64,000 bases of DNA. Source: Cytophagaceae bacterium (GTDB lineage Bacteria > Bacteroidota > Bacteroidia > Cytophagales > Spirosomataceae). The first letter of the stretch is position 1; each line of letters opens with the position of its first letter. A program made the position numbers and the translations under genes. Below are positions 1 through 64,000 of the stretch, in pieces. The stretch is from positions 124,001 through 188,000 of the forward strand of contig JAIXWQ010000009.1 of NCBI GenBank assembly GCA_027491195.1. The letters are read 5' to 3'. The notes under the pieces were generated by a model. The model ran no database searches. It was not told the DNA's origin and saw nothing but the letters and a program-made list of their open reading frames with translations.

Positions 1-431
1 GTTTTGGCTGGGCAACAGCAATCAAAAATCCTCACATTAAAGCGATTGCCTCGTATGAACCCGGTAGTGGGTTTGTATTCCCCGTAGGTGAAGTGCCAGA
101 ACCTATTCCTAGCTCATCAGGCGCATTAACTGCCATGGGTGTGTCCAAAGAAGACTTTTTGAAGCTGACCAAAATTCCTATCATCATTTATTACGGCGAT
201 TTTATCCCCGAAAAATACGATGAAAACCCGGGAGCAGATGGTTGGCGAGCAAGGCTAGAAATGGCTCGAAAGTGGCGTGATAAAGTGAATGCCTACGGTG
301 GCGATGTCACAGTCATTCATTTGCCAGAAATCGGGATAAAGGGAAATACCCATTTCCCCTTTTCAGACTTAAACAATGTGCAAATTGCAGATTTGCTTGA
401 AACATTTTTTAAAAATAAAGGCTTAAATTGA
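1..431 (+). CDS. alpha/beta hydrolase, C-terminal part (gene starts before the window)
   Basis: The reading frame is open from base 3 to the TGA at 429-431, so the gene begins outside the window. The visible ~142 residues look like the C-terminal half of an alpha/beta-fold hydrolase: a strand followed by GSGF, then PIIIYYGD, which is the usual strand before the acidic catalytic residue, and a late His in GNTHFPF, a plausible catalytic His. The nucleophile elbow is not visible. It lies 28 bp before the next gene on the same strand, so the two may be co-transcribed. Substrate unknown. Confidence 0.6.
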   Translation, partial: FGWATAIKNPHIKAIASYEPGSGFVFPVGEVPEPIPSSSGALTAMGVSKEDFLKLTKIPIIIYYGDFIPEKYDENPGADGWRARLEMARKWRDKVNAYGGDVTVIHLPEIGIKGNTHFPFSDLNNVQIADLLETFFKNKGLN

Positions 432-459
432 TTATCATTTTACTCTAAAATTTAGCAGT

Positions 460-2658
460 ATGAATCGCCGTACCTTCTTACAATCTTCGGCCCTAAGTGG
501 CGGTGGCCTATTATTGAGCTTCACTTTTCTTTCTAGTTTTAAAGAGAAAGCGGTCTCGAGCACGCAAGAGTTAAATGGTTTTGTAAAAATCACATCCGAT
601 AACATCATTCAAATTATGTCCCCCAATCCCGAGGGGGGCCAAGGGGTAAAAACCTCGATGCCCATGATTGTGGCGGAAGAATTGGATGTTGATTGGAAAC
701 AGGTTCAGGTCATTCAGGCAGATTTAGATACCAAACACTTTACCCGCCAATTCATCGGCGGAAGCCAAGCGATTCATCAGGGATGGAAACCGCTTCGACA
801 AGCAGGTGCGACAGCGCGCCAACTCCTCCGGGAAGCCGCTGCCAAACAATGGCAAGTAAATGTCAATGACGTCACCACCGACAAAGGTGTTTTATTCCAC
901 AAGGCATCAGGTCGCAAAGCCACCTATGGGGAAATGGCCTCTAAGGCCGCAGAAATTCCCTTACCAGCAAAGGTGGAATTAAAAAAGGTGAGCGATTTTC
1001 AAATCATTGGAAAATCAAAACGCAATGTTGATCTGCGAAAAATCGTAACCGGCAAACCGCTTTTTGGAATTGATACCCAAGTCAAGGGAATGCTTTATGC
1101 GATGATTGTTCATCCACCTGCATTTGGCCTACGACTTAAAAATATAGAGCAGGGATCTGCGCAAAAAATGCCTGGCATTAAGGCCATATTTCCCATCAAA
1201 ATTTTCAATGACAATTATGAAAAAACCTTCTTCGATACCACCACTTTCCCGGAGGTCGTAGCCCTCGTCGGTAATTCAACGTGGGAGGTAATGCAAGCTA
1301 AAAAAGCACTCATTGTCCATTGGGAACCTTTTACGAGCTATACGCAAAACCGGGACATGTTAGGCAGAAAAGTTGTCGAAAAAGTGCCTGGGGGACTAGA
1401 AAGTACAACGGATCATATCGCAGCGATGAACGCTCGTATGCTACAAACTGGAACCACAAGGAGAAAAGATGGCGATATCGATGCAGCATTTAAATCTGCA
1501 GCAAAGGTGGTCGAAAGAACCTATTATGGTCCGTATCTAGCGCATAACTGCATGGAGCCCATGAACTTTTTTGCTCATGTGCAAGGGGACAAAGTTTCTT
1601 TAGCTGGCCCCCTTCAAAAACCCGAATATACTGAGCAAGCTTTAGCTGCACGCCTCGGTATTTCAGTGGATAATATTGATATCAAAATGACACGGCTAGG
1701 CGGCGGTTTTGGTCGCAGGTCATACGCCCATTGGTTACTAGAGTCTGCCCTAATTTCCCAAAAAATGCAGGCCCCTATCAAGTTGCAATACAGCCGGGAA
1801 GACGATATGACAGCGGGCATTTACCGCTCTACTTATTCTGCCACTTACCGTGCAGCTTTAGACGCTAATAACCAATTAATTGGGTTTCATGTAAAAACGG
1901 GGGGTACGCCTGAATCCCCCTTATATCCGAATCGCTTTCCAGCCGGTGCCGTTGACAATTACCTAGCTGAAGACTGGACCATTGATAGCAACATTACCGT
2001 TGGTTCCTTTCGGGCACCACGCTCTAATTTCATGGCCGCAGCCGAGCAATCCTTTTTGGATGAAGTAGCCGAATTGGCTGGCAAAGACCCCTTTGATTTT
2101 AGGCTTGAATTATTGAAACGGGCACAAGTAAATCCAGTAGGTAAAAACAATGAATATGAGCCCGATCGTTTCATTAAAGTCCTTGAATTACTTCGCGAAA
2201 AATCACAATGGGATGCGAAAAAGAAAACGAAAAAAATGGGCTTATCTGCCTATTTCTGCCATGATTCTTACGCCGCGCATGTACTTGAATTACGTATGCA
2301 AGACGGCAACCCTATCATCGAAAATGTTTGTTGTGCAGTGGATTGCGGTATCGTAATCAATCCCGATGCGGCTAAAAACCTTTCTGAAGGAGGAATCGTC
2401 GATGGAATTGGTGCAGCCATGTATGGCAAAATGACTATTGAAAAAGGCGCTCCTCAAAGCAGTAATTTTGATACCTATCGTATGATTAGGCATCATGAGG
2501 CCCCAAAGAAAATTGATGTCCATTTTGTCAAAAATGACATTGACCCGACGGGCATGGGAGAACCAGCCTATCCTCCTGTTTTTGCAGCATTAGCAAATGC
2601 AATTTATAAGGCTACAGGAAAAAGACACTACAGCCAACCATTTATAGATAACTTATAA
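460..2658 (+). CDS. xanthine dehydrogenase-family molybdopterin-binding subunit (isoquinoline 1-oxidoreductase beta-like)
   Basis: 732 residues, the usual length of IorB-type large subunits of molybdenum hydroxylases. The N-terminus has a twin-arginine signal (MNRRTFLQ), so the protein is probably exported folded with its cofactor. The molybdopterin-binding signature GGGFGRR is at about residues 413-419, and near the C-terminus MGEPAYPP (about 699-706) carries the conserved Glu that acts as catalytic base in the family. These enzymes hydroxylate N-heterocycles or oxidise aldehydes and normally pair with a small [2Fe-2S] IorA subunit. No such gene is next to it; the upstream neighbour is a hydrolase and the downstream neighbour is on the other strand. 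Its partner may precede the window or lie elsewhere. Confidence 0.9.
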   Translation: MNRRTFLQSSALSGGGLLLSFTFLSSFKEKAVSSTQELNGFVKITSDNIIQIMSPNPEGGQGVKTSMPMIVAEELDVDWKQVQVIQADLDTKHFTRQFIGGSQAIHQGWKPLRQAGATARQLLREAAAKQWQVNVNDVTTDKGVLFHKASGRKATYGEMASKAAEIPLPAKVELKKVSDFQIIGKSKRNVDLRKIVTGKPLFGIDTQVKGMLYAMIVHPPAFGLRLKNIEQGSAQKMPGIKAIFPIKIFNDNYEKTFFDTTTFPEVVALVGNSTWEVMQAKKALIVHWEPFTSYTQNRDMLGRKVVEKVPGGLESTTDHIAAMNARMLQTGTTRRKDGDIDAAFKSAAKVVERTYYGPYLAHNCMEPMNFFAHVQGDKVSLAGPLQKPEYTEQALAARLGISVDNIDIKMTRLGGGFGRRSYAHWLLESALISQKMQAPIKLQYSREDDMTAGIYRSTYSATYRAALDANNQLIGFHVKTGGTPESPLYPNRFPAGAVDNYLAEDWTIDSNITVGSFRAPRSNFMAAAEQSFLDEVAELAGKDPFDFRLELLKRAQVNPVGKNNEYEPDRFIKVLELLREKSQWDAKKKTKKMGLSAYFCHDSYAAHVLELRMQDGNPIIENVCCAVDCGIVINPDAAKNLSEGGIVDGIGAAMYGKMTIEKGAPQSSNFDTYRMIRHHEAPKKIDVHFVKNDIDPTGMGEPAYPPVFAALANAIYKATGKRHYSQPFIDNL

Positions 2659-3210
2659 TTATTGCACTTCTACCTCGAAGCTCAAGTCTATATCTGTACT
2701 TCCGCCTTCTTCACGTCCAGTCTTCATTTTCACCCCATTTAGTTCTGGTTGGTGTTTTAGGATTACTTGGTACGTGCCTTTGCCGGCAGTGGCAGCCGTT
2801 TTTACAATGGACTCTAGTCCTATCGGCAAGCTATTTTTGTCTTTATCAGTTAAGGTTGTGGTTAGGAGCCCTATAGGATTTGATTTGAATACGAAAAGGT
2901 GCACATCAGCTTCTTCTAAAATTTCATCTGAAATGTTTTCCACAGGAGATTTTGTGTCATCATATACCTCGATCTTCAAGGTATAAGTTTGGTCTTTCGA
3001 TAAGACGATTTTATCAAATTTCTCTGGACTTGTACGTGAATCGCCGTCTTTGTCTTGGAAAGAAAAAGTAGTGGACTTATTTGCGGAATCTGTGAAAATA
3101 AGATCTACGCGGGTGATTAACTCGTTATCATCATGAGGATGAAGATGCTCGTCTTTTTTACAATTAAATAAGGCTACTGAAAGGAGGGCAATAGTTAGGT
3201 ATTTTTTCAT
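2659..3210 (-). CDS. hypothetical lipoprotein
   Basis: 183 residues. The N-terminus is a lipoprotein signal with the acylated Cys at about residue 17 (LFNCKKDE), followed by a His/Asp-rich stretch (HLHPHDDNE) that could bind metal. The rest alternates strand-like segments and resembles Bacteroidota surface lipoproteins often found beside TonB receptors, but no receptor is nearby. Its stop codon abuts the stop of the convergent molybdopterin-binding gene. I do not recognise a characterised family. Confidence 0.65.
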   Translation of the reverse strand: MKKYLTIALLSVALFNCKKDEHLHPHDDNELITRVDLIFTDSANKSTTFSFQDKDGDSRTSPEKFDKIVLSKDQTYTLKIEVYDDTKSPVENISDEILEEADVHLFVFKSNPIGLLTTTLTDKDKNSLPIGLESIVKTAATAGKGTYQVILKHQPELNGVKMKTGREEGGSTDIDLSFEVEVQ

Positions 3211-3362
3211 GGTATTTTATTTGTGTCTGCAAAATTAGGTTCGGGAATTACATCTTGTGTACCATTTCGTCGATGCAAAGTCAGTCGTTCGTCGACAGAT
3301 TTTTCTACAATCATTTCCCAAGTTCTTCTCCTTTGTGTATTTTTAATTTTTCCAAAATGCTT

Positions 3363-3770
3363 ATGGCCTACATTACCGTACAAAATACAATCCAAGCCCC
3401 AATCTCCCATGTTTGGGATTGCTGGACTACTGAAGAACACATCACAAAATGGAACTTTGCCAGTGATGATTGGTGCTGTCCTTCTGCTAAAAATGACTTT
3501 CGTATAGGTGGAGAATTTCACTACGAAATGGCCTCGAAAGACGGGTCGATGTCCTTTGATTTTTGGGGAACTTACACGAACATTATTTCAGAAAAAACGA
3601 TAGAGTATACCATAGGAGATGGCCGTAAAGTGCAGATTAACTTCTCTGAAACATCAGAGGGTACTCAAATTATCGAGCAATTCGAGCCGGAGAATCAGAA
3701 CCCAGAAGAGATGCAACAGGGTGGATGGCAATCGATTTTAGATAACTTCAAGAAGCACGCGGAGAGTTGA
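3363..3770 (+). CDS. SRPBCC (AHSA1-like) domain protein
   Basis: I chose the ATG at 3363 (MAYITVQNTI) because it begins exactly at the first strand of the fold; the frame is open upstream, but that part has no domain-like sequence. About 135 residues with the START/SRPBCC pattern: a first strand, the motif VWDCWTTEEHITKWN, then GGEFHYEM and a long C-terminal helix starting near GGWQSILDNF. AHSA1-like proteins of this size bind small hydrophobic ligands; the ligand here is unknown. It converges on the protease gene at 3786. Confidence 0.75.
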   Translation: MAYITVQNTIQAPISHVWDCWTTEEHITKWNFASDDWCCPSAKNDFRIGGEFHYEMASKDGSMSFDFWGTYTNIISEKTIEYTIGDGRKVQINFSETSEGTQIIEQFEPENQNPEEMQQGGWQSILDNFKKHAES

Positions 3771-3785
3771 TAATAAACCAAAGCC

Positions 3786-6260
3786 CTATTTCTGGGCTTT
3801 GGTCGGATTTAATGCGGTTTGAATTCGATCGATACAGTCTGCTAAATGGTAGGCTGTTTCTTTATCTGCATACTTGCCTTTCGCGGCTTGTAAAGACGCT
3901 AATAAAGTCTTCAATTCCCCACGGACGATCGAGCGTACATCGGATTGAGAAACGTTATAGAAGTCGCGCGCGAATGGCGATGGAGTCATTTGCTCCGTCA
4001 ATAAATACTTCATTCGCTCGACGTAGGCTTTCTGAATGTTTCTACGGAATCCATCCATCTTAGCACCAGTGGCTAACTCTGACCACAAGCCTTGACGCAA
4101 ATCTTGGCATAAGTCAACCGTCTTATAAGCGTTCGCCGTGCTCAACCCGCTATTATCTAAACGTGCAAAAGTTTCGAAGCTTAACATGCGATTTAGCGGA
4201 CTAGCTTGCAAGCTTCTGATGCGATCGGTATACCCCATCATGTGGTGGGTAACTACTTCGCGGTTGATTAACCAATCCACGTTCGAGAAGGCATTCGCTA
4301 ATAACCATTTCACTGCGGTTTGTTGCGTCGCCTTAGGGACTACCACGTAGCTCGCAATTTGTTGGTTAGGCTTTGCGTATTGCTCGTAAACTCCCCCTAC
4401 GGTAGTCGTTACGTGGCCTACATAACGCGACCAAGCGCTCAATAATTCGTCGTTTAATTCGATTAAATCTTCGTAATCATTCGTCTTATTGCTCGTCCAC
4501 GAAGCTAAATTCTTCGCTACATATTTCAAGTTTTTCACGGCATAGGTGCTCGCGCGTACTGGGTCGTTACCGATGTCTTCGGTTTGAGAACTTGGATCGA
4601 ATGTGGTTCCTTGATTGCCAAAACGGAATCGAGCATCGCCCGCCTTCGCCTCCACCCATTTGTTTAGGGTAGGCACTTCGTCCTCCGGAGTTTTGGCATC
4701 AGGCAAAAGACGGTAACCCCAGTTCACGGCATAATTATCGTAAGGCCCCATCTGACGAATGTAACGAACACCCTTGTCTTCCGGCTGTGCGATGTAATTA
4801 AAGCGCGCATAGTCCATAATACTCGCAGAAATACCCTCCTTCTGAGTGAAATCAGCCTTGCGGTAATTCTCCACTTCGTAGGAACTACTTGCCCCCATGT
4901 TGTGTGGGAAACCTAACGCATGGCCCACCTCATGAGAAATAACCATCTCCATCATCTCGCCGATATCTTCCTCGCTCGTCTCTAAAGTTCTAGCCTTCGG
5001 ATTAGAAGCAGCTGTCTCGATTAAGAAACGATTGCGGTACGAACGTAGGTGATTATGGTACCAAATAATGTCACTTTCAATAATCTCTCCTGAACGCGGA
5101 TCGCTCACGCTAGGACCCATCGCGTTTCGAGTAGTGCTCGCCACATAGCGAATCACCGAGTAGCGAATATCTTCTGGTGAGAAATCTGGATCCTCCTCTT
5201 TGCTAGGTGGATCCTTGCAGATGATGGCATTTTTAAAGCCTGCCACCTCGAACGCTTTTTGCCAATTCTCCACGCCCTTTTTCATGTGCTTGCGCAACTT
5301 CATCGGCGTCGCCGGATCTAAATAATAGACGATCGGTTTGATGGGTTCAACTAATTCTCCACGCTTGTAAGCCGCCATGTCTTTCGGCTCTAAGCGCCAG
5401 CGCTGGATATACGTCTTTTGGTCTGACTTCAACTCCTCACTGCCGTAATCGAATTGCTTTTGGGTAAAATAACCCACACGCTGATCAAATAAACGCGGCT
5501 TCATCGGCTTCTCCGGCAAGAGAATCATCGACTGATTCATCTGCATGCTGATTGTCTCCGTGTAAGCGGTCGCGGACGGCTTCGTCGCGTTATAGGTGAA
5601 GTCTTGCAACACCTCGATGTTTAACGGAAAAGATTTCACCGAACGAATGAAACTGCGGCTCGCATCTAAATTTCTCACCTTGTGCGTCTCGCGAAGCGAG
5701 GCATCTAAACCGCTCATCGCCGGGATGTCACTCGTATAAAATTTCGTCACATCGATAACGATGGCCGAAGTGTCCTTGCTGTAGGTTTCAATGTCAAAAG
5801 CATACAAAGTAGGCTCATAATTATTCGCCTTTACAGACAAGCTGATAGGCAGAGAATCCGGTGCCACGGCTGCATAAGACTTAATTTTGATGAGGATTTT
5901 TTCCTGGAATTTCTCCCAAACAATCAGTTGCTCATGGCTCGATGTTCCCGCATTCACGTAACCTCCACCTAATCCATTGGGGATTTTCGCAATCTGGCTA
6001 ACCAAAAGCATGTCTTTCCCCAAATGCTTTTTAGGGATTTCAAAATAGTATTTATCACCTACCTGGTGGGTGGTGAAAAGGCCTTTAGAAGATTTCGCTT
6101 CCTTCGTGATGACCTGGTCGTAAGATTTGATTTTAGAGGCCGGTTTTTTAGCCGCTGTAGAATCAGCTGGCTTCGGAGCTACCGGTGTTTTAGGGGCTTG
6201 CGCTTGCGTAGAAATAACAGCGGCTAGCATAAATACCGCCGAAAGAATACCTTTTTTCAT
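3786..6260 (-). CDS. secreted zinc-dependent metalloprotease (DUF5117/DUF4953 family)
   Basis: 824 residues with a signal peptide (cleavage near AVISTQAQA) and a Pro/Ala/Lys-rich linker. The catalytic motif HEVGHALGFPHN, at about residues 443-454, is the HExxHxxGxxH zinc site of metzincin-type proteases: His443, His447 and His453 as ligands and Glu444 as base. The N-terminal third matches the propeptide-like domain of DUF5117/DUF5118 proteins, and the C-terminal part has the long conserved DUF4953 helical region. Probably an exported or periplasmic peptidase; natural substrates are not known. It is monocistronic, followed by the convergent SRPBCC gene. Confidence 0.9.
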   Translation of the reverse strand: MKKGILSAVFMLAAVISTQAQAPKTPVAPKPADSTAAKKPASKIKSYDQVITKEAKSSKGLFTTHQVGDKYYFEIPKKHLGKDMLLVSQIAKIPNGLGGGYVNAGTSSHEQLIVWEKFQEKILIKIKSYAAVAPDSLPISLSVKANNYEPTLYAFDIETYSKDTSAIVIDVTKFYTSDIPAMSGLDASLRETHKVRNLDASRSFIRSVKSFPLNIEVLQDFTYNATKPSATAYTETISMQMNQSMILLPEKPMKPRLFDQRVGYFTQKQFDYGSEELKSDQKTYIQRWRLEPKDMAAYKRGELVEPIKPIVYYLDPATPMKLRKHMKKGVENWQKAFEVAGFKNAIICKDPPSKEEDPDFSPEDIRYSVIRYVASTTRNAMGPSVSDPRSGEIIESDIIWYHNHLRSYRNRFLIETAASNPKARTLETSEEDIGEMMEMVISHEVGHALGFPHNMGASSSYEVENYRKADFTQKEGISASIMDYARFNYIAQPEDKGVRYIRQMGPYDNYAVNWGYRLLPDAKTPEDEVPTLNKWVEAKAGDARFRFGNQGTTFDPSSQTEDIGNDPVRASTYAVKNLKYVAKNLASWTSNKTNDYEDLIELNDELLSAWSRYVGHVTTTVGGVYEQYAKPNQQIASYVVVPKATQQTAVKWLLANAFSNVDWLINREVVTHHMMGYTDRIRSLQASPLNRMLSFETFARLDNSGLSTANAYKTVDLCQDLRQGLWSELATGAKMDGFRRNIQKAYVERMKYLLTEQMTPSPFARDFYNVSQSDVRSIVRGELKTLLASLQAAKGKYADKETAYHLADCIDRIQTALNPTKAQK

Positions 6261-6354
6261 AGTTTAAAATTCAGTGAATGAAGTCTAAACCAAAAGTAAG
6301 GGATGTTGTTCAAATAATCACCTGATTTATCCTGCTATTTGCCCCCCCTTTTCA

Positions 6355-6382
6355 TAAAAAAAGCCATCCTTTCAGATGGCTT
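6355..6382 (-). terminator. rho-independent terminator of fabV
   Basis: Read on the minus strand, an 8-bp stem (AAGCCATC / GATGGCTT) with a 6-nt loop is followed by a run of T residues. It lies 6 bp after the fabV stop. Confidence 0.8.
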
Positions 6383-6387
6383 CCCGT

Positions 6388-7590
6388 TTATTTTTCTACC
6401 GTAATCAAGTCTGGAATCTCCACCATTTCGTTCGCCTCAGCTGCGTAATCTACGCCTTCGAAACCGAAACCAAATAGGTTCAAGAAGTCTGATTTATATC
6501 CGTTCAAGTCGCCAATCGTTGGAAGGTTTTCTGTCGTAGCGCCTTTCCATAATTCAGCCACTTCTTTTTGAACCGCCTCATCCATTTCCCAATCATCGAT
6601 GCGGATACGGCCTTTTTCGTCTACTGGAATTCCGCCGTTTGTATACAAGCGCTCGCTGTAAAGGCGTTGGATTTGTTCGATACAACCCTCATGCGAGCCT
6701 TTCGCCTTCATGATTTTGTAAAGCAATGAAATATATAAAGGGATCACTGGGATCGCCGAACTTGCTTGTGTTACTAGGGCTTTGTTTACGGAAACGAATG
6801 CTTTGCCTCCTATTTTGGCCAAATCCTCTGTAATCTCAAACGCCGTCGCCTCTAAATGCTCTTTCGCCATTCCGATTGTTCCCTTGCGGTAAACCGGCTC
6901 AGTTACATCAGGCCCAATGTACGAATACGCCACCGTCATCGCACCTTCAGCTAATACACCAGCGTCCAATAAGGCATCCGTCCACATCTTCCAATCTTCC
7001 CCACCCATTACCTGAACCGTATTCGCAATATCCTCATCGCTGCAAGGTGTAATCGTCACTTCGGAAACAATGCCCGTGTGGAAATCCACCGTTTTATCCG
7101 AGAACGTATCGCCGATAGGCTTCAAAACCGAACGGTGCAACACGCCCGTCACCGGATGCTGACGAACTGGAGAAGCTAAGCTGTAGATCACTAAATCTAC
7201 CTGGCCTAAATCCGCCTTGATTAAATCGATCGTTTGCTTTTTCACTTCATTCGAGAACGCGTCACCGTTAATGCTCTTCGCATAAAGACCCGCTTTCTCT
7301 GCTTGCGTATGAAACGCTAAACTATTGTAATAACCCGGAGAGGCTGTTTTTCCTGCTGCTGGCGCTTTCTCAAAGAAAACACCGATCGTCGCCGCATTCG
7401 AACCAAAAGCACTTGTAATGCGAGAAGCTAAACCAAAACCAGTAGAGGCTCCTATCACCAACACCTTTTTAGGGCCATCGATGGCTCCCTTTGATTTAAC
7501 GTAGTTAATTTGATTTATGACACTTTGCTCACATCCTTTCGGGTGGGAAGTCAAACAGATAAACCCTCTCATTCTCGGTTCGATAATCAT
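6388..7590 (-). CDS. fabV: trans-2-enoyl-ACP/CoA reductase FabV
   Basis: 400 residues, the normal FabV/TER length. It begins with the family hallmark MIIEPRMRGFICLTSHPKGC. The cofactor-binding loop is GASTGFGLASR (residues 47-57) and the active-site Tyr-x8-Lys pair is Tyr234 and Lys243, the spacing that separates FabV from FabI. It reduces the enoyl double bond in the last step of fatty-acid elongation, or crotonyl-CoA in TER-type relatives; sequence alone does not decide between the two. It is monocistronic with its own terminator. FabV enzymes are commonly triclosan-tolerant. Confidence 0.95.
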   Translation of the reverse strand: MIIEPRMRGFICLTSHPKGCEQSVINQINYVKSKGAIDGPKKVLVIGASTGFGLASRITSAFGSNAATIGVFFEKAPAAGKTASPGYYNSLAFHTQAEKAGLYAKSINGDAFSNEVKKQTIDLIKADLGQVDLVIYSLASPVRQHPVTGVLHRSVLKPIGDTFSDKTVDFHTGIVSEVTITPCSDEDIANTVQVMGGEDWKMWTDALLDAGVLAEGAMTVAYSYIGPDVTEPVYRKGTIGMAKEHLEATAFEITEDLAKIGGKAFVSVNKALVTQASSAIPVIPLYISLLYKIMKAKGSHEGCIEQIQRLYSERLYTNGGIPVDEKGRIRIDDWEMDEAVQKEVAELWKGATTENLPTIGDLNGYKSDFLNLFGFGFEGVDYAAEANEMVEIPDLITVEK

Positions 7591-7710
7591 ACGTGCGCTT
7601 GTTTTGTTTACACAAAGATAAATTTCTTCGCCTACATCTGCAATTAATGTTCAAAATGTGGTTTTAAACAATTGATAGTCTGACTAGTTATGTATAAAAA
7701 TAAATCTAAA

Positions 7711-8154
7711 ATGAAAAGAAAGGAATTCATTAACGCGCTCTCCGGCGGACTTGCCGCTACCTGTGTCAGCTGCCTAGTGGCCGCTTGTTCGAAAGACGAT
7801 TCAGGCGGAGGAAATATCACACCTAATCCGGGAGGTGGAGGAGTGGGCACAAATTCCGTCACAGTAAATTTAGATTCCGAACTAAAATCTATTAACGATT
7901 TCGTGGCTAAAAGCGGCGTCATTGTCATCCGCAAAGCCAGCGGAAATACGCCAGCTAGCTTTCTAGCCCTTTCTTCGGTTTGTCCTCATGCGGGTGCCAC
8001 GGTGGAATACAATAACGGATTATCTACTTTTTATTGTGCAGCGCATGGTTCTGCTTTTGCTGCTGATGGCGCTGTGACGCAAGGACCTGCGACGAAAGGT
8101 TTGACGAAATTGACCGTGGAAGTGACAGGTGCGACTTTGAGTGTGAAGGCGTAA
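7711..8154 (+). CDS. Rieske [2Fe-2S] domain lipoprotein
   Basis: I prefer the ATG at 7711 (MKRKEFINAL) over the one at 7690 because it gives a normal signal sequence. 147 residues: a signal, an acylatable Cys in VAACSKDD, a flexible Gly-rich linker, then a Rieske domain with CPH at about residues 91-93 and CAAH at 109-112, the Cys-x-His and Cys-x2-His cluster ligands. Small membrane-anchored Rieske proteins carry electrons to periplasmic oxidoreductases. No obvious redox partner is adjacent, so its role is not clear. Confidence 0.85.
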   Translation: MKRKEFINALSGGLAATCVSCLVAACSKDDSGGGNITPNPGGGGVGTNSVTVNLDSELKSINDFVAKSGVIVIRKASGNTPASFLALSSVCPHAGATVEYNNGLSTFYCAAHGSAFAADGAVTQGPATKGLTKLTVEVTGATLSVKA

Positions 8155-8159
8155 GTATT

Positions 8160-8232
8160 GAAAGGCGATTTTCAGGTATTGACAAATTCTGTCAATACCT
8201 GAAAATCGTTTGTATAGCTCTCGCGAAATTCT
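8160..8232 (+). repeat. TATTGACA inverted-repeat element, copy A
   Basis: A perfect 19-bp inverted repeat (8166-8184 / 8190-8208) with a 5-nt loop, centred on TATTGACA / TGTCAATA, followed by a tail similar to that of copy B at about 12252. There is no T tract, so it is not a classical terminator, though it sits between convergent genes. Confidence 0.75.
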
Positions 8233-8265
8233 AGCAAATGGCGAATAGGCCCACTACACCACGAT

Positions 8266-9462
8266 TTACAACATACCGCGCGACACAAAGTCAATAATTT
8301 CCGAAGCAACCGCCTCTTTCGACTGAAGCGGAATCAATTTCTTTTCCCCCGAAGCAGCAAAAACCGTTACCTGGTTCGAATCTACTCCGAAGCCAGCGCC
8401 CGCATCTTTCAGCGAATTCAAAACGATGAAATCCGTTTTTTTCGTTTTCATTTTCGCCAAAGCATTCACCTCCTCGTTTTCAGTTTCTAATGCGAACCCC
8501 ACCAGTAGTTGATGAGGCTTTTTCACTGCCCCTAAAGCCGCTAAGATATCCGTCGTTTTTTCTAGAACCACCGAAGTCGTCGCCTCTGATTTTTTTATTT
8601 TCTCCACTGCCTGAACAGCCGGACGATAATCCGCCACGGCAGCCGCCATGATCAACAGATCAGCCGAAGTAAAATGAGCTAAACAAGCCGCTTCCATTTC
8701 TGCTGCAGACCTCACGTCCACCACCTTAATTCCCTGAAGACGAGTAGAAACTTGCAAGGGTCCTGCAATTAAAGTCACATCAGCTCCTTGAAGATAATAG
8801 GCCTCGGCCAGGCTAAGACCCATTTTTCCGGTCGAAAAGTTGGAAATATAACGCACCGGGTCGATTAGTTCGACCGTAGGTCCAGCGGTAATGACTATTT
8901 TTTTTCCTGCGAAACAAGACCCTCTAAACGTTTGAGAAATCAAATGCTGGACGATTTCCTCCGGCTCCATCATGCGCCCTTGGCCTACTAATCCGCTAGC
9001 AAGTTCCCCAGAATTAACTTCTAAAACCGTCACACCATCTCCTCTCAAAGTAGAAATAGAACGCTGGGTCGCTGGGTGCAAGAACATATCTTCGTCCATC
9101 GCAGGAGCCACGATAACCGGACAGCGCGCGGATAAATACGTAGCTAAAAGCACATTATCACACAAACCCTGCGCCATCTTAGCGAGTGTGTTGCAGCTGG
9201 CAGGTGCGATGATAAATACATCCCCCCACAAGCCTAATTCCACATGGTTATTCCAAACAGAACCCTCCTGAAATTCCACCCACACTGAATGCTTAGAAAA
9301 AGTCGACAGCACTAAGGGAGACACAAAATCAAGCGCCGCTTTCGTTAGCACCACACGAACTTCTGCACCTTCTTTCGTTAACAAACGAACGAGCTGAATC
9401 GACTTATAGGCAGCAATGCTGGCTGAAATTCCGAGTATTATTTTTTTCCCTTGGAGCGACAT
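8266..9462 (-). CDS. coaBC: bifunctional phosphopantothenoylcysteine decarboxylase / phosphopantothenate-cysteine ligase
   Basis: 398 residues, the usual Dfp/CoaBC length. The N-terminal flavoprotein (CoaC) domain has GISASIAAYKS at the FMN site, PASCNTLAKMAQG and PAMDEDMF. The C-terminal ligase (CoaB) domain starts near residue 190 with VTAGPTVELIDPVRYISN and FSTGKMG. It converts 4'-phosphopantothenate plus cysteine to 4'-phosphopantetheine. It is transcribed divergently from panC, and a shared 53-bp promoter region separates them, in keeping with joint control of CoA synthesis. Confidence 0.97.
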   Translation of the reverse strand: MSLQGKKIILGISASIAAYKSIQLVRLLTKEGAEVRVVLTKAALDFVSPLVLSTFSKHSVWVEFQEGSVWNNHVELGLWGDVFIIAPASCNTLAKMAQGLCDNVLLATYLSARCPVIVAPAMDEDMFLHPATQRSISTLRGDGVTVLEVNSGELASGLVGQGRMMEPEEIVQHLISQTFRGSCFAGKKIVITAGPTVELIDPVRYISNFSTGKMGLSLAEAYYLQGADVTLIAGPLQVSTRLQGIKVVDVRSAAEMEAACLAHFTSADLLIMAAAVADYRPAVQAVEKIKKSEATTSVVLEKTTDILAALGAVKKPHQLLVGFALETENEEVNALAKMKTKKTDFIVLNSLKDAGAGFGVDSNQVTVFAASGEKKLIPLQSKEAVASEIIDFVSRGML

Positions 9463-9515
9463 GGATGGAATATTTTGGCCAAAATTATGGTAATTTTGCC
9501 CATTAACATAATGAA
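9463..9515. promoter_or_regulatory. divergent promoter region coaBC / panC
   Basis: The 53-bp gap holds TAATTTTG on the plus strand (9491-9498) and the same octamer on the minus strand (9480-9487). Both match the Bacteroidota -7 box TAnnTTTG. No clear -33 box at ideal spacing is visible. The predicted transcripts would have leaders of only about 10 nt. Confidence 0.5.
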
Positions 9516-10316
9516 TTGAAACAATTTCAAAAGACCAGCGAGCTTCAAAGTTACCTTAAATCGTCTAGTAAATCCATTGGATTTGTCCCTACGATGGGCG
9601 CTTTGCACGAAGGGCATTTGGCCTTAATTAAAGCCTCTAAATCTACCTGCGAATTAACGGTTTGCAGTATTTTTGTCAATCCGACGCAGTTTAACGACCC
9701 GACGGATTTTGAAAAATACCCAGTTACAATAGCCGCGGACCTAGAAAAATTAGAGGCCGAAGGATGTGATGTCGTATTCGTTCCCTCGGTCTCCGAGATG
9801 TATCCATCCGGCACTGCTCAGTTAAAACACTACGACTTAGGATTCATTGAGACTATTTTAGAAGGCAAATATCGCCCTGGACATTTCCAAGGGGTATGCG
9901 TGGTCGTCGATTTACTACTCCAAGCGGTGCAACCACACAAATTATTCATGGGGGAGAAGGACTACCAACAAATCGCTGTGGTGCGCAAGATGCTGGAGCT
10001 GACGAATTCCTCGATTGAATTAGTGAAATGTCCGACGGTCAGATCGGGCGAAGGTTTAGCGCTGAGCAGTAGAAATGCCCGTTTAACTGAGGAACAAAAA
10101 GAGCAAGCGTTAGCTATTTACAGGGGCTTTGGCCTATCTTCTGAAACTGAATTCAAACAATCGCTGCTTGAAAACGGTTTTGAATCCATTGATTATGTGG
10201 CCTGTGTAGATCCACAAACCTTACAAGAAAAACCGGTAGGCGAGAAGCCTTACCTCATTTTAGTCGCTGCTTTTATCGGCGGTGTTCGATTAATTGATAA
10301 CAAAACCTTTGCATGA
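9516..10316 (+). CDS. panC: pantothenate synthetase
   Basis: 266 residues. Family motifs include [10 protein letters not shown] (ATP-site HIGH-like, about residues 25-34), FVNPTQF and GEKDYQQ. It condenses pantoate and beta-alanine with ATP to pantothenate. The only reasonable start is TTG at 9516, giving the homologue-like N-terminus [14 protein letters not shown]. An ATG at 9511 is in another frame and stops after two codons. The gene overlaps panB by 4 bp (ATGA), so the two are translationally coupled. Confidence 0.95.
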
Positions 10317-11128
10317 GCTACCTAAAAGAAGTTAAAAGAGTCACGACCACCAGCTTGCAAACCATGAAGGGCGCTGGGGAGAAAATCGCCATGTTAACCT
10401 GCTACGATTACACGATGGCCGGACTTTTAGATGCGGCCGGAGTCGATGTTTTATTAGTAGGAGACAGCGCTAGTAATGTGATGGCGGGTTATGAAACGAC
10501 TTTGCCCATCACCTTAGATCACATGATCTACCATGCCCAATGCGTTAGTAGAGGAGCAAAAAGAGCGATGGTTTTAGTAGACATGCCTTTTGGGTCTTAT
10601 CAATCGGACAGCTCCATTGCTTTAGCCTCCGCAGTGAAAATCATGAAGGAAACCGGAGCCCATGCCGTGAAATTAGAGGGGGGCGAAGAGGTCGTAGAAT
10701 CGATCTTAAAAATTACGAAAGCCGGCATTCCGGTCATGGGACACTTGGGCTTAACTCCCCAAAGTATCCACCAATTCGGTTCTTATGGTATCCAAGGAAA
10801 AGGCGAAGAAGCGGCAAATAAATTAATTAAAGAGGCCGTTATGTTGCAAGAAGCGGGCTGTTTTGGGCTAGTTTTAGAGAAAATTCCAGCTGTATTAGCC
10901 GCGCAAGTTACTCATGCTTTGCAGATTCCGACGATCGGCATAGGTGCCGGAGTGGGTTGCGATGGGCAAGTATTAGTAATGCAAGATATGCTGGGAATGA
11001 ATGACGGATTTGCCCCTAAGTTTTTGCGCAAATATGCTTCATTAGGCGAGGACATTACCCGTGCTACCACTGCCTATGTGCAGGATGTGAAGCACGCGCA
11101 ATTCCCTTCGCCGGAAGAATCGTATTAA
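10313..11128 (+). CDS. panB: 3-methyl-2-oxobutanoate hydroxymethyltransferase
   Basis: 271 residues, normal for PanB. Recognisable motifs are [27 protein letters not shown] (metal-binding Asp), VKLEGGEE and [15 protein letters not shown]. It uses methylene-tetrahydrofolate to form ketopantoate, the first committed step to pantoate. It is the second gene of the panCB operon. The next enzyme, ketopantoate reductase, is not encoded in the window. Its 3' end overlaps that of panD on the other strand by 4 bp. Confidence 0.97.
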
Positions 11129-11475
11129 ACGAGTTGATTTTTTGCGTTTGGAAAAATAACGGTAGGAGTCCAGGTTTTAGCCGCTTCGAAATCCATCACC
11201 GCATAGGAAATGATGATGACGATATCGCCTACAACCCCTTTTCTAGCCGCTGGACCATTTAAGCAAATAACACCTGAGCCGCGTTCGCCCTTGATTATAT
11301 AGGTTTCGATGCGCTCCCCATTGTTAACGTTCACCACCTGGATTTTCTCGTGCTCGATCATATTTGCCGCATCCATTAAATCCTCGTCCATCGTTAAACT
11401 ACCCACGTAGTCTACATTGGCTTCAGTAATCGTGGCACGGTGAACTTTAGATTTTAGAATTTGAATTTGATACAT
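11125..11475 (-). CDS. panD: aspartate 1-decarboxylase precursor
   Basis: 116 residues. The self-processing site is Gly25-Ser26 in [15 protein letters not shown], where cleavage generates the pyruvoyl cofactor from the serine. [25 protein letters not shown] is present in recognisable pieces ([12 protein letters not shown] and LNGPAAR). It supplies beta-alanine to PanC. It lies convergent to panB with overlapping stops, so transcription is independent of panCB although the pathway is the same. Confidence 0.97.
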
Positions 11476-11530
11476 AGTGTTTGCGGATTGATTATTTTTC
11501 CCAAAATTACCAAATTATTAATACCCTCCC

Positions 11531-12232
11531 ATGGTACTCTTGTTAGACTTAGGAAATTCCCGCTTGAAATACGCGCTTTTCGACGGCTCGCAATTGCGTG
11601 ATTCTGGATTTATCCCTGATTTATCGCTCCCGAGTATCACTGAAATTATCCCCACTGAGGGAATTCGCCTCCTTGCGATTTGCACGGTTATCGACATTCC
11701 TTCGGATATCTTAGCCTCATTAAAGGTAAATTATACCGTTCATTTTATTGCCAAAGAAGACACAAACCTCCGTTTCTCTACCTACAATCCGAGTACCCTC
11801 GGATTAGACCGCCTTATTTTAGCAGAAGCCTGTCTTTCCCTATTCCCCTCACAGCCTTCGCTCTGCATTTGCTTAGGCACCTGCATCACGTATAATTTGA
11901 TTTCTGCAGCTGGAGAATTCATCGGTGGAGCCATCAGTCCAGGCCTTCATTTGCGCTCCAAATCCATGTCAGCGTTTACCGATAAACTTCCCTTGATCGA
12001 TTTAAAACCTGATTTTACCCCATTCGGAACTAATACCAATTCGAATTTAAATGCGGGTGTTATTTCCGGAACGCTTTTTGAAATCAACGGATTTATCTCA
12101 GCTGCGAAAAAAGAATTTCCTAATCTTCAGGTGATTCTAACAGGAGGTGACGCGGACTATTACAAAGATCTATTTAAAATTGATCCATTGCTAGCCTGGA
12201 AAGGATTTTTGCGAATGATTCCGAAGGTTTAG
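11531..12232 (+). CDS. coaX: type III pantothenate kinase
   Basis: 233 residues. ASKHA-fold phosphate-binding motif DLGNSRLKYALFDG near the N-terminus, CLGTCITYN in the middle, and GGAISPGLHLRSKSM, the pantothenate-binding segment of CoaX. It phosphorylates pantothenate, feeding CoaBC two genes away. CoaX enzymes are insensitive to CoA feedback, so control of the pathway would rest on other steps. It is transcribed divergently from panD across 55 bp. Confidence 0.95.
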   Translation: MVLLLDLGNSRLKYALFDGSQLRDSGFIPDLSLPSITEIIPTEGIRLLAICTVIDIPSDILASLKVNYTVHFIAKEDTNLRFSTYNPSTLGLDRLILAEACLSLFPSQPSLCICLGTCITYNLISAAGEFIGGAISPGLHLRSKSMSAFTDKLPLIDLKPDFTPFGTNTNSNLNAGVISGTLFEINGFISAAKKEFPNLQVILTGGDADYYKDLFKIDPLLAWKGFLRMIPKV

Positions 12233-12251
12233 TCGTAGTGAAATCTCATAA

Positions 12252-12331
12252 TATGAAGCATTTTCGCCTATTGACACTTTCTGTCAATACCTGGAAACCT
12301 CTTTACATACCTCACGAGTTATTTCACACGA
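12252..12331 (+). repeat. TATTGACA inverted-repeat element, copy B
   Basis: TATTGACA (12269-12276) and TGTCAATA (12282-12289) around a ctttc loop, followed by ACCTG and a tail (CATACCTCACGAGTTATTTC) that aligns with copy A at 8160. Same orientation as copy A, and again just after a plus-strand gene facing a minus-strand gene. The outer stem is imperfect here. Confidence 0.65.
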
Positions 12332-12356
12332 AACTGTCCCCAGGGGCATCAAACGC

Positions 12357-12383
12357 AAAAAGCCCCGCTTCAGCGAGGCTTTT
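12357..12383 (-). terminator. rho-independent terminator, sugar isomerase gene
   Basis: Stem AAAAGCC-CGCT / AGCG-GGCTTTT with a short loop, symmetric A and T runs, 22 bp past the stop of the minus-strand gene. It can act in both directions and so may also serve coaX. Confidence 0.7.
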
Positions 12384-12404
12384 CACAGGGGTCATTCCCA
12401 CAGA

Positions 12405-13283
12405 TTATTTAAAACCAATCTTCTCTAAGCCTTTGTGAGAAATCACAATCGCCTCTAATGGCGTCTCGTTGAAACAAGCATCTTGCTCCACGAAATAGTA
12501 TTGCATGCCTGACAATTTTTTATTGTCTAAAATACGCTTGAAATCAATCTTGCCATTGCCCACTGGAGCGAAACGACCTTGATCATCCATGTCTTTCACA
12601 TGCCAAATCTTGAAGCGACCTGGATAGCGCTTAAAGTAATCTACTGGATCAGCTCCCGCTTTCGTTACCCAGTATAAATCCATTTGGAAATTAACATACT
12701 TCGGATTGCAATGCTCAAGTAAATAATCAATGGGCACCACACCATCACCATCCTTTACGAATTCGAAATCGTGGTTATGATACAATAATTGCAAACCAGC
12801 GGCAGCACATTTCTCGCCTAATTTATCTAAGATTTCTGCCAAATTCTTAGCGCCACCCTTCATCGCTAATTTCTTATTCACGGCGTCGTACATGAACAAG
12901 CCCATTGGGGGAACAGGAACAACAAAGTATTTGAACCCAGCCGCTTTTAGATCCGCTATTTGCTGATCAATATTATCAAACGTAACTGTCCCCTGGTGTG
13001 CAGAGATGGGCGTTAATTTCATCTCATCTAAAAGCGACTTGAAGTCCGTTGGAGATAAATTATAAAACTTGCCATTATTGTAACCCGCAGATTCTACGTT
13101 TACATAACCCGCTTGTGCCACTTTTTCTAATGTCGCGCGTGCATCTTTCATCGCATCACGCACCGTGTATAGAGCTAAACCGCCAAAAGGTTTATCCGCT
13201 TGAACCTCTTTATCTGTTGGTTTAAAGGAAACTAGCGACATGGCCATCACGGCAACTATCGCTACAATTGATTTCATTTTCAT
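12405..13283 (-). CDS. secreted sugar phosphate isomerase/epimerase-like TIM barrel
   Basis: 292 residues with a signal peptide (MKMKSIVAIVAVMAMSLVSF). The rest is an AP-endonuclease-2-type TIM barrel: LALYTVRDAM, LYHNHDFEF (metal-site His), FQMDLYWVTKAG (Asp), WHVKDMDDQG (His-x-Lys-Asp) and a final FVEQDACF (Glu). Such proteins isomerise or epimerise sugars and keto-sugars. Export suggests the periplasm. It is similar in kind to the protein at 15163 but monocistronic with its own terminator. Confidence 0.85.
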   Translation of the reverse strand: MKMKSIVAIVAVMAMSLVSFKPTDKEVQADKPFGGLALYTVRDAMKDARATLEKVAQAGYVNVESAGYNNGKFYNLSPTDFKSLLDEMKLTPISAHQGTVTFDNIDQQIADLKAAGFKYFVVPVPPMGLFMYDAVNKKLAMKGGAKNLAEILDKLGEKCAAAGLQLLYHNHDFEFVKDGDGVVPIDYLLEHCNPKYVNFQMDLYWVTKAGADPVDYFKRYPGRFKIWHVKDMDDQGRFAPVGNGKIDFKRILDNKKLSGMQYYFVEQDACFNETPLEAIVISHKGLEKIGFK

Positions 13284-13318
13284 AGTTAACTATTTATAAT
13301 TTTCGTTGAAAATACAAA

Positions 13319-13615
13319 TTAATGTATTTTTTTGATAAAATGATTCATTAGTTCCTCCCATTCCACCTCTAAAGTATGTGAAGGCCGCATTTTCTTCGCC
13401 CTCGCATACCAATAATCTGCATTCCAGCTGTCCCCTTCTTTGCGATGTAAATAGGCGTGAACCCAAGCTGCCTCCGCACCTGGTAAAGAGTCCACAAGAT
13501 CATGTGCCATTTTCCAATCCCCTTTTTTATCATGCCAAAGGCTTTTTAAAAGCACGGAGAAATGTGCAGGTGGTTCTGGATGGGTGAGTGATTCGTGGAA
13601 AAGAGATTTACTCAT
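13319..13615 (-). CDS. conserved hypothetical protein
   Basis: 98 residues, no signal peptide. The pattern SLWHDKKGDWKMAHDLVDS and WVHAYLHRKEGDSWNADYWY is that of a small helical family of unknown function found in several bacterial phyla. Its start overlaps the end of the metallo-beta-lactamase gene by 8 bp, so it is the last gene of a three-gene operon (14692 to 13319). Confidence 0.7.
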   Translation of the reverse strand: MSKSLFHESLTHPEPPAHFSVLLKSLWHDKKGDWKMAHDLVDSLPGAEAAWVHAYLHRKEGDSWNADYWYARAKKMRPSHTLEVEWEELMNHFIKKIH

Positions 13616-14345
13616 GTTTGAATAGGTTAATTGTGTAATCGAACAATTCTTGCCCCCCTATTTGCCCATGGCCGGGTATAACTACTTTAACAGATGGAAA
13701 AGCTTGCTTCACTTTCCTCACTGTCGCAGACCAATCCTTCACATTTGCATCGCCTAAAAATCCTTTAGTGGCTTGCATTTCTTTAATTAAACAACCCCCA
13801 AACAGCACGTTATCTGACGGGAAATAGCCCACTACATTGTCTTTTGTATGTCCCTCGCCTAGGAATGTAGCGGTTGCAAATTTTGCTCCCACATTCCATT
13901 TAATCGTTTCTGTAAATCCATTTTGCGGATATGCCGTCTTGTTAGCTTTCGCTAGATCTATTGTTTTACTATGGCCAAAAGAAGGAATTTTATGCGCGTG
14001 AAACGCCGCTAAACCTCCCAAACAATCGTCGTGAAAATGCGTGGGAACCACGGCCTTAATTTTACAGTTTAGCTTTTTTTCAATGAAGTTAATTAGCTCC
14101 TCAGCACTCTTGTCATTCGTGGGTGTATCAAAAACGAGCGCTTCGTTCGCATCTCTCGCAATCATCCCATTACAAGCCACCTTACCAAAATCATTCGTTT
14201 GTAAATAGGAGGTATGCACAAACGTATTTGGCGCAATTTGGACGACTACTAAATCCGCGGACCGATAGACCTCTACGGGTAATTTCTGCGCAATGCCTGA
14301 GAAACTAACCCAGAAAATAAAAAAAAGAACCCCTTTTAATTTCAT
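13608..14345 (-). CDS. subclass B1 metallo-beta-lactamase
   Basis: 245 residues with a signal peptide (MKLKGVLFFIFWVSFSGIAQ). It keeps the full B1 zinc set: THFHDD gives His103, His105 and Asp107; GEGHTKDN gives His166; FGGCLIK gives Cys185; IPGHGQ gives His226. These correspond to BBL H116/H118/D120, H196, C221 and H263. The presence of the Zn2 cysteine and the FGG-C-LIK context separates it from general MBL-fold hydrolases. It should hydrolyse beta-lactams in the periplasm, possibly carbapenems; the spectrum cannot be read from the sequence. It overlaps both neighbours (4 and 8 bp). Confidence 0.88.
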   Translation of the reverse strand: MKLKGVLFFIFWVSFSGIAQKLPVEVYRSADLVVVQIAPNTFVHTSYLQTNDFGKVACNGMIARDANEALVFDTPTNDKSAEELINFIEKKLNCKIKAVVPTHFHDDCLGGLAAFHAHKIPSFGHSKTIDLAKANKTAYPQNGFTETIKWNVGAKFATATFLGEGHTKDNVVGYFPSDNVLFGGCLIKEMQATKGFLGDANVKDWSATVRKVKQAFPSVKVVIPGHGQIGGQELFDYTINLFKHE

Positions 14346-14692
14346 AGATTTTCACCAAAAGTAAGCAAGTTGTGATCCGGATCTAACAGCGAAAACTCTT
14401 TTTGACCCCAAGCCTTATTCTCTAACGATCCATTCGGATGAATGGGAATTTTCCGATCCATTAAATTCTGATAAAGCGCCTCAATTTCTGTTGTTCGAAT
14501 ATATACCTGTCCATCATTTTCGAAAGGATTCAATCCTGAAAATTCAAACAGATGAAGCTCAATGGCCTCCTTTTTTAATAACAGGTAATCACCATAATCC
14601 CCCAGTTCAGAAAAGCCCAAACCCTGAATATAGAATTGCTTCGATGCCGCTTTATCTCGCATGGGGAGCTTAGGGATGATGGTTAATAACAT
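14342..14692 (-). CDS. bleomycin resistance protein-like VOC family protein
   Basis: 116 residues, one VOC (betaalphabetabetabeta) repeat pair: PKLPMRDKAASKQFYIQGLGF, in the form RDKAASKQFY and GLGFSELGDYGDYLLL, then LHLFEF and DPDHNLLTFGENL. Length and spacing resemble bleomycin-binding proteins, which act as dimers that sequester the drug, but VOC proteins of this size also include isomerases and lyases. It is the first gene of the operon with the B1 beta-lactamase (4-bp overlap). Confidence 0.75.
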   Translation of the reverse strand: MLLTIIPKLPMRDKAASKQFYIQGLGFSELGDYGDYLLLKKEAIELHLFEFSGLNPFENDGQVYIRTTEIEALYQNLMDRKIPIHPNGSLENKAWGQKEFSLLDPDHNLLTFGENL

Positions 14693-14736
14693 ATTGTCTA
14701 TTATTTCGTTCTACCTTTATACTTAAACACAAACTA

Positions 14737-15102
14737 ATGAAGATTTTAATTTATCTACTAATCAGTTCTTGTCTTTTATTTACGGCCTGTTCTGGTTTAC
14801 CTTTTCAAACACTTTCATCAACTACGACTATTAAGGGTAATGATGCGTTTATTTTAGGGAATAACAAGCACGGAAAGTTTTCTGTAAGATTAAAGAATAC
14901 CTCTAATTCGGATATTACGATTTGGCAAGCGCCCATTACAGGAGGTCAACATTCACCTCTTCAGGTAGCGGCAAATCAGACCGTGAATGTCAAGGTAGAC
15001 CGCGACACTGCAATTAGAATTGAAAATTCTTCGGCATCAGTAATCGACGTAGAGCTTTTGGTGAAAGGGGATACTGGGCTCTCGATGGGGTATAAAAAGT
15101 AG
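14737..15102 (+). CDS. hypothetical lipoprotein
   Basis: 121 residues. Lipoprotein signal with the acylated Cys in LLFTACSGL (about residue 19). The mature part is beta-rich (GKFSVRLKN, ITIWQAP, VNVKVDRDTAIRIENSS) with no family I recognise. It stands alone upstream of the sugar isomerase/GMC genes, 60 bp before the next start. Confidence 0.6.
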   Translation: MKILIYLLISSCLLFTACSGLPFQTLSSTTTIKGNDAFILGNNKHGKFSVRLKNTSNSDITIWQAPITGGQHSPLQVAANQTVNVKVDRDTAIRIENSSASVIDVELLVKGDTGLSMGYKK

Positions 15103-15162
15103 ATAGACTTCGAAATGTTATTGGGAATATGAGTATATTTCATTCCAATAACTGGTGAATAA

Positions 15163-16059
15163 ATGAACAACCGCAGAGAATTTCTAAAGCAAAGCACAGG
15201 CCTTCTGGGTCTCTCAGCCTTAAATTTCGCAGCACCTGCTAAACCGCTATTATCCTTTTCTACTTTAGGTTGTCCCTCCTGGGCTTTTTCAAAAGTCCTA
15301 TTTCACGCCTCCGCAAATCATTATGCTGGTATTGAAATCAGAGGCATAAAAGGCGATTTAGATCTTCCTTCGAATCCACTTTTTTCGAGCTCAAACATCG
15401 CAAGCACAAAGAGAGAAGTGGTAGATGCAAACATCAAAATAGTCAACTTAGGGTCATCTGCTAACCTGCATTTTTTGGACCTATCGAAACGGCAAAAAAA
15501 TCTGGATGAAGCTAAGAAGTTCATCGATCTCGCTCATCAAGTAGACTGCCCTTTTGTGCGCGTTTTCCCCAACGATTTGCCAAAAGATCAGGACGAAAAT
15601 GCTACGGTTGATGCAATCATAAACAGCTTGCGCGAATTAGGCGATTATGCGAAAACGAGCGGAGTCAAAGTGCTTCTAGAATCTCACGGAAAAGTCATTA
15701 AAAGTGATATGCTTTTGCACATTATGCAGTCTGCGAATCACGCAAATGTGGGGTTAGTTTGGGACTTTTTTAATATGTGGTCGATCACGAAAGAGTCGCC
15801 GGAGCAGATGTATGCTTCTTTGAAAAAATACATTTTTCACACGCACATTAAAGATGCCACCTTAACGGAGAAAGGGGAAACCTATACGCTTTTAGGCGAA
15901 GGAAATTCCCCGGTTAGAGAGGCGCTACATGAACTAAAGGCGGGAGGATATCAGGGGTATTATAGTTTTGAGTGGGAGAAGCTTTGGCATCCAGAAATTC
16001 AGGAACCGGAAATCGCGATTCCACATTTCGCGAAAAATTTCACGAAATTGTGGATGTAA
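15163..16059 (+). CDS. sugar phosphate isomerase/epimerase (Tat-type signal)
   Basis: 298 residues. The N-terminus NNRREFLKQSTG is a twin-arginine-like signal. The body is an AP-endonuclease-2/xylose-isomerase-like TIM barrel: GIEIRGIKGDLDL, KVLLESHGKV, GLVWDFFNMW, FHTHIKDA and YSFEWEKLWH carry the expected metal-site Glu, Asp, His and Glu residues. It is 3 bp upstream of the GMC oxidoreductase gene, so the two are surely co-transcribed and probably act on the same sugar or keto-sugar. Confidence 0.85.
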   Translation: MNNRREFLKQSTGLLGLSALNFAAPAKPLLSFSTLGCPSWAFSKVLFHASANHYAGIEIRGIKGDLDLPSNPLFSSSNIASTKREVVDANIKIVNLGSSANLHFLDLSKRQKNLDEAKKFIDLAHQVDCPFVRVFPNDLPKDQDENATVDAIINSLRELGDYAKTSGVKVLLESHGKVIKSDMLLHIMQSANHANVGLVWDFFNMWSITKESPEQMYASLKKYIFHTHIKDATLTEKGETYTLLGEGNSPVREALHELKAGGYQGYYSFEWEKLWHPEIQEPEIAIPHFAKNFTKLWM

Positions 16060-16062
16060 ATC

Positions 16063-17760
16063 ATGACATCTAAAGACAAACATACCTTCGACGCCATCGT
16101 CATCGGATCCGGAATCAGCGGCGGTTGGTCTGCCAAAGAACTCACGGAGAAAGGTCTAAAAACCTTATTACTCGATCGCGGGAGAGATGTGAAGCATGTC
16201 ATTGATTACCCCACCACTTTAGCGAATCCTTGGGATTTGCCACACCGCGGACAGGTACCAGTAGAGCTGAAAAAGGAATATAAAACCGCGAGTAAAAACT
16301 ATATTTTTTCGGAGGCGACGGCTCATTTTTTGACCAAAGACGGGGAGCAACCTTACATTCAAGATAAACCATACGACTGGATTCAGGCCTACCAGGTGGG
16401 CGGACGTTCCCTTCTGTGGGGTCGCCATACGCAGCGTTGGAGTGACTTTGATTTCACCGGCCCAGAGCGCGATGGTTTCGCGGTCGACTGGCCCATTCGC
16501 TATAAGGACATCGCACCATGGTACAGTTATGTGGAGAAGTTTGTCGGAATTTCGGGCAATAAAGATGGCTTAGAAACCTTACCTGATGGGGACTTCATCA
16601 AGCCCTATGAGCTGTCTTGTGTGGAGAAGCATTTTGGGAAAGTGGTGAATCAAAAATACCCCGATCGGCACGTCATCATCGCCCGCACGGCGAATCTGAG
16701 TCAAGCCGATAAAATCCACACTTCTGTGGGTAGAAGTCAATGCCAAAACCGTAACCTCTGCGAACGCGGTTGTCCGTATGGCGGCTATTTCAGCAGTAAT
16801 TCCGCGACTTTGCCAGCGGCTTATAACACGGGAAATTTAACCTTAAAACCACATTCGGTTGCTCATTCCATTATCTATGATGAGCATAAAAAGAAGGCGG
16901 TCGGAGTTCGGGTGGTGAACGCGCTGACGAATGAAATGGAAGAGTATTACGCGTCGATCATCTTTGTGAATGCTTCGCCTTTGGCCACTAACTTAATCCT
17001 ATTAAACTCCATCTCATCGCGCTTCCCAAATGGCCTAGGAAATGACTCCGGCATCTTAGGAACGCACATGGCCTTCCACAGTTACCGCGGCAGAATTACG
17101 GCAGAATACGACGGGGATTTAGACTACACCACCGCAGGAAAAAGACCAACGTCCGGCTACATCCCGCGCTTCCGAAATGTGTACAAACAGGAAACCGATT
17201 TCCTGCGAGGCTATGCGAGCAATCTCTCCGCTTCGCGTATCGTCGAAAATGCCTCCGATTTAGTCGGCGAATCCTTAAAGAATTCCTTATTGAATCAAAA
17301 GTTGGGCAACTGGCACATCAACGTGGGCATGATGGGGGAGACGATTCCCAAGGCACAGTCGACGGTTCGCTTAGACGCAAATCTTAAAGATAAATACGGC
17401 ATTCCACAGCTTCGGGTATCCATAGGCTACGACGAAAACGATGAGAAAATGTTGAAAGATTTCCATCAACAATTCACCGAAATGTACTCCGCGGCAGGCT
17501 TCCACAACATTCAGCCTATCGATACGAAACGTCTACCGGGTAACGAGAACCACGAGATGGGTGGAGTGCGTATGGGAAGGGATCCTAAAACCTCTATGCT
17601 AAACGCCTTCAATCAATTGCACCACTGCAAAAATGTGTTTGTGACTGATGGCTCTTGTATGACATCTACCTCTACGCAGAATCCATCACTGACCTACATG
17701 GCATTGACGGCGCGGGCCGTGGATTATGCGATGAAAGAGAGAAAGAAACTTAACTTATAA
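16063..17760 (+). CDS. GMC family oxidoreductase
   Basis: 565 residues. FAD-binding Rossmann motif IGSGISGGWSAKEL (about residues 14-27), then LLLDRGRD; C-terminal NPSLTYMALTARA closes the FAD site. A Cys-rich segment (CQNRNLCERGCPYGG) near residue 230 is typical of the Bacteroidota GMC clade related to glucoside-3-dehydrogenase and gluconate dehydrogenases. It likely oxidises a sugar or sugar derivative to a keto-sugar that the neighbouring isomerase/epimerase processes. Neighbours on both sides are 3-5 bp away. Confidence 0.9.
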   Translation: MTSKDKHTFDAIVIGSGISGGWSAKELTEKGLKTLLLDRGRDVKHVIDYPTTLANPWDLPHRGQVPVELKKEYKTASKNYIFSEATAHFLTKDGEQPYIQDKPYDWIQAYQVGGRSLLWGRHTQRWSDFDFTGPERDGFAVDWPIRYKDIAPWYSYVEKFVGISGNKDGLETLPDGDFIKPYELSCVEKHFGKVVNQKYPDRHVIIARTANLSQADKIHTSVGRSQCQNRNLCERGCPYGGYFSSNSATLPAAYNTGNLTLKPHSVAHSIIYDEHKKKAVGVRVVNALTNEMEEYYASIIFVNASPLATNLILLNSISSRFPNGLGNDSGILGTHMAFHSYRGRITAEYDGDLDYTTAGKRPTSGYIPRFRNVYKQETDFLRGYASNLSASRIVENASDLVGESLKNSLLNQKLGNWHINVGMMGETIPKAQSTVRLDANLKDKYGIPQLRVSIGYDENDEKMLKDFHQQFTEMYSAAGFHNIQPIDTKRLPGNENHEMGGVRMGRDPKTSMLNAFNQLHHCKNVFVTDGSCMTSTSTQNPSLTYMALTARAVDYAMKERKKLNL

Positions 17761-17764
17761 TTTT

Positions 17765-18442
17765 ATGAATTGGCCTATCATTCGATCTGGTTTTATCTTT
17801 ATTCTGTTACTATTTAGTATGTCTAAAAGTGAAGGACAAATTTCAAGTGCCTTGAAAATAAAAGGTATCCCAAGGGAACTTGTTTGGGAAAATAAACCGA
17901 AACGTTTTCAAGTTACGCCCACATCTCTACAAATCATTTCCGGTGAAAAAACCGATATGTTCCGAGATCCAAATGTGACTTATAATACGGATAATGCCCC
18001 TAAATTACTTTTTGAGGCGGACTCTAATTTTGTTTTCACAGCATCGGTGGAGCATGCTTTTGCTTCTAAATGGGACGGTGGTGCTTTGGTCATTAAACAA
18101 GATAGTCTGAACTGGGTAAAATGCTGTTTCGAAAAAGATTATACGGGTGCTAAAAGAGTGGTCAGCGTCGTGACTAAAGGGATTTCGGATGACTGCAACT
18201 CCGTAGAAATAAAAGGGAATAAAGTATATTTTAAAATTGCCAAAGCAAACAACGTCATCACCCTGTATTATTCAATAACCGGAAAAAGCTGGTATCTATT
18301 TAGGCACTTTACCTTTGATGCCAGCGGCCCTCTCAAAATCGGTTTCTTATCACAGTCTCCCACAGGTACTGAATGCACCGTAACCTTCCGAGATATTTAC
18401 TATTCACCAAAGAAAATTAAAGACCCCTATGCGGGAGAATAA
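17765..18442 (+). CDS. DUF1349 domain-containing exported protein
   Basis: 225 residues with a signal peptide (SGFIFILLLFSMSKSEGQ). The rest fits the DUF1349 beta-sandwich (concanavalin-like): FEADSNFVFTASVEH, GGALVIKQDSLNWVKCCFE and a closing GFLSQSPTGTECTVTF. The family is often found with glycan-active enzymes and may bind carbohydrate, with no known catalysis. It lies 4 bp after the GMC gene and probably belongs to the same operon. Confidence 0.8.
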   Translation: MNWPIIRSGFIFILLLFSMSKSEGQISSALKIKGIPRELVWENKPKRFQVTPTSLQIISGEKTDMFRDPNVTYNTDNAPKLLFEADSNFVFTASVEHAFASKWDGGALVIKQDSLNWVKCCFEKDYTGAKRVVSVVTKGISDDCNSVEIKGNKVYFKIAKANNVITLYYSITGKSWYLFRHFTFDASGPLKIGFLSQSPTGTECTVTFRDIYYSPKKIKDPYAGE

Positions 18443-18443
18443 T

Positions 18444-18866
18444 ATGGCATCTATCAACCCACACATCCATTTCAACGGCAACACCGAAGATGCTTTTGAA
18501 TTTTATCGCTCCGTTTTAGGCGGTTCGTTTTCACGTCTTATGCGCTTCAAGGAATTAAATAATCCCGACTTTTCTTTCCCGGAAGAAGAATGGGAAAAAA
18601 TCATGTTAATTCGGTTACCAATAGCTGGTGGAGGTTATTTGTCTGGTAGCGACGTCCCTAATTTCATGGGTGTCGTTAGCGAAGAAGAGAACCGAAACAA
18701 GATTATCCTAAGCGCTAATTCGCTAGAAGAAGCTACCGCTTTATTTGATGGACTTTCTGCTGGAGGTACGGTAGAAATGCCAATGGATGAAGGCCCTTGG
18801 GGGTCCCATTTAGGCACTTTTCGCGATAAATATGGGGTAGAGTGGATGGTGGAGGTTACCCCCTAG
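18444..18866 (+). CDS. PhnB-like VOC family protein
   Basis: 140 residues from the ATG at 18444 (MASINPHIHFNGNTEDAFEF), directly after the stop of the previous gene; an ATG at 18429 overlapping that gene is possible. FNGNTEDAFEFYRSVLGG and GPWGSHLGTFRDKYGVEWMV are the hallmarks of the PhnB/DUF1338-like glyoxalase superfamily branch. Function of these stand-alone proteins is unknown. Possibly translated from the same transcript as the genes upstream. Confidence 0.8.
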   Translation: MASINPHIHFNGNTEDAFEFYRSVLGGSFSRLMRFKELNNPDFSFPEEEWEKIMLIRLPIAGGGYLSGSDVPNFMGVVSEEENRNKIILSANSLEEATALFDGLSAGGTVEMPMDEGPWGSHLGTFRDKYGVEWMVEVTP

Positions 18867-18948
18867 CCCATTCAAAAATCTCAATAAACACAAGGCCGAA
18901 AAGCAAAAAGCCTACATATAGTATGCGATTGATAGGAGAGTTTTTCAT
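18856..18948 (-). CDS. very small membrane protein
   Basis: 30 codons, from ATG at 18948 to TAA at 18856. The product starts MKNSPINRILYVGFLLFG and continues as one hydrophobic helix (LVFIEIFEWARG). It overlaps the 3' end of the convergent VOC gene by 11 bp. It lies 12 bp after another tiny membrane-protein gene in the same direction, which supports both being real. No known family. Confidence 0.45.
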   Translation of the reverse strand: MKNSPINRILYVGFLLFGLVFIEIFEWARG

Positions 18949-18960
18949 CTGCAAAACGTT

Positions 18961-19104
18961 TTATTTTGCATCATTCCAGCCATCTAAAATGCCTGATTTA
19001 ATGTCATCATAGTTCGAAATAAAAAATACAACTAAAACAATCCAAAGAAGCGTTTTCCAGTTGTTGCGAACAAGTGTTTTTAAGTCGTTAATTAACTGAT
19101 TCAT
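18961..19104 (-). CDS. small single-pass membrane protein
   Basis: 47 residues: an amphipathic start MNQLINDLKTLVRNNWKT, one transmembrane helix (LLWIVLVVFFISNY) and an acidic tail (DDIKSGILDGWNDAK). The charge pattern (basic before, acidic after the helix) suggests the N-terminus is cytoplasmic. It is upstream of and co-directional with the 30-codon gene, forming a probable two-gene transcript. Function unknown. Confidence 0.6.
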   Translation of the reverse strand: MNQLINDLKTLVRNNWKTLLWIVLVVFFISNYDDIKSGILDGWNDAK

Positions 19105-19386
19105 ATCTGTGATTTTAATGGTGAAATTAAATTCGTAGGGTCGGTTTTCAACGCTTTCAATCTGGCACCAAAATCCATGTGCAAATATGATTGTTTATGT
19201 TTTGAAATTATGGACAAAGAGACGTCATTAAGACGACATTTCGCTTTCCACAAGGCAATTATACGAATTATTTAATATTTAATACCTTGAATTTCTTCAA
19301 ATCCAAGCACATAATCCCCTCCAAGTAAGTAACAGAAAGTGAAAAATTTATAGTATACTTACCCGACTAAAACCTATTAAAACACC
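19105..19386. other. intergenic region between divergent genes
   Basis: About 280 bp of AT-rich sequence between the small membrane genes and the esterase gene. It must hold promoters for both directions, but I see no convincing conserved boxes, RNA gene or long repeat in it. Confidence 0.4.
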
Positions 19387-20310
19387 ATGAAAAAAATATA
19401 CATCCTCCTGCTTTCCTGCCTTGCTTGGACAGCTACTGCTCAAGACGGCACTATTTATCCGCTAGAAGCGCCTAAAGAACCGAATGCCATTCCCTTAAAC
19501 ACCGGCTCTGTGAAAGACCAACCAGCACCAGAAACCTGGTTCAAACAATGGGGCGATCCAATGGCTAGAAATATTTCGAAAGCAACTTTAACTCCCTTCT
19601 TCCCTGAAAAAGGAAAGGCAAATGGAACGGTTGTCATCGTCGCACCTGGAGGCGGGTACCGCTGGCTTTCGATGGGAAATGAGGGCTGGGAAGTCGCTGA
19701 GGCTTTGGCCAAAAAAGGAATCACCGCTTTCGTCCTAAAATACAGACTATTCCCAACCGCAGAAAAATTAGAAGACTTCACCGCGTGGATGAACCGCCCT
19801 CGTCCTGCACCAGCTCCGGCAACTTCTAAATCAGATAGCGCTGCGAAAAATACCAACCCTATGACCCAAATGGATCTCTCTAATCAGTTAGAAGATGCAG
19901 AAGCTGCCTATGCGATGATTGTTAAAAACGCAACAACTTGGGGCCTAGACACGAAGCGAATCGGTATGATTGGATTCTCTGCTGGAGCGGGATTAACGAT
20001 GCATGCGACGCTATACTCTAAAACGATGAAGCTCGCGTTTATCGGACCTATTTATGGTGGCATGGGGCCCGTGAAAGTGCCTGCAGATGCGCCACCTATG
20101 TTTAATGTGATTGCCTCGGATGACTTTTTGTTTAACTCCCAATTTGGGGTGATTGATTCTTGGTTCAAGGCGAAAAGACCGGTGGAGTTTCATTTATACC
20201 AAAACGGTGGTCATGGCTTTGGCCTAGGCAATCCGAATCGTACCAGCAATAAATGGTTTGATGCCTTTATGCACTGGCTGGATGTGAATAAGTTTTTAGT
20301 AGCGCAGTAG
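19387..20310 (+). CDS. exported alpha/beta hydrolase (acetyl-esterase-like)
   Basis: 307 residues with a signal peptide (cleavage near WTATAQ). Oxyanion motif APGGGYRWLSM, nucleophile elbow GFSAGAG (Ser in the G-x-S-x-G pattern) and a late HGFGL His follow the BD-FAE/acetyl-xylan-esterase-like family. Between the third strand and the nucleophile is a Pro/Ala-rich insertion (RPRPAPAPATSKSD). Probably deacylates sugars or small esters in the periplasm. Followed after 10 bp by the cupin gene. Confidence 0.8.
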   Translation: MKKIYILLLSCLAWTATAQDGTIYPLEAPKEPNAIPLNTGSVKDQPAPETWFKQWGDPMARNISKATLTPFFPEKGKANGTVVIVAPGGGYRWLSMGNEGWEVAEALAKKGITAFVLKYRLFPTAEKLEDFTAWMNRPRPAPAPATSKSDSAAKNTNPMTQMDLSNQLEDAEAAYAMIVKNATTWGLDTKRIGMIGFSAGAGLTMHATLYSKTMKLAFIGPIYGGMGPVKVPADAPPMFNVIASDDFLFNSQFGVIDSWFKAKRPVEFHLYQNGGHGFGLGNPNRTSNKWFDAFMHWLDVNKFLVAQ

Positions 20311-20320
20311 ATGACCTGTA

Positions 20321-20821
20321 ATGACCAGTAAAACCTTTTATTTTAAAGACGACGGAATTGTCCCAAACAACGTACTTCCTGTTATCTTTTATCAAAAAGT
20401 AACAGATGCGGAGGATTGTTCGGCTTGGTTAGAACATCGCTTTAGAGAAAACAAATGGTTAAATAATTGGCGCGATATTATATTGCCCTACGATCATTTT
20501 CATAGTAATACGCATGAGGTGTTGGGATTAGGCCGAGGAAGTGTTTCGCTAAAAATTGGTGGCACGAACGGTATAATCCTTTCATTAAGTGCAGGGGATG
20601 TCGTTATTCTTCCAGCTGGAGTTGGTCATTATTCCGTCTCCGAACATACGGATTACGAATTTGTGGGAGGCTACCCGAATGGTGCTGAATGGGATTTAAA
20701 AACGGGCTTAGAGCCAGGCGAAAGAGCGCAAATTTTACAGTCGATTTCGACTGTAGAGATGCCTGAACTAGATCCCATTTTTGGTCAAGAGGAACTGTTG
20801 TTTGAAAAATGGGCCCTCTAA
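20321..20821 (+). CDS. cupin domain protein
   Basis: 166 residues, no signal peptide. One cupin core: DHFHSNTHEVLGLGRGSVSL (two His, a Glu) and then GDVVILPAGVGHYSV (third His), the standard metal-binding set. Resembles YjlB-type small cupins. It lies 10 bp after the esterase gene on the same strand. Substrate unknown. Confidence 0.75.
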   Translation: MTSKTFYFKDDGIVPNNVLPVIFYQKVTDAEDCSAWLEHRFRENKWLNNWRDIILPYDHFHSNTHEVLGLGRGSVSLKIGGTNGIILSLSAGDVVILPAGVGHYSVSEHTDYEFVGGYPNGAEWDLKTGLEPGERAQILQSISTVEMPELDPIFGQEELLFEKWAL

Positions 20822-20828
20822 AAATCGC

Positions 20829-21479
20829 TTATTTTAGTCTAGCATAAAGCATTTCCAAATACTTCTTTTGGGCCACTAGTTTATTTCCTTTTATCGCCGC
20901 TTTTTTCGCATCCCACAATGCAGGAAATGAAACTTTTCCGCAAGATAGAGAGTACATCCAAAACAAATCAATGAAATTGATGAAGAGATTGGTGCGATAA
21001 AATAGGGTGGCTTTTTCGATTTGGAAACCTAATTTTTGCAAGGTTCTTTCATTGAAAAAATACGATGTACCTACGATCTGAACAGATTCAGGAATGCGTT
21101 TATTTTCTATTTGGGAAATAATATTCAACAAGCCCTCGCAATGATACATCAGCAGTTTATTTCTAAGTGAAACACCTGCCCTCTGATTTCGAAAGACAAA
21201 TAAATAATCAAAGCTCGTCCCGCTGTGCAGATCAATTTGTTGCTCGTTCACCATATACCCCAAGAGCATAGGAGAATAGTAGGTATAACCACCCGTCAGC
21301 TTAAATAAAGGCGTATAAAGAAATTGACTGATGGGCACATATAAGATGAATGCCACATAAATAAGCGGGTTCTCACTCCCTTGTTCAATAATAAAAATCG
21401 CTAAAAATAAGCCTAGTAAAAGGAATGCAAGGGAGATAATCCATTGCGAAAGTTTAGGTAGCTGATAGAAGTCGTTCAT
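20829..21479 (-). CDS. hypothetical membrane protein
   Basis: 216 residues with two N-terminal transmembrane helices (IISLAFLLLGLFLAIFIIE and NPLIYVAFILYVPISQFLY) and a soluble C-terminal part of about 150 residues rich in aromatic and basic residues. No motif I recognise. It is monocistronic and converges on the cupin gene with 7 bp between stops. Confidence 0.6.
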   Translation of the reverse strand: MNDFYQLPKLSQWIISLAFLLLGLFLAIFIIEQGSENPLIYVAFILYVPISQFLYTPLFKLTGGYTYYSPMLLGYMVNEQQIDLHSGTSFDYLFVFRNQRAGVSLRNKLLMYHCEGLLNIISQIENKRIPESVQIVGTSYFFNERTLQKLGFQIEKATLFYRTNLFINFIDLFWMYSLSCGKVSFPALWDAKKAAIKGNKLVAQKKYLEMLYARLK

Positions 21480-21569
21480 ATTTTAGCCGCTTTCCTTTTA
21501 AATGTATTCTAATTTAAACAAATATTGCAAATGATTCCAATGCGTTTCGGCAAGTAAATAGCATAGTAA

Positions 21570-21636
21570 TTATAAACGCCAGATGAAGGCGCTATTAGTG
21601 TTTATAAAATCATTTTCACTTATTTCGAATAATTCG
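21570..21636. promoter_or_regulatory. probable operator of the toxin-antitoxin genes
   Basis: Two dyads lie upstream of the antitoxin start: TTATAAAC (21570-21577) with GTTTATAA (21600-21607), enclosing CGCC/GGCG, and CGAATAATTCG (21626-21636). Such dyads are usual binding sites for antitoxin autorepressors. Confidence 0.4.
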
Positions 21637-21672
21637 ATTATTTCATTTAAATTCGTAAATTAATTCAATACT

Positions 21673-22128
21673 ATGGAAATCGAAGAAAAATTAATACGTC
21701 CTACTAAAGAGGAGCAAAAGATTGCAAAAGAGTCGTATTTAGCTCTTTCGTCTACTTTAGAGTTGCTACATTCAGTTAATCCAGAAATTGAAATTGAAGA
21801 AACGGAAGAAAAAATTAAAGTGCCTTTAAAAGCCCTTAAATTATTGGCAACCATCTTAAAAGCGACGAGTCAAGGTAAGCCCATTTCTATTGTCCCAATT
21901 GCAACTGAGATGACCACACAGGCGGCATCAGAAATGCTTGGTTGTTCTAGGCCCCATTTAATATCATTGCTTGAAAACGGTGAAATCCCCTTTATTAAAG
22001 TAGGGAAACACAGACGTATTAAATACGAAGATGTTATAAAATACAAAGACCAGATGTATTCAAAACAGCGCGAAAGAATAACAGAAATGATGAAAATGGA
22101 TGAAGATCTAGGGCTGTATGATTCATAG
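21673..22128 (+). CDS. excisionase-type HTH antitoxin
   Basis: 151 residues. An acidic N-terminal half and, from about residue 78, a MerR/excisionase-like helix-turn-helix: TTQAASEMLGCSRPHLISLL followed by IPFIKVGKHRRIKYEDV, the winged part. Its end overlaps the PIN-domain gene by 11 bp, the arrangement of a type II toxin-antitoxin pair in which the HTH protein binds the operator and neutralises the PIN nuclease. Confidence 0.8.
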   Translation: MEIEEKLIRPTKEEQKIAKESYLALSSTLELLHSVNPEIEIEETEEKIKVPLKALKLLATILKATSQGKPISIVPIATEMTTQAASEMLGCSRPHLISLLENGEIPFIKVGKHRRIKYEDVIKYKDQMYSKQRERITEMMKMDEDLGLYDS

Positions 22129-22681
22129 TGTAAAATTTACCTGTCTTTTGGATACGAATGTTATCTATCCTATACAAACTCGCGATATGTTGTTGTGGTT
22201 CGCGCATTATGAATTATATACTCCAAAATGGAGCCCACATATTTTCGAAGAGTGGGCTAATGTGATGCGAAGAAAAAAAGTTGAAGAGCATGAAATTATA
22301 AAGCGAATAGAAAATGTAAATTTGGCTTTTCCGGGTGCTCAAGTCAAAAACTATGAATCAATAATTGCTACCCTACAACTACCTGATTTAATGGATTGCC
22401 ATGTCTTAGCTGCAGCTATAAAATCGAATGCCGAAGTAATTGTTACGAACAATTTGAAAGACTTTCCAGCAGATTATCTAAATAATTTTAATATTTCTGC
22501 AAAATCTGCGGATGATTTTTTAACCGATATAATCGACTTAAACCACGAAATGGCATTAGAAGCATTTAAAATGATGGTTTCAATAAAAAATAAACCTGAT
22601 TTAGATGAATATCAAGTATTAGATAGTTTTCGTAAAAATGGACTAAAAGATACTGCCGATTTCTTACATGCTTTACTTTAA
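22118..22681 (+). CDS. PIN domain toxin (ribonuclease)
   Basis: 187 residues. PIN acidic residues can be seen: Asp12 in LLDTNVIY, Glu44/Glu45 in FEEW, Asp93 in LMDCHVLAAA and Asp115 in NNLKDF, which should coordinate the metal for RNA cleavage. The C-terminal ~60 residues are a helical extension seen in the COG1569-like PIN group. Overlaps its HTH antitoxin. All active-site residues are present, so it is probably functional. Confidence 0.82.
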   Translation: MIHSVKFTCLLDTNVIYPIQTRDMLLWFAHYELYTPKWSPHIFEEWANVMRRKKVEEHEIIKRIENVNLAFPGAQVKNYESIIATLQLPDLMDCHVLAAAIKSNAEVIVTNNLKDFPADYLNNFNISAKSADDFLTDIIDLNHEMALEAFKMMVSIKNKPDLDEYQVLDSFRKNGLKDTADFLHALL

Positions 22682-22702
22682 AATTTTAGAAATACGTTCA
22701 AA

Positions 22703-23365
22703 TCAATAATCCTCCTTCTCCGCCCTAACCACTAATTCCGTATCGATTAATTCTAGGGACAAAACCATATCCTTCACCGTCTCTTTGTATTTTTTAAAGT
22801 GGGGCGCTGAGGTATGTGCCTGATAAGCCTCTGGGCTTGCATACACTTCGAAAATGGTGATGACCGAGGGATCCTTTTTATCAGAAACCGCCGTGTAGGA
22901 TAAGACACCAGGTTCTAATTTGATCGCCGCATCCATCTGCTCCTGGAGTGCAGACTTGTATTTTTCTAGCTGATTGCTGTCTACTTTTATTTTGGCAATA
23001 CGGTACATTTTCGCCGGCATTTGCGCTATAGAACTTGTCTTGATCACTCTTTTTGCATCCGATTCTTTGAGGACCAAATAAGGTTTAACTCCTGTCGCTT
23101 TAATGTCATTACCCTTCATCGCAAAAGCCTCTTGCTTTCCATCCGCGATGAAAATTTCGGTAGCTACCGGTAACGAATACGTTTTGATTTGGTCAGGCGC
23201 CAGGTCACTTACCCGTGTTTGAATTTTCCCGTCTGGCGTGTAAATGATGAGAGAAAGATGGAAGACTTCCTTGTTGTCGTTTGCAAAGCTAATGTCATTT
23301 GCTTGCTGGGCCGATGCAGAAAATACAAAGGACAAAAGTGTTAGAATAAGGGTTCCTATTTTCAT
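22703..23365 (-). CDS. exported antibiotic-biosynthesis-monooxygenase-like (ABM) protein
   Basis: 220 residues with a signal peptide (LSFVFSASAQ). Residues ~30-110 form a separate beta-rich N-terminal part; residues ~125-215 are an ABM ferredoxin-like domain (YRIAKIKVDSNQLEKYKSAL, PGVLSYTAVSDKKDPSVITI, YASPEAYQAHTSAPHFKKY). ABM proteins are small quinol or haem oxygenases or simply dimeric folds. Monocistronic, divergent from the ATPase gene. Confidence 0.75.
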   Translation of the reverse strand: MKIGTLILTLLSFVFSASAQQANDISFANDNKEVFHLSLIIYTPDGKIQTRVSDLAPDQIKTYSLPVATEIFIADGKQEAFAMKGNDIKATGVKPYLVLKESDAKRVIKTSSIAQMPAKMYRIAKIKVDSNQLEKYKSALQEQMDAAIKLEPGVLSYTAVSDKKDPSVITIFEVYASPEAYQAHTSAPHFKKYKETVKDMVLSLELIDTELVVRAEKEDY

Positions 23366-23418
23366 TCACTGACATGGTTTTATTATGTCATAAATATACC
23401 TCAAAAGGAGTAAATACC

Positions 23419-23473
23419 CTATTATCAAAACTTGCAAAAATTACAAGTTTTGATAATAGAGTTCGTATCTTTG
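23419..23473 (+). promoter_or_regulatory. palindromic operator and promoter of the ATPase gene
   Basis: A perfect 16-bp inverted repeat (23419-23434 / 23444-23459) with a 9-nt spacer, just before TATCTTTG (23466-23473), a match to the TAnnTTTG -7 box. The ATG at 23478 is so close that the mRNA would be almost leaderless. The palindrome would overlap polymerase binding. Confidence 0.6.
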
Positions 23474-23477
23474 CTAA

Positions 23478-24704
23478 ATGAAATCATTTACCTACCGAAA
23501 AGAATACCTGGATAAGCTCCAATCCTACAAAGACAAGGATTTAATAAAAGTGGTAAGTGGTTTGCGGAGATCCGGCAAAAGCACTCTTTTAGAATTATTC
23601 CGAAATGAAATCATAAAAAGTGGAATCAAAAAGGAGCAAATTCAATTCATCAATTTTGAATTGCCAGAAAATTACCTGAATAAGTCCTGGGATGAGCTCT
23701 ATTTTGGCATTAAGGAAAAACTTATTACTGGCTTAGCTAACTATGTATTTTTAGACGAGGTTCAAAACATTCCCCAATTTGAAAAGCTGGTTGATGGACT
23801 TTTTGCTACTGAAAATGTTGATGTATATATCACTGGATCTAACGCATTTCTATTAAGTAGTGAACTAGCCACCCTTTTGAGTGGGCGATATATTGAAATT
23901 TCAATTTTGCCATTCTCATTTTCAGAATACTTAACAGCAAGGAAAATAGATATCGAGAACAAATACTTGAATTTTGAAGCCTTGTTTTTTGATTATATCA
24001 ATGAAACCACCTTGCCCAAAGGCGTCGCGTTGCGAGATGGAGGTTACGATAAAATTTATGAATACTTGGAAGCTATCTACCAATCCATTATAGAAAAAGA
24101 TATTTCCCAGCGTTATGAAATTAGAGAAATAAGGGCATTCAATAATATCATAAAATTTGTTGCTTCGAACATCGGAAGTATCTTGTCCCCTAGCAATATC
24201 GCATCCACATTAAAACAAGAAGGGCACAATATACATCATTCAACCATCGAAAAATACCTTCGTTACCTAGAGGCGTGCTTTGTTTTTTATAAGGTAAATC
24301 GATTTGATTTGAAGGGCAAAAAGCAATTAGTTACACAAGAAAAATACTACTTAGTGGACCCCGGTCTATTGAATATATTAGTGGGCAAAGAACGAATGAC
24401 AGACAGAGGTCACATTCTAGAAAATGTAGTTTACTTAGAACTTATCAGAAGGGGGAATAAAGTTTGGACAGGAACTGCACGAAATACAGAAATTGATTTT
24501 GTTTGCAAAACTCCTTTGGGAGAAATAGAATACTACCAAATCGCCTGGCAACTAGCTGCAGAAAGTACCATCGAGAGAGAATTTTCGGCCTTAGAAAAGA
24601 TGAAAGATAACTACCCTAAATACGTATTATCCATCGATTCATTCACACAAAACAGAAGCGGCATTAAGCACCTAAATGTTTTTAAATGGCTGTTAGGAAT
24701 TTAG
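23478..24704 (+). CDS. AAA ATPase with DUF4143 domain
   Basis: 408 residues. Walker A GLRRSGKST (28-36), Walker B YVFLDEVQN, then sensor-like ITGSNAFLLSSEL. The C-terminal half is DUF4143, a restriction-endonuclease-like fold (ENVVYLELIRRGNKVW, then NTEIDFVC). These proteins are common, often horizontally spread, single-gene elements of unknown function in Bacteroidota. The palindromic promoter suggests autonomous regulation. Its stop overlaps the convergent gene by 4 bp. Confidence 0.88.
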   Translation: MKSFTYRKEYLDKLQSYKDKDLIKVVSGLRRSGKSTLLELFRNEIIKSGIKKEQIQFINFELPENYLNKSWDELYFGIKEKLITGLANYVFLDEVQNIPQFEKLVDGLFATENVDVYITGSNAFLLSSELATLLSGRYIEISILPFSFSEYLTARKIDIENKYLNFEALFFDYINETTLPKGVALRDGGYDKIYEYLEAIYQSIIEKDISQRYEIREIRAFNNIIKFVASNIGSILSPSNIASTLKQEGHNIHHSTIEKYLRYLEACFVFYKVNRFDLKGKKQLVTQEKYYLVDPGLLNILVGKERMTDRGHILENVVYLELIRRGNKVWTGTARNTEIDFVCKTPLGEIEYYQIAWQLAAESTIEREFSALEKMKDNYPKYVLSIDSFTQNRSGIKHLNVFKWLLGI

Positions 24705-25195
24705 TTTTCAGCCCTCGATAAAAGGTATTCATTCCTTTTTATCCAGTTATCTGTACCCTGAAATTTCACCGATTTGGTAATTGTAAACGTGTTTTTTTGA
24801 AGCAAATATTGATGTCTTAAAATCGCCTTCTTATTCTCATTCCCATCTTCTCCATCCACTTCAGTCACTAGCGTAAATCCTTCCGCTGAATCTCGTTTGA
24901 ATTCGACGATTTTATCATTGCCAAAAAGCGAGCCCACAATTGCCGTCGTATCTTTTGAATTCGCGTGAGGTTCCTTTGGGTACTCATAGGCCATTATATA
25001 GCCCCTCGAATCCGCTGTTAAACTGATTTTTATATTCGCTAACATCGTAAAGGGCTTTCCTGACGAATAATCCAAATACGTTAAATTCCCTTTCCAACTA
25101 CCTACTGAACCAGCTATATCTTTAACTTGTATGGATTGTGCATTTGCGAATAAACTCAGCAACACAAGCGCTGATGTAAGCAGGACTTTTTTCAT
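24701..25195 (-). CDS. hypothetical exported protein
   Basis: 164 residues from the ATG at 25195 (MKKVLLTSALVLLSLFANA, signal peptide); the frame extends upstream, but that would bury the signal. The mature part is beta-strand rich (GSWKGNLTYLDYSSGKPF, NTFTITKSVKFQG) and looks like a lipocalin-type small exported protein. Not otherwise recognised. Follows the membrane-protein gene by 13 bp on the same strand. Confidence 0.6.
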   Translation of the reverse strand: MKKVLLTSALVLLSLFANAQSIQVKDIAGSVGSWKGNLTYLDYSSGKPFTMLANIKISLTADSRGYIMAYEYPKEPHANSKDTTAIVGSLFGNDKIVEFKRDSAEGFTLVTEVDGEDGNENKKAILRHQYLLQKNTFTITKSVKFQGTDNWIKRNEYLLSRAEN

Positions 25196-25208
25196 AGGTA
25201 TGGGTTTA

Positions 25209-25487
25209 TTAATTACCTGCAATAGGAGATCCGAAAATACCCACAGCAAGCTCCACCCAAATAAGCATAAATACTAGCAAAAATAAAGCGATAAAAAGAG
25301 CTTTATACTTGTATTTAAGGGTAGCTCGTAAAATTTGTTTGATCCCAAAACTCAAAGATAAAATGAGCAATCCCATAATCAGAAAGTCAAAGAAACTCCA
25401 ATTAACCTCGTCAGAAATCAACATACCTATTAAGGGTAGTAACAATAATAATAGGGGGGAGAAAACACTCCAATTTTTAGTTTTCAT
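25209..25487 (-). CDS. small membrane protein of the DUF2975/XRE operon
   Basis: 92 residues with three hydrophobic segments (SPLLLLLLPLIGMLI, DFLIMGLLILSLSFGI, ALFIALFLLVFMLIWVELAV). No known domain. Lies 3 bp after the XRE regulator gene, so it belongs to the same transcript (26186 to about 24701). Confidence 0.6.
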   Translation of the reverse strand: MKTKNWSVFSPLLLLLLPLIGMLISDEVNWSFFDFLIMGLLILSLSFGIKQILRATLKYKYKALFIALFLLVFMLIWVELAVGIFGSPIAGN

Positions 25488-25490
25488 CTG

Positions 25491-25694
25491 CTATTTTTTA
25501 TATTCCAAAATATCGGCCGGTTGACATGCTAAGGCTTCACATATGGCCTCTAAAGTACTGAATCGAATTGCTTTGGCTTTTCCCGTCTTCAATATGGACA
25601 AGTTCGAAAGGGTAAGCCCTACTTTTTCAGAGAGTTCATTTAATGACATTTTTCGTTTTGCCATCATGACATCTAGATTGATAATTATGGCCAT
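25491..25694 (-). CDS. XRE-family transcriptional regulator (YozG-like)
   Basis: 67 residues, almost entirely one helix-turn-helix: MSLNELSEKVGLTLSNLSIL is the HTH, and AICEALACQPADILEYK its closing helix. The short YozG-type regulators are regularly coupled to DUF2975 membrane proteins, as here (3 bp upstream). Together they probably form a membrane-linked regulatory pair; the signal is unknown. Confidence 0.85.
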   Translation of the reverse strand: MAIIINLDVMMAKRKMSLNELSEKVGLTLSNLSILKTGKAKAIRFSTLEAICEALACQPADILEYKK

Positions 25695-25697
25695 AAT

Positions 25698-26186
25698 TTA
25701 AATCGTTAAGTCGTTTTCATTTTTCATCTGAAGCGCATTCTGAAAAAGCATCTCTAGGATAGCCGCAAAAACGGATACCACGAAAGGAATACAAGCCACA
25801 AAAAAACCATAAATGATCAACCCTGGAGCATCATCCGCCTCTGCAATCGGAAACAGAAAAGGGACGAAACCGACCATTAAAAGTATGCCCCCTACCAGAG
25901 AGGCTAGTTTAATGTTGCGAAAGGCCTGGATAGAAAATGCGGAGAATCCTAAATTTTGATCTATCAAGGTTAACAATTTCCAGGATTGCCATAAAACAAA
26001 GAAATAAGGTATAGTCACCGCATAAAGTACCGTGATGATAACCAATATGGCCTTATTTGCCATGGGGAAATCCGCATTTAATCCTGTGTATAAACTAGGG
26101 AAAGCAAAAATAGCCATCGCTAAAACAATGAGTGCCATAACTAGTAAGGTGGCCTTAAGCAGGAGAGTAGAGCCTTTTTTGAACAT
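25698..26186 (-). CDS. DUF2975 domain-containing membrane protein
   Basis: 162 residues with four transmembrane helices (LLKATLLVMALIVLAMAIF, ILVIITVLYAVTIPYFFVLW, KLASLVGGILLMVGFVPFLF, IYGFFVACIPFVVSVFAAIL). The AFRNIKLAS loop and overall layout are those of DUF2975. First gene of the operon with the XRE regulator. Confidence 0.8.
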   Translation of the reverse strand: MFKKGSTLLLKATLLVMALIVLAMAIFAFPSLYTGLNADFPMANKAILVIITVLYAVTIPYFFVLWQSWKLLTLIDQNLGFSAFSIQAFRNIKLASLVGGILLMVGFVPFLFPIAEADDAPGLIIYGFFVACIPFVVSVFAAILEMLFQNALQMKNENDLTI

Positions 26187-26264
26187 TTTGTGTGTGTTTT
26201 ACCTCGTGATTACAGGGCAAAAATAGGATAAATTTATTGATAAACAATAAATTTATATTGATAA

Positions 26265-27323
26265 TTAATCCTTCACACATCTAAATCCCGTATGCTGCAA
26301 GCCAGAGTCTGGGCTTGATTTCATTCTGGCAGCATTTCGGTAACTAGCACAATAGCTATCATTGCACAGGAATGATCCTCCTCGCATGACGCGTTTGGGA
26401 ACTTGGGGCTCATCGGGGTCATAGCTTTTTGAGGGGCCTTGGGGATTTAGGCGAGGACTTTGCTTGTAATAATCTGATCGATACCAATCTGCACACCACT
26501 CCCACACATTTCCAGCCATGTCGTAAAGTCCATATCCATTCGGTTGAAAGGACTTTACAGGTGCCGTTGTTGACTTATAGCCATCTAGGGCGAGATCCTC
26601 CTGAGGGAAATTTCCCTGAAAACTATTGGCTTTAAAGGGGGCGACATTGACTGATGCCGAGCCCCAGGGATAGCGCTCATTTTTTAACCCTCCTCTGCTA
26701 GCCCATTCCCATTCTGCTTCCGTGGGTAGTCGCTTCCCCGCCCAATTTGCGTAGGCCAAGGCATCATCATAGGAAACATGTACCACCGGGTGATTGTCCT
26801 TTCCTTGGATACTTGATCCTGGACCTTGAGGATGCTTCCAATCAGCCCCTCGCCTAAATTCCCACCATTGGGAATAATCATTCAGGTTAACGGGACCTGT
26901 CGTAGGCACAAAAACCAAGGAACTTGGGGAAAGTAAGGAATCAGCCGGTTTAGGTGTTCCTGCAGGCAATTGCTTTGACATTTCTACCCAATCTATGGCC
27001 TTTTCGGCCGTCGTAACATATCCAGTAGCCTGCACAAATTTGGCAAAATCAGCATTTGTAACTTCCGTTTCATCCATGTAAAATCCTTTTAACTGAACAG
27101 GGTGTATTGGATATTCATCCGCCCTTCCTTGATCATCGTGGGAACCCATCATAAAAGAGCCGGCAGGAATTCGTTTCATTCCCAGGTAAGAAGAGCTTGT
27201 CTTTTTTTGCTTAGAGCCGGGCTGTACTTTGTATCGACTAGGCATAGGGACATGACAAGTAGGTACCTTTTGCTGACCAAGCAAGAGAAAGCAGGGCAAA
27301 AAGAAAATGAGCAAACACTTCAT
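26265..27323 (-). CDS. formylglycine-generating enzyme (SUMF1 family), exported
   Basis: 352 residues with a signal sequence (CLLIFFLPCFLLLG). The FGE fold runs from MKRIPAGSFMMGS through LPTEAEWEWASRGG and NVWEWCADW to RGGSFLCNDSYC. Cys320 and Cys325 have the 5-residue spacing of the copper-binding catalytic cysteines of human FGE (336/341), so it is likely a true sulfatase-maturing enzyme and not just a structural relative. It is divergent from a Cys-type sulfatase gene across 73 bp, its probable substrate. Confidence 0.9.
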   Translation of the reverse strand: MKCLLIFFLPCFLLLGQQKVPTCHVPMPSRYKVQPGSKQKKTSSSYLGMKRIPAGSFMMGSHDDQGRADEYPIHPVQLKGFYMDETEVTNADFAKFVQATGYVTTAEKAIDWVEMSKQLPAGTPKPADSLLSPSSLVFVPTTGPVNLNDYSQWWEFRRGADWKHPQGPGSSIQGKDNHPVVHVSYDDALAYANWAGKRLPTEAEWEWASRGGLKNERYPWGSASVNVAPFKANSFQGNFPQEDLALDGYKSTTAPVKSFQPNGYGLYDMAGNVWEWCADWYRSDYYKQSPRLNPQGPSKSYDPDEPQVPKRVMRGGSFLCNDSYCASYRNAARMKSSPDSGLQHTGFRCVKD

Positions 27324-27396
27324 TTATATCTTATACATTACGAATGTCAACAAATTTATATAAATTTAATCTGTTTAAGCAAAACCTATTGATCAC

Positions 27397-29055
27397 ATGA
27401 AGAAGACTATATTTTACTTTTTGTTAGGATCCCTTTTGTTGCCTTCGACTATCCTCTTTAGTCAGACCAAACAGCCAAGCCGTCCCAATATCATCTTCAT
27501 CATGTCAGATGACCATGCCTATCAGGCCATTTCAGCTTATGACAAGCGACTTATTTCAACTCCTAATATTGATAAAATCGCTAAAAATGGCGTATTATTT
27601 ACAAATGCTAGTGTAACAAATTCCATTTGTGCTCCTAGTAGAGCCACTATTTTAACAGGGAAACATTCCCACCTAAATGGGAAAGTGGATAATCATTTTA
27701 GCTTTGATACAAGCAATGTTACCTTTCCGCAGCTGCTTCAAAAAGGAGGATATCAAACGGCGATGTTTGGCAAACTTCATTTTGGAAATAGCCCAAAAGG
27801 CTTTGATCAATTTAAAATATTACCAGATCAGGGAAACTATTATAACCCTGATTTTATCACAAAAAAAGAAGGGAAAATAAACGTTACGGGCTATGTAACC
27901 GATATTATCACAGACATGACAATCGATTGGTTACAAAAGGAGCGTGATCCCGCAAAACCTTTTATGCTCATGTATTTGCACAAAGCGCCCCACCGTTCCT
28001 GGTTAATGGCTGAACGGCATTTGAAGGAAATGACTTCTACTGCCTTCCCTGAACCACCTACGTTATTTGATGATTATACTGGCCGGACAGGCGCTGTCAA
28101 AGAGGCGGAAATGAATATTTTAAAACATATGTCCTGGTCAGGAGATAACAAGATCTATCCCCAAACGATGGATTCGCTACATATTCCAGAAATAGGTTTT
28201 GACAAAAGACGTTTTGAGGCTGAAATGGGTCGATTAAACCCTACCCAAAAAACGCATTTTAATGCCGTTTATGACCTAATCAATGCGGAATTCAGTAAGG
28301 CGTATCCGCGCATGACGGATCAAGATAAAATGCGCTGGAAATACCAACGCTACATGCAAGACTATTTAGGCACCATTAAGGCTGTCGATGAAAATGTGGG
28401 TCGCCTTTTAGATTATTTAGAAGCAAATCATTTATTAGAAAACACGTTGATCGTTTACACGTCAGACCAAGGATTTTACTTAGGTGAACATGGTTGGTTT
28501 GATAAACGCTTTATTTATGATGAGTCATTCAAGACTCCTTTACTCGTATCTTGGCCCAATCAAGTTAAAGCTGGTCAAAAATCGGATGCTTTGGTCCAAA
28601 ACCTGGACTTTGCACAAACCTTTTTAGAGGCAGCGGGAATTCAGGCTCCAGCAGACATGCAGGGCCAAAGTTTGCTCCCTTTGTTAAAGAACCAGCCTTG
28701 GGAAAGAGATGCGGTATATTATCATTACTATGAATACCCGGCGGAACACATGGTTAATCGCCATTATGCCGTGATTACTAAAAAATACAAGCTCATCCAT
28801 TACTATTTTAAAGAGGATGTTTGGGAACTTATTGATCGGGAAAAAGACCCCATGGAGTTAAAAAATGTATACCATGACCCGGCCTATTCAGCAATCAAAA
28901 AGACCTTACACAAACAATTAGCTGAATTGCGCGTGAAGTACAAGGACAATTCCGCCCTGAGTCAAAATTACATAGACCGTTTCTTGAAGGATGCTTCAGA
29001 AGGCAAAGTATTCGGGGTGCCTAAAGAGAAGGCTTTACAAATGATGAAGAAATAA
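27397..29055 (+). CDS. arylsulfatase-type sulfatase (Cys-type, S1 family)
   Basis: 552 residues with a signal peptide (cleavage near STILFSQ). Active-site motif C78-A-P-S-R, where Cys78 is converted to formylglycine; metal ligands Asp38/Asp39 in IIFIMSDDHA and a later pair in VYTSDQG. The organisation resembles S1 sulfatases that remove sulfate from polysaccharides. The divergent formylglycine-generating enzyme should mature it. No other polysaccharide-utilisation genes are next to it, so the substrate cannot be named. Confidence 0.92.
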   Translation: MKKTIFYFLLGSLLLPSTILFSQTKQPSRPNIIFIMSDDHAYQAISAYDKRLISTPNIDKIAKNGVLFTNASVTNSICAPSRATILTGKHSHLNGKVDNHFSFDTSNVTFPQLLQKGGYQTAMFGKLHFGNSPKGFDQFKILPDQGNYYNPDFITKKEGKINVTGYVTDIITDMTIDWLQKERDPAKPFMLMYLHKAPHRSWLMAERHLKEMTSTAFPEPPTLFDDYTGRTGAVKEAEMNILKHMSWSGDNKIYPQTMDSLHIPEIGFDKRRFEAEMGRLNPTQKTHFNAVYDLINAEFSKAYPRMTDQDKMRWKYQRYMQDYLGTIKAVDENVGRLLDYLEANHLLENTLIVYTSDQGFYLGEHGWFDKRFIYDESFKTPLLVSWPNQVKAGQKSDALVQNLDFAQTFLEAAGIQAPADMQGQSLLPLLKNQPWERDAVYYHYYEYPAEHMVNRHYAVITKKYKLIHYYFKEDVWELIDREKDPMELKNVYHDPAYSAIKKTLHKQLAELRVKYKDNSALSQNYIDRFLKDASEGKVFGVPKEKALQMMKK

Positions 29056-29071
29056 TTCAATGATTAAGTAG

Positions 29072-29090
29072 GTGGCAATTCCTGCCATTT
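29072..29090 (-). repeat. degenerate copy of the cassette repeat (R7)
   Basis: TAAGTAGGTGGCAATTCCTGCC resembles (in parts) the TAGGTGGAATGYTGCAGCC end of the repeats at 40115 and 42801. No hairpin is left. It lies just after the DinB gene stop, where a repeat would be expected. Confidence 0.35.
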
Positions 29091-29102
29091 TACAAGAAGG
29101 AC

Positions 29103-29534
29103 TTATCCTCTTTTTAACGCAAGGCCTATTTGTCCTGCATGATAGGAGTTATGGTATAGAATATGGGAAAACAACCTCGCTTTTGTGACTGCCCCGAAAA
29201 AAGGGGTTTCTATTATATCTGACCACCCCGAAATAGGAGTTGTTTCTATAATCTCTTCCAGCATTTTAAATCCTTCATCAATTAGCTTTTTGCTTTCCTC
29301 AAAATCATTCCCCTGTCCCTCATCCTGCTTACCAAGGGTAGTATTTTGAACCTCACTAGGTTTACCAAAAAAATAACCAAACATAAGCATGGTCTCTCCA
29401 ATATGCCGATAAATGAACCCAACAGATGAGGTATTTTCATTTAAAGATTTCGAAATATTCTCGCTGCTTACCCTATTCAATGAAAAACTACAAGAAAGAA
29501 TATTTTGTGCCAAAAGGTCTCTGAATATTTCCAT
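29103..29534 (-). CDS. DinB family protein
   Basis: 143 residues from the ATG at 29534 (MEIFRDLLAQN); a TTG 39 bp upstream is less likely. Four-helix DinB fold with metal-type His: YRHIGETMLMFGYF and, near the end, LFSHILYHNSYHAGQIG, the H-x3-H-type motif. DinB proteins are often thiol transferases (bacillithiol/glutathione-like S-transferases) or detoxification proteins. It stands alone between two repeat copies (29072 and 29645), like the small genes at 40-43 kb. Confidence 0.8.
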   Translation of the reverse strand: MEIFRDLLAQNILSCSFSLNRVSSENISKSLNENTSSVGFIYRHIGETMLMFGYFFGKPSEVQNTTLGKQDEGQGNDFEESKKLIDEGFKMLEEIIETTPISGWSDIIETPFFGAVTKARLFSHILYHNSYHAGQIGLALKRG

Positions 29535-29644
29535 TTTGATTAATTCCAAGGTTAATTCTTGTACAATAAACAACCCTAAGTTAATTTCATTTATTTATTG
29601 ACCAAAGAAAATCGAAGTCTTTAATAAAGATGAACTCCCTGACT

Positions 29645-29712
29645 GACAACAAAAAAGCCGATCATTTTTGATCAGCTTACCCCCTCTCCTGGATTAGAAT
29701 TAGGGTCCCAGA
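29645..29712 (-). repeat. cassette repeat R6: terminator hairpin plus tRNA 3'-end relic
   Basis: On the minus strand, a T-arm-like sequence (CCTAA-TTCTAAT-CCAGG) and AGAGGGGG, matching the tRNA-Asn 3' end at 47473 in layout, is followed by hairpin AGCTGATCA/TGATCGGCT and TTTTTTGTTG. Serves as a terminator for the catabolic genes upstream on the minus strand. Confidence 0.7.
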
Positions 29713-29732
29713 CATTAAAATATGTGATCTGT

Positions 29733-30593
29733 TTAATAAATATAAAATCCCTTACCCACTTTCTTGCCCCACTCCCCTTTCTCGAATTTCTCCACGATCG
29801 TAGGTGAAGGTTTATCTGCTTCATCTCCAGAAGATTGGTATTTTTCCATGCCCACATGATAGGCCAGGTCGATCCCAGTCAAATCCAACAATTGGAACGG
29901 TCCCATCGGGTAGCCCAAGCCTTTCATGACCGCCTGATCGATATCTTCTACCGAAGCAACGCCTGAATCTAAAAGATTTAATGCTTCCTTTCGGGTGGCT
30001 TGTAACATACGATTAACCACAAAACCGTAAATCTCTTTTTGAAGAACAATAGGCGTCTTTCCCATTTGGATTGAAACCGCTTCTAAAAGCTCTACCGTTT
30101 CCGCGGATACGTGTGGTCCTTTCACAATCTCCACTAAATTCATCACGAGCGCCGGATTGAAAAAGTGCATGTTGACGACCTTATCTGGGCGATTCGTGGC
30201 CGAGGCGATTTGGGAACTGACGATATAGGAACTATTCGTGGCTAAAATGGTATGTGGCGGACAAAGGGCGTCTAATTCACTAAACAAGGCCCTTTTAACC
30301 TCTAATTTTTCGATGATGGCTTCAATAATTAAATCGGCCTGCTGTACGGCTGCAGTCAAAGACGTTTCAAAACGCAATCCCGCCTTCGTTTTAGTCACCT
30401 CCTGCTCGCTCATGCGCCCTTTACTAATTCGCCCAGCTAAATAGGTATCGGCAAAGTCGCTAGCGCGCTGCAAGGCGTCTGGATTTTGGTCAGTACAAAT
30501 CACTTGAAAACCAGCTATCGCAGCCGAAATAGCAATTTGATGACCCATATTTCCGGCACCGATTACCGTGATGTGGCGTATTTCCTTAGTCAT
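29733..30593 (-). CDS. 3-hydroxyacyl-CoA dehydrogenase
   Basis: 286 residues from the ATG at 30593 (MTKEIRHITVIGAGNMGHQI), 1 nt after the stop of the transporter gene. NAD-binding GAGNMG at residues 10-15; MHFFNPALVMNLVEIV carries the catalytic His and Glu environment; C-terminal helical dimerisation domain with GLGYPMGPFQLLDLTG. Length fits short-chain 3-hydroxybutyryl-CoA-type enzymes. In context it oxidises a 3-hydroxyacyl-CoA made by the hydratase at 33004. Last gene of the minus-strand operon. Confidence 0.92.
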   Translation of the reverse strand: MTKEIRHITVIGAGNMGHQIAISAAIAGFQVICTDQNPDALQRASDFADTYLAGRISKGRMSEQEVTKTKAGLRFETSLTAAVQQADLIIEAIIEKLEVKRALFSELDALCPPHTILATNSSYIVSSQIASATNRPDKVVNMHFFNPALVMNLVEIVKGPHVSAETVELLEAVSIQMGKTPIVLQKEIYGFVVNRMLQATRKEALNLLDSGVASVEDIDQAVMKGLGYPMGPFQLLDLTGIDLAYHVGMEKYQSSGDEADKPSPTIVEKFEKGEWGKKVGKGFYIY

Positions 30594-30594
30594 A

Positions 30595-31689
30595 TTAAGC
30601 TGCTTTTGAAGGTGAATCTGTAGGGCGGTTGCGCCACCAATTCGCAAGCAATGACCCTGAAATAGTCATCCAAGGCACAGAGATGGCTGAAGCCAGGCCA
30701 ACGGTGGCAATTTTTCCCATTTGTAGGGCAATACCGGAAGACAAGCCTCCATTTTGCAAGCCCACTTCTAAAGAAATAGTTCTGCAGGTTTGCTCGCTTA
30801 AGCCCGCTAATCGGCCACTCCAATAGCCCAATAAATAGCCGATGGAATGGTGAATTATGGACGCTAAAAACAAAAAAGGTCCTATTTTCAATAAGGCGTC
30901 GCGGCCAGATGAAACAATGACAACAAGCATCATAAAGACGCCAACCATCGAAATGGTAGGCATAATTTTCTTCAACACCTGCAATTTTGCCTTAAATAGG
31001 CTATTCAATACGAGACCCAAAATGATGGGTAAAATGATCATTTCGCCCACGTGAAGCATCATCTTTAAGAAGTCAACTTCGACATATTTTCCCGCCAATA
31101 ATTTCATGAGCAAAGGGGTCATGACCGGCGCCATCAACGTCGAAATCGTACCGATCGTTATGGATAAGGGCACATTGGCTTTCGCAATAAAAGCCAATAC
31201 ATTCGAAGTAACACCACTCGGAACGGATCCAATGAGGATGATCCCAGCTGCTATTTCAGATGGAAATCCAAAGGTAGTGGCAAGTGTAACTGCGACCAAG
31301 GGCATGATGGTGAAATGGCTGATTAGGCCGATAATCACGGCTTTTGGCATTTTTAAAACCCCCTCAAAATCCTTCACACTCATCTCAGTTCCCATGGTAA
31401 ACATGATCAACTGGATCAATGGAACAATCAAAGAAGAGAACTTGAAATCACCCAGGTGGATGAAATACTGTGGATAAAATATCCCCAAAACCACTGCCCC
31501 CACCAGACACAGCGTAAAAACATGCTGTTTCAAACGTCGATCTATAAAACCGACCAGCACTAAACTAAAAAGTGCGCCCAACAGAAATACGCCCGAATTT
31601 AAAAAACCTGCAGACCCAAGTCCTTGATAAAAAAACGCCAGAAGCAAAAGCAAACTGAGCGCATAAAGTACTTTGGGCAGGTTTTTCAT
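30595..31689 (-). CDS. bile acid:sodium symporter (BASS) family transporter
   Basis: 364 residues with about ten transmembrane helices; the conserved SGVTSNVLAF and GLQNGGLSSG segments correspond to the crossing-helix substrate region. BASS proteins carry bile acids, keto acids, pantoate and other organic anions with Na+. In this cluster it likely imports the acid that the CoA-transferase at 33836 activates. It is 3 bp after the IclR regulator gene. Confidence 0.88.
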   Translation of the reverse strand: MKNLPKVLYALSLLLLLAFFYQGLGSAGFLNSGVFLLGALFSLVLVGFIDRRLKQHVFTLCLVGAVVLGIFYPQYFIHLGDFKFSSLIVPLIQLIMFTMGTEMSVKDFEGVLKMPKAVIIGLISHFTIMPLVAVTLATTFGFPSEIAAGIILIGSVPSGVTSNVLAFIAKANVPLSITIGTISTLMAPVMTPLLMKLLAGKYVEVDFLKMMLHVGEMIILPIILGLVLNSLFKAKLQVLKKIMPTISMVGVFMMLVVIVSSGRDALLKIGPFLFLASIIHHSIGYLLGYWSGRLAGLSEQTCRTISLEVGLQNGGLSSGIALQMGKIATVGLASAISVPWMTISGSLLANWWRNRPTDSPSKAA

Positions 31690-31692
31690 GAT

Positions 31693-32472
31693 TTAGAGGT
31701 TTAGCGATATTCGGTTCGAAATCAAAAGTGATGCCTCCGCAAGTTTCTCCCGCACAGCGTCGATTCCCATTTGCGCTTCATCATCGATGCGAGCAAGCAT
31801 AGGAACCGTCAGCGCAGCAATCGCGTTAGCGTGTTGATCAAAAATAGGATAGGAAATCGCTTGCAAGCCTGCATACTGATTGCTTTTAATCGAAGCATAT
31901 CCTTGCTTCAAGACTTTTTCTATTTCCTTTTTAAAGTTTTTAATGCGCTCTGGGGACTCATCTGCTAAACTTTCCTCCATCCGCATTGTCCGAATGGCCG
32001 GGTCTTGCAAAGCCACTAAAACATAGCCAGAGGCGGAAGGCCCCACTTTCAATTCAGCTCCTACCCGCGTCATAAATCCGACCCCGTTCGGAGGTTGAAT
32101 GGCGGCGATAACAGTTTGGACTCCTGTATTATACACTCGCAAATCGCACGGAAAAAGTGTGTCCGAAGATAATTTTTCCATCACCGGAAGGGATTCACTT
32201 AACAAGCGATAGGTGGGCGGATGAAAATGTGATAATTGAAATAATTTCGAAGTAAGTGCGTACTTGTTCGATTGATTCGAAATATAATTTCGCGCCACTA
32301 AACAGGTCAACATCCGGTAGATTTCGTTCAAATTCCGACCCAGACTTCCCGCAATTTCTTGTTGGCTTAAACCCGACTCACTCTTAGACAAAAGCTCTAA
32401 AATATCGAGACCTTTGTCTAAAGCGGGCGCAGAATAACCGCTACTACTTTTCTCACTTACTTCGTTTTTCAT
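31693..32472 (-). CDS. IclR family transcriptional regulator
   Basis: 259 residues. Winged HTH in the N-terminal 85 residues (LSQQEIAGSLGRNLNEIYRML), followed by the GAF-like effector domain (GYVLVALQDPAIR, ISYPIFDQHANAIAALTVP). IclR regulators commonly control catabolic operons in response to the substrate or a CoA-free acid intermediate. It is surrounded by the genes it probably controls; the divergent promoter at 32895-33003 is the likely target. Confidence 0.9.
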   Translation of the reverse strand: MKNEVSEKSSSGYSAPALDKGLDILELLSKSESGLSQQEIAGSLGRNLNEIYRMLTCLVARNYISNQSNKYALTSKLFQLSHFHPPTYRLLSESLPVMEKLSSDTLFPCDLRVYNTGVQTVIAAIQPPNGVGFMTRVGAELKVGPSASGYVLVALQDPAIRTMRMEESLADESPERIKNFKKEIEKVLKQGYASIKSNQYAGLQAISYPIFDQHANAIAALTVPMLARIDDEAQMGIDAVREKLAEASLLISNRISLNL

Positions 32473-32477
32473 GGAGT

Positions 32478-32894
32478 TTACATTCCGATTTGGTGGACTT
32501 CAATAATATTGCCATCGGGATCATGAAAAAATATTTGATACCAGCCGGCTAGAGCCCACTTGCCATAATCAGCATAGGGGATCTCTTTTTCTTCTAATCT
32601 TTTCTTGAAGCTTTCAATATCATCCGTGCGAAAACAAAAGTGACCGCGCTCTAAAGGGTTAATAAAGTGCTTCATTTCAAAGCCTAAATTTACATCCTTT
32701 TTCGTGATATGAAATTCTACTTCGCCGTCTGTTAAAAAATCAACAACCCCGTCAAAGCGATCTTCTGTATCCTCGCCCACTAAATTATGCTCCTCATCCT
32801 GAAGACGAGATAAGTTGAAAACCGACTGATAAAACTCCGATGTTCGTGCTACATTCTCCGTGCACAAATTCATGTGGTGGTATTTAAATTTCAT
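32478..32894 (-). CDS. VOC family protein
   Basis: 138 residues; first in the minus-strand operon, 5 bp before the IclR gene. Two beta-alpha-beta-beta-beta modules: HHMNLCTENVARTSEFYQSV with metal His, then HFCFRTDDIESFKKRL and IFFHDPDGNIIEVHQ (His/Glu). Looks like a glyoxalase or extradiol-type VOC enzyme with complete metal ligands. Could be a lyase, epimerase or dioxygenase of the pathway; not decidable here. Confidence 0.78.
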   Translation of the reverse strand: MKFKYHHMNLCTENVARTSEFYQSVFNLSRLQDEEHNLVGEDTEDRFDGVVDFLTDGEVEFHITKKDVNLGFEMKHFINPLERGHFCFRTDDIESFKKRLEEKEIPYADYGKWALAGWYQIFFHDPDGNIIEVHQIGM

Positions 32895-33003
32895 AGGAAT
32901 TACATTTTTGTTTTTTGCAAATATAAAATTAGAATTTTATATATAAAAAATATAGTTTAAATTTGGGGCAGATTATTTTAAAATCGTGCTTAACGTGCCT
33001 TAT

Positions 33004-33831
33004 ATGGAACATAACGAACGAATCATCTCAGAGGAAGTATGCAGCCTTTCCGCCGTAAGGAAAGTTGCTTCGATGCTTGACTTAGTACCATCTGATTTCA
33101 TAAAGGGCGATTTATTGCCACGAGGCTGGCATTTTTTCCTTTTATCAGGAAATGTTCCTCGATCTGAAATCCGTTCCGATGGTTTTCCTGGGTTTGGGGT
33201 TCCCATCCCCGATTTAGGGCTACCACGTTTAGTATTAGGAGGGCGGACAGTTGAGTTCTTGGGAGATATTCGCATTGGTGAGACACTGGAACGCACCAGT
33301 TACGTGGCTTCCATAGCAGAAAAAGAAAGTGCAGCGGGTCGTATGGCTTTTGTCAAAATTCAACACGAGTTACGTAATCAGCAGTCCGAACTTTTGCTTA
33401 ATGAAGTCCAAACCTTCATCTTATTAGAGGCTAGCCAAGGTAAGCCCGTTCTTCCCGCAGGTACGCCAATAAGTCAAGAAGCACAAGCGAAAAAATCGTT
33501 GACGCCGGACGAATTACAATTATTTCAATACTCTGCCTTGGGCTTTAATTCCCACAAAATCCACCTCGATCGTACGTATACACAAGCGGTAGAAGGCTAT
33601 CCGAATTTATTGGTTAACGGAGGACTTGCCTCCTTATATGTGACGGAATTTTTACGCACGCAATGCGGGTTAAAGCTAGCTGGGTTTCAAGCGAAACATA
33701 GCGCGCCACTCTTCTGTGACGATGAACTTACCCTGTTAGCAAATCCGGTGGACGCGCAAAATTGGGAGGTAAAGATTTGTAATGCACATCACGCCTTGGC
33801 TGTTTCTATCGAAGCCCGCGTAAACGCATAA
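33004..33831 (+). CDS. MaoC/FAS1-like acyl-CoA dehydratase (mesaconyl/itaconyl-CoA hydratase type)
   Basis: 275 residues from ATG 33004 (MEHNERIISE); a GTG 18 bp upstream is also in frame. Double hot-dog layout: LPRLVLGGRTVEFLGDIRIG in the first half and FNSHKIHLDRTYTQAVEGYP plus LVNGGLASLY in the second, as in HTD2/mesaconyl-CoA C4 hydratases. It adds water to an enoyl-CoA. TAAATTTG at 32958-32965 fits the -7 promoter box. First gene of the plus-strand catabolic operon. Confidence 0.82.
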   Translation: MEHNERIISEEVCSLSAVRKVASMLDLVPSDFIKGDLLPRGWHFFLLSGNVPRSEIRSDGFPGFGVPIPDLGLPRLVLGGRTVEFLGDIRIGETLERTSYVASIAEKESAAGRMAFVKIQHELRNQQSELLLNEVQTFILLEASQGKPVLPAGTPISQEAQAKKSLTPDELQLFQYSALGFNSHKIHLDRTYTQAVEGYPNLLVNGGLASLYVTEFLRTQCGLKLAGFQAKHSAPLFCDDELTLLANPVDAQNWEVKICNAHHALAVSIEARVNA

Positions 33832-33835
33832 TACT

Positions 33836-35038
33836 ATGTTTGAAGCACTAAAAGGAATAAAAATACTGGATTTGACCTCGGTGGTTGTGGGCCCCGTTGC
33901 TACCTGGCGCTTGAGCCAATACGGGGCAGACGTCATTAAAATCGAACATCCAAGTGGCGATTTGATGCGAGGTTTAGGAGGTAAGTCTCCATCCGGGGAA
34001 CATTCCGGGACTTACTTGCATTTAAACCGTGGCAAGCGCAATTTGTGCTTGGACTTGAAAAGCCCGCAGGCTCAATCCATCACAGATAAACTGATTGATT
34101 GGTGCGATGTCATCATTGCGAATATGCGCCCCGATGCGCTAGAACGTTTAGGTTTAGGACCAAAGGCCATTCAGTCCAAACATCCCGAAAAGATCTATTG
34201 CCTCATTACTGGCTATGGCACGGAAGGGCCCTATGCGGGTTTGCCTACCTACGACAGTGTCTTGCAAGGTGTTTCCGGCATTGCAGGTTTATCCCAATTG
34301 CGTGACGGGAAACCGGCCTATGTGCCCATGTTGATTTGCGACCATGTTGTAGGAGAAATTACCTCCGGCGCGATTATGGCCGCGATTATCGACCGTTTCA
34401 AAACAGGTAAAGGGGCTTTTGTGGAGGTACCCATGTTTGAAACCATGGCGACCTTTGTGTTGCAAGAACATTTGGCCCAAAAAAGTTTCGATCCAGCTGT
34501 GGGGCCTGTAGGAGATTTGCGCTTACTAAGCCCACATAACCAACCTGTCAAAACCAAAGACGGCTATATCTCCTTCACCATCAATACCGATCCGCAAGTC
34601 ACAGCATTTTTAAAGGCCACGGAACGCGCAGCCCTATTAACGGATCCGCGATTTCAAACCGTAGCCAGTCGGGCCGAGTTTGTTAGCGAGTGGTTTGAGG
34701 TGCGCGGTGCTCCTTTACTTAGTAAAACTACAGAGGAATGGCTGCTTGCATTAAGGGCCGTTGACATTCCTGCGATGCCTTGTCACACCATTGACACGCT
34801 CATAGAAGATCCGCATTTAACGCAAGTGCAATTAATGCATACTGAAATACATCCTGTGGAAGGGAAAACGGTGGTCATCCGATCGTCGATTAAACACAAT
34901 GGACACTACGCGCCGGTGAATTCCTTTGCTCAACCCAAAGGCCATGACACCCAAGCCATCTTAAGGGAACTCGGATATACTCCTTCCGAAATAACCCAGT
35001 TAATCAACTCAAAAGCAGCTTTTAGCTATGAAAAATAA
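33836..35038 (+). CDS. CaiB/BaiF (class III) CoA-transferase
   Basis: 400 residues. ILDLTSVVVGPVATWRLSQYGADVIKIEHP at the start (in parts LDLTSVVVGPVATW and GADVIKIEHP), RGKRNLCLDLK, and GLPTYDSVLQGVSGIAG with the catalytic Asp at about residue 141. It moves CoA between acids, so it would activate the imported acid, for example from succinyl-CoA. Spacing of 4 bp to the hydratase gene and an 11-bp overlap with the SDR gene show an operon. Confidence 0.92.
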   Translation: MFEALKGIKILDLTSVVVGPVATWRLSQYGADVIKIEHPSGDLMRGLGGKSPSGEHSGTYLHLNRGKRNLCLDLKSPQAQSITDKLIDWCDVIIANMRPDALERLGLGPKAIQSKHPEKIYCLITGYGTEGPYAGLPTYDSVLQGVSGIAGLSQLRDGKPAYVPMLICDHVVGEITSGAIMAAIIDRFKTGKGAFVEVPMFETMATFVLQEHLAQKSFDPAVGPVGDLRLLSPHNQPVKTKDGYISFTINTDPQVTAFLKATERAALLTDPRFQTVASRAEFVSEWFEVRGAPLLSKTTEEWLLALRAVDIPAMPCHTIDTLIEDPHLTQVQLMHTEIHPVEGKTVVIRSSIKHNGHYAPVNSFAQPKGHDTQAILRELGYTPSEITQLINSKAAFSYEK

Positions 35039-35819
35039 CGATTTCCGTTTATTGATTGACCACGTTTGCGTGATCGTAGGTGCCGCAAATCGGCGCAGCA
35101 TCGGCTACGCAACGGCCGAATTATTCGCCAGTCACGGCGCAAAAATCGCCATCTTGGATGTCGCGGTAAACGAATCAACACAGGAAGAATTAGCCTCGGC
35201 TTTAGCAGAATCCGCTGGTCATCCAGTTCCGCTCGTTTGCATTCCCTGCAATATTGTGGATCCTGCGGCTTGTGATCAGGCAATGGAACAGGTGATGACT
35301 CATTTTGGAGGTATTGATAGCCTGATCAACTGTGCAGGTGTCGTTCGTTCGGAGGGAATGCTCGATATTCCGAGCCAGGATTTGGCTTTTATGATTGATG
35401 TAAATTTAAAAGGTACGTTTCATACCTGCCAAAGCGCCCTAACACATTTTGCAAAACAAAAATCAGGACGCATCGTCAACCTAGCCTCCGTTGCGGCACA
35501 ACGGGGTGGTGGATTAGTAGGTGGAGCGCATTATGCTGCTTCGAAAGGTGGCGTATTAAGTTTAACGAAAGCGATTGCACGGGAATTTGGTCCACAAGGA
35601 ATCCGAGCAAATGCCATTTGTCCATCTATGACCGAAACAGGGATGTTAGATGGCAATGTAAATGACGAACAATTTCAGCAGGTCGTAGCGGGAATCCCGT
35701 TGCGAAGAGCTGGAAAACCACTTGATATTGCAAATGCTTGTCTATTCTTAGCGAGCGATTTATCCGCTTACATCACAGGACTTACTTTGGATGTAAACGG
35801 GGGAGGTCACATACATTAA
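35028..35819 (+). CDS. SDR family oxidoreductase
   Basis: 263 residues. NAD(P) motif VGAANRRSIGYATAE in place of TGxxxGxG, then NCAGV and the catalytic pair in HYAASKGG (Tyr near residue 168, Lys four later). C-terminal LASDLSAYITGLTLDVNGG is standard for the FabG-like classical SDR group. Likely oxidises a hydroxy-acid or hydroxyacyl-CoA of the same pathway. Overlaps the CoA-transferase gene by 11 bp. Confidence 0.9.
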   Translation: MKNNDFRLLIDHVCVIVGAANRRSIGYATAELFASHGAKIAILDVAVNESTQEELASALAESAGHPVPLVCIPCNIVDPAACDQAMEQVMTHFGGIDSLINCAGVVRSEGMLDIPSQDLAFMIDVNLKGTFHTCQSALTHFAKQKSGRIVNLASVAAQRGGGLVGGAHYAASKGGVLSLTKAIAREFGPQGIRANAICPSMTETGMLDGNVNDEQFQQVVAGIPLRRAGKPLDIANACLFLASDLSAYITGLTLDVNGGGHIH

Positions 35820-35831
35820 TTGAACAAAACG

Positions 35832-37043
35832 ATGTCACAACACACCTACATCATTGATTCCGTCCGAACAGCCATAGGCAGTTTAGGAGGCGGTTTATCA
35901 GCCACACGAGCGGATGATTTAGCAGCCATACCGTTACGTGCTATTTTAGAACGAAACCCACAACTCGATCCCGCTAGCATCGACGATGTTATCTTAGGCT
36001 GCCATAACCAAGCCGGCGAAGATAACCGCAACGTGGCCCGAATGGCCTTGTTATTAGCAGGCATTCCACATACGGTTCCGGGTGAAACGGTAAACCGATT
36101 GTGTTCCTCCGGCATGTCGGCGGTGATCCATGCGAACCGTGCGATTAAAGCCGGAGACGGCGATGTTTTTATCGCGGGCGGTGTTGAACACATGACGCGT
36201 AGCCCTTGGGTGATTGCAAAAACAACAAAGCCTTTTGGCAATGACGCTCAAATGTTCGATTCTTCGTTCGGCTGGCGTTTTGTTAATCCCAAAATGAAGG
36301 AGCTTTACGGCATCGACGCGATGGGTGAAACCGCCGAAAACTTAGTAGACCTCTTCTCAATCTCCCGCGAAGACCAAGATTTATTTGCTTTTCGCTCTCA
36401 ACAAAAAGCTTTCGCTGCACAGCAAGCGGGATATTTCGCAGCCGAAATTGTTCCCGTTACCTCGACAGATAAAAAAGGAAACGTCAGTATTTTCGACCAG
36501 GATGAGTTCATCAAAGGAAACTCTAACCTGGAGAAATTAGCAAGCCTAAAACCTGCCTTCCGCAAAACAGGCGGCACGGTTACTGCAGGTAATGCCTCTG
36601 GAATCAATGATGGCGCGGCAGCTATGTTACTTGCTTCTGAAGCAGCTGTCAAAAAATACGGATTTGTACCCAAAGGACGAATCGTTTCTTCCGCCGTGGT
36701 AGGAGTAGAACCTCGCATCATGGGGATCGGGCCGGTAAATGCGAGTAAGAAGGCTTTGGAAAAGGCGGGATTGACGCTGGCAGACATCGATATTTTTGAA
36801 TTTAACGAAGCCTTTGCGGCACAATGTTTAGCGGTTACGCGAGGCCTGGGCTTGTCAGATGACGATGCACGCATCAACCCACAAGGTGGTGCCATCGCAC
36901 TAGGTCACCCTCTAGGTATGTCGGGTACACGTATCATTCAAACCGCCCTACACGGTTTAGAAAAACAGAACAAAAAATATGCATTAGCTGCCATGTGTGT
37001 AGGCGTGGGAATGGGCTATGCGGTCATTATCGAAAAAATCTAA
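35832..37043 (+). CDS. thiolase (acetyl-CoA acetyltransferase / 3-oxoadipyl-CoA thiolase-like)
   Basis: 403 residues from ATG 35832; a TTG at 35820 abuts the previous stop and is less likely. Catalytic Cys91 in NRLCSSGMSA; GGAIALGHPLGMSGTR gives the His; AAMCVGVGMG gives the second Cys. The NEAFAAQ motif is complete. It would cleave a 3-oxoacyl-CoA to acetyl-CoA plus a shorter acyl-CoA. The sequence resembles PcaF-type thiolases, so a dicarboxylyl-CoA substrate is possible. Fourth gene of the operon. Confidence 0.92.
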   Translation: MSQHTYIIDSVRTAIGSLGGGLSATRADDLAAIPLRAILERNPQLDPASIDDVILGCHNQAGEDNRNVARMALLLAGIPHTVPGETVNRLCSSGMSAVIHANRAIKAGDGDVFIAGGVEHMTRSPWVIAKTTKPFGNDAQMFDSSFGWRFVNPKMKELYGIDAMGETAENLVDLFSISREDQDLFAFRSQQKAFAAQQAGYFAAEIVPVTSTDKKGNVSIFDQDEFIKGNSNLEKLASLKPAFRKTGGTVTAGNASGINDGAAAMLLASEAAVKKYGFVPKGRIVSSAVVGVEPRIMGIGPVNASKKALEKAGLTLADIDIFEFNEAFAAQCLAVTRGLGLSDDDARINPQGGAIALGHPLGMSGTRIIQTALHGLEKQNKKYALAAMCVGVGMGYAVIIEKI

Positions 37044-37046
37044 CAC

Positions 37047-37856
37047 ATGAAAAATTATCTATTATTCTTCAGCTTGTTGGCAAGCAGCGTTTTTGCTCAA
37101 AAGACAGATCACTATTTCACCACATCAGACGGCGTGAAATTACATTACACGGTCACGGGAACGGGAAAACCCTTAGTTATTTTTCCGGGCTATACCCAAA
37201 GCTCCGCTAATTTTGAACCTAATTTAGCCGTGATAGGAAAGCAATTTCAAGTGTATTGCTTGGACTACCGTTGGCACGGACTTTCAGAGGATCCAAACTA
37301 CGGCGTACATATCGATCGCTTTGCAAAGGATGCCCAGGAGATGATTACGGACGCAAAAATTGGCCCTTTCTATCTACTAGCACATTCGATGGGAAACACG
37401 GTGGCGTGGAATTATTTTTCTTTATTTGGCCAAAAACAGGTCATCAAATACATCCTTGGCGACGAAGCCCCATGCCTGATTACCGATCCATCATGGACAA
37501 CACAAGAGAAGGAAATGTATACCGGAAGTGCGACGGACAAAGAATTGTGGACGGCTTGGCGCCAGCCTAAAAGCCAACAACAGGCTCCTAAAAACACGCG
37601 TGAGTTAATGATGGGAAAATTATTAACGGAACATTTGGGGAATGATTGGCGCGATATATTGCCTACGATTCAGGTGCCTACTTTGGCCTTAATGGCAGAG
37701 AAAGGGACCTTCAATAACCAGCATCTTTTTGACTATTTCTTAAAGACCATTCCGCATTCAGAACTAAAAGTTATTCCAAACGCGGGTCACGGTTATTACA
37801 CTACAAACCCTAAAGAATTCAACGAGATTGTATTGAATTACTTTTCGAGTAAATAA
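37047..37856 (+). CDS. exported alpha/beta hydrolase
   Basis: 269 residues with a signal peptide (LLFFSLLASSVFAQ). Oxyanion region VIFPGYTQSSANF, nucleophile LAHSMGNTV (Ser), late GHGYYTTNP (His). Probably an esterase, lactonase or C-C hydrolase acting in the periplasm, so it might release the acid that the cluster degrades. Starts 3 bp after the thiolase gene and is followed by a strong terminator. Confidence 0.82.
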   Translation: MKNYLLFFSLLASSVFAQKTDHYFTTSDGVKLHYTVTGTGKPLVIFPGYTQSSANFEPNLAVIGKQFQVYCLDYRWHGLSEDPNYGVHIDRFAKDAQEMITDAKIGPFYLLAHSMGNTVAWNYFSLFGQKQVIKYILGDEAPCLITDPSWTTQEKEMYTGSATDKELWTAWRQPKSQQQAPKNTRELMMGKLLTEHLGNDWRDILPTIQVPTLALMAEKGTFNNQHLFDYFLKTIPHSELKVIPNAGHGYYTTNPKEFNEIVLNYFSSK

Positions 37857-37889
37857 AAAAAGGGGCTGTTAAATAGCCCCTTTTTTATT
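37854..37889. terminator. bidirectional terminator
   Basis: GGGGCT (37862-37867) and AGCCCC (37875-37880) flanked by A7 and T6 runs, between convergent genes ending at 37856 and 37889. Confidence 0.85.
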
Positions 37890-38584
37890 TAGTTCTTTGT
37901 CACTTTTAAATCCTTGAAGTAACCGATTGTCCCCACTTCCACCCATAAACCTATGCTTCCGTGAGTAGACCTGCCTAACATTTTGTTAACGATGAAGTTA
38001 GGTGACTTTTGGTTATTGATATACAAAGCGACTTTCTCCTTATAAAATTCAATCCTGACATCTATCCATTCATTTAACCCAATATCTGCATACGTTTCAT
38101 ATAAGCCATTTGACTCTTTGCGTAAGCGACTGAAGGTATAACCGGGGTAAGCAAAATACTGTATGGTATGGTTTCTGCGAAGTTGATCATCTGCACGACC
38201 GTTACTTGGACGCAAGTATATATTTTCAAACATCGTATTTGCTTCGTCAATTCGGTAGGCCAAGCCGATAAATCCACGAGCTTGAGGAAACGGTGAATCA
38301 GACTGAATCTTACTCAACATCTTCACTTCGATAGTACCATTTTCGATGTCGGTATTCGCTAACTTAACAAATGTGGGCCCATCTACCGAATTCTCTATGT
38401 TATTGATATTAAACGGAGATTTCACCAAGTCTCTAGTGACTTCTAATACCTTTGCTCCATCCATTTCAACAACTTTAGCTACTGAATTAATGGCTTTGTA
38501 TTCTTGATTTTCCCAGGTGAATTGTTGGGCATAGTTTGGTAAAGCCAACAATATCATGAATGCACTAAAAACCTTATTTTTCAT
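37889..38584 (-). CDS. exported concanavalin-like (DUF1080-type) protein
   Basis: 231 residues with a signal peptide (MILLALPNYAQ). Beta-sandwich pattern: GTIEVKMLSKI, ARGFIGLAYRID, WIDVRIEFYKEKVALYIN and a closing GSIGLWVEVGTIGYFKDLKV, as in 3-keto-disaccharide hydrolase (DUF1080) and LamG-like domains. May bind or cleave sugars. Its start overlaps the beta-helix gene by 11 bp. Confidence 0.7.
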   Translation of the reverse strand: MKNKVFSAFMILLALPNYAQQFTWENQEYKAINSVAKVVEMDGAKVLEVTRDLVKSPFNINNIENSVDGPTFVKLANTDIENGTIEVKMLSKIQSDSPFPQARGFIGLAYRIDEANTMFENIYLRPSNGRADDQLRRNHTIQYFAYPGYTFSRLRKESNGLYETYADIGLNEWIDVRIEFYKEKVALYINNQKSPNFIVNKMLGRSTHGSIGLWVEVGTIGYFKDLKVTKN

Positions 38585-39665
38585 GAGATGATTTATAAAA
38601 TAACCCTGCGCCGTAGCTGGTACCCAAAGTTCCTGGTTTTAATTGTAAATAAAAACGACTAGTTTGATCTTCCTCAATGGCTAAACCGCCTAATTTTTGA
38701 ACCACAAAGTCAGACTTATAGACCAATTTTTTCGGGTCAGCAGGTGTGCCAAAATCTTGTGGGCCACCGCCTTGATTAACCAATTCATTATATCCAACAA
38801 GCAAAGAATTCTGAATCTGATAGGAATTTTTTGCTTCTTTCTCTAGCACCCAAAAGACATTAATTCCACTTAAAACATTATTATAAAATTTGAAGTCCGG
38901 TGTTGTAGACCATGTCCAAACAGCTGCCCCGTAACTATTCAAAACTAAATTATGGTGCATACTTGATTCCTCTGCAGGCGAATTCCACATTACGACCGCG
39001 TCTTTCACACCGTAAAATACACAATGGTCTACTTCCAGTTGTTTCCCATTTGCAAGAATACCCAAGTGATTAGGTAAAGCGAATTGATTTCCCAAAAACA
39101 AACATTGCGTAACACGCAAATCACTTAAGTTCTTCCCTTCCCAAACAATTGGATAATTTCTAACAAGTACACCGGCTCTTGGTTTCTCATGAACAGGTTC
39201 ACCTAAAATTCGAAGTCCTTGAATTGTGGTATGACTGCTTTCAATTAATATACCATAGTTTGAACCGCCAGTAATTATTTTTTTGTCATCGCGTTCTATT
39301 TTAAATGGCATCGTTGAGACTATAATTGGCATTTTATTAGGTTCCCACACGGAACTATCTGGTAATATTTCAGCTCGAATTTCTAAGCGATCTTGATTTG
39401 AAAACTCCCACTGAACGGGGTTAAATGCTGCGGTTTCTGCAAGCCCATAGGTCCCCTCGGATAAAAGCACTTTTATACTTCCTTTACCTACTAATTTATT
39501 GACGCGTTTAGCCGCCTCCGTCAATGTCTTCAAAGGAGCAGCTTGTGAGCCAGCCGCACCATCTTCACCCGAATTAGCATTCACATAAATAACTTCCTTG
39601 CGTTGTGCAAAAGAAGAAAACGTAGCTAACATAATCGTTAGCCCTACTATCAATACTTTTCTCAT
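38574..39665 (-). CDS. exported right-handed beta-helix protein
   Basis: 363 residues with a signal peptide (IMLATFSSFAQ). IYVNANSGEDGAAGSQAAPLKTL (DUF1565-type opening, in parts IYVNANSGEDGA and APLKTLTEA) followed by repeated Asn/His/Val-rich coils (IQGLRILGEPV, LEVDHCVFYGV, MHHNLVLNS, FKFYNNVLSG). The family includes polysaccharide lyases and epimerases, but no catalytic set is obvious. Forms an operon with the DUF1080-like gene. Confidence 0.8.
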   Translation of the reverse strand: MRKVLIVGLTIMLATFSSFAQRKEVIYVNANSGEDGAAGSQAAPLKTLTEAAKRVNKLVGKGSIKVLLSEGTYGLAETAAFNPVQWEFSNQDRLEIRAEILPDSSVWEPNKMPIIVSTMPFKIERDDKKIITGGSNYGILIESSHTTIQGLRILGEPVHEKPRAGVLVRNYPIVWEGKNLSDLRVTQCLFLGNQFALPNHLGILANGKQLEVDHCVFYGVKDAVVMWNSPAEESSMHHNLVLNSYGAAVWTWSTTPDFKFYNNVLSGINVFWVLEKEAKNSYQIQNSLLVGYNELVNQGGGPQDFGTPADPKKLVYKSDFVVQKLGGLAIEEDQTSRFYLQLKPGTLGTSYGAGLFYKSSHEK

Positions 39666-39753
39666 ATTTATCTATTTTTCATCAAAGCTACCTAATTGTG
39701 GTATATATTTGTAACCATTATTCAATTAGTAGTAACCTCTAAGTAACTAGAAA

Positions 39754-40092
39754 ATGCGTTTTATAGACAATCCCTTTCAGTGTCCAGTAACTCGTACCAT
39801 GTCAATCATTGGTGGTAAATGGAAACCCATTGTCTTGAATTGTATCGGAGATAAAACTATCCGCTTTGGTAAACTAAATCAGTTAATACCCGCGATATCG
39901 AATAAGGTTCTTTCAAAAGAACTTAATGACCTAGAAACTTTAGGATTAATCGATCGAATTGAGTTTGACGAAAAACCTCCGAGAGTAGAATACAAGTTAA
40001 CAAAGGCGGGATTGAGTTTGATGCCTGTTTTAATTGAAGTTGCAAAATGGGGTAATTCACATTTAGCGAAGGACATTGAGTCAAAATTATAG
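39754..40092 (+). CDS. HxlR family transcriptional regulator
   Basis: 112 residues. FQCPVTRTMSIIGGKWKPIVL, with the conserved N-terminal Cys used for thiol sensing in the family, then LNQLIPAISNKVLSKELNDL (recognition helix) and the wing. Such regulators respond to electrophiles or redox signals. Divergent from the beta-helix gene and upstream of the CMD-family gene on the other strand. Confidence 0.88.
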   Translation: MRFIDNPFQCPVTRTMSIIGGKWKPIVLNCIGDKTIRFGKLNQLIPAISNKVLSKELNDLETLGLIDRIEFDEKPPRVEYKLTKAGLSLMPVLIEVAKWGNSHLAKDIESKL

Positions 40093-40114
40093 GTGAATGA
40101 CTCAGCATATTTCT

Positions 40115-40183
40115 AAACAAAAAAGGCAACATTTCTGTCGCCTTTTGCACTATTGCTCCCTTACTAGGTGGAATGCTGCAGCC
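40115..40183 (-). repeat. cassette repeat R5
   Basis: Minus strand: GGCTGCAGCATTCCACCTAG, TAAGGGAGCA, then hairpin with loop GAAA (40123-40144) and TTTTTTGTTT. Lies after the stop of the carboxymuconolactone-decarboxylase-like gene and works as its terminator. Confidence 0.75.
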
Positions 40184-40204
40184 AATAATATCATTTAAAA
40201 ACTA

Positions 40205-40537
40205 CTATGATTTTTCTTGTTCGAACGCCTCTTTCGCAATCATAATGGCGGTCATCGCTTTTGGCCAACCTACATAAAACGCTAAATGAGTTATCACTTC
40301 CACTAGCTCCGCTTCCGTCAAACCGTGTTCTTTTGCATAGTTTAAATGAAATTTTAGCTGGTTTGAGTGTTCTCCTGCAACCAAAGCCGCTACTGTAATT
40401 AAACTTCTCTCCCGCCTTGTAAGTTCTTTGCCTTCCCATACATCTCCGAACAATACATTGTCTGTGTAGCACAATAATCTTGGGGCAAAATCGCCTAACA
40501 TTTTCTCTGCGGCAGATACGTTCTTTTCTTCAGTCAT
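40205..40537 (-). CDS. carboxymuconolactone decarboxylase family protein
   Basis: 110 residues, a single AhpD/CMD all-helical domain: LTRRERSLITVAALVAG, the His-containing HLNYAKEHGLTEAELVEVI and FYVGWPKAMTAI. No CxxC, so it is nearer to decarboxylase or lactonase members than to AhpD. A stand-alone gene between repeats R5 and R1. Confidence 0.88.
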   Translation of the reverse strand: MTEEKNVSAAEKMLGDFAPRLLCYTDNVLFGDVWEGKELTRRERSLITVAALVAGEHSNQLKFHLNYAKEHGLTEAELVEVITHLAFYVGWPKAMTAIMIAKEAFEQEKS

Positions 40538-40582
40538 ATTATTTATAAAGTTTTAACGAATATAAGAAATTACACAATTTCA

Positions 40583-40686
40583 CTCGCTTACGGACAACAA
40601 AAAAGCCGATCATTTCTGATCGGCTTGCTCCCCTTTTCGACGAAAGATGCAGCTATAATGCGATGATTGAGTATGTGACTATTAGG
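40583..40686 (-). repeat. cassette repeat R1
   Basis: Minus strand: CCTAATAGTCACATACTCAA, then GCTGCATCTTTCGTC, GGGGAGCA, hairpin AGCCGATCA-GAAA-TGATCGGCT (40604-40625) and TTTTTTGTTGTCCG. Begins at the stop codon of the membrane-protein gene and doubles as its terminator. Confidence 0.8.
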
Positions 40687-41401
40687 ACGTTATTGGTAAA
40701 GCGCTAAACCAAGTTACAAAATTTCGCCAAACAGGAATATCAACTCCTGCTATTACAAATGTATGGGCCATCATATACAAAACTAATGCTAGTGGGAAAA
40801 CCCATCGAGCGGTTTTTTGATTTCTTTCCTTATAAATCAAAAAGATAAAAACAGAATACAATATTCCTATTGTTAAAAGGTAAGCAACAGTTGTGTCTGT
40901 TATTATTCTGAAATTAAACCTAATCAAAGCGGGTTCTATAAATGCAAGACCTGTAACAATCATACCTCTAGCATGCAACTGATAATCTTTCCTATATTTT
41001 ATAGCGATATAAAATGCGACACTCAAGATTACAATATCTTTAAATGAATTAAATGCACCCTCTAAATCACTTTCCCTTATTAAATTTCCCTTGGGTGTTC
41101 TAAAGTGCGTTAATAAAATGATTGATAGAAAAATAAGAGGAATGATGAAATAAGAAGCAATTCCTATCAACCTGTGAATTTTAATTTTTTTCTTTCTGAT
41201 TAAAATTGGTTGAATTATCAACAATGCCATCCAAACTATAAGAACTGTCGCATGAAAATGAAAATAATTTGAAAAATTAGCAGTTCCATCAAGAAATTTA
41301 GAAAAATAAGACGGCCAGAAGCCTAATAATATCAGGAAAATCAATCCCAACAAATAATATCCCGATAAATCAAATCGTAATTTCTTTTGAGCAATGGCCA
41401 T
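40682..41401 (-). CDS. hypothetical multi-pass membrane protein
   Basis: 239 residues with six or seven transmembrane helices. YFHFHATVLIVWMALLIIQP and KKIKIHRLIGIASY (His pairs at helix ends) resemble DUF2306/cytochrome b561-like small membrane proteins, but haem ligation is not proven. No signal peptide. Its own repeat follows the stop, and repeat R2 precedes its promoter. Confidence 0.65.
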   Translation of the reverse strand: MAIAQKKLRFDLSGYYLLGLIFLILLGFWPSYFSKFLDGTANFSNYFHFHATVLIVWMALLIIQPILIRKKKIKIHRLIGIASYFIIPLIFLSIILLTHFRTPKGNLIRESDLEGAFNSFKDIVILSVAFYIAIKYRKDYQLHARGMIVTGLAFIEPALIRFNFRIITDTTVAYLLTIGILYSVFIFLIYKERNQKTARWVFPLALVLYMMAHTFVIAGVDIPVWRNFVTWFSALPITS

Positions 41402-41454
41402 TTATAAGTTTTTTGTAATATAAGATTAAAAAATCAAAAGATGCAGCTAACCTA

Positions 41455-41571
41455 ACTCACTGACGGACAACAAAAAAGGCGACATTTCTGTCGCCTTGTG
41501 CACTCTTGCTCCCTCTCTTGTCGGAAGTTGCAACCAAAAAGCTATGATTGAGCTTGCCAATATCAGGAAAT
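41455..41571 (-). repeat. cassette repeat R2
   Basis: Minus strand: CCTGATATTGGCAAGCTCAA, GGTTGCAACTTCCGAC, AGAGGGAGCA (identical to the last ten bases around the tRNA-Asn 3' end), hairpin AAGGCGACA/TGTCGCCTT (41476-41497) with a GAAA loop, TTTTTTGTTGTCCGTCAGTG. Confidence 0.8.
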
Positions 41572-41578
41572 TAACGTT

Positions 41579-41857
41579 TTAAATAACGCGTTTTCTTCCA
41601 AGTAAAATATAAATTATCGGCCCTAAAGTTCCAATAAAAAAGAAGGCAATGGTCCACATTATCTTTTCGCCTTTTTCTATTCGAATTGAAGTCCAAACTT
41701 CGTTCAATGCAGACACAATAAATACTGCATTCCCAAGAATACCAATTATTAAAAGTGCTTCAGCTCCTGGCAAATGAGTAATCTTCATAAGAGCTCCAAG
41801 TATCACAAAGCATATGCTGACAAAAAAACTCAATTTTACTACAGTTCCTACATTCAT
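41579..41857 (-). CDS. small membrane protein, unknown
   Basis: 92 residues, three transmembrane helices (KLSFFVSICFVILGALMKI, ALLIIGILGNAVFIVSAL, IMWTIAFFFIGTLGPIIYIL). The ITHLPGAEALLIIG loop is reminiscent of the N-terminus of GldL, and the end (GPIIYILLGRKRVI) of PLDc_N-type membrane anchors. I cannot assign a function. Lies alone between R2 and R3. Confidence 0.6.
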   Translation of the reverse strand: MNVGTVVKLSFFVSICFVILGALMKITHLPGAEALLIIGILGNAVFIVSALNEVWTSIRIEKGEKIMWTIAFFFIGTLGPIIYILLGRKRVI

Positions 41858-42072
41858 ATCAAATTGGTTTATGTTTTAAAAGCTACGTAAATATATGATA
41901 CCAAAATTATAGTATAAAGCTATTTAATAAAAAACAAAACCGCTCTACTGACCTCAAACCACTGATTTAGGGTTGTAACTTTTACTAAAAATTTTACTAA
42001 AAAAGTGATGTTGGAAATAAAAAAGATGCAACCACAAATAATATCCGTTTAATGAATTTGGACGTGGTTTTT
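41858..42072. other. AT-rich intergenic stretch
   Basis: Upstream region of the small membrane gene. Contains a second TTGCATCTTTT-type segment (minus strand, about 42034-42046) similar to part of the repeats, otherwise no ORF or structure I can support. Confidence 0.35.
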
Positions 42073-42173
42073 AAACAAAAAAAGAGGTCGAAATGACCTC
42101 TTTTTGATTTGTGCTCCCCTTACAGACGGAAGATGCAACTATATTTCCTTAATTGAGTTAGTGACTATTAGGA
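42073..42173 (-). repeat. cassette repeat R3
   Basis: Minus strand: TTTCCTAATAGTCACTAACT, AGTTGCATCTTCCGTC, AAGGGGAGCA, hairpin AAAGAGGTC/GACCTCTTT (42081-42103), TTTTTTTGTTT. Follows the DUF1059 gene by 10 bp. The first 20 bases match R1 closely. Confidence 0.8.
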
Positions 42174-42183
42174 AATTGAAGGG

Positions 42184-42420
42184 TTAAATATCGTTTAGAT
42201 TATTAAATTCCTCCTTTTTGCTTTCAAACCATTTTGCAAAGTCGGATGGTTCTTTCATCAACTTTTGCATTTCATTCATTGCTTCAATATGCGCAGTATC
42301 CCCTTTTTGAAACATTCCCATACCGTGTTTTTTACTTTGGTTTGCAATATCATCAAAGGACTCTCCTAAAAATTCAATATCACAAGCTCCGCCGAGCTGT
42401 TTACAGGTCATTTTTTTCAT
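42184..42420 (-). CDS. DUF1059 family protein
   Basis: 78 residues. MKKMTCKQLGGACDIEFLGE with two Cys is the DUF1059 opening (small putative metal-binding proteins), followed by a helical tail (NEMQKLMKEPSDFAKWF). Lies 12 bp after the TfoX-like gene, in one two-gene unit between R4 and R3. Confidence 0.8.
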   Translation of the reverse strand: MKKMTCKQLGGACDIEFLGESFDDIANQSKKHGMGMFQKGDTAHIEAMNEMQKLMKEPSDFAKWFESKKEEFNNLNDI

Positions 42421-42432
42421 ATCGTATTTGTA

Positions 42433-42777
42433 TTACTCTTGTGTTAATAATCGATTAAATTCTAATCCTTTTTCAATCCAAAAATCAAGTCCTTCTTCAA
42501 AATCAAAACCAGACGCCTTAATAAATAAAAATCCGCGCATTACTTGTCCAGTAAAATCCATTATAGTACTTCCGTTTTGGTGCAACAAATTCTCGTAACT
42601 AAGTTTCCCGACACGTACCATCAATCTGTCTTCATTACATTTTTTATCAAAATCTAATCCGATACACATTGCATCGCGCACCATAAAAATAAGGCCTCCC
42701 ATCATTTTCTTTTCAAAATAATGAATTCCTTTTAACCGTGCTCTTATTCGGTCCGCTTGATGTTCTGAATATGCCAT
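42433..42777 (-). CDS. TfoX N-terminal domain protein
   Basis: 114 residues. FEKKMMGGLIFMVRDAMCIG and RLMVRVGKLSY fit the TfoX/Sxy N-terminal domain; the C-terminal domain is missing, as in many stand-alone members. Not evidence of competence control by itself. First gene of a two-gene unit. Confidence 0.82.
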   Translation of the reverse strand: MAYSEHQADRIRARLKGIHYFEKKMMGGLIFMVRDAMCIGLDFDKKCNEDRLMVRVGKLSYENLLHQNGSTIMDFTGQVMRGFLFIKASGFDFEEGLDFWIEKGLEFNRLLTQE

Positions 42778-42800
42778 ATCCTCAGTTTGAACAAATATAA

Positions 42801-42860
42801 AACAAAAAAGCCGATCAGAAATGATCGGCTTGCTCCCTTAATAGGTGGAATGTTGCAGCC
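42801..42860 (-). repeat. cassette repeat R4
   Basis: Minus strand: GGCTGCAACATTCCACCTAT, TAAGGGAGCA, hairpin AGCCGATCA-TTTC-TGATCGGCT (42809-42830), TTTTTTGTTT. Same stem as R1 but with the loop in opposite orientation. Lies upstream of the TfoX-like gene at the edge of the copper operon. Confidence 0.8.
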
Positions 42861-42996
42861 GTTTTCGATGTTTAAATTAAAAAATTATGATTCAAAATTT
42901 GATGTTTGACTCTTTAATAATGTCATAAATTAGAATTTGAGGTGAAATGCATCAGAGTAATGAAACAAATTCGTACTTTTAAGCGTTTTATACACG

Positions 42997-43380
42997 ATGC
43001 TACAAAAATTCCACATACTTCTCGTAATTACATTTATTGGCTGTCTAACTGTGCCCATGAAATCCTATGCATGTGGAACTAAGCCTTCTAAAACGGAGAA
43101 ATCTTGTTGTTTAAAAGAAAAGCCTGAGAAATCTAAAAAAAATATTTGTTGCGCAAAACACAAAATGACCGTACAGAAGGACGGCAATAGTTGTGGAGGG
43201 AATTGTGATAATTCTACGTGCAGTTGCCCGTCCCCTTTCTCCGCATTGGTAATGCCTAAATTTTTTGTAAAAATTACTATCAATACCTTCATAGCTCGAA
43301 ATTCAGTAAAATCGTTTTATAACCAAACTTACCATTCATCAGGTTTTGGTTACATTTGGACACCCCCCAATATAGGTTAA
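42997..43380 (+). CDS. exported Cys-rich protein of the copper operon
   Basis: 127 residues with a signal peptide (cleavage near MKSYA-CGT). Residues 26-75 hold many Cys (KSCCLKEKPEK, NICCAKHK, SCGGNCDNSTCSCP), a plausible metal-binding cluster. No known family. First gene of a four-gene plus-strand run dealing with copper, so it may be a periplasmic copper buffer; that is inference from composition and context. Confidence 0.65.
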   Translation: MLQKFHILLVITFIGCLTVPMKSYACGTKPSKTEKSCCLKEKPEKSKKNICCAKHKMTVQKDGNSCGGNCDNSTCSCPSPFSALVMPKFFVKITINTFIARNSVKSFYNQTYHSSGFGYIWTPPNIG

Positions 43381-43470
43381 TTTATTACCTTGACAGCCAT
43401 TGGTCTGTCTTATCGTAAGCAAAGTATTGCTTTAAAAATCAAATATTTCTTACAGTAAAATTATTAAAAA

Positions 43471-44331
43471 ATGAAATCAATAAAATTATTGATGGCTATG
43501 GCATTAATGCTATCCATCTCGACATGTTTCGCAGAAATTAAAAATGCCAAGGTAGAAACAGTACACATTTATGGTAATTGTTCTATCTGTAAAAAGACCA
43601 TCGAATCGGCGGCCAATGTAAAGGATATTGTTCAGGTTGAATGGAATAAGGATACAAAAATGGCCATCCTAACCTATGATGAAAAGAAAACAAATCAAGA
43701 TGAAATTCTAAAACGAATTGGTTTGGCAGGATATGACAGCGATAAATTTCTTGCTCCTGACAATGTTTATGCTAAACTTGAACCTTGTTGCCAATATGAA
43801 CGGACAGGAAAAATTGTTGCAAAAATTGAAGACGTAAAAACGGTAATTCTTACTGTAGAAGAAAAAGTTGTCACGCCAATTTTAACAATAAAAATACAAG
43901 GAGAGCAACTCAAAGAGGTCTTCGATTCTTATTTTGCAGTGAAAGATGCTTTGGTAAAAACGGATGGTAACCTAGCAGCAACAAAAGCAGCCTCCCTGTT
44001 AAATTCTATTAATGCAGTTAAAATGGAATCATTAACTAAAGACGAACATGCCGAATGGATGAAAGTGATGAAAGATTTGGTTTTTGATGCGGAACATATT
44101 TCGGAAACTAAAGATGCCGGTCATCAAAGAGACCACTTTACATATCTATCTAAAAACATGTATTCGGTGATGAAAGTCTCAAAACAAGAAACACCAACAT
44201 ATTATCAATTTTGTCCAATGGCTAACAAGGGAAAAGGGGCTAATTGGTTGAGTAAAGAGAATATTGTTAAAAACCCATACTATGGTTCTAAAATGATGGG
44301 GTGTGGTAAAACCGTTGAAACAATAAATTAA
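43471..44331 (+). CDS. HMA-like plus DUF3347 copper-binding protein
   Basis: 286 residues with a signal peptide (cleavage near STCFA). An HMA-type domain at 27-90 (VHIYGNCSICKKTIE, metal C-x2-C), then DUF3347 at ~125-285 with YYQFCPMANKGKGANWL and NPYYGSKMMGCG. The family is usually encoded with copper exporters and CusB-like proteins and is thought to bind or hand over copper. Middle of the copper operon, 42 bp before the oxidase. Confidence 0.88.
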   Translation: MKSIKLLMAMALMLSISTCFAEIKNAKVETVHIYGNCSICKKTIESAANVKDIVQVEWNKDTKMAILTYDEKKTNQDEILKRIGLAGYDSDKFLAPDNVYAKLEPCCQYERTGKIVAKIEDVKTVILTVEEKVVTPILTIKIQGEQLKEVFDSYFAVKDALVKTDGNLAATKAASLLNSINAVKMESLTKDEHAEWMKVMKDLVFDAEHISETKDAGHQRDHFTYLSKNMYSVMKVSKQETPTYYQFCPMANKGKGANWLSKENIVKNPYYGSKMMGCGKTVETIN

Positions 44332-44372
44332 TACTTGTCTTTATTAAAAATATAGTTCGTAATCAGTGTAAT

Positions 44373-46628
44373 ATGAGATTGAAATCTTTTATCGTTTTTT
44401 TTAAAACGAAAGCTATAATTACCGTTTTTTTTCTGTTTTCAACAACTGTTTTCGCCCAAAAAGTTGTTCGTTATGACCTTTACGTAAAAGACACCTTAGT
44501 GCATTTTGCTGGCAAAGAAAAACGAGCTATTGCAGTTAATGGTCAAATACCTATGCCTACTTTGACTTTTACCGAAGGCGATACGGCTGAAATACATGTT
44601 CATAACCAGCTTAAGGAGGAAACCTCTTTGCATTGGCACGGTCTATTTTTACCCAATAAAGAAGATGGGGTTCCCAACCTGACACAAATGCCCATTCGGC
44701 CAAATACAACTCATATCTATCGTTTTCCCATCATTCAAAATGGGACACACTGGTATCATTCGCACTCAGGGTTACAGGAACAAATAGGAATGTATGGGAA
44801 TTTTGTCATGTTAAAAAGACCGAACGACCCCTCTTTTAGGAAGGGAATTGATGACTTACCAACGCTTCCTATTGTATTGAGTGAGTGGACCAATCTCAAA
44901 CCCGAGAACATTCACAGAATGCTTCATAATGCCAATGATTATCCTGCATTGAAAAAAAATTCCGTTCAAAGTTATGGGGAAGCAATATCAGCTGGTCATT
45001 TTAAAACCAAGTTGCTAAATGAATGGAAGCGGATGTTAGCGATGGATGTGAGTGATGTCTATTATGAAAAAATATTCATGAATGGCAAACCAAGTTCTGA
45101 ACTTAAAAGTATCTCAGGAAATGAGTTGAAAGGTGGAGACAAGGTTAGATTAAGAATTTCAAATGGGGGAGCATCATCCTATTTTTGGCTAACTTATGCC
45201 GGTGGTAAAATTACAGTAGTCGCAAATGATGGTAACGATGTAGAACCCGTAGAGGTAGATAGATTGATTATTGCGGTATCAGAAACATATGATATTATTG
45301 TCAATATTCCAGCAGATAAAACCGCTTATGAATTTTTAGCAACGACTGAAGACCGGACTAATTCCGCATCCATTTATATTGGAATTGGAATTAAACAGTT
45401 GAAATCATCTTTACCCCGATTAAAATATTTTGAAGGGATGAAGATGATGAATGACATGATGAAGATGAATGGCGAACTTGATGATATGGGTATGGCCATG
45501 AGTTTAAATCAAATGGATATGAATGTGGTGATGTATCCTGAAATAACTGGCGATGCTAAGCCAAAACAAGACGACAATGACCCCAATCGTTATAATGCCA
45601 ATGCGCTAGGAGATATTGTAACCCTGAATTATGCCATGTTGAAGTCCCCTACTATAACAGCATTGCCCAAGGAAGCCCCAGTCAAAGAATTGTATTTTAA
45701 ACTCTCGGGTAATATGAATCGATATGTTTGGAGTTTAGACAACAAGGTCGTTTCAGAAGCTGATAAAATCCTAATCAAAAAAGGAGAAAATATTAGAATT
45801 ATTCTCTACAATGGTTCCATGATGCGTCATCCGATGCACCTGCATGGACATGATTTTAGATTACTCAACGGTCAAGGACAGAATGCCCCTTTAAAAAACA
45901 TTGTGGATGTTATGCCAATGGAGACGGATACATTAGAATTTAATGCCAATATTGAAGGTGATTGGTTTTTCCATTGTCATATTTTGTACCATATGATGAG
46001 CGGAATGGGTAGGGTATTAAGTTATGAAAATCAGATGCCCAATCCATTGATTCCTAATCCAAAACTAGCGCAACGGAAACTGTTTGCAGACGACCGCAAG
46101 TTTCATTTTATGGCTGAGAATGATTTTGCAACCAACGGTAATGATGGAATGGCAATGTTACAAAATACAAGGTGGAGCATAGGTTCAGAATGGCGCATAG
46201 GTCATCATGTTTTTCACGGGTATGAAATCGAAACGCACATAGGACGATATATTGGAAGAATGCAGTGGTTAATGCCATTTGTTGGTTTTGATTGGCGTTA
46301 CAGAAAGTTTGGTATAGATGAACAAGAAACAAATCTTTTTGGCCAATCAAATAGTAAGGACCTAAGAAGTCTTTTTACAGTCGGTGTAAATTACACGCTG
46401 CCATTACTCATTATAGGTCAAGCTGAAATCTATCAAGATGGGAATATTCGTTTTCAACTTATACGAGAAGATATACCTATTACCAAGCGACTTAGAATGA
46501 GTTTTATGCTTAATACCGATAAGGAATACATGGCAGGTTTTCGTTACATCGTAAACAAAAACATGGGCATTACATCACATTATGATAGTGATATGGGATT
46601 TGGTGCTGGAATAACTTTTTCTTACTAA
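44373..46628 (+). CDS. multicopper oxidase with C-terminal CopB-like barrel domain
   Basis: 751 residues with a signal peptide (cleavage near TTVFAQ). Three cupredoxin domains with all four copper-site motifs: HWHG (~87), HWYHSH (~125), HPMHLHGHDF (~486) and HCHILYH (~534). A Met-rich segment at ~350-385 (MKMMNDMMKMNGELDDMG) is typical of CopA/CueO-like copper-tolerance oxidases. Residues ~560-751 are an extra beta-rich part (GSEWRIGHHVFHGYE, GRMQWLMPFVGFDW) resembling CopB outer-membrane barrels. Probably oxidises Cu(I) in the periplasm. Confidence 0.9.
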   Translation: MRLKSFIVFFKTKAIITVFFLFSTTVFAQKVVRYDLYVKDTLVHFAGKEKRAIAVNGQIPMPTLTFTEGDTAEIHVHNQLKEETSLHWHGLFLPNKEDGVPNLTQMPIRPNTTHIYRFPIIQNGTHWYHSHSGLQEQIGMYGNFVMLKRPNDPSFRKGIDDLPTLPIVLSEWTNLKPENIHRMLHNANDYPALKKNSVQSYGEAISAGHFKTKLLNEWKRMLAMDVSDVYYEKIFMNGKPSSELKSISGNELKGGDKVRLRISNGGASSYFWLTYAGGKITVVANDGNDVEPVEVDRLIIAVSETYDIIVNIPADKTAYEFLATTEDRTNSASIYIGIGIKQLKSSLPRLKYFEGMKMMNDMMKMNGELDDMGMAMSLNQMDMNVVMYPEITGDAKPKQDDNDPNRYNANALGDIVTLNYAMLKSPTITALPKEAPVKELYFKLSGNMNRYVWSLDNKVVSEADKILIKKGENIRIILYNGSMMRHPMHLHGHDFRLLNGQGQNAPLKNIVDVMPMETDTLEFNANIEGDWFFHCHILYHMMSGMGRVLSYENQMPNPLIPNPKLAQRKLFADDRKFHFMAENDFATNGNDGMAMLQNTRWSIGSEWRIGHHVFHGYEIETHIGRYIGRMQWLMPFVGFDWRYRKFGIDEQETNLFGQSNSKDLRSLFTVGVNYTLPLLIIGQAEIYQDGNIRFQLIREDIPITKRLRMSFMLNTDKEYMAGFRYIVNKNMGITSHYDSDMGFGAGITFSY

Positions 46629-46693
46629 AACCTATTAATTTGTCTATTGAGAGAATTCAAAATGATAATATAACTTCAATAAAAAACAAAATC

Positions 46694-47254
46694 ATGAAAA
46701 AAATCATTGTTTTAAACCTCTTGTTTGCACTACCTATTGGTGTTTTTGCCCAACACCAAAACCATCAACCCAAGGTCGATACCAGTAAAACAGCAGTCAA
46801 GCCTAAAAGCCCAAAAATGACAGCAATGGTAATGGTAGGCACAAATCATGTACATATAGAATATGGCTCACCGAGTGTAAGAGGGCGGAATATTTGGAAT
46901 GGTTTAGTTGCCTATAATCAAGTATGGTCAACGGGAGCTCACAAAGCTACTTGGATAGATTTTGGTCAGGATATAGTGGTTGAAGGCAAAGTTATTCCAA
47001 AAGGCAAATATGGATTTTTTACTATTCCTGATAGAGAAACGTGGACTTTGATTTTGAGTAAAATGTGGGATATGCACTTAGCGGATGATTATAAAGAAGA
47101 AAATGACATCATCCGAATCAAGGTAAAACCCATCAAAGGCGATAAATTAGTTGAAGCTCTTACATATGAAGTATTACCGGCGAAGGCCAACGAAGGCAAG
47201 ATAAAATTGAGCTGGGAGTATTTGAATGTTGAGTTTCCATTTAAAAACAAGTAA
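46694..47254 (+). CDS. DUF2911 domain-containing exported protein
   Basis: 186 residues from ATG 46694 (MKKIIVLNLLFALPIGVFAQ, signal peptide); the open frame starts further upstream, but this start gives the proper signal. DUF2911 core: VHIEYGSPSVRGRNIWNGLV, WSTGAHKATWIDF, PKGKYGFFTIPD. The first 40 mature residues are His/Lys/Thr-rich. Function unknown; last gene of the copper run. Confidence 0.85.
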   Translation: MKKIIVLNLLFALPIGVFAQHQNHQPKVDTSKTAVKPKSPKMTAMVMVGTNHVHIEYGSPSVRGRNIWNGLVAYNQVWSTGAHKATWIDFGQDIVVEGKVIPKGKYGFFTIPDRETWTLILSKMWDMHLADDYKEENDIIRIKVKPIKGDKLVEALTYEVLPAKANEGKIKLSWEYLNVEFPFKNK

Positions 47255-47374
47255 CTGATTTTTTTGGAAAGAAATGACTGATTTCCAATATCCAAACCAA
47301 CTCTTGGCACATTCTTGGCACAAAACGAAAATATCAGATATAATCCTCTTAGAAAAAGGTCTTAAAACCACCAT

Positions 47375-47395
47375 ACCCTCTACTGGGCTCGAACC
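47375..47395 (-). repeat. tRNA-Asn 3'-end fragment (R8)
   Basis: Matches 20 of 21 bases of the tRNA-Asn T-arm/acceptor 3' segment at 47475-47495 and lies exactly 100 bp away in the same orientation. No 5' part of a tRNA is attached. Looks like an att-type duplication left by integration at the tRNA 3' end. Confidence 0.8.
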
Positions 47396-47436
47396 ACAAA
47401 AATCGTTGAATAGAGGAAATATGGATGGATTTTAAA

Positions 47437-47463
47437 CGAAAAAAGTCACTATTTCTAGTGACT
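47437..47463 (-). terminator. terminator of tRNA-Asn
   Basis: Minus strand: AGTCACTA-GAAA-TAGTGACT followed by TTTTTTCGTTT, 10 bp after the tRNA. The layout (loop GAAA, T6, GTTT) is shared with the cassette repeats. Confidence 0.8.
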
Positions 47464-47472
47464 TTCTGTTTG

Positions 47473-47546
47473 CTCCCTCTCCTGGGCTCGAACCAGGGAC
47501 CCCATGATTAACAGTCATGTGCTCTAACCAACTGAGCTAAGAAGGA
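47473..47546 (-). tRNA. tRNA-Asn (anticodon GTT)
   Basis: 74 nt on the minus strand: acceptor TCCTTCT/AGAGGGA (with two G-T pairs), D-arm GCTCAGTTGGTTAGAGC, anticodon loop CTGTTAA with GTT, T-arm CCTGG-TTCGAGC-CCAGG, discriminator G. CCA is not encoded. It marks the right end of the accessory region. Confidence 0.93.
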
Positions 47547-47575
47547 ATTTTGTTCCTATTGGGACTGCAAAAATA

Positions 47576-47617
47576 GGGGGCTAAATCATTAAATGCAAGA
47601 TAGCCCCCTGTTTTTTT
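47576..47617. terminator. terminator after the efflux adaptor gene
   Basis: GGGGGCTA (47576-47583) and TAGCCCCC (47601-47608), with a T-rich side in both directions (TATTTTTG on minus, T8 on plus). Sits 6 bp after the adaptor stop. Confidence 0.75.
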
Positions 47618-47622
47618 TGAAT

Positions 47623-49020
47623 TTATTTCTTGTCAGCGGCCTTTTCTGCTGCTTTCGGATCCTTTTTCTTTACTAAGTCTCCTTCTTTCAACTTCTTAGC
47701 TACTGTCGCGTATGGACCAGAGATGATCTCTTGACCGTCTTTCAAGCCAGATACGATTTCGATGTTTTCGAAATCTGAGATGCCTGTTTTCACTTGGATC
47801 ATCTTCGCTTTGCCTTTTTCCATTACGAAAACGACTTCTTTGGTATTTTCTTTGCGTTTTTTGGCCTCCAAAGCATCATTCGCATTCGTCGAATTCGTTC
47901 CATCCTCTTCTTTCTTCTCACCCTCTGCTACTGCACCTATTTCACGCGTTGTCACAGACGATAATGGAACCGTTAAGGTATTGTCTTTTCTGTTTGTCAA
48001 AATCTCCACAGACGCCGTCATTCCAGGCTTTAATGGATACGATAATTTACCCTTGATTAAGTCTGCATAAGAAGAACGCAAAACGCGAATCTTTACTTCA
48101 AATTCTGTCACCGCATCATTTGAAACAGCAGAAGCCGTTCCGCTTGAATTCGCTGAACTCGCGATCTCATAAACAACTCCTTTAAACTTACGCTCGCTAG
48201 AAGAGAAGGCGTCCACATCAATTAACACGGTATCACCGATGCTCACGCGTGTGATGTCATTTTCATTTACGTTCACGCGCACTTCCATTTTATTCAAGTT
48301 CGCGATACGCAACATTTCAGTACCCGCCATCTGCGAAGTACCTACGACACGCTCACCTAATTCAACGTTCAACTTCGAGATGATACCGCTTTGAGGAGCA
48401 TAAATTGTCGTCTTCGTTAAGTTTGTTTTCGCTTCTTTCAAAGTCGCCTGAGACGATTTCACGTTATAGTTAGCTGCATTCACGTTTGCTTTTGCCGCTT
48501 CTAAATCTTGTTTAGCTACCGTGTATGCCGATACAAATTGGTCAAAATCCGCATCAGAAATCACCTTATCCTTGTGCAATTTCGCATTACGATCGTAGTC
48601 GATTTTCGCTTTAGAAAGACGTGCTTCGCTTTGGGCTAACACCGCCTTGCTTTGCTCCATGTTTGCTTTCGTCGCATTCATTTGCGCTTCCGCTCGTGCT
48701 AAAAGAGACACGTAATTATCTGGACGAATCTTCAATAATTCCTGTCCAGCTACTACTGAATCACCTTCCGCCACGTTCAAGGAAACAATTTCCCCAGAAA
48801 CATCCGGTGATAATTTCACCTCTACCTCAGGTTGAATCTTTCCAGACGCCGAAACCTTTTCAATGATCGTCGAACGAGATGCCTTCGCGAATTCTACTTC
48901 CGTAGGCTCGACCTTACCGATCCACTCCATTTTTTTGGCTAGAAATAATCCACCAAAAATTAATACCACCGCGCCTCCGATGATCATCCAAGTCCGCTTA
49001 CTGTTGTTGTTTGTTGCCAT
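47623..49020 (-). CDS. efflux periplasmic adaptor subunit (MacA/HlyD family)
   Basis: 465 residues. N-terminal membrane anchor (WMIIGGAVVLIFGGLFLA), lipoyl-like half motifs around GKIQPEVEVKLSPDVSGEIV, a long coiled coil with Ala/Lys-rich repeats (residues ~110-200), then the second lipoyl half (APQSGIISKLNVELGERV) and beta-barrel. The C-terminus is very Lys-rich (KKKDPKAAEKAADKK). It joins an inner-membrane transporter to the TolC channel encoded upstream. The transporter itself is not in the window. Confidence 0.9.
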   Translation of the reverse strand: MATNNNSKRTWMIIGGAVVLIFGGLFLAKKMEWIGKVEPTEVEFAKASRSTIIEKVSASGKIQPEVEVKLSPDVSGEIVSLNVAEGDSVVAGQELLKIRPDNYVSLLARAEAQMNATKANMEQSKAVLAQSEARLSKAKIDYDRNAKLHKDKVISDADFDQFVSAYTVAKQDLEAAKANVNAANYNVKSSQATLKEAKTNLTKTTIYAPQSGIISKLNVELGERVVGTSQMAGTEMLRIANLNKMEVRVNVNENDITRVSIGDTVLIDVDAFSSSERKFKGVVYEIASSANSSGTASAVSNDAVTEFEVKIRVLRSSYADLIKGKLSYPLKPGMTASVEILTNRKDNTLTVPLSSVTTREIGAVAEGEKKEEDGTNSTNANDALEAKKRKENTKEVVFVMEKGKAKMIQVKTGISDFENIEIVSGLKDGQEIISGPYATVAKKLKEGDLVKKKDPKAAEKAADKK

Positions 49021-49027
49021 AATTATA

Positions 49028-49347
49028 GTCGCGGCTTCGCCGCTCGTTAGTCGTCACTCCGTGACTTAGTCGCGACTGCGTCGCTTAGTCGTCCTTCGGA
49101 CTTAGTCATTGCTACGCAATCTAGTCGACTTCGTCTTAGTCTCTGTGACTTTATTTATTGTTTAAAATTCATTCTTTTTGTCGCGGCTTCGCCGCTTAGT
49201 CGTCCTGCGGACTTAGTCGTTGCTTCGCAACTTAGTCGACTTCGTCTTAGTCAAAGAGTCGGTCCGCTGACTAAGTCCGCAGGACGACTAAACCTCGTAG
49301 AGGTGACTAGGCCGCAACGCGGCGACTCTGGTTTTTCAATTGCTCCG
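49028..49347. repeat. array of mini-hairpins joined by TTAGTC linkers
   Basis: About fourteen short palindromes (3-5 bp stems, mostly 3-nt loops such as ttc, tcc, tgc) separated by TTAGTC: for example GCGGC-ttc-GCCGC, GTCAC-tcc-GTGAC, GTCC-ttc-GGAC, GTTGC-ttc-GCAAC. Two blocks (49028-49150, 49192-49252) run in one direction and a third (49268-49326) in the other; 49269-49291 is the reverse complement of 49197-49219. It fills the gap between tolC and the adaptor gene. Confidence 0.9.
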
Positions 49348-49350
49348 CAA

Positions 49351-50703
49351 TTAAAAAACCAGCGCTTTCCCCTGATAAAAATCCAAAATCTTCGTTCTAA
49401 ACACGAAGTCATATTTCGATTGAATCAAGCTCAAGCGCGCTTTATCTAAATTCGTTTTTTGTAAGTTATAACTCACGAAGTCGATGGTTCCAGCACCGAA
49501 ACGGCTCTCTGCCGCGCGGAAGGATTCTTCTAAAGCGGATACCTGTGAAAGGCCTGCCTCGTATTTCATCGCTGCATTATTTAAGTTCACGTAAGCTTGC
49601 TCGATGTTTTGGCGCAAGTTTTGGCGTGCTTTTGCTGCTTCAATGGAAGCGTTCTCGCGCTGTAAACCTGCTTGAGCAATTCTTGTTTTAGCTGCAAATC
49701 GCGTAAAAATAGGGATGTTTAATCCTACTGAAAGCACTTTGTTTTGCGTGTTATTCAACTGATCGAAATAGCTCATCGTTAACGCATTCGACTGGTTAGC
49801 CGACATGCTCGCGCTAAATGATAGGGTAGGTAGTGTCCCTGCTTTCGCAACCGAAATGCCTTTTAATGCACTCTGAACGCGCAAGTCAGCCGCTTTAACG
49901 AGGGGTTGAATGGCTAGGGCTTTGGCATATAAATCCTCAATTCCTGTATCATAGCCACTCGAACTGGGCGCAGGAACTTGAATGCGCTGTAATTCGATCG
50001 CCGTGATGCTCGAATCATTCAATAATTGAAGTAAAGTCAGTTTATTTAGGTCCAAAGAGCTCTGGAAATTCACCACATTCGACTCTTCACTCGCTAATTG
50101 CGCCTTCAAATCCAATAGGTTGGATGGGGCTAGGGAGCCCGCATTGACTAATTTTTCGGTGCGGGTAATCTGTAATTTTGTGATCTCTGTTTGCGTCTTT
50201 GCGATGCTTAATTGATCCTCTGAATTCAGAATGGCTAAATAGGAAAGCACGACTTGAAGCGAAATATTTTCCTTGATGGACGCTAAATCTTCTTGCGATG
50301 CCTTTAAGTTATAATCGTTCTGGAGAACCGTGTTACGGATTTGGCCCCCATTAAAAAGAAGCATTCCAGCGTTTAAACCTAAGTTATTGTAATTGATATT
50401 TCGCGAATCGTAACCGTTCGTGAAGGGGTTAATACTACGGCCAAAACTCGCCGACTGATTAATATTCGCACTTAAATTAGGCAGCGCGTTGTTCTTAGAC
50501 TGCTGAAATTGCAATTGTGCATTGCGCAAACTCACCTCGTACGACTTCACGTTTAGGTTATGTTGCAACGCGATTTCCACCGCCTTTGTAAGCGATAGCT
50601 GCACCGTATTTGCGTTTGCCTGAATCGCCGAAGCGCTCTGAGCATTCACCTGCATTCCGCTAACGAAAAGTAGGGAGGTAAGACTAACTATTTTTAAGTA
50701 CAT
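49351..50703 (-). CDS. TolC family outer membrane efflux protein
   Basis: 450 residues from the ATG at 50703 (MYLKIVSLTSLLFVSGMQVNAQ, signal). Two repeats of the OEP family with long helical hairpins: LTKAVEIALQHNLNVKSYEV and, in the second half, AKARQNLRQNIEQAYVNL and FGAGTIDFVSYNLQKTNL. Forms the trimeric outer-membrane channel for the adaptor downstream. Both genes are on the minus strand in the order tolC, hairpin array, adaptor. Confidence 0.9.
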   Translation of the reverse strand: MYLKIVSLTSLLFVSGMQVNAQSASAIQANANTVQLSLTKAVEIALQHNLNVKSYEVSLRNAQLQFQQSKNNALPNLSANINQSASFGRSINPFTNGYDSRNINYNNLGLNAGMLLFNGGQIRNTVLQNDYNLKASQEDLASIKENISLQVVLSYLAILNSEDQLSIAKTQTEITKLQITRTEKLVNAGSLAPSNLLDLKAQLASEESNVVNFQSSLDLNKLTLLQLLNDSSITAIELQRIQVPAPSSSGYDTGIEDLYAKALAIQPLVKAADLRVQSALKGISVAKAGTLPTLSFSASMSANQSNALTMSYFDQLNNTQNKVLSVGLNIPIFTRFAAKTRIAQAGLQRENASIEAAKARQNLRQNIEQAYVNLNNAAMKYEAGLSQVSALEESFRAAESRFGAGTIDFVSYNLQKTNLDKARLSLIQSKYDFVFRTKILDFYQGKALVF

Positions 50704-50801
50704 AGGTCGACAATAAAATAATGTATGCAAAGGTAAACATTCCCCGGAAAGCCCCTCCTGATTTTAGGATAAACGGCAAGGGTTCAGGATAAAATCGCCG
50801 T

Positions 50802-51485
50802 TTAAGGTATTACTTGAAATTTTTCTTTGGCCACTTTTCGGGAGAACGCATTAAAATGCCACCACTCATATTCGATGGGCATAAAACCGGCCTGGGTCAT
50901 CGCTTTGCGTAGGATGAGGCGATTTGCCAAAGCCTTAGCCGACAATTTCCCCGCTTTTAACAGCCTCACTTCTTCTTTCGGATAGGCCTTTTCGCCAAAA
51001 AAATCATATTTCGTCCCCATCTCCAGCGGCTTTCCTTTCTCATCCGCCACCGTTAAATCGATCGCGCTGCCATAATTATGAATCGAATGCTCTTTAGGAT
51101 CCGCCACATACGTACGACGCTTTTCGGGTGTATACTGGGTTAAGGTATTCCATAGTTCCCACTGCTTCGAAAGCGGTCTCGCCGCATCATAAATCAACAA
51201 ATGATAACCAAGATGCGCTTTTTCCAAATTCTCCTGCGCCTTCTTCAACATCACCACCGTCTCTTTTTGCAAATACGCGTGCGTCAAACAACCGTAGACG
51301 TCCTTGCCCATAAAATTATCAGATGTCGCATATTTTAATTCCACTAACACGCCCGGAACCTGTGCGGTAATCTCTTGAAGGCCCTGCTTTTGCATGGAAA
51401 GCTCGGCAGCGCAAGTCGTTTTTTGTGCTTTTAGTGATAGGCTAAGTAGTAGGATAATTCCTGCTTTAGCGAAATGTCTCTTCAT
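50802..51485 (-). CDS. D-alanyl-D-alanine dipeptidase (VanX/DdpX-like, M15D)
   Basis: 227 residues with a signal peptide (AGIILLLSLSLKAQ). Zinc-site motif SIHNYGSAIDLTVAD (His and Asp of the S-x-H-x-x-G-x-A-x-D pattern), then EYEWWHF (catalytic Glu and third zinc His). Cleaves D-Ala-D-Ala dipeptides; here probably for peptidoglycan fragment recycling because there are no vanH/vanA genes around. Exported, unlike cytoplasmic VanX of resistance clusters. Confidence 0.88.
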   Translation of the reverse strand: MKRHFAKAGIILLLSLSLKAQKTTCAAELSMQKQGLQEITAQVPGVLVELKYATSDNFMGKDVYGCLTHAYLQKETVVMLKKAQENLEKAHLGYHLLIYDAARPLSKQWELWNTLTQYTPEKRRTYVADPKEHSIHNYGSAIDLTVADEKGKPLEMGTKYDFFGEKAYPKEEVRLLKAGKLSAKALANRLILRKAMTQAGFMPIEYEWWHFNAFSRKVAKEKFQVIP

Positions 51486-51534
51486 TTTGACGGAATTTTC
51501 CCTAAATTTAATCGTTTTTTACCTCTGTCAACCT

Positions 51535-52770
51535 ATGGCTTTAAATTGGATTTGGTTTTTGTTCTTCGGTGTCGCATTCGTCGTCGCCCTCATTCAATTC
51601 ATTTTCTTCGGCAACGCCGACATCTTTAAAGTCCTAGTAGACGGCATGTTTGACTCCGCCGAAGTCGCGGTCATGAAAGTCGCACTTCCACTAACCGGGG
51701 TGATGGCCTTCTTCATGGGCATCTTGCAAGTAGGGGAGAAAGCTGGAGCGATCCACTTTTTAGCCCGCAAGATTCAACCCTTCTTCTCGCGTCTTTTCCC
51801 AGAAGTACCAAAAGACCACCCCGTTCACGGCCAAATGATCATGAACTTCTCCGCGAACCTGTTAGGTCTAGACAATGCAGCGACACCATTTGGCCTAAAA
51901 GCAATGCAAGGTTTGCAGGACATCAATCCAGAAAAAGAAACCGCCTCAAACGCCCAAATCATGTTCCTCGTGCTCCACAGCGCCGGTCCTGTTTTAATAC
52001 CGCTTTCCATCATGGCGCAACGTGCCATTTATGGCGCCCAAGATGCCTCTGACGTCTTTATTCCCTGCCTAATGGCCACCTATGCTGCCACCATCACAGG
52101 TCTAATCTTCGTCTCCATCAAGCAAAAAATACGTCTTTTCGACCCCGTTCTTTTTGGCTGGCTTTTCAGCATCACCGCCATCTTAGCCGGTATCTTATGG
52201 TACTTTAGCAGCCTCCCAAAAGAGCAAATCGATATCCAGTCCAAACTCTTCAGCAACGGCATCCTTTTCGCCCTCATTTTCTCCTTCATCGCCGCGGCCT
52301 TTTATAAGAAAGTAGATATTTTCGGAACCTTCGTCGAAGGCGCCAAAGGAGGCTTCGAAACCTCCGTCCGCATCATTCCCTACCTCGTAGGAATGCTCGT
52401 AGCCATTTCATGCCTTCGTAATTCCGGAGTATTAGATTTCATCGTAGACGGCATGAAATTCGCCGTTAACAGCTTCGGCATAGACAACCGATTCACAGAC
52501 GCGATGCCTACCGCCCTTTTACACCCAGTCTCAGGTAGCGGTTCCCGCGCCATGATGATCGACACGATGAAAACCTTCGGTCCAGACTCCTTCGCTGGCC
52601 GCCTATCTTGCGTCTTCCAGGGCTCCGCAGAAACCGTACTTTTCGTCATCGCCCTTTACTACGGCTCCGTTCAAGTGCGCAATATTCGCTACACGTTGTG
52701 GGCGGGACTGGCGGCTGATTTGGTGGGGATCCTGACGGCTATTGGGGTGAGTTATCTTTTCTTTGGGTAA
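51535..52770 (+). CDS. nucleoside recognition (Gate) domain membrane protein, SpmA-SpmB-like
   Basis: 411 residues from ATG 51535 (MALNWIWFLFFGVAFVVALI); the frame continues upstream through the divergent gene but without fitting sequence. Two Gate domains: GLDNAATPFGLKAM in the first half and GSGSRAMMIDTM and GSAETVLFVIALYYGSV in the second, each within several transmembrane helices. Equivalent to fused spore maturation proteins A and B; in non-sporulating bacteria the role is unknown, perhaps transport. Confidence 0.88.
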   Translation: MALNWIWFLFFGVAFVVALIQFIFFGNADIFKVLVDGMFDSAEVAVMKVALPLTGVMAFFMGILQVGEKAGAIHFLARKIQPFFSRLFPEVPKDHPVHGQMIMNFSANLLGLDNAATPFGLKAMQGLQDINPEKETASNAQIMFLVLHSAGPVLIPLSIMAQRAIYGAQDASDVFIPCLMATYAATITGLIFVSIKQKIRLFDPVLFGWLFSITAILAGILWYFSSLPKEQIDIQSKLFSNGILFALIFSFIAAAFYKKVDIFGTFVEGAKGGFETSVRIIPYLVGMLVAISCLRNSGVLDFIVDGMKFAVNSFGIDNRFTDAMPTALLHPVSGSGSRAMMIDTMKTFGPDSFAGRLSCVFQGSAETVLFVIALYYGSVQVRNIRYTLWAGLAADLVGILTAIGVSYLFFG

Positions 52771-52777
52771 ACCCAAA

Positions 52778-52950
52778 TTAAAGCATAGAGCATAAAGAAT
52801 AGAGAATAGAGGTGGAATAACCTTTGGTTATACGTATTTGAAATGTCTTTTGTCGCTGAAACCATCAAAATGGGCGAAGCCCTATTTTGATACAAACTTT
52901 ATTCTTTATGCTTTATTCTTTGTGCTTTAAAACGATTCTTTATGCTTTAA
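52778..52950. repeat. left structured repeat flanking the four-helix-bundle gene
   Basis: About 170 bp starting with TTAAAGCATAGAGCATAAAG and ending with the inverted CTTTATGCTTT/TTCTTTGTGCTTTAA motifs. Internal hairpins: ATAACC-TTT-GGTTAT and GGGC-GAA-GCCC. Closely similar to the repeat at 53358 (shared core CTGAAACCATCAAAA). Confidence 0.85.
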
Positions 52951-53014
52951 TAATATCAATAAGCTGTTAGTTTCGCTTAAATAATTTACCTAACCTTGTC
53001 ATCAAATAACCACT

Positions 53015-53368
53015 ATGATGACAGAAAATCCAGCCCTTACTAAGTCTTTTGAATTCTCCTTAAAAATGGTCGCGCTATGTCGTAAACTGATTTATGAGAA
53101 CAAAGAATTCGTATTAGGAAAACAATTGTTACGATGTTCAACCTCCATTGGTGCTAATTTAGAAGAAGCCATGGGAGGTTTTTCGCGCAATGATTTCAAA
53201 TACAAAATCTCTCTTTCTTATAAAGAAGCGCGGGAAACACATTACTGGATAAGACTCCTAATGCGCTCGCAAATAATCAATGAAGCAGACGGAAATGCCG
53301 GCTTAAAAGATCTAGAAGAGTTGTTGAAAATACTGACGGCGACGTTGAAAACTCTTAATAAAGCATAA
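53015..53368 (+). CDS. four helix bundle protein (23S rRNA intervening-sequence / bAvd-like)
   Basis: 117 residues. FEFSLKMVALCRKLI, LLRCSTSIGANLEEAMGG and YKISLSYKEARETHYWIRLL are signature helices of the S23/IVP family (TIGR02436-type), related to the Avd protein of diversity-generating retroelements. No reverse transcriptase or template repeat is near. The stop codon itself falls inside the right flanking repeat, which suggests gene and repeats moved as a unit. Confidence 0.9.
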   Translation: MMTENPALTKSFEFSLKMVALCRKLIYENKEFVLGKQLLRCSTSIGANLEEAMGGFSRNDFKYKISLSYKEARETHYWIRLLMRSQIINEADGNAGLKDLEELLKILTATLKTLNKA

Positions 53369-53529
53369 AGAATAGAGCACAAAGAATAAAGTAGGCATAC
53401 CCTTTGGGTATACGTTTTTGAAATGTTTTTTACCTCTGAAACCATCAAAATTGGCTTTGCCAATTTTGAACCATCTTTATTCTTTATTCTTTGTGCTTTA
53501 TGCTTTAAATCTGTGCTTTATTCTTTAAA
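53358..53529. repeat. right structured repeat flanking the four-helix-bundle gene
   Basis: Second copy, same orientation: TAAAGCATAAAGAATAGAGC at the start, hairpins ATACCC-TTT-GGGTAT and AAAATTGGC-TTT-GCCAATTTT, ending TTATGCTTTAAA and TTCTTTAAAA. Stems are kept although bases differ from the left copy. Confidence 0.85.
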
Positions 53530-53530
53530 A

Positions 53531-54007
53531 CTATTTATCTGCTAATGCAGCCACCAACTCAAACCCTAAACTCTCAATCTTCAACCTCACCTCGTGCTTA
53601 TTCTTCAGCCCGACGATCTTCGCGGTTTGGCCAGTTAGTGGGCCGGATTCGATGGTGATGTAGTCACCGATTTTTGCGGTGGTGCCGATGGTTTCGACTT
53701 CGAGGTGGTCAGATAAGAATTGTTTGATGGCGTGGATTTCGTCGTCTTGGATGACCGCGGGTTTGTGGAGCCAATAGACAAAGTTAACGACACCGAAGGT
53801 GCGGCGGACGAGGCCGCTTTGCTTTTCAAGGTCGATGTTAACGAAGACGTAGGAGCGGAAGAGGACTTCTTCGACCCATTTCTTGCGGTCAGACCATTGC
53901 TTCTTGCGCTTCGTAGTAGGGCAGTAGGCTTCGATGCCTAGCTCCTGAAGGCGCAAGGAGACTTTCTTCTCCATTCTGGATTTCGTGTAAATCGCGTACC
54001 AAGCCAT
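53531..54007 (-). CDS. UpxY-type NusG-like transcription antiterminator
   Basis: 158 residues. NGN domain from MAWYAIYTKSRMEKKV through RSYVFVNID, then a KOW-like segment (IGDYITIESGPLTGQTAKIV). UpxY proteins let polymerase read through long capsule/exopolysaccharide operons and are usually the first gene of the operon. Here it is the last, directly after a nucleotide-sugar dehydrogenase (2 bp). Confidence 0.88.
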   Translation of the reverse strand: MAWYAIYTKSRMEKKVSLRLQELGIEAYCPTTKRKKQWSDRKKWVEEVLFRSYVFVNIDLEKQSGLVRRTFGVVNFVYWLHKPAVIQDDEIHAIKQFLSDHLEVETIGTTAKIGDYITIESGPLTGQTAKIVGLKNKHEVRLKIESLGFELVAALADK

Positions 54008-54009
54008 GC

Positions 54010-55263
54010 TTATAATCGGGCGTCAGCCAAGTCTTTAGATAAGATGGATTTGATGTCGAAGATGACCCCGTTTTCGGCACGTAAGGAGGCGAAGGGGAGG
54101 TCTAAGAATTCGTTGTGGGCTACGGTCAAAACAATCGCCTGGTATTGATCTGCTAGTTTTGTGACTAGGTCGATGCCGTGTTCGTGTTTCACTTCGGCGG
54201 CGTTTGCCCAAGGGTCGTAGACGTCTACGTCCATGCCAAAGTCCACGAGTTCTTTGTAGATGTCGACGACACGGGAGTTACGGATGTCGGGGCAGTTTTC
54301 TTTGAAGGTGATGCCGAGCATGAGGGTTTTGGCGCCGCCTATTTTTTGGCCTTTATTAATCAAGAGTTTGACTAATTTATTCGCTACGAAAATGCCCATG
54401 TTATCGTTCACGCGGCGTCCCGAAAGAATCACCTGTGGGTAATAGCCTAAGCTTTCAGACTTGTGCAATAAGTAATAGGGGTCCACGCCGATGCAGTGGC
54501 CGCCCACTAAACCGGGTTTGAAATTTAAGAAATTCCACTTCGTTCCGGCAGCTTCTAAGACTTCCGTCGTGTCGATGCCCATGCGATCGAAGATCAAGGC
54601 AAGCTCGTTTACGAAGGAAATATTGACGTCGCGTTGGGCGTTTTCGATGGCTTTGCTGGCTTCCGCCACTTTCATCGAAGGCGCTTTGTGCGTGCCGGCG
54701 GTGATGATGGAGCGGTATAATTGGTCGACTTTTTCGGCGATTTCGGGTGTGGAGCCGGAGGTAACTTTCTTAATTTTGGTCAAGGTGTTTACCTTGTCGC
54801 CTGGATTAATGCGTTCTGGCGAATAGCCACAGAAGAAGTCTTCGTTGAATTTTAGTCCAGAGAATTTCTCCAAAACAGGAACACAATCCTCCTCTGTACA
54901 ACCTGGATAAACCGTCGATTCGTAAATGACTAAATCACCTTTTTTTAGCGCTTTTCCGATCATTTCCGACGCCTTCAAAAGCGGGCTTAAGTCCGGCTTT
55001 TTGAAGTGATCAATGGGGGTGGGGACTGTAACAATAAAAGTGTTGCAGGCCGCTAAATCGGCTGCATTCGATGAAAAACTTAAAGAAACCGACGCTTTTA
55101 ATTGCTCCGGCTTTACTTCCTGCGTGCGATCAAAACCGGTGTTTAATTCCGCAATGCGACTGGTGTCGATATCGAAACCGAGCGTAGGAATTTTCTTGCC
55201 AAACTCCACCGCCAGCGGAAAACCCACATATCCTAAGCCAATAATGGCGATCCGTGTACTCAT
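54010..55263 (-). CDS. nucleotide sugar dehydrogenase (TviB/WbpO-like)
   Basis: 417 residues. NAD-binding GLGYVGFPLAVEFGK at the start, VPTPIDHFKKPDLSP, catalytic GGHCIGVDPYYL (Cys). The pattern is that of UDP-N-acetyl-hexosamine 6-dehydrogenases (Vi antigen TviB, WbpO), which make uronic acids for surface polysaccharide. Lies 1 bp after gmd and 2 bp before UpxY. Confidence 0.9.
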   Translation of the reverse strand: MSTRIAIIGLGYVGFPLAVEFGKKIPTLGFDIDTSRIAELNTGFDRTQEVKPEQLKASVSLSFSSNAADLAACNTFIVTVPTPIDHFKKPDLSPLLKASEMIGKALKKGDLVIYESTVYPGCTEEDCVPVLEKFSGLKFNEDFFCGYSPERINPGDKVNTLTKIKKVTSGSTPEIAEKVDQLYRSIITAGTHKAPSMKVAEASKAIENAQRDVNISFVNELALIFDRMGIDTTEVLEAAGTKWNFLNFKPGLVGGHCIGVDPYYLLHKSESLGYYPQVILSGRRVNDNMGIFVANKLVKLLINKGQKIGGAKTLMLGITFKENCPDIRNSRVVDIYKELVDFGMDVDVYDPWANAAEVKHEHGIDLVTKLADQYQAIVLTVAHNEFLDLPFASLRAENGVIFDIKSILSKDLADARL

Positions 55264-55264
55264 C

Positions 55265-56344
55265 TTATTTCGTTGAGAATAATTTTACGTCCGCCTGAAC
55301 CATGTCTTTTACTAGCGCGGCTAAATCGTATTTTAGGGTCCAACCTAGTTTTTCTTTGGCCTTCGTAGGATCGCCTATTAATAATTCTACCTCCGTCGGA
55401 CGGAAATAGCGTGGATCGATGGCAATAACTTCTTGACCCACCGGCACTTGATAGGCTGGATTCGAGCAAGAAACCACGGTTCCTTTTTCGTTCACGCCTT
55501 CGCCTGAGAACGCCACTTCGATACCTAATTCAGAAAACGACATGCGGATAAATTCGCGCACCGTCGTCGTAATTCCAGTCGCGATCACATAATCTTCTGG
55601 CGTATCTTGTTGTAAAATCAGCCACATCGCCTCAATATAATCTTTCGCGTGGCCCCAGTCGCGTTTTGCGTCCAGGTTACCTAGGTGGATTTTTTTCTCT
55701 TGCCCTAAAGCTATCTGTGCCACACCTCTCGTGATTTTACGCGTCACGAAAGTCTCACCGCGAAGCGGGGATTCGTGGTTAAATAAAATACCGTTTACCG
55801 CAAACATGCCGTAGGCTTCGCGGTAATTCACCGTGATCCAGTAGCCATATAATTTAGCAACGGCGTAAGGTGAGCGTGGATAAAAAGGAGTCGTTTCTGA
55901 TTGCGGAACTTCCTGTACGAGGCCGTAAAGTTCCGAAGTGGACGCTTGGTATACTTTGGTCTTTTTCACCAAACCTAGCAAACGAATGGCCTCTAAAATA
56001 CGCAGGGTTCCGATGCCGTCTACCTGCGCCGTATATTCTGGTTCGTCGAAAGAAACTTTCACGTGGGACATCGCCCCAAGGTTGTAAATTTCGTCCGGTT
56101 GTACTTCTTGAATGATGCGAATGATGTTCGTCGAATCACTTAAATCGCCATAGTGCAAGATAAAAGAGGCGGAATCCACGTGCGGATCTTGGTACAAATG
56201 ATCAATGCGATCCGTGTTAATCAAAGAGCTTCTGCGCTTGATTCCGTGTACAATGTATCCTTTATTTAAAAGAAATTCCGCTAAATAAGCGCCATCTTGT
56301 CCTGTTACGCCCGTAATGAGAGCTACCTTTTTTCCTGTCGACAT
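55265..56344 (-). CDS. gmd: GDP-mannose 4,6-dehydratase
   Basis: 360 residues from ATG 56344 ([20 protein letters not shown]); an ATG 9 bp upstream is also possible. NAD(P) motif [25 protein letters not shown] gives catalytic Tyr-x3-Lys; [16 protein letters not shown] is the Gmd signature. It makes GDP-4-keto-6-deoxymannose for GDP-fucose, rhamnose or perosamine. First gene of the three-gene polysaccharide module; the next enzyme (fcl/rmd) is absent from the window. Confidence 0.95.
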
Positions 56345-56393
56345 ACGATTCATTAAGAAGTCAAAATTACGCAAAAAACGGGCCTAACGCAAT

Positions 56394-58166
56394 TTATTCA
56401 TACAAGGCTAAAATGGCATTCTCGTGTTTCGCGTAAATTGCCTTGCGTTTTAATTTCAACGTAGGGGTAATTTCTCCATCCGCTACCGTGAATAAGCGCG
56501 GCAATAGAACGAATTTTTTCACCTGTTCGTATTTCGCGACAGAACCCATCGTGTCTAAAACTTCTTCTTCTATTTTAGCGATGATCTCCTTGTTTGTAAT
56601 TAGTGCCTCTGGACCTTTGGCCTTAATTCCTTGTTGATCTGCCCAAACTTGCAAGGCATTAAACTCGGGGATAATCAGCGCCGATGGGAACTTTTGGCCT
56701 TCGCCTACGACCATACATTGCTCAATAAAGGCCGATTCTTTTAACTTATTTTCCACTAATTGTGGTGCGACGTATTTACCGCCTGAGGTTTTGAAGATCT
56801 CTTTCTTGCGATCCGTAATCTTCAAATACTTCCCGTCTACCATCATCCCGATGTCACCGGTGTGGAACCAACCGTCCTTATCAATCGCCTCAGCCGTAGC
56901 CTCCGGATTTTTATAATAACCCACCATCACTGAATCTCCCTTCACACAAATTTCTCCATCCTCCGCAATCTTCAATTCAATCGAATCAACTAACGAACCC
57001 ACGCAACCTACTTTGAAATCAACTGGCTTCACACGTGAAACCGAAATCACCGGAGAGGTTTCGGTTAATCCATAGCCTTCCGAAACCGGAATGCCGGCCG
57101 CCCAAAAAACGCGGGAAAGACGAGGTTGTAAAGCAGCGGAACCTGATGCGATCAAACGAACATTTCCGCCCAACGCTTCTTTCCATTTACTGAAAATCAC
57201 TTTGCGGTAGAAACCTAATTTTAAGGAATCGATGAATCCAAGCTTCTCCATCGGATCGTATTTCAAACCAAAATCCAATGCCCCAAAGAAAAGTGCACGT
57301 TTTATGCCGGTAAGCTCATTTCCTTTGGCCAAAATCTTATCATATACTTTCTCCAATAAACGTGGCACTGTCGCAAACATCGCCGGCTTCACCTCTCTAA
57401 TATTATCCGCGATGGTCTCCATGCTCTCCGCATAATAGACCGAAACGCCATAGTACATGTACATATAAATGTCCGTGCGCTCATAAATGTGGCACAGCGG
57501 CAAGAAACTTAACGCACGATCTGAGGGCAACAAATCAAAGAAATTTCCGCGCACTAAGGATTTCACATTACTCACGATATTGTGGTGCGTTAACATCACG
57601 CCTTTCGGACGACCTGTCGTTCCAGAGGTATAAATCAACGTCAATAAATCACTCGGCTGCACCGCGTCCATCAGAGGCTTCAGTTTAGCTGGATCTTTTC
57701 CTTCCCCTAAATCCTTCACCGCCGTCCAACGTTCCACATCCGCCACCGGATCAAACGTATAAATGCCCTTAATCTTCTTATTATCTTTCGATGCTGCCTT
57801 CACTTTCAAGTACAGTTCTTCATTTTCACAGAAGACAAACTTTACTTCAGCATCTTTAAAAATATAGTCGTAATCCTCAATCGTAATCGTAGGATACATG
57901 GGAACAGTCACACCACCGATCATTTGAACGGCAAAGTCTACAAAGTTCCAAGCGGGACGATTCCCTGAAATGATGGCTACTTTTTCACCTGGCTTAATTT
58001 TAAGCTCTAATAACCCCAAAGCCAATGTTTGAATGGTCTCCAAAGTTTCGTCTACCGAATACTTCTTCCATTCGCCATTTCTCTTCAGATTAAATAGGTC
58101 TTCTTTCTTGAAGCTGGCATAAGCTTGTAATAAATCAAATACGCGTGTGAATTGTTGATGAACCAT
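56394..58166 (-). CDS. long-chain fatty acid-CoA ligase
   Basis: 590 residues from ATG 58166 (MVHQQFTRVFDLLQAYASF); upstream in-frame sequence runs into the origin region and does not look coding. AMP-binding motif LIYTSGTTGRPKG, GYGLTETSPVIS, and GWFHTGDIG with ITDRKKEIFKTSGGKYVAP as in FadD15-type enzymes (parts given). Activates fatty acids to acyl-CoA via acyl-adenylate. Directly borders oriC. Confidence 0.92.
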   Translation of the reverse strand: MVHQQFTRVFDLLQAYASFKKEDLFNLKRNGEWKKYSVDETLETIQTLALGLLELKIKPGEKVAIISGNRPAWNFVDFAVQMIGGVTVPMYPTITIEDYDYIFKDAEVKFVFCENEELYLKVKAASKDNKKIKGIYTFDPVADVERWTAVKDLGEGKDPAKLKPLMDAVQPSDLLTLIYTSGTTGRPKGVMLTHHNIVSNVKSLVRGNFFDLLPSDRALSFLPLCHIYERTDIYMYMYYGVSVYYAESMETIADNIREVKPAMFATVPRLLEKVYDKILAKGNELTGIKRALFFGALDFGLKYDPMEKLGFIDSLKLGFYRKVIFSKWKEALGGNVRLIASGSAALQPRLSRVFWAAGIPVSEGYGLTETSPVISVSRVKPVDFKVGCVGSLVDSIELKIAEDGEICVKGDSVMVGYYKNPEATAEAIDKDGWFHTGDIGMMVDGKYLKITDRKKEIFKTSGGKYVAPQLVENKLKESAFIEQCMVVGEGQKFPSALIIPEFNALQVWADQQGIKAKGPEALITNKEIIAKIEEEVLDTMGSVAKYEQVKKFVLLPRLFTVADGEITPTLKLKRKAIYAKHENAILALYE

Positions 58167-58237
58167 AAAAGGAAGGATTTTGAGATAGCAATTTAGCCAA
58201 ATAGTATTAAATAAAGTTCTTTTTGCATCTAAATTAC

Positions 58238-58662
58238 TTATCCACAAGTTATCCACATAGACTAAGCTGTTTTGATATTTAATTACCTGCTTTACTAAAT
58301 TAATAGGTATGAAATATCAAAAAAGCATCAAAATCCTTTTTTCAGCCTAAAAACTTATCCACACACATAAATTAAAAAAAGAAAAGAATATTTAAATCTC
58401 TTTTTTGTTTCTTCTTGTTGTTCTCTGTGGATAAGTGGATAAGTCAAAATCGTGTTTGTAAGTACTTGATATGACTACGTTTTGGAAAATCAAAAGCCAA
58501 TATACCATTGTGGATAAGTGTCTAACAACTTGTGGATAACCTCGGACTTATCCACATAGGTGAGGTGAGCTCAAAAGTTATACACAGTTATGCACACAAA
58601 TTGTGGATAGAATGTGGATAAAAAGGGCACTTATCCACAGTGCTAGGGGGTATTTATCCACA
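58238..58662. other. oriC: probable chromosomal replication origin (oriC)
   Basis: Twelve perfect DnaA boxes TTATNCACA in 425 bp. Plus strand: 58238, 58249, 58355, 58548, 58578 (TTATACACA), 58588 (TTATGCACA), 58631, 58654. Minus strand: 58426, 58509, 58531, 58613. Two more have one mismatch (58434, 58602). The stretch 58261-58420 is AT-rich and could unwind. mnmG (gidA), a frequent origin neighbour, is 2.5 kb away. Confidence 0.88.
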
Positions 58663-60280
58663 AGTCGCTTAATTGGAAATTTGCCTTTAATTTGATCTTA
58701 TTTTCAAAGTAATAGATAGCCTCTGACTTTTTCTTGGTCTTAAAATCGCCTATATCCCATTGACCATTCTCATTTTCATCCACGATTACCCGCAGTGTAT
58801 AGATGCCTGGTTCCACGTTTTGGAAAGAGCAAATTCCGGTAGACTTCTGCTCGTAGGCCTTTTCTAGCTTTTCTCCTCTCAATAATTGGTAGATATAATG
58901 CCCAGGTTTGCGAATACCTCCTTCTATTATACCTGTTTCCTCTGGATCTAATCGCTTGATTACCTGCTTATATTCATTCGTAGAATCAGCCTCAGGACCC
59001 ACGAAAGCGATTTTATCTAGCGCTAGTGTGAATTTCTCCCGCTTCGGTAAGAAAGCGCTTTTGATGGTTAAAATGTTCTGGAACTTATTCCAACTAAACG
59101 CTTCGTCCGGAAAAGTTAAGTCGTCGTCGTTTTCCGTTAAAATATGGACCTTTTTAGACACCCATTGTAAGACGGGTTTAGGGAAAATAATTAGGATGGA
59201 ATCGGTCGGAACGATGAGAGAACCTGCTTTTGGGAATATATCGAAGCCCAAAGGAACGATTGTTGCCTTTTCCTTCTTAGCCAATTCTCTGAATTTAGCC
59301 TTTAGTTTAAAATCGATGCTTCGGCCCACCGAATCTTCGAGCGCTGCCTCAATTCGCAAGGTGTCCGATTTATTTAAACCACCTACGTAAATACGCAGGT
59401 TGCGGTCATTTTCAATTTGATAGAGCGGTTTCTCCTCAGATGAAAAGCGCAAATTAGCCGCCTTTATACCCCGCGAAAACTCATATAAAACCGTTTTAGC
59501 GGTCGTCGTGGTTTTCATTAATTTCAACGGATCCTGGTTCTGCAGGGCGATTTTGAAATCCCGGGTTTCATTTTTCTGTAGGTTGATGAAAGCCTCGGGA
59601 ATAAAGTCTACTGATTCTTTAGCGGAATTATACAGTAGGTTATTATTCGCGTCATCAAAAGCCGCCATGTAGTATTTTCCGGCTGCCAAGTTCTCCAAAG
59701 TATAGGTTCCCGAGGTATCTGTTCTCACGAAATAATAAGGTTTCGCCTTATCGATACGCAAGCTGTCATTGTAAGGATATAAGCCTACCGTGATATTATC
59801 GGCCTTTTTATTCGTCAGTAGGTGTTTTACTTTACCTTGAATCTTCAAGGAATCGATGTTATTCGAGGTGCTGAAAACTAGTTTAATGTTTCTCCCTTTA
59901 TTTCGCTCTGCGACATCTTCTACCGCATTTCTAAAGTTAAAAGTATAGGTCGTATTGTCTTTTAATGCGCTGTCTAATACCAAAGTTAGCCCCGTAGGAC
60001 GAATGCGCGTTTCGTAGTTTCCAATCGAAGGTGTGATTAACAGCTCTTGGTTCAGGCCCTTAACGGTCACGTATTCGTTGAAGGTTAATTCAATCTTTTT
60101 GCCCTTGAAATTCTTGCTCTTATTTAGCGGAATCGAATTGATCACGACTGGCGCCAACGTATCTTTTTTTCCACCCGGAGGGGAGGCCATTTGGGCACAG
60201 CTCTGTAAGAAAACTAAGCTGATTCCTAGGCCTAAAAAAACAAATAATAGACTGAATTTCAGGTAATTACGCATGTTCAA
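58643..60280 (-). CDS. Ig-like domain lipoprotein
   Basis: 545 residues. Lipoprotein signal LGISLVFLQSCAQM, then APPGGKKDTLAP-type opening (seen as SPPGGKKDTLAPVV) and a bacterial Ig-like (Big_5/SbsA) domain; KNKGRNIKLVFSTS and a C-terminal carboxypeptidase-regulatory-like fold (GTYTLENLAAGKYYMAAFDD; ENGQWDIGDF). A conserved family in Bacteroidota of unknown function, probably an outer-membrane surface protein. Its 3' end carries a DnaA box. Overlaps the methyltransferase gene by 14 bp. Confidence 0.85.
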   Translation of the reverse strand: MNMRNYLKFSLLFVFLGLGISLVFLQSCAQMASPPGGKKDTLAPVVINSIPLNKSKNFKGKKIELTFNEYVTVKGLNQELLITPSIGNYETRIRPTGLTLVLDSALKDNTTYTFNFRNAVEDVAERNKGRNIKLVFSTSNNIDSLKIQGKVKHLLTNKKADNITVGLYPYNDSLRIDKAKPYYFVRTDTSGTYTLENLAAGKYYMAAFDDANNNLLYNSAKESVDFIPEAFINLQKNETRDFKIALQNQDPLKLMKTTTTAKTVLYEFSRGIKAANLRFSSEEKPLYQIENDRNLRIYVGGLNKSDTLRIEAALEDSVGRSIDFKLKAKFRELAKKEKATIVPLGFDIFPKAGSLIVPTDSILIIFPKPVLQWVSKKVHILTENDDDLTFPDEAFSWNKFQNILTIKSAFLPKREKFTLALDKIAFVGPEADSTNEYKQVIKRLDPEETGIIEGGIRKPGHYIYQLLRGEKLEKAYEQKSTGICSFQNVEPGIYTLRVIVDENENGQWDIGDFKTKKKSEAIYYFENKIKLKANFQLSDLWINTP

Positions 60281-61151
60281 ATGTATATAGATTACTTGAA
60301 TAATTCGGCTTGCCCAGCATCGCCCTTAGGTTAGAAATGAATCCAATTAAAAACGAATGAAGCAGGCGTTTATTACCTGTTTTGTATTCGTTGCTTAACA
60401 AAGAAATGTAAAAGCTATCGAAAATAAGCCCGCGGCTCTTCTGTAATTTAAAACCATACTTTGCCGCTAGCGCTGTGATTGTAGCTGGCGTGAAATGGTA
60501 GATATGTCGTGGAACATCGTAGGCAGCCCAGTATTCTTCGAAATAGCAAGCATCAAAACTCGCCGGGTTAGGCAGGGCTAATAAAAGTTTCCCGTCTTTA
60601 TTCAGTCGACTTTTGAAGAAGTTAAAATACTCGTCCAGCTCATAGACGTGTTCCAAAACGTGCCACAACGTAATTACTTGAAATTGTTTTTCTGGGGCGA
60701 TTTCTGCTAAAGAGGACGCGATACTAAGCCCCGTTAATTTAGCCGCTCTAGCCGCCGTTTCTGGGTCTAATTCCAAGCCATTGATGTTCCAGCCTTTCTC
60801 TTTAGCGGCAGCTAGAAAATGCCCGTTACCGCAACCGATATCTAGTAATTCTTTGTTGGCTTTTTTGTCCGGCGCAATCCAATTCAATTTTGATTGAAGT
60901 GTGAACTTGCGAACCGCATGGTATAACTTATTAACAATTCCCTCATTCGTATCACTATGGGAAATGTATGCGCTCGCATGGTAATAAGGTCCCGCTTCGT
61001 TCGCGGCTGGCCTCGGGTTTGTGTAGACCAAAGAACAAGCATCACAGCTAACGATGTGGAATTGCTCGTTCGATACGGTATAATCTTTTGCCTTAAATTT
61101 TAAGGTCGAATTTGGGGATCCGCAAACGGGGCAGTTTTGTATATTTTCCAT
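60267..61151 (-). CDS. class I SAM-dependent methyltransferase
   Basis: 294 residues. N-terminal zinc-ribbon-like cysteines (CPVCG, CDAC), then SAM motif LLDIGCGNGHFLAAAKEKGW and VITLWHVLEHVYEL (post-I Asp/Glu and motif II region). Similar to Bacteroidota methyltransferases that modify small molecules or envelope glycans; substrate unknown. Overlaps mnmG by 1 bp (ATGG context) and so is co-transcribed with it. Confidence 0.88.
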   Translation of the reverse strand: MENIQNCPVCGSPNSTLKFKAKDYTVSNEQFHIVSCDACSLVYTNPRPAANEAGPYYHASAYISHSDTNEGIVNKLYHAVRKFTLQSKLNWIAPDKKANKELLDIGCGNGHFLAAAKEKGWNINGLELDPETAARAAKLTGLSIASSLAEIAPEKQFQVITLWHVLEHVYELDEYFNFFKSRLNKDGKLLLALPNPASFDACYFEEYWAAYDVPRHIYHFTPATITALAAKYGFKLQKSRGLIFDSFYISLLSNEYKTGNKRLLHSFLIGFISNLRAMLGKPNYSSNLYTFEHA

Positions 61152-63010
61152 TAGCGTCCCATGAATAAAAGTAAGATGGAAATGTCAGAAGCTGAGACGC
61201 CCGAAATGCGACTTGCCTGACCGATAGTCTGAGGTAAAATCGATTTCAATTTTATGCGCGATTCAGTTGACAACGTTTTGATTTTATCGTAGTCAAAATT
61301 CGCCGGAATGCATAAGTCTTCCATCGAGCGCATTTTGTCCACCATCAATCTTTCCTTTTCGATATAGCTTTCGTATTTCACTAAAATCTCTACCTGCTCG
61401 CGCACTTCCTGTGAATAGTTTCTAACGATAGGCTCGATGCTTGGGTGTGTCGCAATTCGATCGAAAGACAAATCCGATCTTCTCAGTAAGTTCACGATAG
61501 GCGCACCCTCTTTCAACGAAGCGCTTCCCTCCTGCTCTAGCCAGTCGTTCACTTCTGTCGGTTTCACTTTCGTGTTTTTGATTTCTTCTGTCAAAGCCGC
61601 GACTTGCGCCTTCTTCTCTTGAAATCTATTCCAACGTTTTTCCGTCGCTAATCTTAATTGATATCCTTTTGCCGTTAAGCGTTCATCCGCATTGTCTTGT
61701 CTAAGCAAAGTTCTGAACTCGGCACGCGACGTGAACATGCGATATGGTTCGTCTGTTCCCTTGTTGATTAAATCGTCGATCAACACGCCGATGTAGGCGT
61801 CCGAACGGGACAAGGTAAACGGATCTAATTCGTGTGTTTTTTGGTGGGCATTAATACCCGCAATTAAGCCTTGGCATGCTGCCTCTTCGTAACCAGTTGT
61901 CCCATTGATTTGGCCGGCGAAGAATAGTCCGCTTACCCGCTTTGTTTCCAATGTCGAAGTCAATTGGGTAGGCGGGAAATAATCATATTCGATGGCATAA
62001 CCCGGGCGGAACATCTTCGCTTTTTCAAATCCAGGGATTAACCGAATTGCCTCGAATTGGATGTCTTCCGGCAACGATGTCGAAAAGCCATTCACATAAA
62101 TTTCCACCGTGCTCCATCCTTCCGGTTCTACGAAAATTTGGTGTGAATCTTTATCTGCAAAGCGGTTGATCTTATCTTCTACGGAGGGACAGTAACGTGG
62201 GCCTAAACCTTTAATTCTTCCGGCAAACATAGGTGAACGATCGAAACCTTTTCTCAAGACTTCGTGCACCTTCGTGTTCGTGTGGGTGATCCAGCAAGAG
62301 CGCTGTTCTGTTAACGGCGTTTCAGTTAAGTAAGAAAAAGAGCTCGGATTTTCATCTCCCTTTTGTTCTTCCATCGCGGCGAAGTCTAAGCTTCTTCCGT
62401 CGACGCGCGGCGGAGTCCCTGTCTTCATTCTGCCCGACTCGAAACCTAGTTGAATTAGTTGTTCTGTTAAGCCGATGGCCATCGGTTCAGCCATACGACC
62501 TCCCCCAAAATTCTTCTCCCCTATGTGGATCAATCCATTTAAGAAAGTACCATTTGTTAGCACCACAGCTCTCGCTGTAAAAGTCATACCCATTCTGGTG
62601 ATAACCCCTTTTACTTCGCCTTTTTCAACGATTAATTGTTGAACAGAATCTTGCCAAAAATCTACATTCAAATTTCCTTCCAGCGCGTTTCTCCATTCTT
62701 CCGCAAAACGCATACGATCTGATTGGCAACGAGGTGACCACATCGCCGGACCTTTTGAACGGTTCAACATTCGGAATTGAATCATGGTCTTATCCGAAAT
62801 GATTCCAGACATTCCACCTAATGCGTCAATCTCTCGTACGATTTGACCTTTAGCCACGCCACCCATTGCTGGGTTGCAGGACATCTGGGCAATCGTCTGC
62901 ATATTCATGGTTACCAACAAAACACGTGACCCCATTTGTGCTGCCGCATAAGCAGCTTCACATCCGGCGTGTCCCGCTCCCACCACAATTACATCGTATG
63001 AATTTAGCAT
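61151..63010 (-). CDS. mnmG: tRNA uridine 5-carboxymethylaminomethyl modification enzyme MnmG
   Basis: 619 residues, normal length. FAD motif [19 protein letters not shown] (10-28), [28 protein letters not shown] and the C-terminal helical domain. With MnmE it adds the cmnm5 group to U34 of tRNAs. Near oriC, as mnmG/gidA often is in bacteria. Confidence 0.97.
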
Positions 63011-63036
63011 ATCATTTCATGTTTCACGTGAAACAT

Positions 63037-63447
63037 TTAGTACTGTTTAATGTAAAAATCTTCCTTCTCGGTCATCAACGCTTTGTCCTCTTTCTTCTTG
63101 TCTTTGTAACCGAGCAGGTGTAATAATCCGTGTACCATCACACGTTCTAATTCCGTTTCCGAGGTCCCTAATTTGTTCCCATTTTCTCGAACTCTTTCGA
63201 TGGAGATAAAGATGTCGCCTTCGATTTTTTTCGGATCTTCTGAATTGTCAAACGTAACAATATCAGTCAGCGTATCGTGATTCAAATACTCTTGATTAAT
63301 CTGTAATAAGTACTCGTCTGAACAAAAGACGTAAGTCAATTCAAGGATCTTTTTCCCTTCCTGTTTCGCCACCTCGTTTAACCAGGCTTTGTGTTTTAAC
63401 TTCTCTTTTAAGGAGAATGTTATGTCTTCTGTACAAAAATGAATCAT
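63037..63447 (-). CDS. ybeY: endoribonuclease YbeY (rRNA maturation)
   Basis: 136 residues. Metal site MVHGLLHLLGYKDKKKED: His106 and His110 are kept, while the third ligand position, His in the usual HGxLHLxGYDH, is Asp116. The same GYKDK version is, as far as I recall, normal in Bacteroidota. It trims 16S rRNA 3' ends and helps ribosome quality control. Between mnmG and the YraN-type gene. Confidence 0.93.
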   Translation of the reverse strand: MIHFCTEDITFSLKEKLKHKAWLNEVAKQEGKKILELTYVFCSDEYLLQINQEYLNHDTLTDIVTFDNSEDPKKIEGDIFISIERVRENGNKLGTSETELERVMVHGLLHLLGYKDKKKEDKALMTEKEDFYIKQY

Positions 63448-63470
63448 GTGCGCGCTATTAAAGCGCGAAT

Positions 63471-63824
63471 TTACGAAAAAGCATCCTCGAAATGCTCTAT
63501 TTTGAAGGCTTGTGGATAAAAATTCACCGAAATGCTGTCAAAACGGATCTCTTGGCGCCATTTATGTTGGTATTGGTAGGCACAAGCAGCCCTACTTAAA
63601 AGCCGTATTTTATTTTTTGTGATTTTTTGTTCTGGATGTCCATGTGTATTTCTCCGAAGGGATTTTACTTCAATAAAGACGAGAAGATCCCCTTTCTTTG
63701 CAACGATGTCTACTTCTGCCCTTTTGTAGCGGTAGTTTCTCGCCTCGATGGTGTAGGCGTTTTTTAGCAAATAGTCTACACTTAATTGCTCACCTAGTTT
63801 TCCTTGTGTCATATGTTTTGCCAT
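63471..63824 (-). CDS. YraN family (UPF0102) endonuclease-like protein
   Basis: 117 residues. GEQLSVDYLLKNAYTIEARNYRYKRAEVD (in parts GEQLSVDYLLKNAY and RYKRAEVDIVAKKGDLLVF), then FIEVKSLRR: Asp and the E-x-K of the restriction-like fold are all present. Role unknown, perhaps DNA processing. Divergent from lipB. Confidence 0.92.
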   Translation of the reverse strand: MAKHMTQGKLGEQLSVDYLLKNAYTIEARNYRYKRAEVDIVAKKGDLLVFIEVKSLRRNTHGHPEQKITKNKIRLLSRAACAYQYQHKWRQEIRFDSISVNFYPQAFKIEHFEDAFS

Positions 63825-63894
63825 TCTTGTATCTTTGTTTTTTACTAAAGGTAGCGGCGTGTTTCTGCGGATGCTATCAGGTAATTGATAAAGA

Positions 63895-64000
63895 ATGAAT
63901 CAGAATAAAGAAGTCCAATTTGTTGATTTAAATCTGGTAGAATACAAGCAAGCTTGGGATCTACAGGAGACTTTATTAAATCGCATAGCGACAGTTAAAT
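63895..64000 (+). CDS. lipB: lipoyl(octanoyl) transferase, 5' part
   Basis: Runs off the window after 35 codons. The start MNQNKEVQFVDLNLVEYKQA followed by WDLQETLL is the LipB N-terminus (V-x-F-x-D-L...Y-x-x-A-W-x-x-Q). LipB transfers octanoate from ACP to lipoyl domains. ATG preceded by AAAG-rich sequence, 70 bp from the divergent YraN-type gene. Confidence 0.85.
   Translation, partial: MNQNKEVQFVDLNLVEYKQAWDLQETLLNRIATVK

Follow-up and report, generated by a model that had tools for sequence, protein, structure and literature searches.

Among the described systems closest to the locus reported here, the 23S rRNA IVS of Coxiella carries tandem GACAGAT heptamers just before its S23p ORF, their number being two or three depending on the strain (PMC4990558). 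Heptamer repeats of the STRR/LSSR type include the TAACTGA repeats of Beggiatoaceae, cyanobacteria and Bacteroidetes, and the idea of polymerase slippage at 7 nt is cited for repeats of this length in general (PMC4679880). Finally, CGTC REPs possess a stem of 8–9 bp, a loop of 4–5 nt and a CGTC tag, and have no known transposase (PMC3733652).

The window, that is, the whole 64 kb stretch of DNA that was analysed, belongs to the genome designated G000 (2.49 Mb in 14 contigs). Outside it, sequence was sampled as stretches around arrays and as chosen orthologous sites (loci labelled L). The features of the window are the following:

47623–49020, minus strand: HlyD family efflux adaptor gene, downstream of the array
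49028–49141, plus strand: first direct block of the array, 6 TTAGTC-linked mini-hairpins with stems GCGGC, GTCAC, GCGAC, GTCC, ATTGC and GAC and loops TNC
49142–49180, no strand: AT-rich core, AATTATAAACAATAAATAAAGTCAC being the form kept in sister species
49181–49252, plus strand: second direct block, 4 mini-hairpins with stems GCGGC, GTCC, GTTGC and GAC
49269–49327, minus strand: inverted block, 3 mini-hairpins with stems GTCC, ACCTC and GCCGC, mirror arm of both direct blocks
49328–49362, no strand: 16-bp palindrome that takes in the final tolC codons and the stop codon; its two arms differ among sister species by paired changes
49351–50730, minus strand: tolC-like gene encoding an outer membrane efflux protein, located upstream of the array
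52775–52931, no strand: to the left of the IVP gene, mirrored heptamer arms (AAAGCAT..., ...CTTTATTCTTTATG) that enclose a REP-like core and no gene
53015–53368, plus strand: IVP (four-helix bundle) gene, PF05635 and TIGR02436, bracketed by heptamer arms
53357–53529, no strand: to the right of the IVP gene, another two mirrored heptamer arms (AATAAAG..., ...CTTTATT)

Read on the plus strand, the array repeats TTAGTC, a stem, TNC and the complementary stem, in this order. An earlier, sequence-only reading of this DNA had described about fourteen TTAGTC-linked mini-hairpins arranged in two direct blocks and one inverted block, and both statements were confirmed, 13 hairpins with 3-nt loops being counted between 49031 and 49323 and the palindrome at the tolC end making the fourteenth. 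It had also noticed an exact 23-bp inverted match, which does exist, the first copy lying at 49196–49218, one base off the 49197–49219 then given, and the second at 49269–49291. Exact TTAGTC or GACTAA occurs 11 times in about 250 bp, where both strands of all 64 kb together would be expected to have about 25. In addition, stems of at least 4 bp with a 3-nt loop number 11 in the array versus 1.07 in shuffled sequences (maximum 5), and its folding gave a z of about −10 relative to shuffles on either strand. The inverted arms can pair into a stem through the 23-bp match, which is a trait of IVS/IVP elements, and no IVP gene lies inside 49028–49347 itself.

Only 10 bp separate the first direct block from the start codon of the adaptor gene, and the AT-rich core is a candidate for a possible adaptor promoter. 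In array-free species tolC and the adaptor gene are on the same strand and separated by a gap of only about 25 bp, for which reason the operon that had been thought likely is plausible. The palindrome at the tolC end is not a standard terminator, because no U-run follows its stem; another palindrome stands at this place in G001 and G004. The tolC-adaptor gap of a further genome, G022 (L184), holds a GTAG-tagged REP pair, GTAGAGACGCGATACTTCGCGTCT and its inverse.

The repeat unit was characterised in 227 segments anchored by exact linkers only. Stems are of 3–5 bp and loops of 3 nt, and the units have a period of 15, 17 or 19 nt. The stems had been said to vary freely, but only 33 types were found and the 11 commonest account for 198 units (87%), so the repertoire of stems is small. 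They had also been said always to pair, which is true of the 210 perfectly self-complementary units and not of the others, 15 having one mismatch and 2 having two. The closing pair is C-G in 222 of the 227 units, and the loops are mostly TTC, TGC, TAC and TTT, which are GAA, GCA, GTA and AAA on the opposite strand. DNA mini-hairpins of exceptional stability, d(GCGAAGC) among them, have C-GNA-G as their loop, and folding with DNA parameters favoured the GNA strand only slightly. That pairing is kept rather than sequence was borne out by the 49 distinct 5-bp units, in which 96.3% of cells pair versus 69.1% after shuffling and the covariation score is 0.859 versus 0.310, slid controls giving at most 0.2. 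The arrays are an unusual case of a repeat unit whose definition lies not in its sequence but in its self-complementarity, its loop and its linker. Single mismatches were G-U in the RNA of one strand as often as in that of the other (6 and 6, small numbers), and strand-specific RNA selection was discarded on account of this equality of G-U and A-C mismatches. Together with an array polarity that is independent of the strand of the flanking genes, this symmetry favours, within such small numbers, a DNA-level or mutational cause of the pairing.

The interpretation of the sequence-only reading was partly supported as a whole, and three points were absent from it: the array has many counterparts, its blocks form a mirror pair of arms, and it is akin to the heptamer arms that bracket IVP genes. 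Regarding the first point, the search for TTAGTC plus a palindrome in the genome and its relatives that had been advised gave 88 TTAGTC pairs at hairpin spacing in G000, against 8 for a reversed-pattern control, dispersed over about 22–27 loci. Array-rich species are 8 of the 25 of the genus (G000, G002, G007, G008, G014, G019, G021 and G023), the remaining ones being at background, and the seven loaded genomes among the 24 other same-genus genomes hold 36 to 105 pairs each. By adaptor identity, the seven loaded genomes with a strong match (G000 and six others) form one group at 96–100%, being 96–98% identical to each other's reference, while unloaded species with a strong match are at 82–85%; G014, also loaded, gave no strong adaptor match. 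A single clade is thus where the hairpin form either arose or was retained. The scan of genome contigs for the TTAGTC pattern gave many cyanobacterial matches, all of them heptamers, and a wide taxonomic spread of the hairpins was consequently discarded among the matches listed, in which truly paired units were limited to two Cytophagaceae MAGs (L041 and L053). Carriage by phages was likewise discarded, paired units being found in none of 189 viral segments among the matches listed.

Adjacent arms within 450 bp of each other have a mirror polarity, TTAGTC being followed by GACTAA in 15 cases, the reverse in none, and both arms having the same direction in one. In most loci the arms start within tens of bases of the neighbouring genes, whichever the direction of transcription, and this closeness to genes of either strand, together with the polarity, corresponds to an intergenic insert whose ends are inverted. 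The number and identity of the units turn over fast, and the arrays adjoin unrelated genes. Hairpin and heptamer (NNTAGTC) arrays are fused in register in L173, L170 and L171; in the first of these, a CACTAGTC ACTAGTC run is followed without a break by hairpin units that share its TAGTC core and its direction, and both kinds are mixed in L170, L171 and L166. Other mirrored heptamer families of the intergenic regions of G000 are AAAGCAT, AGAGTAT, GGTAAAT and CAGTGGG. At locus B (L165, 7010–7390), within whose arms multi-unit blocks are duplicated, G000 and G007 have hairpin arms and G019 has, at the same place, GGTAAAT on the left and its mirror on the right. At locus C, the arms are AAAGCAC in G000 and G019 and CAGTAGT in G007. 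In both loci the two arms switch family jointly between species, and we know of no element that supplies a mechanism for the joint exchange of two distant arms at a fixed site.

Two cores recur beside such arms. A REP-like one, formed by a variable hairpin, TATTTGAAATGT and another variable hairpin, is found genome-wide between mirrored heptamer arms (positions 52811–52896 and 53392–53473 of the window; L164, 3800–3880; L173–L175). The other, TTTTCAGGTATTGACAGAATGTGTCAATA with the inverted repeat TATTGACA...TGTCAATA, adjoins hairpin arms (L159, L161, L162, and L165 at about 10360–10400) and may be a protein binding site.

Regarding IVP, the gene of the window sits among mirrored AAAGCAT arms and is one of the 4 of G000. 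No catalytic domain is known in this protein to our knowledge, and its solved relatives (2gsc and 2rld) have five chains each. Further along the window, a NusG-domain gene (53531–54007) adjoins a UDP-sugar dehydrogenase-like gene (54010–55263) and possibly encodes a specialised antiterminator of a polysaccharide locus. At locus A (G000:C3:397018), an IVP gene lies between 6 TTAGTC hairpins and 7 GACTAA hairpins, and G007, G008, G019 and G021 have the same arrangement at this site (L256, L257, L259, L514 and L515). This is the one locus enclosing an IVP gene among about 22 hairpin loci sampled from G000, and gene-less hairpin arrays are for that reason tied to IVP through the likeness of their arms and through common sites. 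All eight array-rich genomes contain IVP, with inverted arms at 20 of 20 testable loci, the other 4 of the 24 being too near contig ends to be scored. At the engB-hemE site, which is occupied by an IVP gene in a large number of species, one species may have another arm family than the next, but the two arms match each other. In more distant species of the genus (L241, L242, L245 and L247), the arrays at this gene are built on AGTCCGAAGGGAAAG and include a CC-GNA-GG mini-hairpin.

The association extends beyond the genus. In other Bacteroidota, inverted flanks scoring at least 28 were found at 18 of 29 IVP loci versus 0 of 29 DHFR loci (p=7.7e-8), the latter being unmatched for intergenic length, and the period-7 signal was raised at the IVP loci (p=5.8e-7); 11 of the 29 showed no clear arms. 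The left and right flanks of the same IVP gene were coherent, exceeding mismatched pairs in inverted similarity with p values of 1.4e-12 (genus and order) and 4.6e-14 (phylum), which are nominal because the pairs are not independent. Y1-transposase loci had the inverted ends expected of them but no period-7 signal. In the cyanobacterial sample, composed of 10 plasmid copies, 7 IVP genes had an inverted score of at least 46 or obvious mirror heptamers (for instance AGGTGAC, GGGAACA, AAGGGAA and GGTGTAG), and several of the copies with mirrored heptamers sit inside CRISPR-cas operons (cas6/cas4 and cas10/cmr3; L470, L472 and L475). Near the cyanobacterial TTAGTC heptamers, phmmer detected no IVP within the 8-kb loci, hence a given heptamer array can exist without an IVP gene nearby. 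A literature search found no link between IVP and heptamer arrays, which is weak evidence of absence, most subscription journals being outside the search.

The IVP site of the window, measured between the two flanking stop codons, is gained or lost between species, the level at which all polymorphism was observed, here and at loci B and C. It has 760 bp in G000, with IVP and arms, and 602 and 653 bp in G002 and G008, with a related IVP and AGAGTAT arms. In G007 and G019 the site is reduced to 85–91 bp of gene-less GGTAAAT arms and in G021 to 25 bp. The presence of the gene and the arm family vary independently of a site that is itself fixed. No target-site duplication was seen.

Several known systems were considered as an origin. 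A search for the Y1 transposase (PF01797) gave no match in the eight array-rich genomes and the arrays have no GTAG tag, so an origin from REPs and RAYT was discarded. Reverse transcriptase was found in G000 and G007 and was not found in G002, G008 and G014 (80–85% complete), and a retroelement origin was rejected since no such enzyme is common to the array-rich genomes. One reverse transcriptase match (L340, G000:C4:3957–4445) lies inside an unusually long open frame of 1476 codons. A known RNA family was also ruled out, the best match of the array to the Rfam covariance models reaching 17 bits where the gathering threshold is 97. Since there is neither a Y1 transposase nor a common reverse transcriptase, we propose selfish IVS-like elements whose arms would be copied in replication. 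The array would then be the mirror repeat-arm pair of exchangeable intergenic elements of IVS/IVP type, maintained at the DNA level, a reading to which we give about an even chance. The dispersal of the arrays, their restriction to a clade, their polarity, the coherence and joint exchange of the arms, the association with IVP, the variation at a fixed site and the Coxiella heptamers speak for it. Against it stand the single IVP-enclosing locus among the hairpin loci sampled from G000, the want of a catalytic domain or of a common transposase or reverse transcriptase, the absence of target-site duplications and the IVP loci with no clear arms. In such an element, short units repeated in tandem would make up two arms inverted to each other; these units would be either degenerate heptamers (NNTAGTC, GGTAAAT, AGAGTAT, AAAGCAT, CAGTAGT and others) or, in one clade of the genus, mini-hairpins derived from heptamers (TTAGTC, stem, TNC, stem). 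Gene-bearing copies would have an IVP gene (S23, four-helix bundle) between the arms, whereas the majority of hairpin copies, that at 49028–49347 included, have none, and the elements would be tolerated outside rRNA in the gaps between genes. Hairpin-templated strand switching in replication could copy the arms into each other and keep the stems perfect, perhaps helped by the very stable C-GNA-G loops. The IVP protein, the solved relatives of which are assemblies of five chains, may bind the arms as DNA or RNA, and transcribed arms might pair into a stem that RNase III could cut, as in 23S rRNA IVSs.

Other explanations have to be weighed against this one. The arrays could be host or independent repeats at whose centre IVP elements insert, as arm pairs of this polarity that lack a gene far outnumber those that bear one and gene-less arms occupy the window IVP site in two species. 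We regard this as possible but doubtful, given that arms go with IVP across the phylum and on cyanobacterial plasmids while control genes lack them, and that G021 is nearly empty at that site. Rather unlikely, in our opinion, is a neutral by-product, in which slippage and quasi-palindrome template switching would expand and perfect intergenic repeats without any element, IVP genes merely settling there. Mismatches without strand preference, the block duplications within the locus B arms, the copying of the tolC end into a palindrome and the idea of 7-nt polymerase slippage cited in PMC4679880 all agree with it; it leaves unexplained why mirrored heptamers accompany IVP, and not DHFR or adaptor genes, across phyla, and how an unrelated family can take the place of both arms jointly where the site is fixed.

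The sequence-only reading had seen in the array a chain of RNA hairpins, and such a chain in the tolC-adaptor transcript could tune expression, processing or attenuation, which fits the same-strand genes with close spacing in array-free relatives and the strong predicted RNA fold. As the cause of the structure it was not upheld, and a regulatory role of this kind appears improbable, because the polarity disregards the gene strand, mismatches are symmetric, unit number and identity turn over fast beside unrelated genes and no Rfam match exceeds the threshold. Very improbable is, finally, that these are REP/BIME-type repeats mobilised by RAYT: they resemble GTAG and CGTC REPs in being short, intergenic palindromes in inverted pairs and high copy (PMC3733652), but the Y1 transposase and the GTAG tag are missing and stems of 3–5 bp and 33 types are chained head-to-tail.

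Returning to the exchangeable IVS/IVP-type element, a wider proposal is that IVP and mirrored heptamer or mini-hairpin arms constitute one unrecognised class of mobile element in Bacteroidota and Cyanobacteria, rRNA IVSs included, in which the IVP ring would read one unit per subunit, the arms would swap as a pair and structure, not sequence, would be inherited. This we put forward tentatively and consider unlikely. S23/IVP proteins and intergenic heptamer repeats are both widespread and of unexplained purpose, and a link between them across at least two phyla merges two puzzles into one testable system.

The DGR accessory protein Avd belongs to the same four-helix-bundle superfamily as IVP; unlike in that system, no DGR was found here and reverse transcriptase is present in only some of the array-rich genomes. 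As in REP, BIME and REPIN sequences, including GTAG and CGTC REPs (PMC3733652), small intergenic palindromes form inverted pairs in high copy, but here they have 3–5 bp stems of 33 types and 3-nt loops and are chained head-to-tail on a 6-nt linker, and the constant element is TTAGTC, which is neither of the tags, whereas REPs have one conserved stem. The likeness to heptamer STRR/LSSR repeats (PMC4679880) lies in 7-nt tandem units that are intergenic, near starts and stops, patchy by species and of unknown mechanism; mirrored arms, many families per genome, the mini-hairpin version and the IVP association, none of them mentioned in the text of that source that was searched, distinguish the arrays described here, whose hairpin units moreover repeat every 15, 17 or 19 nt, though fused in register with NNTAGTC heptamers. 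The 23S rRNA IVSs of Coxiella and Leptospira share with the gene-bearing ones among these elements an ORF of the S23p/IVP family within stem-capable flanks and tandem heptamers beside it in a number that varies between strains (PMC4990558), and IVSs have been described as selfish. Unlike them, the elements reported here lie between protein genes instead of in rRNA, have long tandem arrays of changing family as their arms and are mostly gene-less. Both kinds of sequence, heptamer repeats and IVS elements, were already known, and the part that appears to be new is the joining of IVP with heptamer arrays.
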